Assembly (NCBI GenBank): GCA_026421205.1
Contig: JAPKBM010000019.1
Location: forward strand, 1 to 33,615
DNA from: Planctomycetota bacterium
GTDB lineage: Bacteria > Planctomycetota > UBA1135
DNA length: 33,615 bases
Direction of reading: 5' to 3'
Shown: positions 1-33,615 of the stretch, piece after piece
Position numbering within the stretch: position 1 is the first letter of the stretch
Layout of the letters: each line of letters starts with the position of its first letter
Notes under the pieces: generated by a model
Told to the model about the DNA's origin: nothing
Seen by the model: only the letters and a program-made list of their open reading frames with translations
Databases searched by the model: none
Program-made: the position numbers and the translations under genes

Positions 1-378
1 CCATTCCGGCGGCTGGAGAGAGGCGTAAACTCTTGCAATCCATTTTTCTTCAAAATACCCCGTGGCCAACAAGTCCTCCTGCGTTCGTCCTTTTAGCCAA
101 TGAGTGAGGCAGCCCCGACCAGCGTCGGCGTGGCCGAGAGACCGAAGGAGGGTAAACCCGGACCAGCCATGCATCGGGCCATGGGTTTTGCTTCGGCCGA
201 TGTCATGCAGTAATGCCTGAGTTTGAAGTTCGTCCTTGGACACTCTTGGCGCGGAATCCGGTAATGCTGAGGCTACAGTGCCAGCAACTTTAGCGACTTG
301 GCGGCAATGCAATGGCCACTTCTCTCCAGGGGGAGAGTGTTGGTCCAATAGGTTGAGAGCGTCTTGAGGCGTCAGCAT
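1..378 (-). CDS. HD-domain (HDIG) phosphohydrolase, C-terminus cut by window edge
   Basis: I translated this by hand: 126 codons are open from an ATG at 378 to the left edge, so the gene is truncated only by the window. It shows the metal-binding pattern of HD hydrolases: His24, then HDIGRSKTH at residues 58-66 (His58-Asp59 is the HD doublet) and His70. The arrangement around HDIGRSKTH resembles the small TIGR00295-type HDIG proteins, which are predicted phosphohydrolases of unknown substrate; that family match is from memory. The start is supported by a purine-rich GAGGA six bases before ATG and by a TAAAAT hexamer about 25 bases upstream, so unlike several neighbours this gene seems to have a conventional leader. 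It lies on the same strand as the small secreted protein upstream (gap 38 bp). Substrate unknown. Confidence 0.75.
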   Translation of the reverse strand, partial: MLTPQDALNLLDQHSPPGEKWPLHCRQVAKVAGTVASALPDSAPRVSKDELQTQALLHDIGRSKTHGPMHGWSGFTLLRSLGHADAGRGCLTHWLKGRTQEDLLATGYFEEKWIARVYASLQPPEW

Positions 379-404
379 GCATTTTCCTCTTTGGGAAAGC
401 GCAC

Positions 405-410
405 ATTTTA
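405..410 (-). promoter_or_regulatory. Candidate -10 element for the HD-domain gene
   Basis: TAAAAT on the minus strand, 26 bases before the ATG at 378, with a GAGGA Shine-Dalgarno-like sequence between. It lies in the 38-bp gap after the upstream gene. No convincing -35 is seen. Confidence 0.3.
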
Positions 411-416
411 GGACGC

Positions 417-845
417 CTAGGGCTGGATCGTTTCCGTAATTACGGCAGACGTCCAATAATCTCCATGGGCGTCTTTCACCACAGCTTGTCCCCAAAGTTG
501 TTGGCCAATTTCGTCAATGTTGGGGCCGATGGGAATGATGCTCATTGCTGTACCCGCATAATTGGTTTGAGCGTACGCGGCCTTGAGAATGGGTGGAGCC
601 AGGTCAAGAATGAGCCCGCTTCCCGCATCGAAACTACCCGTGCCGTTTCGAGAATAGACAAAGGCAACAGTTTCTTGGGGGCCTGCACCGGTCAGAATGG
701 CCATAGTCCAACTTCCCACGTGGAGCGGATCAATGGAAAAACTGAGATTGCTGTTGGTGTTGGAGGCCCAGGAATTGCCATGGGAGCCAACGAGCAAGGC
801 AAGCAGGAAGAGGCTTGCTGTAAAGCGGGTGGTTTTGGTTTTCAT
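417..845 (-). CDS. Small secreted protein of unknown function
   Basis: This 142-residue protein starts with a typical Sec signal peptide: a basic n-region MKTKTTR, a hydrophobic core ASLFLLALLVG and a likely cleavage after SWA. The mature part is rich in Gly, Thr, Ile and Asn and looks like an all-beta extracellular domain. The C-terminal half, with PIGPNIDEIGQQLWGQAVV followed by TSAVI, resembles a beta-rich module often seen in secreted proteins of Planctomycetes and Myxococcota; this is an impression, not a database hit. The start at 845 was preferred over 875 because it begins the signal peptide and follows GAGGAAATAAAG, a plausible ribosome-binding site. It may be co-transcribed with the HD-domain gene downstream. 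Function not recognised. Confidence 0.6.
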   Translation of the reverse strand: MKTKTTRFTASLFLLALLVGSHGNSWASNTNSNLSFSIDPLHVGSWTMAILTGAGPQETVAFVYSRNGTGSFDAGSGLILDLAPPILKAAYAQTNYAGTAMSIIPIGPNIDEIGQQLWGQAVVKDAHGDYWTSAVITETIQP

Positions 846-931
846 CTTTATTTCCTCGCTTTCCGAATCGGCCACGGGGCCGGGGAATCCTCAACAAACT
901 ATGAAAAACCGTGGTCTTGTGGTCGAATGCC

Positions 932-1372
932 CTAACTCACTACTAGATATGCTGCCAAGGTGAGCGTTCGGATGAGATTTTGGTGCTTCAAGATGGACTT
1001 AGCCTGTGGAAGGGTGAGCCAGGCTAGCTCGTTGTGCTCGTCGGAAAGGTGGATGGCCGTGTCAGTAGGGATTTCAGCAAGAAAATGAACTGCTCGCTTC
1101 CAATAAGTGGGCATGGGTTGATAAAGAGAGGCGTCGGCAAAATCGGGGTGAAGGTCCTGGGGGAGCAGGTTCACGCTGGTTTCCTCTAAAACTTCGCGGC
1201 AAGCCCCAGCTTGGAGGCTCTCTCCCTTTTTCAGTTGGCCCTTAGGAAATCCCCAAGATAGGTGTAGCGCATTGCGGAGCATTAAGAACTCCGGGCCTTG
1301 CTGGCCGGCTCGCCATAAAACAATGCCGGCAGCAATCACGGGGTCGTCGGCGGTTCCATTTCCTTGAGGCAT
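932..1372 (-). CDS. Nudix hydrolase (MutT/Ap4A hydrolase-like)
   Basis: This 146-residue Nudix hydrolase is predicted to cleave a nucleoside diphosphate linked to another moiety. The Nudix box is intact: Gly45, Glu51, then REVLEET at 59-65, matching G-x5-E-x7-REUxEE with both metal-binding glutamates. The sequence before the box (SWGFPKGQ) is like that of asymmetric Ap4A hydrolases and related house-cleaning enzymes, but substrate cannot be read from sequence. It is divergent from pyrK with a 38-bp gap. The ATG at 1372 lies six bases after TAGAAT, with no Shine-Dalgarno sequence, suggesting a leaderless or near-leaderless mRNA. A second, catalytically degraded Nudix gene lies at 20900-21343. 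Confidence 0.85.
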   Translation of the reverse strand: MPQGNGTADDPVIAAGIVLWRAGQQGPEFLMLRNALHLSWGFPKGQLKKGESLQAGACREVLEETSVNLLPQDLHPDFADASLYQPMPTYWKRAVHFLAEIPTDTAIHLSDEHNELAWLTLPQAKSILKHQNLIRTLTLAAYLVVS

Positions 1373-1378
1373 CCGTTC

Positions 1379-1384
1379 ATTCTA
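1379..1384 (-). promoter_or_regulatory. Candidate -10 element (TAGAAT) of the Nudix gene
   Basis: TAGAAT on the minus strand ends six bases before the ATG at 1372. The spacing predicts a transcript starting at or next to the start codon. The -35 position would fall near the pyrK start. Confidence 0.45.
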
Positions 1385-1397
1385 CGCAGGGCGGCCT

Positions 1398-1403
1398 TAG
1401 AAT
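1398..1403 (+). promoter_or_regulatory. Candidate -10 element (TAGAAT) of pyrK
   Basis: TAGAAT on the plus strand ends seven bases before the ATG at 1411, with no Shine-Dalgarno sequence between. It is a second copy of the hexamer found on the other strand at 1379-1384. Confidence 0.45.
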
Positions 1404-1410
1404 CTCAGCC

Positions 1411-2223
1411 ATGAATGAGGCTCGATGCACGCAAGCAAAAGTCTTCGGGAAAACTCCGTGTGGTCCCGATGCTTTTCTTTTGGAGTTGGAGTTTTCCGCC
1501 GAGATCGGCCAGATTGACCCTGGGCAATTTGTGATGCTTTCGTTGGCTGATGGCCAAGGACCCGTTTTGGCACGGCCATTTAGTTTTTACGGCCAAACTG
1601 CACCGGATCGTTTGACGTTTTTGATTCAAGTGCTGGGCATTGGTACTCAAGTACTTCAAGATTGCCCTTTGGAAGAATTCATTCAGGTCACCTTGCCCTT
1701 AGGAACAGGGTTTGCCTTACCCGATGCCAACCGGCCCTTGGTGATGATTGCAGGTGGGGTTGGCTCCGCGCCCTTTTTGCTTTGTGCGGAACAGAGGGTT
1801 CAACAAGGCGCCGGCGACCAAACATTTTTTATTTTTGGGGCGCGCTCAGAAAATAGACTCTATGACAAACAGGCCTTTGCTTCTTTGGCCATGCACAGCA
1901 GGTTTGCCACGGATGACGGCAGTTTCGGATTTTCCGGAAATGTGATTGCCTGCTTGGAAAATGGACTTCAAGAAGAAACTTTTCCGGAAAATGCAGTTTA
2001 CTTTGCATGTGGTCCTGAGCCGCTCTTGAAGGCCTTTGCTCGCTTGGTCCAAGCAAAGGGCTTCGAGGCTCAAGTGAGTTTGGAAACGTATATGGGTTGT
2101 GGATTTGGGGCTTGCAATGCTTGCCCAACGGCCACGAACCCGAATGGACCTTTGGGTGCATGGCCTTGGGCGAAAACATGTCAAGACGGCCCTGTTTTTT
2201 CACTAGATTCCATTCAACTTTAA
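1411..2223 (+). CDS. pyrK: Dihydroorotate dehydrogenase electron-transfer subunit (PyrK)
   Basis: PyrK is the FAD and [2Fe-2S] subunit that passes electrons from class 1B dihydroorotate dehydrogenase (PyrD) to NAD+ in pyrimidine synthesis. At 270 residues it has the usual size. The ferredoxin-reductase-type FAD site RPFSFY is at 55-60 and the nucleotide-binding loop GGVGSAP at 115-121. The 2Fe-2S cysteines are Cys230, Cys235, Cys238 and Cys257, near the C-terminus as in the family. No pyrD is present in the window; carB of the same pathway is about 11 kb away. The related family of NAD-dependent sulfide/ferredoxin-NADP reductases is an alternative, but length and cysteine spacing favour PyrK. 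It probably has its own promoter (TAGAAT at 1398) and a leaderless start. Confidence 0.88.
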   Translation: MNEARCTQAKVFGKTPCGPDAFLLELEFSAEIGQIDPGQFVMLSLADGQGPVLARPFSFYGQTAPDRLTFLIQVLGIGTQVLQDCPLEEFIQVTLPLGTGFALPDANRPLVMIAGGVGSAPFLLCAEQRVQQGAGDQTFFIFGARSENRLYDKQAFASLAMHSRFATDDGSFGFSGNVIACLENGLQEETFPENAVYFACGPEPLLKAFARLVQAKGFEAQVSLETYMGCGFGACNACPTATNPNGPLGAWPWAKTCQDGPVFSLDSIQL

Positions 2224-2244
2224 CCTTCGTTCCTCTTTTTCCGT

Positions 2245-2250
2245 TATCCT
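2245..2250 (+). promoter_or_regulatory. Candidate -10 element (TATCCT) of the PTPS-family gene
   Basis: TATCCT ends six bases before the ATG at 2257, in the 33-bp gap after pyrK. No Shine-Dalgarno sequence is seen, so this fits the leaderless pattern of the window. Confidence 0.35.
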
Positions 2251-2256
2251 TCTCTT

Positions 2257-2754
2257 ATGGAACGTTGGTCCATTGCAGTGAACAAAGAGGCTTTTAAGTT
2301 CTCTTCCGCACATTTTTTAATCTTCCCCGACGGCTCTGCAGAGAGATTGCATGGGCATAATTACCGTGTTTCTGTTGCTTTATATGGAGAATTGTCACGC
2401 TTTGGGCTCGTTTTGGACTTTAATCGGATGAAGCCCTTAGTGAAGAAAATATGTAAGAGGTTGAATGAGCAATGGCTGATTCCAGGTGAGCATGCTGTTT
2501 TAACTCATTCCTTGAGGGCTGATGGTGTCGTAGAAGTGCGTTATTTGGACCGTTATTACGCAGCGCCGCAAGAAGACGTCACGATTCTACCCATCAATAA
2601 CACTTCGGTAGAGAACCTAAGTGCCTGGTTTGGCCGCACCCTTTTGGAGGAGATTCATACTCAGTTTCCTGATGTCACGGTGGAGGAAATGACGGTTTCT
2701 GTCGAGGAAACGGCAGGGCAGCGGGCTCAATATCATTATTCTGCTCAGGCATAG
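2257..2754 (+). CDS. 6-pyruvoyl-tetrahydropterin synthase / QueD-family protein lacking the usual catalytic Cys
   Basis: Members of this family act on 7,8-dihydroneopterin triphosphate, making 6-carboxytetrahydropterin for queuosine (QueD), 6-pyruvoyltetrahydropterin, or in the PTPS-III branch the folate precursor hydroxymethyldihydropterin. The three zinc ligands are clear: His19 in FSSAHF, and His32 and His34 in LHGHNY. The conserved C-terminal Glu is in SVEETAG. The cysteine normally just before HGH is absent: the residues there are GSAERLHGH, with Ala28 and Glu29. Known PTPS-III enzymes replace this Cys with Glu, so a folate role is possible. The protein is 165 residues, longer than QueD at about 120, with an insertion around residues 70-115. 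No queC or queE is nearby; folC is 19 kb away. Confidence 0.8.
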
Positions 2755-2835
2755 CGCGGGAGAGAGAACCTGTTACACTTTCCGGCCACTTGGCGTAACT
2801 CCTTGGATTGAGTTGCTGAGTCAGAAAGATTGGTT

Positions 2836-2912
2836 CGGGGCGTAGCGCAGCCTGGTAGCGCGCTGCAATGGGGTTGCAGAGGTCGGAAGTTCAAATCTTC
2901 TCGCCCCGACCA
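2836..2912 (+). tRNA. tRNA-Pro (anticodon GGG)
   Basis: A complete 77-nt cloverleaf with encoded CCA. The acceptor stem CGGGGCG (2836-2842) pairs perfectly with CGCCCCG (2902-2908). The D stem GCGC/GCGC encloses AGCCTGGTA. The anticodon stem CTGCA/TGCAG encloses ATGGGGT, giving anticodon GGG at 2870-2872. The T arm has GGAAG, loop TTCAAAT and CTTCT. Discriminator A2909 is followed by CCA. The C1-G72 pair is characteristic of bacterial tRNA-Pro. A run of six T follows at 2915-2920. The tRNA has no intron. Confidence 0.97.
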
Positions 2913-2953
2913 TCTTTTTTGCAGAGTTGTAGCCCTAAGACCCCGGGCTGGGG

Positions 2954-2959
2954 TATACT
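2954..2959 (+). promoter_or_regulatory. Candidate -10 element (TATACT) upstream of the lipoprotein pair
   Basis: TATACT lies 55 bases before the chosen start at 3015 and only four bases before an alternative ATG at 2964. Transcription from it would begin near 2966, which argues for the ATG at 3015 as the true start. Confidence 0.35.
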
Positions 2960-3014
2960 CGACATGAAGCCACTACAACCCTTCAGCGTTGTAATTAAAA
3001 CCCTCTTTCTCCCC

Positions 3015-5609
3015 ATGAATCGCTATTTTTTAAGCCTGATTGCCCTTCTCAGCCTCTTTTTTGCAGGTTGTGGCACGCTTCCTGAGCAGGACCTCCCAGA
3101 TGACGGAGGTTTTCAGATTTCTGCAGCAGATTCAAGTCGCGGGAATCGCCGACGGCGGGATGCGCGGGACCAACGGCGGGCGGCCAGGATTTCGAGTGCT
3201 TCTGTGGATAACGGCGCTGGAGATGAGGGCAGTTCTGGATCTGGTGAAGATTCAGGAGATGGCTCTGGTTCCGGAGAAGGCTCCGGCGGCTCCGGTGGCT
3301 CCAGTGGCTCCGGTTCCGGTGGCGGCGGTGGCGGCCTCGGCAGTGCATTCACGTCGGCATTTCAATCCGGGAACTCTTTAGTTGTTACGGTAAGCAATGC
3401 AGACTCGGAAGATGCAACTCTCCTCTTCCATTCTCCCGGTGGGTCGGATTCCGAAGTCATTCCCAGTGGCAGCTCCGCGACCGTTTCCTTTGTCATCCCT
3501 TCTGGATCTACCCCTTTAGAGTCCATTACGGCTACCATCGATTTACAGCTTGAGGGCGGCATTTCTTTAGAGACGATGGAAGTGGCAGTCGTGGAACCGG
3601 TGAATCTTCCAGCGACCGCACCGGTCATGGCCCTTTCCGCTGCGCGGGTTACGGCGCTCAAGGAATTATCGGCATCGAACAATTCCTTCCGCAACAAAGT
3701 GAATTCAAAAATCATCCAGGTTTGTGATGGTTATCTTGCGGAAAACTTGGCTATTCCCGCATCCGGGGGGGGCTGGGTTGAGTTGTACATGTGTCCGGAC
3801 CATGGCGTGAAGTTGAATTACGCCGGTCCAGGAAAACATCGGTGCCCTAAAGATGGCAGTTTCCATTCTGACCCATCCTTTGATGCCGTCATCGCGACCC
3901 ATACCCACTACCGCTTGGCTGAAGAAGTGCTATTGATGGGCTTGGCTTATCAATTGACGGATACCTTGGCATATGCAGAGCGCGCCCGGGACATTGTGGT
4001 TGCTTACGGAGATGCATACCCTGGCATGACTCTCCATGATCGCCTTGGTAACACGGGAGCATCGGCGGGGTCGGCTGCAGGGAAGGCCATGTGTCAAACC
4101 CTGGATGAGGCAGAATGGATGATGGACCTTGCTTTGGGCTACGACCTAATCCGGAGTTCAGGCCTTGTGGATGCTGCTGCGCATCAAACTTTGGTGACGA
4201 ACTTATTCGTTCCCTGTGGTGATCTGCTTGCTGCCGATACCAAGGGCATTCATAATATCCAGAACTATCTCAACTCCGCATCTTTCTTTGCTTACCTTCA
4301 TGCTGGAGAATCAGAAAAAGCGAAGGCTGCGATTGAAGATTCTGATGGGTTTGAAGCCCAACTCAGAGATGGAATTATGGAGGACGGCACCTGGCTAGAG
4401 AATTCCTTTGGCTATCAGTACTTTATGTTGCGCGCGACAATTCCCATGGCGCGGGCTATCCGAAATCTTGAGATCGATGTAGATACGTCGGCTTTGAAAT
4501 CTCTTTTAATGGCTCCTTATGCCATCGCAGCCCCCGACGGGACTTTGCCTATGCTGAATGATGGATCGCTCACGCGTCTTAGTCCGAGCAATGGAGGCGA
4601 TGGAATTTATAAAGGTTCTCTGTATGAAGAAGGGGTCAATCTCTTTAATAGTGATGTGCAAATTGCAGAACCTTTGGTGAAATGGAACCGAACTTATGAT
4701 TTCCGTACCCTCGCTTTCGGTGAATTCGTTTTGCCTGCTGCTTCTGTCGGTACGCAGCAAGACGCGCTCCTCCCCACCATGGGTGTTGGTGTGATGCGCG
4801 TGGGTTCGTCGGCAAGCCAAAGCACTATCTTGATGGACTTCGGGCCGCATGGTGGACATCACGGCCATCCTGACAAGTTAGGAATTATTGCTTGGCTTGG
4901 CGGTCGTCCAGCCATCGGAGAATCGGGGAATATTGGTTACGGCACGTTACTTTATAAGGGGTGGTACAAACGCACGCTTGCGCACTCCACGATTCTGGTG
5001 GATGGCCAAGACCATGAACACGTTGGTGGCGAATTGGTTGTCTTTGATTCAGATAACAAGCGCATTGTGGCATCAGCCAATACGGCGGCCGAGGGTGTGG
5101 ATTTGACCCGTATGGTTCACTTGACTCCAGATGGCTACTTGTTGGACTTGTATCAAGCTAGTTCTGATTCCAGCCATTTTTATGATTACGTGATTCACGG
5201 TTATGGTGACGTCGGTAGCGTAAGCACAAGCCTGGCCCTTTCCCCGACGACATCGACGGGTGTGAGTGAAATCCCGTATAGCGTTCTTGACAATATGCAG
5301 TCGGCTAGGACCAGTGATGATTTTGACGTAACTTTTTCCGATGACAACGGTTCTCATACCATTCGTTTCTTCGGGGAAGCTGGAACCCAAGTGTTGTTCG
5401 CCGAAGCCCCCTGGTTTCCTGCTGGAGACACACACGTGATGGTCATCATTCGCCGTCAAGGAACGAAGGTTTCTTTCGGAATGGCATCGGCGTACGGCGC
5501 AACTTTTCCCGCCGACCTTTCCGTTTCCGTGAGCCAATCAGCACCTTCCATGACATACACATCTGGCGGACAGTCTTCGCCTAAAACTTTGAACTTCGAT
5601 GCAGAATAG
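3015..5609 (+). CDS. Heparinase II/III or alginate-lyase-like lipoprotein (polysaccharide lyase)
   Basis: A predicted outer-surface or periplasmic polysaccharide-degrading enzyme of 864 residues. It begins with a lipoprotein signal peptide, with lipobox FAGC and Cys19 as the lipidated residue. An Arg-rich stretch (42-58) and a Gly/Ser linker (69-109) follow, then a beta-rich domain (about 115-190). The catalytic part has the (alpha/alpha)-type N-terminal domain of heparinase-like lyases, including paired cysteines (MCPDHG, HRCPKDG) and LDEAEWMMDLALGYDLI. The IHNIQNYLNS motif is near residue 411. The C-terminal beta-sandwich carries the His-rich HGGHHGHPDK near 612-621, which corresponds to the family's HGHxD motif. 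The longer frame upstream overlaps the tRNA, so the start at 3015 was chosen because it begins the signal peptide. Substrate is unknown; uronic-acid polysaccharides are typical. It is followed four bases later by a second lipoprotein gene. Confidence 0.8.
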   Translation: MNRYFLSLIALLSLFFAGCGTLPEQDLPDDGGFQISAADSSRGNRRRRDARDQRRAARISSASVDNGAGDEGSSGSGEDSGDGSGSGEGSGGSGGSSGSGSGGGGGGLGSAFTSAFQSGNSLVVTVSNADSEDATLLFHSPGGSDSEVIPSGSSATVSFVIPSGSTPLESITATIDLQLEGGISLETMEVAVVEPVNLPATAPVMALSAARVTALKELSASNNSFRNKVNSKIIQVCDGYLAENLAIPASGGGWVELYMCPDHGVKLNYAGPGKHRCPKDGSFHSDPSFDAVIATHTHYRLAEEVLLMGLAYQLTDTLAYAERARDIVVAYGDAYPGMTLHDRLGNTGASAGSAAGKAMCQTLDEAEWMMDLALGYDLIRSSGLVDAAAHQTLVTNLFVPCGDLLAADTKGIHNIQNYLNSASFFAYLHAGESEKAKAAIEDSDGFEAQLRDGIMEDGTWLENSFGYQYFMLRATIPMARAIRNLEIDVDTSALKSLLMAPYAIAAPDGTLPMLNDGSLTRLSPSNGGDGIYKGSLYEEGVNLFNSDVQIAEPLVKWNRTYDFRTLAFGEFVLPAASVGTQQDALLPTMGVGVMRVGSSASQSTILMDFGPHGGHHGHPDKLGIIAWLGGRPAIGESGNIGYGTLLYKGWYKRTLAHSTILVDGQDHEHVGGELVVFDSDNKRIVASANTAAEGVDLTRMVHLTPDGYLLDLYQASSDSSHFYDYVIHGYGDVGSVSTSLALSPTTSTGVSEIPYSVLDNMQSARTSDDFDVTFSDDNGSHTIRFFGEAGTQVLFAEAPWFPAGDTHVMVIIRRQGTKVSFGMASAYGATFPADLSVSVSQSAPSMTYTSGGQSSPKTLNFDAE
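3219..3341 (+). repeat. Low-complexity Gly/Ser-coding repeat
   Basis: Imperfect tandem units related to GGNTCYGG encode the Gly/Ser linker (residues 69-109) of the lyase lipoprotein, ending in a run of Gly codons. Such tracts can vary in length between strains. The reading frame is intact. Confidence 0.7.
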
Positions 5610-5613
5610 AACG

Positions 5614-8511
5614 ATGAAAGTGTTTTTTTTGAAATTAGTCAGTTTACTTTCCATGAGCGCTTTGCTCTTGGTTGCCTGTGGACAGCCTCCGGTTGTGTTT
5701 GAAGATGACCCTGTGCTTGAAAGTGATGAAGTCGTTGTGATTTCCCCAGGGGGCCCTTCTCGTGGTTCCAGGTTAAAGCCTCGTGAGGCACCGGCTCCTC
5801 AGGCCGCTGGTGTTTATCGCATGGATTCAGGATTTCAACCGGCACATGTGCGATCTGCCGCAGGCCCCGATGTCCTCTTTGACAATCAAATTGCATCGGG
5901 TTATTACATGATGGCTGGCAAAGGGCAAGAGTGGGTGGAAGATGCAGCCGTTTTTCCGGGGACATCATCTTTGACGGCACAATTGAACGGCTTTGAGTTT
6001 AGCTATTGTTCAGAAGAAAAAGACGCTGCGCGAAATAAGGGTGAAATCACTCTTCGGTTTTATGATGAAACCTTGCCGGGTCGTGGACCGGTTGCAGGAG
6101 AAATTAAGGAGTACCACTTGAAGGGGCTTCCTTTGGGCGGGCCAAAGGGAGAGCTGCGTTGCTGGACCATCGCACTGGACTTGACCGGCGGCGCAGAATG
6201 TGACTTGCCATCCCTAGGGGACGAAGGCATTCTTGCGGGTTGGGGTTTAGAATTTCACAATGCTAAGACGGGCCCTATGATTGCAACGGGTGATCCGTCT
6301 GCAGATTCAAAAATTGTTTCCCACCAAGGGCGAACGGTCAACCTACGTGGCGACGGTTCAGGGATTTCCTGCAAATTGTATGCCGCTTCCGATGGCACGC
6401 AGTCCTACTCGGCTTCAGAGCCCGGTTCCGCCGACTTCCTCCGCCTTCAATCATCTCCCGTGGTTGCCGGCGGCCGCAGTGTTTGGCGCATTGGCAATGT
6501 TCGAGCAGGGAAGAATTACTCTTTATTCTTCAGCCAGGCTCCTTTAGATGACTTTCATGGAGAGGGCTCTCTTCTCCTTGAGACCAGTCAGTCTCTCGCT
6601 TTCTCTCCGGTTGAAATGATTGATGGAGAGGTAATCATGGATTTAGGCCCAGATTTCCCCGGTTTGGTTTTTGTGCAAGCTCTGGAACATGAGGGTCCAC
6701 TTGGCGATCAGTATTTCACGGGGTTCTCGAATGGCCTCGTTCATTTTTCAGATTCCGCATTGTTACCGACCACGGGGCCATCGGCCGCGGGCATCGGCAG
6801 GGGCGCTTCTGATCGGACTTTACCAGAATTTAAAACCTGGCTTTCTTGGTGGGCGTTAAACAAGGAGCCTTTTCTTCGGCTTCGCACGCGCTTGCGTGGG
6901 GGAGATGGTTCTCCCTACACAAAAACTAGTGCGTCTTATTTACCGGACCAAGCCTTGGTGAGCCAAACGGTTCTTCCAAGTCTAAAAGGTGCGTTGACCG
7001 CAGATATTTCAACGGAGCTCTACAGAGCCAGCCTCCTTGCTTTGGCCAAGGTCGGCATGGAGCGGACCTCCACGACCTCCTTTCTTCTTGGGGCGTTGAA
7101 TGCAAAAAATGCCGACGTGGTTGAGTCTGCCGTGCTTGGCTTGGGCATATTGAGTGACCCAACGAACATCCCTGCCTTGATTGCCCTACTTGCGGATACA
7201 AAATGGGGCAAAGAATTGGTGGATCGCAAAGATGTACCCTTGCGTACAAGAGTGTTTGCTGCCTATGCGTTGGGGATGATTGGTTTTTCTTCTGCAAAAC
7301 CTCAAGTGGTTCAAGAGGTGACAGACGCTTTGTACGGCACTTTTGCAATGGATGAAAGTCGCAATGCCGAACTTGTTCACGCCTGTATTTTGGCATTGGG
7401 TGTTCTACGTCCGGAAGATCCACGGCATTTGGCCGCTAATTTGACCGCCGTGGCTGTGGATGTTACGGAAACGGAAGAACTCCGGGCCCATGCGCTTAAT
7501 GCCTCAGGGCGGCTTTTGAAGAACACCCCTGGCACCAAAGCGGATGACTTAGCGGAGTACTGTTTGGCTTTGCTAGACAAAAAACGCGCGCCAAAGCCCA
7601 TGCAGCGCTCTGCCATCCAAGTCCTTGGGCTTTTGGCCTCACCGTCGGCACTTCACTTGGAAGAGTCCATTGCTACGTTGACCTACTTGACAAAAAAGGC
7701 AAAGGACAACTATCAAAGAAGCCTTGCCTTGATTGCATTAGGGCGTTGTGGCGAAAACACCTTTGCCGGATCTCCAGAGCGCATAGGAGTAGAAGAACAC
7801 CTTGTGGATCGCCTTCGGAGGTCCTCTTCTCATCTCAAGGGTTGGGCCGCAATGGGCCTTGGCGTGATGGCCTCTGGCTTGGAATCCTCTGGAGAAAGCT
7901 TGACCGCAGAGAGTTTGGAAACGCTCCATCAGGTATTTAAGCGGACACGAGGGCCTTCCGTGAAGTCAGCGTGTGCTTTGGCCTTGGGCCTTGGGAAGGC
8001 GACCCAATCCGTTGAGGATTTGCGGAAGTCGTTAAAGAAGGTAAAGGATCCGGCATACCGAGGTGTGACGGCGGTTGCCTTGGGCTTGATGGACGATCGC
8101 GCTTCGGTTCCCCTTCTCCTGGAACTTCTTGAAGGTAATCTCTCAAAACCAGAACTCTTGCGCCGAACATCTTTGGCGCTCGCATTGCTACAAGGGCAAG
8201 ATGCAGCCAACCTTTTGCTCACAATGTTGACCAAAGGAAGTGGACGAAAGCCAACCGTGGCAACGATTGAGGCTTCGTCATATGCATTAGCAACTCTTGG
8301 GAACCAAAAAGCGGTTCAACCACTGGTGGACATCCTCTTGGATGAAGATGCGCAGGACAGTGCACGTGTGAGTGCTGCAACCTCTCTGGGGATTCTTGTC
8401 GAGCACCTTCCACAACCTTGGAACGCGTTGTATGGGCAAGAAATGAACTACACGATTTCTCTCTCCACCCTCATAAATGATGACGGAACAGGATTACTGA
8501 ATCAGGAGTGA
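5614..8511 (+). CDS. HEAT-repeat lipoprotein
   Basis: A 965-residue predicted lipoprotein with signal peptide MKVFFLKLVSLLSMSALLL and lipobox LVAC, lipidated at Cys22. The N-terminal half (about 25-450) has no recognised fold; it is beta-rich with several Cys. Residues about 455-930 are a long array of HEAT-like helical repeats. Typical units are VVESAVLGLGILSDP, RVFAAYALGMIG and RVSAATSLGILVEHL, each a pair of amphipathic helices with Ala/Leu/Gly cores. HEAT arrays act as protein-binding scaffolds; no catalytic motif is seen. The gene begins four bases after the lyase stop codon (or overlaps it by 11 bp if the ATG at 5599 is used), so the two are almost certainly co-transcribed and may work together at the cell surface. 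Its stop codon abuts that of the convergent transporter gene. Confidence 0.75.
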   Translation: MKVFFLKLVSLLSMSALLLVACGQPPVVFEDDPVLESDEVVVISPGGPSRGSRLKPREAPAPQAAGVYRMDSGFQPAHVRSAAGPDVLFDNQIASGYYMMAGKGQEWVEDAAVFPGTSSLTAQLNGFEFSYCSEEKDAARNKGEITLRFYDETLPGRGPVAGEIKEYHLKGLPLGGPKGELRCWTIALDLTGGAECDLPSLGDEGILAGWGLEFHNAKTGPMIATGDPSADSKIVSHQGRTVNLRGDGSGISCKLYAASDGTQSYSASEPGSADFLRLQSSPVVAGGRSVWRIGNVRAGKNYSLFFSQAPLDDFHGEGSLLLETSQSLAFSPVEMIDGEVIMDLGPDFPGLVFVQALEHEGPLGDQYFTGFSNGLVHFSDSALLPTTGPSAAGIGRGASDRTLPEFKTWLSWWALNKEPFLRLRTRLRGGDGSPYTKTSASYLPDQALVSQTVLPSLKGALTADISTELYRASLLALAKVGMERTSTTSFLLGALNAKNADVVESAVLGLGILSDPTNIPALIALLADTKWGKELVDRKDVPLRTRVFAAYALGMIGFSSAKPQVVQEVTDALYGTFAMDESRNAELVHACILALGVLRPEDPRHLAANLTAVAVDVTETEELRAHALNASGRLLKNTPGTKADDLAEYCLALLDKKRAPKPMQRSAIQVLGLLASPSALHLEESIATLTYLTKKAKDNYQRSLALIALGRCGENTFAGSPERIGVEEHLVDRLRRSSSHLKGWAAMGLGVMASGLESSGESLTAESLETLHQVFKRTRGPSVKSACALALGLGKATQSVEDLRKSLKKVKDPAYRGVTAVALGLMDDRASVPLLLELLEGNLSKPELLRRTSLALALLQGQDAANLLLTMLTKGSGRKPTVATIEASSYALATLGNQKAVQPLVDILLDEDAQDSARVSAATSLGILVEHLPQPWNALYGQEMNYTISLSTLINDDGTGLLNQE

Positions 8512-9894
8512 TTAAAGGTATCGGAGCCAGACATAAACGGCTGCAATTGCAACCGTCATGAGCATGAGAATAAATCCGTGCTTCAGGAACTGAAGGAAAC
8601 GAATGGGGTGGCCCGCACGTTCTGCAAAGCCTGCCACAATGAGGTTGGCGCTGGCTCCGATTAAACTCCCATTGCCTCCTAAGCAGGCACCCAAAGAAAG
8701 GGACCACCAAATTGTGTTTTGCTGTTCCAAAGACAGAGCCTTGCCAGCTAACGCTAATTGTTCCATTGCCGCCTGAAGGGTTGGGATCATGGTGGCGACA
8801 AAAGGAATATTGTCCACAATGGCCGAAGCGACCGCAGCCACCCACAAGATGGTCATGGCAAGAACACTGGTGACTTCACCTGTAGTTGTTGCAGAATCCG
8901 TCATGCCTACCACTTTGGCGGCCAAGATATCTAAGGCACCAGCACCTTCTAACCCGTGAACGACGACGAAAAGACCGATAAAAAAGAAAATCGTCACCCA
9001 TTCGACTTCACCAAAGGTGTGGTGCACATTTTCCGATGTAGTTTCCGCATCCTTGCTCATGTTGTCCAAGAGGAGCAGGAGGGCAGCACCAAAAAGGGCA
9101 ATGGTGGCAGGCTCTAAATGCAGTGGGTGAGAGAGTATGAAACCCACAATGACCAAAGTGAGGACACCAAGCGATTTTTTTAGCAGGAGTACATCGGTTA
9201 TGGCTTTGCTGGGGTCAAAATTCATCACTCTTTGCCGGGCTTCGTCTGTGGCCACCATCTTTCTTCCCCAAATGAGCCAAATCGGGAGAAGTGTTGCTAG
9301 ACCAATGAGAGGAATGATGGGCGCTACATGAACGAGGAATCCATTGAAGGTGATGGACTCGACTTGAGACCCAATCAAGATATTGGGTGGATCCCCAATG
9401 AGGGTTGCGGTTCCTCCAATATTGGAGAAAAGGATTTCTGCAAAAAGGAAGGGATAAGGCGGGACTTCCAGTTCTTCTGTGATGAGTAGGGTGACGGGTG
9501 CGATGAGAAGAACCGTGGTGACGTTGTCCAGTAAAGCGGACAGGACCGCAGTGACCAAACAAAGCATGACTAAGATTCCCCATGGCCTGGCGTGCACTTT
9601 TTTTGCCGACCAAATGGCGAGGAATTGAAAAACACCGCTACGCCGCGTAATGGCGACAATGGCCATCATTCCCGTGAGGAGGCCGATTGTGTTCCAGTCA
9701 ATTCCATGAATGGCGCCTTCTTGGTCAATCACCCCAGTAAAAATCATGAAAGCCGCGCCGAGCATAGCAATGACGGCTCGGTTGATTTTTTCCGACATGA
9801 TGAAGGCATAGGTGATAACGAACACCACGCCAGCAACCCAAAGTGGGTCCCAGCCGAAAATCACTCCAGCCGATTCAGAGAGGGGGGGCATCAT
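8512..9894 (-). CDS. ArsB/NhaD-superfamily ion transporter (probable Na+/H+ antiporter)
   Basis: A 460-residue integral membrane protein with about 11-12 hydrophobic segments spread over its whole length. It shows the duplicated signature of the ArsB/NhaD/CitM group: LLDNVTTVLLIAP and IGGTATLIGDPPNILIG in the first half, IVDNIPFVATMIPTL and LGGNGSLIGASANLIVAG in the second. These paired Asp-Asn and Gly-rich re-entrant loops bind the transported ion. Na+/H+ exchange is the most likely activity, but arsenite, citrate or dicarboxylate transport cannot be excluded. No ars genes are nearby. Its ATG overlaps the stop codon of the CBS-domain gene upstream (ATGATG), which points to translational coupling. 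The 3' end abuts the convergent HEAT gene with no intergenic base. Confidence 0.8.
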   Translation of the reverse strand: MMPPLSESAGVIFGWDPLWVAGVVFVITYAFIMSEKINRAVIAMLGAAFMIFTGVIDQEGAIHGIDWNTIGLLTGMMAIVAITRRSGVFQFLAIWSAKKVHARPWGILVMLCLVTAVLSALLDNVTTVLLIAPVTLLITEELEVPPYPFLFAEILFSNIGGTATLIGDPPNILIGSQVESITFNGFLVHVAPIIPLIGLATLLPIWLIWGRKMVATDEARQRVMNFDPSKAITDVLLLKKSLGVLTLVIVGFILSHPLHLEPATIALFGAALLLLLDNMSKDAETTSENVHHTFGEVEWVTIFFFIGLFVVVHGLEGAGALDILAAKVVGMTDSATTTGEVTSVLAMTILWVAAVASAIVDNIPFVATMIPTLQAAMEQLALAGKALSLEQQNTIWWSLSLGACLGGNGSLIGASANLIVAGFAERAGHPIRFLQFLKHGFILMLMTVAIAAVYVWLRYL

Positions 9895-10352
9895 TCTGAT
9901 TTTTCAGTCAATAAGTGGCGAACCACATCCCAGTAACTAATAATGCCAACAAGGCGGTCTGTTTCTGGATCAATGACCGGTAAGTTGTCATGGGAGTGAT
10001 AGAGCCCCAAGACGGTACGAGTCAGGGGTGTATCTGGATGAAGGACGATGTAGTCCTTATCCGCAAACTCTTCGACTGGCTGGTCCTCACAGTCTTTGAG
10101 CCGTCGTTGAAGATCTTTCATGTGGTCGCTGACCCACGGCATTCTTGGCAGACCTTTCTCCATGGTGGCAATCTTCGGAACCATAAGCCCCAAGAGGCCA
10201 TGGACACTAAACTGCCCCACCATTTTCCCATCCGAGTCAATCACGGGGATACTGCGGAAGCGGTGCTCATAGAGGAGGGCGGCAGCCTTGGAAACTGTGT
10301 CACTAGTTTTCAGGGTCACCGGATGAGGAGTCATGATGCGGGTGCAAGTCAT
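9891..10352 (-). CDS. CBS-domain pair protein
   Basis: A 153-residue cytoplasmic protein made almost entirely of two CBS motifs. The first begins TRIMTPHPVTL (residues 4-14) and includes HRFRSIPVIDSDGKMVG; the second includes HDNLPVIDPETDRLVGIIS near the C-terminus. CBS pairs (Bateman modules) bind AMP, ATP, SAM or NAD and regulate partner proteins. Translational coupling to the downstream ArsB/NhaD-type transporter suggests the transporter is the partner; this is inference from position. A frame open to 10730 exists but runs antisense through murJ, is Cys/His/Arg-rich and does not look like protein, so the start at 10352 was chosen. TAAAAT lies eight bases upstream of it. Confidence 0.82.
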   Translation of the reverse strand: MTCTRIMTPHPVTLKTSDTVSKAAALLYEHRFRSIPVIDSDGKMVGQFSVHGLLGLMVPKIATMEKGLPRMPWVSDHMKDLQRRLKDCEDQPVEEFADKDYIVLHPDTPLTRTVLGLYHSHDNLPVIDPETDRLVGIISYWDVVRHLLTEKSE

Positions 10353-10360
10353 GGACGCAC

Positions 10361-10366
10361 ATTTTA
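10361..10366 (-). promoter_or_regulatory. Candidate -10 element (TAAAAT) for the CBS-transporter operon
   Basis: TAAAAT on the minus strand, within ATAAAAT, ends eight bases before the ATG at 10352. No Shine-Dalgarno sequence is seen. Confidence 0.4.
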
Positions 10367-10424
10367 TGCCTCCCCACAAAAAAAACATCTGCTGCTCTTC
10401 TCTTTTTCTGGGGGTGTTTTTCGG

Positions 10425-10430
10425 TATTCT
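10425..10430 (+). promoter_or_regulatory. Candidate -10 element (TATTCT) for murJ
   Basis: TATTCT ends six bases before an in-frame GTG at 10437 and 30 bases before the ATG at 10461. The six-base spacing matches other probable leaderless starts in the window and makes the GTG a serious alternative start. Confidence 0.4.
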
Positions 10431-10460
10431 GCCTATGTGGCAAAGGAAACACCGAAGGCA

Positions 10461-11996
10461 ATGAAAATTACAGGGTCGGGCGCGGTCCGTGGCGCCGCAG
10501 TGATGGCGGTTTGGACTTTTGCCTCGCGCATTCTTGGCTTTGTCCGTGATATCCTGATGACCACCATTTTTGGACTTTTTGATGATTTTGTCATGGCGTG
10601 GATGGTGCCGAACCTTTTTCGGCGTCTTTTTGGGGAAGGAGCTGTTCATGCCGCCGTCCAACCAGCTCTCGCTCAAACACGGGAAACTCAGGGAGAAGAG
10701 GCTGCTCACTCTCTCTACGCACGTTTCCACGGTTTTTTTCTTCTGCTTTTAATCCTTCTTGTGGCTATCGGTGAAGGAATTCTTTTATTTTGGCAAAACC
10801 AACTTCCTCTAGGGCACGAGGACTTGGCTGCATTGAAACTCTCGGCTTTACTTTTGCCGTATGTCCTTCCCATTTGCTTGACCGCATTAGCTGGGGCACC
10901 CCAGCAGCTTTCTGGTAAATTTATGCCGTCCGCTTTTGCACCGATTCTGTTGAATCTAACCTGGATTGCCGTCTTGCTTGTGCTGCAGAATCAGCACGCA
11001 TCGCCTGCCGACGCCATCTTTTGGCTCCCTCCAGCCATACTCTTGGGCGGAATTTTGCAATGGGGTGTCCAGCAGCCCTCGGTACGGCAATGTGGATGGC
11101 CCGTACGGCCCCGCTTTACGCGCAATGATGCCGAAGTCAGAACCACCATGTTGGCTTTTGCTCCCGCCGTTTTGGGCCTTGCCGCGGTGCAAGTGAACTT
11201 GCTTGTCGATCAAGTTTTGGTGAGAGAATTAGCTCCTTCCGGCGCGAATACTCATGTGTTCTTAGCCAACCGCCTTCTGCAGTTACCTCTTGCTTTGGTG
11301 GGGATTGCTGTTGCTACGGGTGCTATGCCTTGGTTTTCTCGCCTCTCTGCAGAAGGTCGCTTTGAGGAATTATCTAAAAGTTTTCTGAAGAGTTTGGAAT
11401 CTTCACTCTTATTGTTGTTGGCCGCAGGCGCGGGGCTTTGGGTTTTGGCTCAACCGATTACCTCAGTTCTTTTTCAACACGGTGCTTTTGACGCAGAGCA
11501 GGCTCAGGAATTGAGCAGCACCTTGCGTGCTTACTTATGGTCTCTCCCTGCTGCGTGCATGGTGGGTCTGTTTGCTAGAGTGCGCCAGAGTCGGGGGGAC
11601 ATTAAAGGTGCCGCACTTGCTGCTGCTTGGGTTATTCCCATCAATTTACTCTTAGACTGGTGGTGGTTGCCTATTTATGGGGCGGCCGGTGCAGGGTATG
11701 CCACCGCGGTTGCACTTTGGTTGCAGGTATTCCTTTTGTTTCTGGGTCTCAAGAAACTACAGATTCATTTACGCCCGACATTTTCCCGTATGGTGCGCCT
11801 GCCTCTCCCCGCGATTTCTTCCACAGTGTGTGCAGGATGGACTTTATCTCAAATGTCGCCCGACATGGCTTTTTCTGTGAAGGGGTTGGCGGCTTGCATC
11901 GGTGCCGGCATATTGGGTGCCGTCGGAATGATGACCCTGGTGTTGCCCGACGACTTTAAGGCCTTTCGGGCTACGTTGATGCAGAAGTTTCGCTAA
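10461..11996 (+). CDS. murJ: Lipid II flippase MurJ (MviN family)
   Basis: MurJ moves lipid II across the cytoplasmic membrane for peptidoglycan synthesis. At 511 residues with about 14 hydrophobic segments it has the family's length. It shows the diagnostic N-terminal region TFASRILGFVRDILMTTIFG and the following MVPNLFRRLFGEGA (canonical P-N-x-F-R-x-L-x-x-E-G), the clearest MurJ signature. A central segment has VDQVLVRELAPSGANTHVF, matching the family's short loop before helix 8. The upstream in-frame extension through 9990 is antisense to the CBS gene and was discarded. The start is ATG 10461 or GTG 10437; the latter fits the promoter spacing. The gene ends in TAA interlocked with the TAG of the convergent sulfotransferase gene. 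Confidence 0.92.
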   Translation: MKITGSGAVRGAAVMAVWTFASRILGFVRDILMTTIFGLFDDFVMAWMVPNLFRRLFGEGAVHAAVQPALAQTRETQGEEAAHSLYARFHGFFLLLLILLVAIGEGILLFWQNQLPLGHEDLAALKLSALLLPYVLPICLTALAGAPQQLSGKFMPSAFAPILLNLTWIAVLLVLQNQHASPADAIFWLPPAILLGGILQWGVQQPSVRQCGWPVRPRFTRNDAEVRTTMLAFAPAVLGLAAVQVNLLVDQVLVRELAPSGANTHVFLANRLLQLPLALVGIAVATGAMPWFSRLSAEGRFEELSKSFLKSLESSLLLLLAAGAGLWVLAQPITSVLFQHGAFDAEQAQELSSTLRAYLWSLPAACMVGLFARVRQSRGDIKGAALAAAWVIPINLLLDWWWLPIYGAAGAGYATAVALWLQVFLLFLGLKKLQIHLRPTFSRMVRLPLPAISSTVCAGWTLSQMSPDMAFSVKGLAACIGAGILGAVGMMTLVLPDDFKAFRATLMQKFR

Positions 11997-12655
11997 ATTC
12001 GGTTTTCCGACGGCAAGGTAGTTGATGCGCCGCCAAAAGAATAATCAAATGCTTCAATGTCTTTTTTCCAGTATCTCGCTACGAATTCCTGCGTGATTTT
12101 GGTGTAGTACTCTTGATAATCCCGGTGCTTGGTTGCGTTCAGATGGGGGAGTTCGGCTTCGATATTGAGGTGACCACAGACTTTTTGGAAATCCTTCGTG
12201 AGATGCTCATATTTTCCAATAAAGTCCATACACAACTCTCCCTTTGCATTCGAGAGACTGGCGTGTTGAGATCGGCGATTCTGCTTTTTTTCATAGGCAA
12301 GGTAGTCTGAAAAATCAGACATTTTGTAAACCAATTGATGGCGTGGATGCTCTGGCCTTGCTTTGATGTATTCAAACGAAGAAACTAAGCGATCCCAAGG
12401 GTTTCGCACGAATGAGAATTTATACAAAGAGTGGAAGTCCTCGGCGGGAATCCGGCGCTGTGCATGGAGTAATGTTCCATGTCGTTGCCATCGGCGTTTG
12501 CTGTAGTCTTTCGGAAGGCGCGCGTAGGCAAGCAGGCGATGAACTCTCGATGCGGGAGGGGTGGTGGTCCACGGCATTAGCGCAGATTCCACGCTATTTC
12601 CAGCGGCCTTAGGAATGTGAATGAAGAGGAACTTCTTTTGCTTGGAGATCAACAT
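11993..12655 (-). CDS. Sulfotransferase family protein (Sulfotransfer_2-like)
   Basis: A 220-residue PAPS-dependent sulfotransferase, predicted to sulfate a carbohydrate or glycan. The 5'-phosphosulfate-binding loop is [11 protein letters not shown] near the N-terminus (residues 9-19). The 3'-phosphate-binding motif is [17 protein letters not shown] in the middle. The C-terminal region [13 protein letters not shown] matches the usual tail of this family, where a Tyr/Asp-Phe-x-Tyr stretch follows the last helices. Carbohydrate sulfotransferases of this type in bacteria act on extracellular or outer-membrane glycans. The start at 12655 lies inside the 3' end of carB (47-bp out-of-phase overlap) and cannot move far downstream without losing the PAPS site. 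It is the last gene of a leftward run headed by the amidotransferase gene. Confidence 0.82.
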
Positions 12656-15600
12656 GGAAGTAATTCTGCAAACTGTTGACATCGGCGTGGTCAGACCGGA
12701 GGGCTTCAATGCCTTCGAGGGCTGCCGTAGCGGCAGAAACTGTGGTGAGACAAGGAATGTTTGCCTGATAGGATTCGGAGCGAATCATTCCATCATCATG
12801 GCGCGTCACTTTACCCAATGGGGTATTGATGATGAGGTCCACCTCTCTGTTTTTGATGAGGTCCACAACGTGTGGGCGACCTTCATGGACTTTGTTCACG
12901 CGTTCCGCCGGCAGTCCATGTCTCTTGAGCAGTTTGTAAGTGCCTTCGGTGGCGACAAGCGTGAAGCCCATGCTGACTAAGGAACGAGCGACGACCACGA
13001 TGGCCCGTTTGTCACTGTCTTTAACCGTGAGAAACACCTTGCCCTGCGTGGGGAGTTGTCGTCCTGCCGCATCACTGGCTTTGGCAAAGGCCATACCGAA
13101 GGAAGGAGCGATTCCCATGACTTCACCGGTAGAGCGCATTTCAGGGCCGAGGTCGGCGCGCGCACCGGGGAATTTTGCAAACGGGAAGGCGGGAGCCTTG
13201 ACAGCCACGTGATCCATTTCCTTTGGGGCTTTTACGCCAAGTTCCGCAAGGGTTTTTCCGGCCATGACTTGTGTGGCGATTTTTGCCCAAGGAATTCCCG
13301 TGGCTTTGGCTACATAAGGAACCGTTCGGGAGGCGCGAGGGTTGACTTCAAGGATGTAAACCACGTCGCCGCGCACCGCAAACTGCACATTCATCAAACC
13401 AATGACGCCTAACTCTAGGGCCATGGAACAAGTGGCTTCCTTGATTTCATCCACAATGGCGTCGGAAAGTGTCATGGGGGGAATGGTACATGTGGAATCA
13501 CCCGAGTGAATTCCAGCCTCTTCAATATGTTCCATGACCGCGCTAATGATGACTTCGGTGCCATCGCAGACACAATCCACATCAACTTCTACGGCGTCTT
13601 CGAGGAAGCGGTCAATGAGTACCGGGCGTTCCGGGGAAGCCATGACCGCCTCTTTCATGTAGCGGGCAAGGTCCTTTGCGTCATAGACGATTTCCATGGC
13701 GCGCCCACCCAAAACGTAGCTGGGCCTCATCAAGACGGGATAGCCGATGCGCTCCGCAATGGTTTCTGCTTCTTCGGGATTGGTCGCAAGGCCATTGGGG
13801 GGTTGCCGAAGGTTTAACACCTGTAACATCTCGGAAAAACGGCCTCGGTCTTCTGCGCGGTCAATGGCGTCCACCGGAGTTCCCAAAATAGGGACACCTG
13901 CATCGCGGAGGCCTTCGGCGAGATTCAGGGGCGTTTGCCCACCAAATTGCACAATGACGCCGACTGGATTCTCTCTTTGGCAAATAGCCAAGACGTCTTC
14001 ATGGGTTAACGGCTCAAAATAAAGCCGATCACTGATGTCAAAATCTGTGGAGACCGTTTCAGGATTGGAATTGACCATGATGGAATCCAAACCCATTTCG
14101 CGCAGTGCCATGGAGGCGTGAACACAGCAATAATCAAACTCAATTCCCTGGCCGATGCGATTGGGGCCTCCACCAAGAATGATGACTTTCTGCGTGTCTA
14201 CTGGGGGAAACTCACTTTGTGTACCGTCATAGGTGGAGTACAAATAAGGCGTGCAAGCTTCAAACTCTGCGGCGCAAGTGTCCACCAAGCGGAAGGATGG
14301 ATGCACGCCGACGCTTTCTCGGTGTGCACGAAAATCCTTTTCTGGGATATCAAGTGCTTGAGCCAAACGGTGATCACTAAACCCTGCGGACTTCAACGAC
14401 TGAAGGCGTTCCTGCGTCAAGTCGGCCAACGTGAGTTCTTCCAACTGCGCATCTTGATGAGCAAGGCGTTCCAAGAACACCAAGAACCATGGATCAATTC
14501 CAGAGAGCCGCGCCACTTCTTCCACGGGGTAGTCGGCGAGGAAAGCATCATAGAGAGCAAACAGTCTGCCGGGTGCCGGCCGCGAAATTTTTTGCCGCAA
14601 TTCTTCCGGAGAGAAGTCCCGCCGTTTTCCGCTGAAACCATTTCGGCCAACTTCTAAACCGCGCAGTGCCTTTTGGAAGGACTCTTCAAAAGTCCGGCCG
14701 ATGGCCATGGTCTCACCTACCGATTTCATTTGCGTGCCTAGCGTAGAGTCCGACTGTGGGAATTTCTCAAACGCAAAGCGCGGCATTTTGGTGACGACAT
14801 AATCAATCACCGGTTCAAAACATGCCGGCGTAACTTCGGTGATATCGTTTTGAATCTCGTCTAAGGTATAGCCGACGGCCAGCTTTGCTGCGAACTTGGC
14901 AATGGGGAATCCAGTGGCTTTGGAGGCCAATGCGGAGCTTCTTGAGACCCGGGGGTTCATCTCAATCACGACCAGCTCACCATCCGCTGGATTGACGGCA
15001 AACTGTACGTTGGATCCACCTGTTTCTACGCCGATCTCCCGCATGATGGCGAAAGATGCGTTTCGCATATTTTGATATTCCTTGTCCGTCAGCGTTTGCG
15101 CGGGAGCCACCGTAATGGAATCCCCCGTGTGAACGCCCATGGGGTCCAGGTTTTCAATGGAGCACACAATGACACAGTTGTCTTTGCAATCCCTCATCAC
15201 TTCCATCTCAAATTCCTTCCAGCCCACCAAACTTTTCTCAACTAAAATTTCACTGACCGGGGAAAGTTGCAGCCCGCGAGCACAAATCGTGTCAAATTCC
15301 TCTTGGTTGTAGGCAATGCCACCACCACTGCCACCCATAGTAAAGGCGGGGCGAATCACACAAGGCAGCCCAATGATTTCCTGAGCCTGCTTTGCCTCCG
15401 CCACAGTGCGCGCAATTTCCGACGGCGCACTACGCAGGCCAATGCTTTTCATGGCCGTGCGGAATTCGTCACGGTCTTCCGCTTTGTGAATGACGTGATA
15501 GTCCGCGCCAATCAATTCCACGTTGTATTTTTCCAAAACACCGGCCTCATACAAAGCCATGGCGGTGTTTAATCCAGTTTGCCCACCCAAAGTGGGGAGG

Positions 15601-15857
15601 ATGGCGTCGGGACGCTCTTTTTCAATAATGCGCGTGACAAAATCCGTCGTGATAGGCTCCACGTAGGTGGCGTCGGCCAACTCAGGATCCGTCATGATGG
15701 TAGCCGGATTGGAGTTCACCAAAATAATTCGGAAACCCTCTTCCCGCAAAGTTTTGATGGCTTGCGTACCGGAATAGTCAAATTCGCAGGCTTGCCCAAT
15801 GATGATAGGGCCAGAGCCTATGACAAGGATGGAATGAAGGTCGGTTCTGCGCGGCAT
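12609..15857 (-). CDS. carB: Carbamoyl-phosphate synthase large subunit
   Basis: CarB makes carbamoyl phosphate from bicarbonate, two ATP and glutamine-derived ammonia, for pyrimidine and arginine synthesis. It is full length at 1082 residues. The two homologous halves each begin with a PreATP-grasp signature: [20 protein letters not shown] at the N-terminus and [19 protein letters not shown] in the middle. Each half carries an ATP-grasp domain, including [10 protein letters not shown] in the first and [11 protein letters not shown] in the second. The C-terminal MGS-like allosteric domain (about 935-1060) binds UMP/IMP/ornithine in known enzymes. No carA lies in the window. The gene starts 41 bp after aroB; a short GGGGA/TCCCC inverted repeat sits immediately before its ATG, and no Shine-Dalgarno sequence is seen. 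Confidence 0.97.
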
Positions 15858-15898
15858 GGGGAGATGGGCCGTTTCCCCACTTTAACGTGGCGGCGCCG

Positions 15899-16921
15899 TT
15901 ATTTGACCTCATCAGCCAAGATGCCGACGACTTCTTTGGCCTGCACGCCTTCCACCTGCAGGCAGAGCCCCGGCTTGACAGGCAAGATGAGATTGAGTCG
16001 GCCTTGCCGTGTTTTTTTGTCCCGCAGAAGGAGGCTTTGGAGGCGCGCTTTGGAGGGGAAAGTACCTGGGAATTGCGTCGGGAGCCCCAATCGTTGCAGA
16101 ATTCGACGGATTTCTTGCGCCCAGGTGGGGTCGGCGAGTCCATGTTCCACGGAACAGCGCAGTGCGCACAAAATGCCAAGGCCGACGGCTTCTCCGTGGC
16201 GAAGCTTTTTGGGGCCCGCGGCGGTCTCAAGGGCATGGCCGAAGGTGTGGCCTAAATTCAGGAGTTTCCGTTCTCCTTGTTCCGTCGGATCTTGGCGAAC
16301 GATTTTGCACTTATAGCGGGCAGATTGCTGCGCTAATTGAAAGGTGGTTTTTCCAGAACGCCGCAGGGATGATTTTGGAGCGGTTGCCAAAGTTTTGAGG
16401 ACTCCGGTAGCTCCAAGTAAACCACTTTTCAAGACCTCGCCGAGGCCAGAACTCCATTCTCTCTCCGGGAGTGTGCGCAAAGTACGAATGTCGGCCAAGG
16501 TGGCAATGGGGAAATGAAAAGCCCCTACAAGATTTTTCCCCTCGGGCAAATTGATGGCCGTTTTGCCTCCGATGGCGGCGTCGGCCATGCCCAAGAGAGT
16601 GGTTGGGACTGAAATCCATGGTATGCCTCGCTGGAAAGTAGCGGCAGCAAAACCGCCGATGTCCGTCGTCAAGCCACCACCGACGGCAACGAGTAAGGAT
16701 TGCCGGTCTACGCCTGCGCGGACCATTTGCCGCTGGAGGGCTTCCACCTGTGCCGCCGTTTTTTTCGTTTCCGACGGCAACCAAGTGGCGTCGGCGGTGA
16801 GGCCGGTGGAAGGGAGGGCACGACGGTCGGCAAAAATAAAAACGGAAGACGGTTTTTGCGAGGCAATTTTTTTATGCAATGCCGCCGCCAACCCGCCTTG
16901 AAGAAAGAGAGGGGACTTCAT
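15899..16921 (-). CDS. aroB: 3-dehydroquinate synthase
   Basis: Converts DAHP to 3-dehydroquinate, the second step of the shikimate pathway, using NAD+ and a divalent metal. The protein has 340 residues, slightly short for the family. Motifs present: GGGLTTDIGGFAAATFQRGI (81-100), SVPTTLLGMADAAIGGKTAI (104-123, with Lys120), GEVLKSGLL, LNLGHTFGHALE and HGEAVGLG; the His residues of the last two are metal ligands. The usual GGGV(I/V)GD is GGGLTTD here, an unusual change in the NAD-binding loop. Related cyclases such as 2-epi-5-epi-valiolone synthase share the fold, but the other motifs are closest to AroB. Its ATG overlaps the stop codon of the membrane-protein gene (ATGA). Confidence 0.88.
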   Translation of the reverse strand: MKSPLFLQGGLAAALHKKIASQKPSSVFIFADRRALPSTGLTADATWLPSETKKTAAQVEALQRQMVRAGVDRQSLLVAVGGGLTTDIGGFAAATFQRGIPWISVPTTLLGMADAAIGGKTAINLPEGKNLVGAFHFPIATLADIRTLRTLPEREWSSGLGEVLKSGLLGATGVLKTLATAPKSSLRRSGKTTFQLAQQSARYKCKIVRQDPTEQGERKLLNLGHTFGHALETAAGPKKLRHGEAVGLGILCALRCSVEHGLADPTWAQEIRRILQRLGLPTQFPGTFPSKARLQSLLLRDKKTRQGRLNLILPVKPGLCLQVEGVQAKEVVGILADEVK

Positions 16922-18249
16922 GATTTCTTCCGCCGTGATTGCCGGCGATTGAGGAGGGACGTGGCCGCTCGTTCGGAATTCCGACGATCTCTTTTTGCGA
17001 GGTAAAAGAGAAGGACCGCAAGGCCGATGGCAACTCCCGAAAAGAGAAGCTTGATTTCCCCTTCAATTTCTGCGCGGTTGACGGAGCGATGTTTCCATCC
17101 AGCAACCACGAAAACAGGTGCGCGTCGGGCGCGGTTCTCTTTATCTTCGTAGGACCAGAGCTGTAAGAAATAGCCCAGCAATTCGCGGTCAAGCCCAAGA
17201 TCATTCAGTATCAAACTTCCGGGGGCAACCACGCGGAGCAATTGATCGCCTAACTCATACTTGCTGAGATAGGCATGGCTGAGATGAGAAAGGCCGACGG
17301 CGTTGTCGGGTGCGGCGATGGACCATGCGTCGGCCGGGCGACCGTAAAGTCGAACGGCCTTTCCCCGATAAAGTTCGGGGTCTTTGGCGATGGAGGCAAT
17401 CAACGTGCGGTTCAAATGGTCCGCTTGCTGAAACTCTGAATCAAATCGCGCATCGTCCAAAGAAAGGTGATGCGTGTAATTCATGAGATGCCAAAATCCA
17501 TCATGCTCCAAGTCTTCTTCCACGGAAAAAGCAGTATCCTTCACGTCGGCTAAAATCACGGGGTCAAGCGCAAGGACGGAGTCCGCAAGTCGAACAGAAG
17601 GGCGGAGGCTTCGGCCCACAAAAAGCGGGGCGGTGAGACGTTCTCCTCCAATGCGCTGCGCATAATTCTTGAAGAAATACCCGTCGGCCACAACGTAGTT
17701 TTCAGCACCAAATAAAACCGTAGGAATTTGCATGCTAACAAAGTAGATATCGTGCCCGGTATCCGTCCGAATTTGACACCAAAACTCTTCCGGAATATTG
17801 GGCCCACGCACCATGGCGGTTGCGTGAATCAACTCTCCGCGAATACGGAAAGGCTCCCCGCGCAATTCTGCGGGATTTCCATTGGCGTCAAAAGGGAAGG
17901 TAGGTTCCCCGACAGCTTTTAAATGGCCGGGGAGCAAGGCTCTGGACATGCGTGCTAAAGAGGCAAAGGCGTCGGATTCTAAAATAAGTTGTTCGGAAAG
18001 CGTTTCATCTTTCACGAACTCAAGGGCCATTTTGTCCACAGGGGGCAGAGCCACTGCAGTCTCTTGGGTTGGTGCCTTTCTCTCTTGAGAACCGGCTTCT
18101 TCTTGGGCGGTACTATTCAGTTGAAGAACGATAGCTCCGACGACTACAAGCCCTACGAAAAAAGAAATCAACCGAATTTTCTCGCCACGTTGGAGCGTGC
18201 CCGATTTTTTCAGGGCTTCAATTTGTTCTTTTTTGGAGAGTGTTGTCAT
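16918..18249 (-). CDS. Two-TM membrane protein of unknown function
   Basis: A 443-residue protein with one transmembrane segment near each end: LISFFVGLVVVGAIVLQL at about 27-44 and LLFSGVAIGLAVLLFYLA near the C-terminus, followed by a very basic tail (NRRQSRRKKS). The large middle part is probably periplasmic. It contains two similar stretches, PFRIRGELIHA and AVRLYGRPADAW, that look like OB-fold-type beta strands; this is an impression only. I do not recognise a family. The frame remains open upstream to 18408 but that part overlaps the amidotransferase gene, so the start MTTLSKKEQ at 18249 was chosen; it overlaps the amidotransferase stop by 4 bp (ATGA). It is also coupled by ATGA to aroB downstream. 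Confidence 0.75.
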   Translation of the reverse strand: MTTLSKKEQIEALKKSGTLQRGEKIRLISFFVGLVVVGAIVLQLNSTAQEEAGSQERKAPTQETAVALPPVDKMALEFVKDETLSEQLILESDAFASLARMSRALLPGHLKAVGEPTFPFDANGNPAELRGEPFRIRGELIHATAMVRGPNIPEEFWCQIRTDTGHDIYFVSMQIPTVLFGAENYVVADGYFFKNYAQRIGGERLTAPLFVGRSLRPSVRLADSVLALDPVILADVKDTAFSVEEDLEHDGFWHLMNYTHHLSLDDARFDSEFQQADHLNRTLIASIAKDPELYRGKAVRLYGRPADAWSIAAPDNAVGLSHLSHAYLSKYELGDQLLRVVAPGSLILNDLGLDRELLGYFLQLWSYEDKENRARRAPVFVVAGWKHRSVNRAEIEGEIKLLFSGVAIGLAVLLFYLAKRDRRNSERAATSLLNRRQSRRKKS

Positions 18250-18968
18250 GCTTGTTTTTCTTGATAGTCTCGTGCGGCTTGGACGAAACCAGAAAATAAC
18301 GCGCGGGAGGCGTCGGAATCCGGCCAGCGTTCTGGGTGCCACTGCACGCCAAGGGCAAAGGCTAGGTCCGGGCGCTCTATGGCTTCCAAGATTCCATCGG
18401 CCGACCAAGCGGAAGCAACGAGACCGTCCCCCGCTTTCCCGATTGCCTGATGATGAAAAGAACGCACGTCAATGGCGTCGGTTCCCAAAAGATCTGCAAT
18501 TTTTGTGCTGGGCACGGCGGAAACGGGGTGTTCTTGGCCTTTGAGGTGAGCATCACCGTCTTCTAAGTGCTGAATGAGTTCGGAATGATGGGCCAGGCTC
18601 ATGGCTTGCATGCCCAGACAAATCCCCAGAAGAGGGAGATCTTCATTCATGGCAGCCCGCACCAAAGCCAGATTGAGATTTTGTTGCTCTGGCGGAATTG
18701 GCTTGCACTCCGGCAGAGGTTCTGGCCCGCCCAATAGGCTGAGGTCGAAATCATCCCCGCCACAGAGCAAAAGCCCGTCCATCCGCGCCAAGAGCGGGGG
18801 GAGGTCGGTGGGCGGGGTATCACCTGGAATCAGGAAAACCACCGCGCCCTCAGCACGGAGGCAGTCCGCGTAATCCGTGAACAATTGATACCGCCGACGC
18901 CCCTCGTACCAAGGTGCGTCCAAAAGTTCCGTGGTCATTCCGATGACGACAGGAGAGTCGGCTGACAT
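18246..18968 (-). CDS. Class I glutamine amidotransferase / gamma-glutamyl hydrolase-like (peptidase C26)
   Basis: A 240-residue hydrolase of the class I glutamine amidotransferase fold, closest in layout to PuuD-type gamma-glutamyl-GABA hydrolases. The nucleophile elbow is GICLGMQ with Cys117; the catalytic His-Glu pair is in QWHPE (His211, Glu213). The oxyanion region is MDGLLLCGGDDFD (63-75). Family members cleave gamma-glutamyl amide bonds of polyamine or folate conjugates, or cell-wall-related compounds; no polyamine genes are nearby, so substrate is open. It heads a leftward run with the membrane protein, aroB, carB and sulfotransferase genes. Its start shares a 23-bp divergent intergenic region with the exchanger gene, and TAGTAT lies eight bases upstream of ATG. 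Confidence 0.85.
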   Translation of the reverse strand: MSADSPVVIGMTTELLDAPWYEGRRRYQLFTDYADCLRAEGAVVFLIPGDTPPTDLPPLLARMDGLLLCGGDDFDLSLLGGPEPLPECKPIPPEQQNLNLALVRAAMNEDLPLLGICLGMQAMSLAHHSELIQHLEDGDAHLKGQEHPVSAVPSTKIADLLGTDAIDVRSFHHQAIGKAGDGLVASAWSADGILEAIERPDLAFALGVQWHPERWPDSDASRALFSGFVQAARDYQEKQA

Positions 18969-18975
18969 AGGCGCC

Positions 18976-18982
18976 TATACTA
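18976..18982. promoter_or_regulatory. Candidate symmetric bidirectional -10 element (TATACTA)
   Basis: On the plus strand TATACT ends 10 bases before the exchanger ATG at 18992. On the minus strand the same bases read TAGTAT and end eight bases before the amidotransferase ATG at 18968. The whole divergent gap is 23 bp, so both promoters must share this element or have their -10 inside the other gene. Confidence 0.5.
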
Positions 18983-18991
18983 AGCGGAACC

Positions 18992-19936
18992 ATGTTCGCC
19001 CTGCAGTTCTTCGGTGGCTTGTTTGGCCTTCTTCTTGGCGCCGACATGGCGGTGGGCGGTTGCATGCGCCTTGCTCGCCGATGGAATCTGCCCCCTTGGG
19101 TCACAGGCATGTTGCTCTTGGCGCTTGGCACCTCGCTCCCGGAATTTTTCGTGGGCCTCTCGGCGTCGGCCGAACACCCCGGCTTAGCGTTAGGCACCGT
19201 GTTTGGATCCAACGCCGTCAACGTGGGTGGTGTTTTTGCGTTAATGCTGATTTTTGCTAAGAAAGGTATCCCCCTGAGAGCGGCCGGACTCTCCACCCTC
19301 CTCGCTTTAGTCACCGGCAGTGGTCTTGCTTTTTGGGCTTTTTCCGCGCCGACGCCTTCGGTCATAGCGTCAAGCGGGCTGTTGGGACTTTTTGCTTTTG
19401 TCATTTGGGCGACACTTCGAGATGGTCGCCGCCGGAAAAACGCAGATCCAGTCTCCAGTCTGAAAGAGTCATTCCCCACGAGTTTGCTTTTGGCCATGGG
19501 TGGTTTTGTGCTTCTGGCTTTTTCCTCCACGTTCTTTATTAATGGCGCTTTAGGTTTCGCCGAACTTTTCGGCTGGCGCGAAGGCTTTGTGGGCTATGTG
19601 ATTGTCGCTTTAGGAACGTCGGCACCGGAAATGTTTACGTCCATCGGTGCCATTCGCCGCGGACATCCTGGCGTGGTCTTCGGAAATATTTTGGGCTCCA
19701 ACACGTTCAACCTTCTCATGGTGGGAGGGACCGTCGGTTTAATGGCCGGCGCGCCGATAGATGTGGTTTCCGTTCAGCCCCAACTTTGGGTGAATCTTGT
19801 GGCCAGCCTCGTCTTGCTGATACCCCTTCTTCGCGGACGCGATGAAAGCCGAGGTCGCACAAAAACCGCCCTGTGGATGGGTATCTTGCTTTTCCTCGCA
19901 TATCTTGCCGCCGCAAGGTGGATTGGAAGTCTTTAA
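18992..19936 (+). CDS. Calcium/sodium antiporter (CaCA family, YrbG-like)
   Basis: A 314-residue membrane protein of the Ca2+:cation antiporter superfamily, which exports Ca2+ in exchange for Na+ (or K+/H+). The two inverted repeats carry the diagnostic alpha motifs: ALGTSLPEFFVGL (44-56) with GTVFGSNAVNVGG, and VALGTSAPEMFTSI (about 204-217) with GNILGSNTFNLL. The acidic residues in the two LGTS-x-PE motifs bind the cation. About 10 hydrophobic segments are present, as expected. Length is typical of bacterial YrbG. It is followed eight bases later by lpxD and probably forms a two-gene operon with it. Confidence 0.9.
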   Translation: MFALQFFGGLFGLLLGADMAVGGCMRLARRWNLPPWVTGMLLLALGTSLPEFFVGLSASAEHPGLALGTVFGSNAVNVGGVFALMLIFAKKGIPLRAAGLSTLLALVTGSGLAFWAFSAPTPSVIASSGLLGLFAFVIWATLRDGRRRKNADPVSSLKESFPTSLLLAMGGFVLLAFSSTFFINGALGFAELFGWREGFVGYVIVALGTSAPEMFTSIGAIRRGHPGVVFGNILGSNTFNLLMVGGTVGLMAGAPIDVVSVQPQLWVNLVASLVLLIPLLRGRDESRGRTKTALWMGILLFLAYLAAARWIGSL

Positions 19937-19944
19937 ACTTGGGT

Positions 19945-20889
19945 ATGGCTGAATCCATGACCTCCGCCGTGGGCACCCCGCTTTCTTCTGCTGAAATTGC
20001 AGAACAGGTGGTGGGGGTGGCTGAGGGTGATTCCGTCATGATTGACGGCGTGGCCGATTTGGCCTCCGCCACCGCATCCCAAGCTTCCTTTGTTGTTGCC
20101 GGCGCCTCCGCAAAACGCGTTACCGAAGCGTTGGAGTCCCAAGCCGGTTTGCTGTTCGCCGATGCCGACGTGGAATTGGGCGGCCGACCTTGTATCCGTG
20201 TGGAAAATCCTGCCTTGGCGGCGGCGCTTTTGTCGCAACTCTTTCATCCTTGGTCTCCTGAATCTGGAATTCACCCCACGGCCTTTGTTCATCCGTCGGC
20301 CGTTCTTAAAGAAGGTGTATCCGTCGGTCCCCATTGCACCATTTCCGCGGACGTGCATGTCGGCGCTGGAACTTCTTTAGCCGCCGGTGTCGTGTTGGAA
20401 CAAGGTGTCCAACTTGGGAAAGCTTGTGTGGTAGAAAGCAACACGGTGATTGGATCCAATGGTTTTGGTTTTGTTTGGAGCGGAAAGCGTCATGAGCGCG
20501 TGCCGCAAACCGGAACGGTGGTGATTGGCGATCGTGTTTTTATTGGCGCTGGGACCACCATTGACCGAGGTACTTATGGACCTACCGTGATTGGGGATGG
20601 TTGCATCCTTGATAATCAAGTGCAAATTGGACACAACTGCCAGTTAGGGCGTTTCGTGGTGCTTTGTGCTCAGGTGGGTTTGTCTGGTAGTACGGTGGTT
20701 GGTGACGGGGCTGTGTTTGGCGGAAAAGCATCCACAACAGGCCACTTGACGATTGGCGCGGGTGCACGGTTGGCGGGGGCTGCCGTGGCCACCAAAGATA
20801 TTCCTGCGGGTTTGACGGTGGGCGGATACCCTGCGTGGGATTTACGCAAAGAGCTCAAAGCGCAGGCGCGTTTGCGAAAAGACCTTTAG
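19945..20889 (+). CDS. lpxD: UDP-3-O-acylglucosamine N-acyltransferase
   Basis: LpxD adds the second acyl chain to UDP-3-O-acylglucosamine in lipid A synthesis, so the organism most likely makes LPS. It has 314 residues. The N-terminal uridine-binding domain covers about 1-90. A left-handed beta-helix of hexapeptide repeats follows, for example IHPTAFVHPSAVLKEGVSVG, VVIGDRVFIGAG and VIGDGCILDN. The catalytic His is His230 in QIGHNCQLG. A short helical tail rich in Lys/Arg ends the protein. The start at 19945 was chosen because it follows the exchanger stop by eight bases; an ATG four codons later is also possible. No lpxA, lpxB or fabZ is nearby, so the Raetz pathway genes are dispersed here. 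Confidence 0.93.
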   Translation: MAESMTSAVGTPLSSAEIAEQVVGVAEGDSVMIDGVADLASATASQASFVVAGASAKRVTEALESQAGLLFADADVELGGRPCIRVENPALAAALLSQLFHPWSPESGIHPTAFVHPSAVLKEGVSVGPHCTISADVHVGAGTSLAAGVVLEQGVQLGKACVVESNTVIGSNGFGFVWSGKRHERVPQTGTVVIGDRVFIGAGTTIDRGTYGPTVIGDGCILDNQVQIGHNCQLGRFVVLCAQVGLSGSTVVGDGAVFGGKASTTGHLTIGAGARLAGAAVATKDIPAGLTVGGYPAWDLRKELKAQARLRKDL

Positions 20890-20899
20890 CCGTTTTAGG

Positions 20900-21343
20900 C
20901 TAGGCGCAAAGTCGCCAATGAAGTTGTAGAAGATTTTGACGGTGAGACGATAAACCTAAATGCGCCATGGCGTGGGAAAAATCCCACCACTCGGCGCGCA
21001 TGTTTTCTGGCGGATGTGGCAAGTCCTGATGGGGAAGAAAGGCCATCGGCCATTCCACCAAACGTAAATCGCCAATGTCCTCCACAATGCCTGGGGCCGG
21101 CGCAAAGAGTTCACAAGCCCGACGGAATCCAGTTTGTTGTTTCACCGCTTCGAGAGCGGTGCGACGTAAATCTTCCCGGAAGGCGATGGGGCGGACAATG
21201 GGCCTCCAAAGCGATTCTTGTTTAGGGCCGGATTGGAGGAGGAGGTATTCCGGGCCGTTAGCCGTGTAGCGAAAAACAAAAACATTGACCGCGTGGCGGG
21301 TGCCACGGTCTCCGAAACTGGCAGGTTGGTCGTTTTTGTGCAT
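20900..21343 (-). CDS. Nudix-fold protein with degenerate active site
   Basis: A 147-residue protein that follows the Nudix fold: a first strand AVNVFVFRYT, then EYLLLQSGP and LWRPIVRP, which align with the region leading into the Nudix box of NudB-like enzymes. The box itself is damaged: REUxEE-TG is replaced by EAVKQQTG (residues 64-72), so both metal-binding glutamates are Gln69 and Gln70 and the conserved leading Gly is Arg. It is therefore unlikely to hydrolyse nucleotides by the normal mechanism and may be a binding or regulatory protein. It is divergent from folC, with a symmetric -10 candidate between them, and convergent with lpxD (10-bp gap). It is not a relic: the frame is intact. 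Confidence 0.7.
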   Translation of the reverse strand: MHKNDQPASFGDRGTRHAVNVFVFRYTANGPEYLLLQSGPKQESLWRPIVRPIAFREDLRRTALEAVKQQTGFRRACELFAPAPGIVEDIGDLRLVEWPMAFLPHQDLPHPPENMRAEWWDFSHAMAHLGLSSHRQNLLQLHWRLCA

Positions 21344-21344
21344 G

Positions 21345-21359
21345 AGAGACTCCGTCTCT
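21345..21359. repeat. Short inverted repeat before the degenerate Nudix gene
   Basis: AGAGAC, a 3-base loop TCC and GTCTCT form a perfect 6-bp hairpin between the start codon at 21343 and the shared -10 candidate. It would lie in the 5' leader of the Nudix-fold gene, or act as an operator for the divergent pair. Role unknown. Confidence 0.35.
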
Positions 21360-21360
21360 T

Positions 21361-21367
21361 TAGACTA
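21361..21367. promoter_or_regulatory. Candidate symmetric bidirectional -10 element (TAGACTA)
   Basis: On the plus strand TAGACT ends nine bases before the folC ATG at 21376. On the minus strand the same heptamer reads TAGTCTA, with TAGTCT 18 bases before the Nudix-fold ATG at 21343, leaving room there for a GGAG ribosome-binding site. The divergent gap is 32 bp. Confidence 0.45.
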
Positions 21368-21375
21368 CCCCAGAA

Positions 21376-22539
21376 ATGAGCCTCTCGCAACTTTGGAAAT
21401 CGATTCAAGACCGCACCGATTATGAGAAGTGTGAGCGGCCTCGGGCGGCGCGTTTTTCTTTGGAGTCCATGACGGAGTTGATGGATCGCTTGGGCAACCC
21501 CCATTTAGTGGCAAAAACTATTCATGTGGCGGGTTCCAAAGGTAAGGGATCGGTGTGCCATTTTTTAGAGAAAGGACTGCGCGCGTCAGGGTTGCGTACG
21601 GGTTTGTATACCAGTCCGCATTTGACGTCTTGGAAGGAACGAATTCAAGTGAATGGCTCCTCGGCGTCGGACGCTGCATTGGCCGATGCTTTTGAACAGG
21701 TGTTGGCGGCGTCAGTTGGTGACGAAACTTTTTTTGACCTTTTGACGGCTTCAGCATTTTTGGTTTTTAATTCACAGGCTTGCGACGTCTGGGTGGTGGA
21801 AACGGGGTTGGGCGGTCGCTTTGATTCCACGAATGTGTTGAAGCCGATGACGGCTGTTGTGACGAGTATTGAGGGGGAGCATTTGGATGTACTTGGCCCC
21901 ACTTTGAAAGAGGTTGCTTTGGAGAAGGCAGGGATTTTCAAAGTGGGAAGTCAAAACTGGTCGGCCGTGCCGAACCTGCCCACGGAAGAGGAGTATGTTG
22001 TTTGGGAAAATGAGGAGGCCTGCCCAAGGAAGTTAGGGCATCCCCAAGAACATATGCAGGAGAATTATGGACTGGCACGCGCGGTCTTAGAAGCATTGCC
22101 GTTGGCGGGTGTGGCCGCAGCCAAGGCTTTGGATGAACTCACTCCCCAGCAGTTACAAATACCTGGGCGTTGGCAAAAGGAGGAGACGACGGCGGGCCAG
22201 ACGGTCATCCTAGATATTGCCCATTCTGAAAAATCATTGACAGCGGTGCTCCAGGCCTTTCGTGAACAATTCAAAGACTCTTCCCGTGGCGTTTTGTTGG
22301 CGCTTCGAGACGATAAAGACGTGGTCCAATTAGCGAAATCTCTGGGCCCCGCACCCGAAGGGGAACGCTGGTGGGTGACTTTAGCTGGAGACCACCCTCG
22401 GTCGGCCGAACCCGCTAAAATTGCCCCTCTGTTTGGCGCTCAAATCCTGAGCGCCCCCTCATTCCCCGAAGGCCCTGATGTCCTTCTCGTCACCGGCTCT
22501 ACTTACCTAGTAGGCTACCTCCTTTCGCAACTCTCTTGA
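21376..22539 (+). CDS. folC: Folylpolyglutamate synthase / dihydrofolate synthase
   Basis: FolC ligates glutamate to dihydropteroate and extends the polyglutamate tail of folates, using ATP. At 387 residues it is a little shorter than E. coli FolC (about 420). The P-loop is HVAGSKGKGSVCHFLE (50-65), the folate/omega-loop region GLYTSPHLTSWKERI follows, and the Mur-ligase-like central motif VVETGLGGRFDSTNVL contains the Mg2+-binding Glu. EGEHLDVLGPTLKEVALEKAGIF matches the usual family block up to the carbamylated Lys. The C-terminal domain has ILDIAHSEKSL in place of the canonical LDGAHNP, a looser match. It is translationally coupled to ispH by a TTGA overlap and probably transcribed from TAGACT at 21361. 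Confidence 0.9.
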   Translation: MSLSQLWKSIQDRTDYEKCERPRAARFSLESMTELMDRLGNPHLVAKTIHVAGSKGKGSVCHFLEKGLRASGLRTGLYTSPHLTSWKERIQVNGSSASDAALADAFEQVLAASVGDETFFDLLTASAFLVFNSQACDVWVVETGLGGRFDSTNVLKPMTAVVTSIEGEHLDVLGPTLKEVALEKAGIFKVGSQNWSAVPNLPTEEEYVVWENEEACPRKLGHPQEHMQENYGLARAVLEALPLAGVAAAKALDELTPQQLQIPGRWQKEETTAGQTVILDIAHSEKSLTAVLQAFREQFKDSSRGVLLALRDDKDVVQLAKSLGPAPEGERWWVTLAGDHPRSAEPAKIAPLFGAQILSAPSFPEGPDVLLVTGSTYLVGYLLSQLS

Positions 22540-23720
22540 TTCGCACCTACGAAGATTCCGATGTCCGCTACACCTATCGTGATGCGTTGGTGGAGTCATT
22601 ACGAAGTACCGGGGAACTCAAGGTGGGGCAATTACACTTGTTGATGTCGAAAAGCTTGGGGTTTTGCTGGGGGGTGGACCGTGCTCTTGCCATGGTCAAA
22701 GATGCTTGCAGAGAATATCCAAACCGACCCAAGTGGCTCTTGTCCTCTTTGATTCATAACCCCACGGTCAATGAAGATATGTTGAAGTTGGGCATTGGTT
22801 TTTTGCACGGGCCATATGCTGTGCAAGGTGCTTATGAGGATTTAAGTGAAAAGGATGTCGTGATTGTGCCGGCTTTTAGTGCGCGGGTGGAAGATATGGA
22901 GATTTTGCGCGCTCGGAATGTGACTTTAGTGGACACTACATGTCCTTGGGTGATTAAGCCCCATAAGCGTGCCCAGCGTTACATCAAAGAAGGCTTCACT
23001 ACGGTGATTCATGGAATGGTCGGGCATGATGAAACGCTTTCGACTTGTTCTTTGGTGGAAAATTCAGGTGGGCAATATTTGGTTGTACACGACAAAATGG
23101 AAACGCAGTCTCTGGCGGCGTTTTTGCGGGGCGATCTTTCTGGGAAGATGTTGATGAAGTGGTTGCATCGGGATGCCGCTTTGCCTGGCTTTGACCCCGA
23201 TGTACATTTGAAAAAAGTTGGCATTATCAACCAAACCACGATGCTAGCTACTGAATCACGTGAAATTGGGGACATTATTCGATTGGCATTGTTGCAAAGA
23301 GATGGCGAAGAAGGGTTACAGGACTCTTTCCGTGATTTCGACACCATCTGTCGTGCTACCCAAGACAATCAAGATGCTGCCACGGAAGCGGTGAAGGAAA
23401 ATCCAGACTTCTTCCTTGTAGTTGGTGGCTATGATTCGTCAAACACGAAAAACTTAGCGCGTGTTGGCGATGATCGAAACATTCCTTCGTATCACATTGA
23501 GGGGGTGGAATGCTTGCAGGGTGTTATCACGCATCGAGATCGCGTAACCGGGGAGATCCTCCAAACCGCAGACTGGCTTCCTTCGGCGCGTCCTCTTAAA
23601 ATCGCTTTTTCTGCGGGTGCAAGTACGCCAGACACTATTTTGGGTGCGGTGGTCCGACATATTGCAGAGCTCGTCGGCGAATCCTTACCGGTCTTTGAAG
23701 AGCCGACGCCGAAGGCTTAG
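22536..23720 (+). CDS. ispH: 4-hydroxy-3-methylbut-2-enyl diphosphate reductase, cyanobacterial/plant-type
   Basis: IspH is the last enzyme of the MEP isoprenoid pathway and converts HMBPP to IPP and DMAPP with an Fe-S cluster. The three cluster cysteines are Cys44 (LGFCWGVDRA), Cys136 (DTTCPWV) and Cys272 (TICRATQDNQ). HNPTVNED, HGMVGHDET, VVGGYDSSNTKNLA and SAGASTPD are further family motifs. At 394 residues it is far longer than E. coli IspH (316). The N-terminal extension before GFCWGV and the inserted region around residues 185-235 match the layout of cyanobacterial and plant enzymes, not the common bacterial form. Translation starts at TTG overlapping the folC stop; no in-frame ATG occurs before residue 37. 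The stop interlocks with that of convergent rsgA. Confidence 0.92.
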   Translation: MIRTYEDSDVRYTYRDALVESLRSTGELKVGQLHLLMSKSLGFCWGVDRALAMVKDACREYPNRPKWLLSSLIHNPTVNEDMLKLGIGFLHGPYAVQGAYEDLSEKDVVIVPAFSARVEDMEILRARNVTLVDTTCPWVIKPHKRAQRYIKEGFTTVIHGMVGHDETLSTCSLVENSGGQYLVVHDKMETQSLAAFLRGDLSGKMLMKWLHRDAALPGFDPDVHLKKVGIINQTTMLATESREIGDIIRLALLQRDGEEGLQDSFRDFDTICRATQDNQDAATEAVKENPDFFLVVGGYDSSNTKNLARVGDDRNIPSYHIEGVECLQGVITHRDRVTGEILQTADWLPSARPLKIAFSAGASTPDTILGAVVRHIAELVGESLPVFEEPTPKA

Positions 23721-24646
23721 TGTTGTTGCTCATAGTCTTGAATCTCTTCTAAGAGATTGAGATATGACCGATAACGAGATTCTGGAATGGTCCCTGTTTC
23801 CGCAGCTTGGCGTACGGCACAATCCGGTTCTTGGTGGTGGAGGCAGGCGGGGAATCGGCAATCTCTTCCGAGGAAGGACATTTCAGGCCAATGGAGACGG
23901 AGTTCGTTGGCGGGGATATTGATGGGGCGGAAACTGCGTACGCCTGGTGTGTCAATGACATGTCCGCCAGCTTGAAGAGCATACATGCGTGTGAAGGTGG
24001 TGGTGTGTCGGCCGGCGTGCAAAGACGCAGAGACTTCTTTAGTCTTGATGCCCAAACCGTCTTCAACGTAATTTAAAAGAGAGGATTTCCCAACGCCGGA
24101 TAATCCGTAGAGCACACTTTGCTTTCCCTGAATGCAGCTTGCAAAGGCATCGACACCTTCTCCAGTTATTGCTGATGTTGGAAGGACGGTGATTCCAGCA
24201 TTTCGATAGGTCGTCAAAATGGCCTCCATCTTTTTTCTCTTGGCGCAGTCCAGTTTATTGAGCACTAAGACCGCTGGGATTTTGCTGGAGGAAGCGGCTG
24301 ACAAAATACGGTCGGTGGTGATGGAGGAAAAAGGAGGAACGCCAAAGCAGGCTACGATGACGATTTGATCGACATTCGTGGCTAATATTTGGCGTCGGCC
24401 ATCGTTTCCAGCGGATCGTCGAGAAAAAAGATTCCGGCGGGGGAGAATTTCAGTGATGGCGTAGCCGTTGGCCTCTTGGGTTACGAGGCAGAGATCGCCG
24501 ACGGCAACGGGGATTTTGTCTTGACCGCAGTTCTCGAAAATCCGGCCACGCATGGCAGCAGGGACAATTTCCCTCTGGACACGGATTTCACACTGGCGGG
24601 CGTCCACGCGGACGACCACAGCTTCTTGGGTGTTTTCCTTTGCCAT
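23717..24646 (-). CDS. rsgA: Ribosome small-subunit maturation GTPase RsgA
   Basis: RsgA is a circularly permuted GTPase that checks the decoding centre of the 30S subunit late in assembly. It has 309 residues. An N-terminal OB-fold covers about 1-70. The permuted GTPase order is visible: G4 LNKLD (129-133) comes before G1 GLSGVGKSS (181-189) and G3 DTPGVRSF (232-239). The C-terminal zinc finger has Cys263, Cys268, His270 and Cys276, with the family spacing C-x4-C-x-H-x5-C. TAGAAT lies eight bases before ATG with no clear Shine-Dalgarno sequence. It is divergent from the methyltransferase-rarA pair (40-bp gap). Confidence 0.95.
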   Translation of the reverse strand: MAKENTQEAVVVRVDARQCEIRVQREIVPAAMRGRIFENCGQDKIPVAVGDLCLVTQEANGYAITEILPRRNLFSRRSAGNDGRRQILATNVDQIVIVACFGVPPFSSITTDRILSAASSSKIPAVLVLNKLDCAKRKKMEAILTTYRNAGITVLPTSAITGEGVDAFASCIQGKQSVLYGLSGVGKSSLLNYVEDGLGIKTKEVSASLHAGRHTTTFTRMYALQAGGHVIDTPGVRSFRPINIPANELRLHWPEMSFLGRDCRFPACLHHQEPDCAVRQAAETGTIPESRYRSYLNLLEEIQDYEQQH

Positions 24647-24654
24647 CTAGGAGC

Positions 24655-24660
24655 ATTCTA
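24655..24660 (-). promoter_or_regulatory. Candidate -10 element (TAGAAT) of rsgA
   Basis: TAGAAT on the minus strand ends eight bases before the ATG at 24646. It is one of several identical hexamers placed just before start codons in this window. Confidence 0.45.
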
Positions 24661-24674
24661 CGCGGAGCAAGAAT

Positions 24675-24680
24675 TAGAAT
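24675..24680 (+). promoter_or_regulatory. Candidate -10 element (TAGAAT) of the SpoU methyltransferase gene
   Basis: TAGAAT ends six bases (all G) before the GTG at 24687. With rsgA on the other strand this gives two back-to-back TAGAAT promoters 14 bp apart. Confidence 0.45.
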
Positions 24681-24686
24681 GGGGGG

Positions 24687-25472
24687 GTGGAGTTCGAGGA
24701 AGTCATTCAGTCCCCCCAAAACGCAAAGTTGAAAGCTGTGCGTGCAGTCCGGCGTGGAAAAGACGCTGACCACGTATTACTAGAAGGGCATCGGGTTTTC
24801 GCCGACGCGCTCCGGGCGGGAGTTACGGTGTCGTGGCTTCTTTTTGATGCTGAGCGCAGAGATGAGCGGATGCAGGCTACGTTGGCGTCGGCGGAAAAAT
24901 CTGGAGTGCGCGCGGTTCCGTGTTTGCCCGCTTTGCTTCAAGAGGTCAGCGAGTTGAATTCGCCTTCCGGGATTTTGGCGGTTGCGCCTCGTCCGACGAC
25001 TTCCTTGGCCGAGGTTCTTGGAAAACCAGGGCTGTTGTTAGTGATAGCCGGCGTGCAAGACCCCGGAAATGTTGGTGCCTTGGTGCGTTGTGCCGCGGGT
25101 TTGGGCGCTTCGGGCGTGGCGACTTTCTTTGGCGGTGCCTCAGTTTGGCATCCCCGCGCAATCCGCGGCGCCAGCGGAACCACCTTTCGTTTACCCATTG
25201 TGGACCGCGTGAACCCGGAAGAGTTTTTTTCCGCCGCATCGACGGCAGGATTTTCTCTTTGGGCTACCGCTACCGATGGCCGTCGGCCGATGCCTTTGGA
25301 GAAAGATCAGTGCGTCGCCTTGTTGTTGGGTGAAGAAGGCCGTGGATTGGAGGCTTCTTGGCTTGCATTTTGCGAAGACACTGTGGGGATTGCTTTGAAA
25401 AATGACGTGGACTCCTTGAATGTGGCCACGGCGGCGGCAGTGTTGATGCATCAATTGGTGCCTGCATCATGA
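24687..25472 (+). CDS. TrmH/SpoU-family RNA 2'-O-methyltransferase
   Basis: A SPOUT-class enzyme that 2'-O-methylates rRNA or tRNA ribose using SAM. At 261 residues it has an N-terminal substrate-binding domain (about 1-95, with LLEGHRVFADAL) and a C-terminal trefoil-knot catalytic domain. The three motifs are VQDPGNVGALVRCAAGLGA (123-141, with Asn128), LLLGEEGRGL (212-221) and SLNVATAAA (243-251). Its layout is that of the 23S rRNA RlmB/TsnR-like group; the exact target cannot be assigned. The start is GTG, six bases after TAGAAT. It overlaps rarA by 4 bp (ATGA), so the two are co-translated. Confidence 0.88.
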   Translation: MEFEEVIQSPQNAKLKAVRAVRRGKDADHVLLEGHRVFADALRAGVTVSWLLFDAERRDERMQATLASAEKSGVRAVPCLPALLQEVSELNSPSGILAVAPRPTTSLAEVLGKPGLLLVIAGVQDPGNVGALVRCAAGLGASGVATFFGGASVWHPRAIRGASGTTFRLPIVDRVNPEEFFSAASTAGFSLWATATDGRRPMPLEKDQCVALLLGEEGRGLEASWLAFCEDTVGIALKNDVDSLNVATAAAVLMHQLVPAS

Positions 25473-26707
25473 GCACCACGCCCTTGGCTGAGCGCATGCG
25501 GCCGACTACGTTGGAAGAAGTCGTCGGACAAAATCATTTGGTGGGTGAGGGCGGTTCGTTACGGCGAATGCAGATAACCGGAGATCTAAGTTCACTCATT
25601 TTTTGGGGGCCTCCGGGAACGGGAAAAACGACTTTGGCGCAAATCATTGCGGAAGGCGCCGACATGGAGTTCTGTTCTTTCTCCGCAGTTTTATCCGGTA
25701 TTAAAGATGTCCGCAACGCCATGGAAGAGGCAAAGCGGCTTCGGCAAACGACGGGCCGTGGCACTTTGGTTTTCGTGGATGAAATTCATCGGTTTAATAA
25801 GGCGCAACAAGATGCATTTTTGCCTTTTGTGGAGCGGGGTGACATTGTCCTTATTGGCGCAACCACGGAAAACCCATCTTTTGAGGTCATTGGCGCGCTC
25901 TTGTCCCGCTTGACGGTGTTGGTGCTAAAGCCGTTGACACAAGAAAGTTTGATACTCTTAATGGAGCGTGCGCTTCTTTCCAAGGAAGGCTTGGCCGCGC
26001 GGAAAGTGTCGGTGACTTCGGAGCAGTTACAGAGCCTTTCTCAATACGCCAGTGGGGATGCGCGGCGGGCTTTGGTGGCATTAGAAGCAGCGGTGCGTCA
26101 GATGGACGTCAGCCAGGCTTTGAGCGAAGCAGCATTAAAAAGTGTTTTTGCGGGGCGAGCCTTGTTGTACGACAAGAGCGGAGATCAGCACTATGACTTG
26201 ATTTCTGCACTGCATAAATCTATTCGATCCTCTCAACCCGACGCCGCGCTTTATTGGTTGGTGCGTATGTTGCGAAGTGGTGAAGACCCCAACTACTTGG
26301 CGCGCCGTTTGGTGCGGATTGCGGTGGAGGATATCGGCTTGGCAGACCCGAATGCTTTGCGATTGGCGAATGCTGCTTGGGAAGCGTATCGATCCTTAGG
26401 AAGCCCAGAGGGGGAATTGGCTTTGGCGGAAATCACGATCTATTTGGCGGTGGCTCCCAAGTCGAATGCTGTCTACCAAGGAATGAAAAAGGTAGAGTCT
26501 CTCTTGAAGAAAGGTTTTGCCTATGAAGTGCCCGTGTCGTTGCGCAATGCGTCGACTTCACCTACATCGGAAGAATGTTTGCCGGACGCACTTGCCGGCA
26601 CAACCTTTTATGAGCCGACCGATTGCGGTGTGGAGACGCGAATCCGTGCACGCCTAGAAGAGATTAAAGAAGAAGGAATGCGTCGAAAAAGTTCAACGCC
26701 GACTTAA
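25469..26707 (+). CDS. rarA: Replication-associated recombination protein A (RarA/MgsA AAA+ ATPase)
   Basis: A clamp-loader-like AAA+ ATPase that acts at stalled replication forks. It has 412 residues. Walker A is GPPGTGKTT (47-55), Walker B LVFVDEIHRFN (100-110), sensor 1 ATTENPSFEV, and GDARRAL is sensor 2. The C-terminal part, with KSIRSSQPDAALYWLVRML and YLARRLVRIAVEDIGLADP, is the family-specific tetramerisation domain and separates it from RuvB and DnaX. The start overlaps the SpoU methyltransferase stop. The stop interlocks with that of the convergent methyltransferase-like gene. Confidence 0.95.
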   Translation: MSTTPLAERMRPTTLEEVVGQNHLVGEGGSLRRMQITGDLSSLIFWGPPGTGKTTLAQIIAEGADMEFCSFSAVLSGIKDVRNAMEEAKRLRQTTGRGTLVFVDEIHRFNKAQQDAFLPFVERGDIVLIGATTENPSFEVIGALLSRLTVLVLKPLTQESLILLMERALLSKEGLAARKVSVTSEQLQSLSQYASGDARRALVALEAAVRQMDVSQALSEAALKSVFAGRALLYDKSGDQHYDLISALHKSIRSSQPDAALYWLVRMLRSGEDPNYLARRLVRIAVEDIGLADPNALRLANAAWEAYRSLGSPEGELALAEITIYLAVAPKSNAVYQGMKKVESLLKKGFAYEVPVSLRNASTSPTSEECLPDALAGTTFYEPTDCGVETRIRARLEEIKEEGMRRKSSTPT

Positions 26708-27270
26708 CCAAGGCGGTGCCCGTGCTCTAAAGTTCCGGCTAAAAATCCGAAGCCTTGGTGTCGGCCTGATCCGCGTAAGGCAAAGCCTTTGCTGGCGAGA
26801 TTTTTGAAAGTGCCTTGGAGGTCATCCTCAGGAAGCCCAAATAAGAGGAATTGTCCTTCTGGTTTGAGTCGTTTGACCCACGCGGCGCAATCTTGGGTTT
26901 GTACGGATTGCTTTCCGCCTCCGCAAAGTATGCGGTGGTAGTGCCGACCTGTGGGGACGTCGGACTCCTCAGTGAAAAAATCAAACTCTGTTTTTTGATT
27001 CCGTAGAGGTTGAAGGGCTTCGCGATCTTCCGGCAAGCAAACAAGATGCACTTGAAGGAGATTCATTTGCACTGCAGCTACGGCGGCAAGGGGGGCGCCG
27101 GGGCCCATAGCTAGGAGCTTCATGGTGTGTCGAATATTTGGTTCCATGGCAGCCACAGGGGCCAAGGCGTGGAGAGCTGTTGCTCCACCTTGTTCCATCC
27201 ACGCGGTGAAAGCCGAGCCCCATGGTGCAGGGTCAAGGTGGAGTTCGCCGATTTTGAGAAGGTCAGTCAT
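26704..27270 (-). CDS. Degenerate class I methyltransferase-like protein
   Basis: A 188-residue protein that I place tentatively in the Rossmann-type methyltransferase superfamily, most like the catalytic domain of ribosomal protein L11 methyltransferase (PrmA). LLAMGPGAPLAAVAAVQMNL (52-71) corresponds to motif I (usually LDxGxGxG), followed by a strand VHLVCLPED where an acidic SAM-ribose ligand normally sits. WVKRLKPEGQFLLFGLPEDD resembles the LKPGGxLxLSG block. The Gly-rich loop is imperfect (MGPGAP) and the usual DxxxxNP-type catalytic motif is not seen, so activity is doubtful. It lies 18 bp downstream of the DinG-type gene on the same strand. Other Rossmann-fold roles are possible. Confidence 0.5.
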   Translation of the reverse strand: MTDLLKIGELHLDPAPWGSAFTAWMEQGGATALHALAPVAAMEPNIRHTMKLLAMGPGAPLAAVAAVQMNLLQVHLVCLPEDREALQPLRNQKTEFDFFTEESDVPTGRHYHRILCGGGKQSVQTQDCAAWVKRLKPEGQFLLFGLPEDDLQGTFKNLASKGFALRGSGRHQGFGFLAGTLEHGHRLG

Positions 27271-27278
27271 GAAGGAAT

Positions 27279-27284
27279 AGGATA
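27279..27284 (-). promoter_or_regulatory. Candidate -10 element (TATCCT) of the methyltransferase-like gene
   Basis: TATCCT on the minus strand ends eight bases before the ATG at 27270, inside the 18-bp gap after the DinG-type gene. Its -35 would fall inside that coding region. Confidence 0.3.
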
Positions 27285-27288
27285 GCCG

Positions 27289-30200
27289 TTAGAAGGGTTC
27301 TGTTGATACCTTTCGCCGTGCATGAGAAAAACTTTGGTCCAATCCGCGGCGTTCTAGTTCTTTTCCCAGTTTCATGTGCGCGAAGATCTTTTGAAAGCAT
27401 GTATCCGAGTCACTCTTGAGGAGGTTGGGCCCTTCCCATTCATTCAATCCACCGGGTAACTCCTTGAGGAAATCAGCATGTCGCTTTTCAAGGACGCGTC
27501 GGTCCAAAATCAAGATAGATCCGCGATCTGATTCTTGGCGAATGAGCCGGCCACATCCTTGGCGGAACATCGCTAAAGCCCGTGGAAGATAAATGCGGTT
27601 TTTTTGTGGGCCGAACCCCATGCGGGCCGTTTGACCGAAGTGATAGTCATCAAGTGCGGCGAAAGGAAGTTTGGTGATGACGACGTGTTCACAGGTTTCT
27701 CCCGGAAAATCAACACCGTACCAAAAGGTGTCAACGCCAAAAAGAACGCTGTCTGTTTGTGCGTGAAACCGGCGAAGCAAATCTTCTTTTCGGAAACCGG
27801 GCATGCCTTGCCAATAAAACGGAATACCGAGGGCCTGGAAACGAGGTGCCATGCGTTGCCCGACACGTTGTAAAACTTTTTGATTGGTGAATAAACCTAA
27901 AGTGCGTCCTCGTGTGCGTTCGGTAAGGTAAACAAAACAGTCTTCCAAATAGTCCATCCAGATTTCATGATCCCCCCCCGTGTGGGCGTAAGCCGGCGCG
28001 TCTTCTGGAATGGCCACGAGCGCGGCCTTTGGGTCAAAGGTGGGTGGACCGACGAATTCCTGCACTTCTCTTCCGGGGCGGTCAAGGGATTCTTCTTCTG
28101 CAATATCCAATCCAAGGTAACCTTTCATAGCCTTGAAACCGCCACGAAGTTGTGCGGTTGCGCTGATAAATCCCGCGTTACGCAAGGAAGGAATATAAGT
28201 TTCTCCGAGCCATTTTTGCGGAAGTAAGCACTTCAAAATCAAAAGAGGGCGTCGGTTTCCAAATTCCACCAAACCAAGCAAGTCATGGCTAAGACCTTCC
28301 TCTTCGGAGCCTTCATCGTGGAGCCATTGATCCAAACCTTCTCGCCAATGTGCTAGATCTTCCAACGGCCGACGTAAGGACCATCGTAATTGGCGTGCGG
28401 TTTTATAGGTCAAGTCACCAAGCTCCTCAATGCAACAGCGCAATGCACTGTCCGTGGTGTCAATCACTTGCCGGAGATAATGAAGTGCGGTGGCTAAGCC
28501 GTCTCCAACACCAATTTCTAGGTATTCATGTAAGAGAAAGGCACGCTCTTCGGCAGTACACGTCCCCGTTTTCTCATTGCGCCAGGTTTGAAAATGCTTC
28601 AGTTCACGCGTGCATTCATGGGCCGCCGCATCTAACTTCTGAGCTCCTTCTTTTGCTGTTTGTGCTTGTTGAAGAAGATCCTCACTCCTGTCACCGGCAG
28701 GGAGTTTTTCTAAGAGCCGCTGAAGCCGTTCCAGGGGTGCCCGATCTCTTCCTCGGCTAGATAGGAGCTTCTTAGAAAGCTCGCCGACTTCATGAAGATC
28801 AATGTCAAAACTGCGTGCCGACAAAGCGACATCATGCAAGTGGTCACATTCGTCAAAAAGGATATGTGAGAAAAACTCGGGTCTTGCTAGAACAAAAGCA
28901 TGATTGGTCACCACAAGATGAGATCGTTCTGCGCGTAATGTCCGAATTCCTGCACCACATCGTTTGGCCGCTCGTCCGTGGCAACAACGAGGAAGTGCGC
29001 GAACCTGTTGCATCACGGCCGACGCCGTTCGGAGGGTACGTTGGGAGTTTCCGCAGGGCAAGCCGGGGTCGGCGGAAAATCCGTCAAGGTCTGTGGTTGG
29101 ATCTTCATGGTAAAAAAGCGCCAGGCGCATCCAAGTGGCGCGGGCAACGAGGGAGCCGGAGCCGAGTTCGGGTGCGGAATCTCGGATTGCTCGGCCACAG
29201 ATGTAATGTGAGCGTCCTTTGAGCAAGCTGACGCGTGGGAGCTCTTGGGGAGGAACTCCAGCTTGGCGCAGAAGCTCTAACGCGCGCGGGACTTCTCGGA
29301 AGTAGGCTTGCTCTTGAAGCGCTCGGGTGTATGTAGAAAGTCCCACGCGAATGCTGTGGCGTCGACCCCACAATAAAAGAGGAATGAGATAAGCCAACGT
29401 CTTTCCTGTACCAGTGGGGGCGTCGGCGATCAGGAATTGACTTCCGGCGAACATATCGGAAATAGCGTTGGCCAATACACGCTGGCCCGGACGTTCTTGC
29501 GCTGTTTCCCCTTCGCGTGCGAAGAGCTTGGGCAGAAGGTCGTAGGAATTTTCTAAATATTGCGCATCTTCTGCCAGGAGTCCACTTTCCTCTTCAAGGC
29601 GAGACTCCAGAGGCTCATACTCCGCAAAAAACATTTGATAGTCCTCGGCGAAGCGGGGGCGCAAGTCGGCGATGAGCCGATCTGCTTCAATGGGCGCTTG
29701 CTCAAGGTCATCGGAAAATCCGCCGTCATCAATGGGCGCAAAGAAGAGATCTTCTTCGGCGGCTCCGAAGCGACTTGGGTGGTCCAAAAGGCGTCGGGCC
29801 AGTTCTAGCCATTCCCAGGCGTCGGCTGTGGATTCGGTGCTAACTTGCATCTCTTCCATGGAACGCGCGACAAGCTCTCGGGAAGCAGTGGGGCGGTCAA
29901 AATGAGCACGGACCAGTGCCTCGCAGAGTTGGCGAATATGGTCGACGGTGGGTTGCGTCGGAGGTATTTTCTTGACCCACTTTTGGAATGAGTCTTGCCA
30001 AGTTCGGCAGGAACGGGATGGGTGGAGAAACGTGGCGAAGGCTTCTAAATCTAAAACAACGGGCGTCACTGCGTCAGGGCAGGCCAAGGCGAAGCGCGCA
30101 AGGAATTCCCGTCGACCGTTGAAGAGAACCACAGGGCGTGCGGCGAGCGAGGAAAAAAGTGCTGGGAGGGTGTCGGCGGCCGCAGGAAGCGGAGCCAACT

Positions 30201-30414
30201 TCTTTTGAGTTAAGCCGAAGTCCGCGAGTCTGCGAGAAAGCGGTGCGTTGCGGTCAAGATTGGGATAGGGGTGCATCCACGTTGCCGGGATGACCGAGCT
30301 CTTGCCCTCATCGACAGGGAAGCCCGCAGCTTCCACAAAATAAGCGCCATCTTCATGAGGGTCTGCACCCACTGTTTGAAGAGTGACGAAGACGGGGTCG
30401 GTGGAGGGCAACAT
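27289..30414 (-). CDS. dinG: DinG/XPD-type helicase with a degenerate N-terminal DnaQ-like exonuclease domain
   Basis: A 1041-residue superfamily 2 helicase of the DinG/XPD type, predicted to unwind DNA or R-loops 5' to 3'. Walker A is APTGTGKT near 326-333, the Walker B region is ILFDECDHLHD near 519 (DECD in place of DEAH), and motif VI is QGCGRLIRQESDRG near 949. FWYGVDFPGE is motif V. Cysteines near 404, 451 and 479-490 (CGRAI, LPCGNS, RCCHGRAAKRC) could hold the family's Fe-S cluster. The N-terminal part (about 1-150) aligns in layout with the DnaQ-like exonuclease of DinG fusions, but the DxE motif reads TLQTVGADP, so catalytic acids are missing. An upstream ATG at 30516 is in frame; 30414 was chosen because it begins the domain. 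Confidence 0.85.
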   Translation of the reverse strand: MLPSTDPVFVTLQTVGADPHEDGAYFVEAAGFPVDEGKSSVIPATWMHPYPNLDRNAPLSRRLADFGLTQKKLAPLPAAADTLPALFSSLAARPVVLFNGRREFLARFALACPDAVTPVVLDLEAFATFLHPSRSCRTWQDSFQKWVKKIPPTQPTVDHIRQLCEALVRAHFDRPTASRELVARSMEEMQVSTESTADAWEWLELARRLLDHPSRFGAAEEDLFFAPIDDGGFSDDLEQAPIEADRLIADLRPRFAEDYQMFFAEYEPLESRLEEESGLLAEDAQYLENSYDLLPKLFAREGETAQERPGQRVLANAISDMFAGSQFLIADAPTGTGKTLAYLIPLLLWGRRHSIRVGLSTYTRALQEQAYFREVPRALELLRQAGVPPQELPRVSLLKGRSHYICGRAIRDSAPELGSGSLVARATWMRLALFYHEDPTTDLDGFSADPGLPCGNSQRTLRTASAVMQQVRALPRCCHGRAAKRCGAGIRTLRAERSHLVVTNHAFVLARPEFFSHILFDECDHLHDVALSARSFDIDLHEVGELSKKLLSSRGRDRAPLERLQRLLEKLPAGDRSEDLLQQAQTAKEGAQKLDAAAHECTRELKHFQTWRNEKTGTCTAEERAFLLHEYLEIGVGDGLATALHYLRQVIDTTDSALRCCIEELGDLTYKTARQLRWSLRRPLEDLAHWREGLDQWLHDEGSEEEGLSHDLLGLVEFGNRRPLLILKCLLPQKWLGETYIPSLRNAGFISATAQLRGGFKAMKGYLGLDIAEEESLDRPGREVQEFVGPPTFDPKAALVAIPEDAPAYAHTGGDHEIWMDYLEDCFVYLTERTRGRTLGLFTNQKVLQRVGQRMAPRFQALGIPFYWQGMPGFRKEDLLRRFHAQTDSVLFGVDTFWYGVDFPGETCEHVVITKLPFAALDDYHFGQTARMGFGPQKNRIYLPRALAMFRQGCGRLIRQESDRGSILILDRRVLEKRHADFLKELPGGLNEWEGPNLLKSDSDTCFQKIFAHMKLGKELERRGLDQSFSHARRKVSTEPF

Positions 30415-30516
30415 GGAAAAGGCTGGGAAATGCCGTTTAAGGGGGAGGAGCGGTAATTTGCCGATGTTCCACCGCCACGCGATAATACACGGCTGTTTTC
30501 CCCCCTGAAGACCCAT

Positions 30517-30524
30517 TAAGAATA
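30517..30524. promoter_or_regulatory. Overlapping -10-like sequences between dinG and leucine dehydrogenase genes
   Basis: The minus strand reads TATTCT (30524-30519) and the plus strand TAAGAAT (30517-30523), 10 bases before the ATG at 30534. If the minus element is used, the dinG transcript starts near 30512, which disfavours the ATG at 30516 as start. Weaker than the other two shared elements. Confidence 0.3.
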
Positions 30525-30533
30525 CGTAAAACC

Positions 30534-31583
30534 ATGCTTAAAATCACCGACATCCCTGTGGAAGGCTATGAAACCGTCAAGCGCGCAATTGACGCAGAGA
30601 CAGGCCTTCATGCCATCATTGCGGTGCACAGCACGGTTCTTGGTCCGGCTTTGGGTGGAATGCGGTTGTGGTCTTACGCTTCGGAGCAGGAAGCACTCAC
30701 GGATGTTCTTCGTTTGTCTCAAGGGATGACCTACAAGGCTTCCTGTGCAGGTTTAGATCTGGGCGGCGGAAAGTCGGTGCTGATTGGTACGCCAGAAATG
30801 AAGTCAGAAGGTTTATTTCGTTCCATGGGGAAGTTTGTGGAATCTTTCGGTGGAAATTACATCACGGCTGAAGATGTCAACACGAAGCCTGCGGATATGG
30901 CCGTGATTGCTACACAGACGAAATCAGTGGTAGGGCTAGAAGGGAAGTCTGGGAATCCGTCTCCAAAAACGGCATGGGGTTGTTTTGTGGGTTTGCGGGC
31001 TTGTATGGAAGAGGCTTTTGGCTCCGCAGACTTGAAGGGCAAAGTGGTTGCCATTGAGGGCGCGGGCTCGGTGGGCTCAATTTATGCAAAATTTATTGCA
31101 GAACAGGGCGGGAAAATTGTCGTGGCAGATATTGTCGAAGAAGCCGCACGGCGTGTTGCCGAAGAAACAGGCGGCACCGTTGTTTCTCCCGATGCCATCC
31201 GCCAGGTGAACTGTGATGTCTACGCGCCCTGTGCGTTAGGCGGTTCCGTGAATCCAGAAACGATTCCTGGAATCCAGGCTCGTGTCATTTGTGGCGCCGC
31301 AAACAATCAGTTACTGGATGAAGATGCCGACGGCTCTGCCTTGCGAGAACGAGGCATCCTTTATGGTCCGGATTACGTGGTCAATGCCGGTGGCTTGATT
31401 AATGTGTACAACGAACTTGTTCCAGGCGGTTACAACGAAGAGCGTGCTGTGAGCGAAATGGACAAGATTTATAATAATCTCAAAGATATCTTCGCAATTG
31501 CAAAGGATCGAGGAATCTGCACTTCCAGGGCGGCCAACTTATTTGGAGATCGCCGTGTGGATGCAGCCCGCGCGTTGATTTAA
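30534..31583 (+). CDS. ldh: Leucine dehydrogenase (Glu/Leu/Phe/Val dehydrogenase family)
   Basis: Catalyses reversible NAD+-dependent oxidative deamination of leucine, valine or isoleucine to the 2-oxo acid and ammonia. At 349 residues it has the short form typical of LeuDH. The dinucleotide-independent domain carries GPALGGMRLW (37-46), MTYKAS (65-70, Lys68) and DLGGGKSVL (75-83), where Lys80 is the catalytic lysine known in Bacillus LeuDH. The Rossmann domain has IEGAGSVGSIYAKF, with an acidic residue after the second strand (VVADI) consistent with NAD+ use. Valine and phenylalanine dehydrogenases share these motifs, so substrate preference is probable rather than certain. The stop codon interlocks with that of the convergent MetAP gene. 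Confidence 0.9.
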   Translation: MLKITDIPVEGYETVKRAIDAETGLHAIIAVHSTVLGPALGGMRLWSYASEQEALTDVLRLSQGMTYKASCAGLDLGGGKSVLIGTPEMKSEGLFRSMGKFVESFGGNYITAEDVNTKPADMAVIATQTKSVVGLEGKSGNPSPKTAWGCFVGLRACMEEAFGSADLKGKVVAIEGAGSVGSIYAKFIAEQGGKIVVADIVEEAARRVAEETGGTVVSPDAIRQVNCDVYAPCALGGSVNPETIPGIQARVICGAANNQLLDEDADGSALRERGILYGPDYVVNAGGLINVYNELVPGGYNEERAVSEMDKIYNNLKDIFAIAKDRGICTSRAANLFGDRRVDAARALI

Positions 31584-32503
31584 GCCGTAATGGCTTCGCA
31601 GCCGTCGGCAGTAATGATGAGCGTGTGCTCTGTTTGAGCTACGCGGACTGACGGGTCGGGGTCAACGAGTGGAGGGAAAACCATGAGGCATTGTGTACGA
31701 ATAAGACGTGCCAAGGTGGTCTCGATGGCTTCTGGGGGAAGCTTTGTGAAGGTGCGCCGCGCAAACGGTAAGCCTCGCATTTTTTCAATGACTTCCCAGA
31801 CGGCTGGGTCAAGGCCCTTCATTTTTCGTGGCTCCCGGCGGAGCATGAAAATCTCTGCGCGGCCCTGCTCGTGCATCACGCCTTTGCCGTCGGTCACAAA
31901 AGGTTCGATGGCAATGACCATGCCTTCTTCCAAAATGGCGTGGTCATGTGCATCGGGGACAGCAGGAATTTGTGGAGCGGTATGCACTTTCCATCGAGCG
32001 ACCCCGTGGCCCGTGAGATTGTAAACTGGAGTGTAGCCCTTTTTACGAATGGCTTGTTCAATCGCTGCCGAAACTGTGCGAACGGGGACGTTAGGGCCGA
32101 CGATTTCGATGGCCGCCGCCAGGGCCTCCGCGGAAGTGTCCACCATGCCTTGATATTTCGGGAGTGTGCCAAGATATTTGCTTTGTGCGTTGTCCGCGAC
32201 GTATCCATCGACTTCTACGCCAACATCTAGCTTGACGACGTCTTCCGCTTCATAGCGCATTTCGTCCGTAGGGGAGGAGCAATAGTGGGCTGCAATTTGG
32301 TTTCGGCTGGTCTGGGCAGGAAATGCAGGTCCCCCGCCTTCCTTTCGGATGAAGCTTTCTACCGTTTCTAAGACGTCTCTGAGGCGTACCCCAGGTTCAA
32401 TCATGGAAATCCCTAACTTACGCGCATCACCGGCGATACGACCAGCTTCTCGGAACTTTTCAGCAGCACCGGGTTCAAGGGCAGGGGGAGTTTTTGAGGG
32501 CAT
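31580..32503 (-). CDS. map: Type II (archaeal/eukaryotic-like) methionine aminopeptidase
   Basis: Removes the initiator Met from new proteins. All five metal ligands are present: Asp93 (KLDVGVEV), Asp104 (YVADNAQS), His166 (NLTGHGV), Glu200 (VIAIEPF) and Glu292 (VAQTEHTLI); His73 in AAHYCS is the substrate-binding His. At 307 residues it carries the roughly 60-residue helical insertion (about 225-285, from RKMKGLDP to VFPPLV) between the fourth and fifth ligands. That insertion, NLTGHG and VAQTEHT define type II enzymes of archaea and eukaryotic MetAP2, not the usual bacterial type I. The start at 32503 was chosen over the in-frame ATG at 32578 because the upstream 25 residues are not family-like and a TAGAAT lies between. 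Confidence 0.9.
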   Translation of the reverse strand: MPSKTPPALEPGAAEKFREAGRIAGDARKLGISMIEPGVRLRDVLETVESFIRKEGGGPAFPAQTSRNQIAAHYCSSPTDEMRYEAEDVVKLDVGVEVDGYVADNAQSKYLGTLPKYQGMVDTSAEALAAAIEIVGPNVPVRTVSAAIEQAIRKKGYTPVYNLTGHGVARWKVHTAPQIPAVPDAHDHAILEEGMVIAIEPFVTDGKGVMHEQGRAEIFMLRREPRKMKGLDPAVWEVIEKMRGLPFARRTFTKLPPEAIETTLARLIRTQCLMVFPPLVDPDPSVRVAQTEHTLIITADGCEAITA

Positions 32504-32523
32504 GAGACTGGAGTAAGCATGAC

Positions 32524-32529
32524 ATTCTA
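32524..32529 (-). promoter_or_regulatory. Candidate -10 element (TAGAAT) of the MetAP gene
   Basis: TAGAAT on the minus strand, 20 bases before the ATG at 32503. Transcription would begin near 32517 and supports the downstream start codon. Confidence 0.4.
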
Positions 32530-32583
32530 AAAGAGTTACAGGAGAGGCGTCAGTTTTGCCGAAAGAGAAGTGGAGCAAAAATC

Positions 32584-33516
32584 ATGTTGCAAATCACAAC
32601 CGGACAAATCCTCGCTAACTACCGCATCTTGGCCTTCATAGGACGAGGCGCTTTCGCTCAAGTTTTCTTGGCAGAATCCACCGACGGCCGGAAAGTGGCC
32701 CTGAAGGTGGGAGACGAAAGTGGAGGTGGCCAATCAATCCCTCGCTTCGGCGAAGTGACAGGCGAAAGAAACCCATTGGGAGTAAGTCCTGATGAAACCC
32801 CTGCAGAGGCACTGTTTCTGGATCCTCAAGAGGGGGCTCGTGCAGAGGTCCTTGATTTTCATGAGGTTGATGCCCTCTTGGTGAAAGAAGCAGAAATCCT
32901 TCATTCTGCAAAAGGGCGCGGTTTGCCAGAGCTGTACGAAGTTGCCGATTCCAATGGCCGACCTGTCTTGGTGATGGAGTACATCGACGGCTCGACTATT
33001 CGTGAGAAGATTCGTTCTTTGGAAGGAATCAAGTTGGGATGGTTCGTAGAAGTCGCCCGTACCTTGGAACGTTTGCAGGCCTTGGGATGGGATTGTCATG
33101 GAGACGTCAAGCCCGAGAACATCATGATCACAGCCGATGAGCGTGTCGTTTTGTTGGACCCTATGCCAAATGTGGCTCGTTCCGACGAAGTCTTGGCGAC
33201 GCCTTGGTACAACCCTTTCCTGAGGAAAGATGAAAAGGGGGACACCCAAAGCTTGGCCATCATGATCTATGAGTTGTTGTGCGGCGCTTTGCCTTTCGAT
33301 GAAGTGCCTTTCCGCTACGCGAGAACTCCAGGGGCTTTGAGTAAAGAAGATCAAAGCATGGCCTTATCTTTGTACTTGGCATACCCAAGGCCAAGAGAGT
33401 TGAATGCCCATGCACCTCGTGAAATGGAGCGATTGATTTACCGCGCTCTTTGTGATGAAGCGTATGGAATAGAGAACCTTCGTATGGATTTAGAAGATTT
33501 CCTTTCCCGCAGATGA
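32584..33516 (+). CDS. Atypical Ser/Thr protein kinase
   Basis: A 310-residue eukaryotic-like (Hanks-type) kinase without a transmembrane segment or sensor domain. The Gly-rich loop is GRGAFAQVF (20-28), the ATP-anchoring lysine is Lys41 in VALKVG, and Glu102 or Glu104 is in the helix-C region KEAEIL. The catalytic loop is CHGDVKPENIM (171-181), with Asp174, Lys176 and Asn179. The DFG motif reads LDPM (Asp192 kept, Phe-Gly lost), and the APE-like region is TPWYNPF. So the catalytic acids are present but the activation segment is unusual. A roughly 55-residue insert lies between Lys41 and helix C. GGAG lies eight bases before ATG. Its substrates are unknown and no phosphatase is nearby. Confidence 0.8.
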   Translation: MLQITTGQILANYRILAFIGRGAFAQVFLAESTDGRKVALKVGDESGGGQSIPRFGEVTGERNPLGVSPDETPAEALFLDPQEGARAEVLDFHEVDALLVKEAEILHSAKGRGLPELYEVADSNGRPVLVMEYIDGSTIREKIRSLEGIKLGWFVEVARTLERLQALGWDCHGDVKPENIMITADERVVLLDPMPNVARSDEVLATPWYNPFLRKDEKGDTQSLAIMIYELLCGALPFDEVPFRYARTPGALSKEDQSMALSLYLAYPRPRELNAHAPREMERLIYRALCDEAYGIENLRMDLEDFLSRR

Positions 33517-33556
33517 GCAGATAGAGGTCGTTCCTAGTTTTAATGTCACTATTTCT

Positions 33557-33582
33557 AGCAGCTGGGCTTCGCCTCAGCTGCT
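33557..33582 (+). terminator. Strong hairpin after the kinase gene, possible terminator
   Basis: AGCAGCTG (33557-33564) and CAGCTGCT (33575-33582) form a perfect 8-bp stem, extended by GGC/GCC around a TTC loop with one bulged T. It begins 40 bp after the kinase stop. No T-run follows (TCCCGTTATCC), so it is not a classical intrinsic terminator; mRNA 3'-end stabilisation is another possibility. The remaining bases to the window end show no gene. Confidence 0.4.
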
Positions 33583-33615
33583 TCCCGTTATCCAGACCAA
33601 GTCAAATTCCGAGTT

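Follow-up and report, generated by a model that had tools for sequence, protein, structure and literature searches.

A planctomycete PTPS-III-type protein with an altered active site as a probable bypass of FolB

INTRODUCTION

Many bacteria rely on FolB to produce a precursor of folate. Replacement of FolB by PTPS-III is treated as established in passages of PMC3223725. The motif of PTPS-III is ExxHGH and that of QueD is CxxxHGH, with CExxHGH marking possible hybrids, according to sections of PMC5041015. In Plasmodium falciparum, the enzyme yields two products in comparable amounts, and Glu-38 of its FRETLH stretch is needed for formation of 6-hydroxymethyl-dihydropterin (6HMDP), as stated in parts of PMC2229834. 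Bacterial PTPS-III (Pribat et al. 2009; cited in PMC3223725 and PMC4674097), which we liken to the protein studied here by its description in the citing passages, likewise combines ExxHGH with folB-less genomes, and a portion of PMC4674097 names Planctomycetes among the phyla in which folB is missing.

Here we describe a PTPS-family gene in a 33,615-nucleotide stretch of a Planctomycetota genome (assembly GCA_026421205.1, contig JAPKBM010000019.1, positions 1 to 33,615 of the forward strand), referred to below as the window.

RESULTS

The open reading frame at 2257-2754 (plus strand) starts with ATG and encodes a product of 165 residues, which matched the Pfam PTPS model PF01242 with 73.3 bits (cut-off, 22.4). 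The curated NCBIfam models gave matches below their cut-offs, namely, 56.4 bits for the QueD model TIGR03367 (cut-off, 89.25), by which the protein is thus not classed as QueD, and 57.7 bits for the general PTPS model (cut-off, 125.5). The short PTPS paralog of the same genome likewise fell below the TIGR03367 cut-off (59.9 bits). As matches to the curated models, whether for QueD or for PTPS, fall only in this range, automatic names for such genes are likely to mislead.

The position of the catalytic Cys of QueD (CxxxHGH), four residues ahead of HGH, is occupied by Ala28 (2338-2340, plus strand) and is followed at −3 by Glu29, the first residue of Glu29-Arg-Leu-His-Gly-His (2341-2358, plus strand). 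The motif thus reads AERLHGH, and neither CxxxHGH, typical of QueD/PTPS-I, nor CxxxxxHGH, typical of PTPS-II and biopterin, is present in the window protein. A preliminary description had pointed to Ala and Glu ahead of HGH where QueD has Cys; both residues were seen, and Ala28-Glu29 corresponds to the published PTPS-III motif ExxHGH. With Ala28 in place of the QueD Cys, the protein is by motif of the pure PTPS-III type and not a I/III hybrid.

We compared the window protein with the best 80 of 565 relatives, all from one genome collection and 52-66% identical to it; by record name, 72 of these 80 are planctomycetes, seven are unnamed bacteria, and one belongs to the Deltaproteobacteria. Among the resulting 81 members, position 28 holds Ala in 52, Lys in 12, Ser in 9, Cys in 3, Thr in 2, Gln in 2, and Pro in 1, so that Cys is missing in 78. 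Glu29 is invariant (81/81), and since Glu follows the QueD Cys position in every member of this set, the family motif is ExxHGH. Thirty-one positions are invariant in the same 81 members, including His19 (2311-2313, plus strand), His32 and His34 of the motif, Glu119, and the conserved C-terminal Glu151 (2707-2709, plus strand). His19, His32, and His34 are presumably the Zn ligands, as is their role in the PTPS family. The preliminary description was therefore correct in calling the Zn ligands and the C-terminal Glu intact, but its conclusion that the fold is hence functional overlooks a changed Asp-His pair, which is discussed below.

In a phmmer search of the PDB, the top ranks went to four sequences of Plasmodium PTPS, including two point mutants (9e-22 to 3e-19; residues 6-161), while the best non-Plasmodium chain reached 8e-7 over residues 12-77 only. 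A profile built from 49 members gave 4.6e-37 for 1y13 and 2.9e-13 for the best other chain. The predicted structure of the window protein (pLDDT, 96.9; pTM, 0.91) matched 1y13 with a Z score of 22.9 over 161 residues, compared to 11-15 for the other listed PTPS/QueD chains, and Foldseek agreed in placing Plasmodium PTPS nearest to the predicted structure. Plasmodium PTPS-III (P. falciparum 1y13; P. vivax 2a0s, 3lx3, 3lze, and 3m0n) is 29-32% identical to the window protein and has in common with it a near full-length alignment, an extra segment, ExxHGH, the putative Zn ligands, and the fold (Z about 23); P. falciparum Glu-38 falls on the position of Glu29. QueD/PTPS-I of Escherichia coli (4ntk) shares the fold family and the putative Zn ligands but differs in carrying CxxxHGH, in being shorter, and in a Z score of 13-14 over 113-118 residues. 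In a tree, the window protein stood apart from the ten short paralogs included. Judged by profile and by fold ranking, with Plasmodium PTPS first in both, the window protein appears to group with characterized PTPS-III rather than with QueD.

The extra segment, at residues 77-110 (2485-2586, plus strand), had been described as an unusual insertion of 45 residues. Its actual size is about 30 residues (34 at positions 77-110, whereas most short paralogs have 2-5 residues here and a few have 22). Nor is it unusual, since it recurs in the long-form planctomycete relatives, with 33-38 residues across the long forms compared (one truncated fragment aside), and aligned without a gap to Plasmodium PTPS in the phmmer search of the PDB. 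The structure model predicts strands in and around it at residues 83-86, 91-96, 99-104, and 108-111.

Analysis of the organism's own genome (2.15 Mb in 96 contigs, 88% complete) revealed FolE on contig C72, FolK on C93, and FolP on C20, above the cut-offs of TIGR00063, TIGR01498, and TIGR01496, respectively. FolB (PF02152) had no match in this 88% complete assembly; the same search was positive in 10 of 14 control genomes. That the genome may lack folB had been suggested beforehand and agrees with this gene content, although the incompleteness and fragmentation of the assembly count against its absence. The proposed survey of queuosine genes returned QueC (above the TIGR00364 cut-off) and, for QueE, an open reading frame whose five best matches are all QueE models, each under its cut-off; the cut-off of the QueE model TIGR03365 was passed in none of 61 genomes and in 1 of 14 controls. 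Tgt is also present. A second PTPS (G000:C72:39957-40918; L001 1489-2471) lies directly before folE, its open reading frame overlapping folE by 4 bases, and has both Cys and the Asp-His pair; its motif is CxxxxxHGH, that of PTPS-II, and it is possibly the acting QueD despite this biopterin-type motif. Given QueC, Tgt, the QueE-like frame, and this Cys-bearing PTPS, queuosine synthesis could do without the window gene.

That the window protein itself is the organism's QueD, making 6-carboxy-tetrahydropterin for queuosine and tolerating the missing Cys, is very improbable. Some relatives (for example, G029 and G057) have QueC and Tgt matches with the Cys-less long form as their only PTPS match, and the family motifs are not mutually exclusive, given the CExxHGH hybrids described in sections of PMC5041015. 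Against such a role stand the near-complete loss of Cys among the 81 members, the second PTPS next to folE in the same genome, and genome G037, in which QueC and a QueE-like radical-SAM gene enclose a short CxxxHGH PTPS and the long form is found on another contig, as well as sequence, tree, and fold, by which the window protein sides with Plasmodium PTPS or stands apart from the short paralogs. The combination that the preliminary description had set against PTPS-III, folB together with a complete queuosine cluster and grouping with QueD, was not what we observed: folB was not found, a separate PTPS bears the Cys, and the protein lies away from the ten short paralogs.

The occurrence of FolB was then compared between genomes with and without the clade of the window protein (window clade). 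Among 61 relatives, including the own genome, 43 carry a window-clade member, with the motif checked in the DNA. FolB was detected in none of these 43 carriers, compared to 4 of the 18 noncarriers, while FolK was present in 42/43 and FolE in 43/43 carriers, including G032, whose FolE is a 50-residue fragment interrupted by a stop. Three clade members are located directly upstream of folE (G049:C181, G052:C87, and G252:C3; PF01227, 246-252 bits), and two of these genomes, G049 and G052, each carry a second clade member.

In a wider set of 392 phylum genomes, 133 contained a long-form PTPS, defined by a profile score of 90 as the threshold. Cys-less ExxHGH long forms accounted for 87 of them, with FolB in 2 (G078 and G123); both lie outside the window clade, and they count against the bypass reading. 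The remaining 46 have CExxHGH long forms, with FolB in 18. These are similar to the window protein in length, extra segment, and Glu but retain Cys and Asp-His in 45 of the 46 genomes; the exception, G048, is a window-clade genome and has the one Cys-bearing long form of the clade in this set. The clade comprises 61 of the 133 long forms, and FolB was found in none of its 61 carriers among the 392 phylum genomes. Truncated genes at contig ends in G183 and G241, of which that in G183 reads like the window clade, fell below the threshold and are outside the 133; neither genome has folB.

FolB absence alone is nevertheless weak evidence, since of the 292 phylum genomes in which FolB was absent or under cut-off (G287 having a match below cut-off), 179 also have no long-form PTPS above the threshold. 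The raw folB counts (2/87 Cys-less versus 18/46 Cys-bearing) gave a Fisher value of 4e-8, a statistic that ignores kinship. On the gene tree, obtained by a quick method with long branches flagged, the Cys state changes 3 times and folB 7 times. The idea that Cys loss drives folB loss was set aside, with only 3 independent pairs and a sign test p of 1 on the gene tree. Because the association with folB is clustered by phylogeny, structure and the gene swap described next weigh more than the counts. The best 80 of 565 loci overlap the genomes of these surveys (locus L009, for example, is genome G056), and the two sets are therefore not independent.

Particularly direct evidence on folB came from genus g30 (G039, G045, and G060). 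In its family, f8, window-clade members occur in 18 of the 21 genomes listed. The three g30 genomes have no match to the window protein and one PTPS each, of the CxxxHGH kind. All three possess folB, which in G039 exceeds the TIGR00525 cut-off, and a second folK, which in G039 passed the Pfam HPPK model and had its best NCBIfam match, at 51.2 bits, just under the cut-off of 54.1. Their gene order is the same (L189 3395-9514 in G039:C17; L337 in G045:C9; L338 in G060:C4), with ABC-2 permeases, an ABC ATPase, the CxxxHGH PTPS, folB, folK, an SDR gene, and an Amidohydro_2 gene. In five related loci (L004, L009, L011, L019, and L067), PTPS-III is flanked by a homologous amidohydrolase gene and three homologous transporter genes. 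Between the g30 genomes and these five loci, the flanking homologues are 39-62% identical and in the same relative orientation, and L009, L095, and L339 all denote one position in G056, a genome of family f8. With homologous flanks on both sides, the PTPS-III position immediately before the transporter genes is occupied by a QueD-type PTPS together with folB-folK. Parsimony suggests that PTPS-III was lost and folB gained. FolE (PF01227) had no match in the three g30 genomes. Such a natural swap in the same chromosomal slot provides unusually direct genomic evidence that folB-folK and PTPS-III do the same job.

The window locus is not the swap slot, and no folate gene adjoins the PTPS-III gene in the window. 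Directly upstream is a gene for a PyrK-like dihydroorotate dehydrogenase electron transfer subunit (1411-2223), a neighbor that recurs in several relatives. In the window plus the best 80 of 565 loci, the PyrK-like cluster was found in 10 of 81 and adjoins PTPS in 7; these counts are low because longer opposite-strand frames masked PTPS, which was placed in only 33 of the 81 loci. A tRNA-Pro (GGG) gene (2836-2912) follows directly downstream, and the heparinase-like gene probably does not begin at the frame start at 2868, which falls inside this tRNA. Two genes from the PTPS-III gene lies a NUDIX gene (932-1372, minus strand), which matched dihydroneopterin triphosphate diphosphatase weakly (29.6 bits; cut-off, 103) and MutT1 better, though also under cut-off; a gene of similar appearance, as judged by eye, forms a cluster near PTPS in 5 of the 81 loci (window and best 80 of 565; again low counts). 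Elsewhere, five genomes of family f5 (G029:C57, G049:C47, G033:C15, G057:C135, and G055:C1) have a divergent QueC-type gene adjacent or close to a FolP-type gene; the pairs in L234 and L235 were seen in a second comparison as well.

What the preliminary description missed is that the Asp-His pair of the PTPS family, which normally completes the active site and which we take to be Asp70-His71 in E. coli numbering, is Asn70-Glu71 in the window copy (2464-2469, plus strand). An intersubunit catalytic triad is named in the title of a cited reference. Plasmodium PTPS retains Asp-His (LDHHFILP), in contrast to the window clade with Asp-Glu and the window copy with Asn-Glu. Among the 81 members (window and best 80 of 565), the first position is Asp in 79 and Asn in 2, the window protein being one of the latter, and the second is Glu in 79 and Gln in 2. 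In the tree of the 133 long forms, the 61 Glu bearers form one branch (SH-aLRT, 96), the other 72 carrying His, and the His changes once on this tree (quick method, long branches flagged); as the two groups were sorted by residue 71 itself, it is the tree that serves as the test. The largely open-access literature searched contained no report dealing with this clade or with its Glu.

Given Asp-Glu in the clade and Asn-Glu in the window copy, the usual His should play no part in the chemistry, and protons should be relayed differently than in the Plasmodium enzyme. On the sequences compared, the changed pair, and in the window copy the loss of the Asp kept by 79 of the 81, would count against PTPS-III activity; we treat the departure from the Plasmodium Asp-His as a probable variant and not as breaching a family requirement. 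His79 is a weak candidate as a stand-in for the lost His, since it is also found in 35 of the 45 Cys-bearing long forms that retain Asp-His. A more speculative proposal, which we consider rather unlikely, is that the clade is a dedicated FolB analogue whose site was rebuilt around Glu29 and Glu71 after loss of Cys and His, such that the competing pyruvoyl-tetrahydropterin side reaction seen in the malarial enzyme is gone and 6-hydroxymethyl-7,8-dihydropterin is the sole product, with the clade-conserved His79 maybe part of the relay.

The replaced His throughout the clade and Asn-Glu in the window copy could also mean that a site without Cys and Asp-His has drifted to another activity or to none, folate precursors being obtained by uptake or through an unknown enzyme. 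We hold this to be very unlikely in view of the 31 positions that do not vary among the 81 members, including Glu29, Glu119, Glu151, and the putative Zn ligands, of the near-universal FolK and FolE of the 43 carriers (one FolE being the fragment), and of the in-place swap with folB-folK, which points to the folate step.

DISCUSSION

Taken together, the window gene very probably encodes a PTPS-III-type bypass of FolB, as judged from sequence comparison and a structure model. This is how the preliminary description had read it, and motif, fold, nearest solved relatives, gene content, adjacency to folE in three relatives, and the swap all lend support. For substrate, product, and the chemistry of Glu29, we infer the following scheme. 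As a zinc-dependent tunnel-fold enzyme, the protein would act on the FolE product 7,8-dihydroneopterin triphosphate, and Glu29 would take over from the QueD Cys as the base of the active site, with cleavage of the side chain. The product would be 6-hydroxymethyl-7,8-dihydropterin, and since FolK and FolP would carry it on to folate, no FolB would be needed.

Planctomycetes are known for tetrahydromethanopterin genes. That the same pterin is made mainly for tetrahydromethanopterin and not for folate is nonetheless extremely improbable: some archaea use PTPS-III members in that pathway (as noted in sections of PMC5041015), but the only marker searched, PF08714 (Fae), was found in none of the 61 genomes, including the own genome, with 2 of 14 controls positive, and the own genome has both FolK and FolP.

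A PTPS-III function of the window protein would mean that the FolB bypass known in malaria parasites and certain bacteria also operates in a planctomycete branch, one whose enzyme has an altered active site. If the Glu-for-His change is functional, the clade would constitute a natural set of enzymes for the choice between C-C cleavage and the pyruvoyl route.
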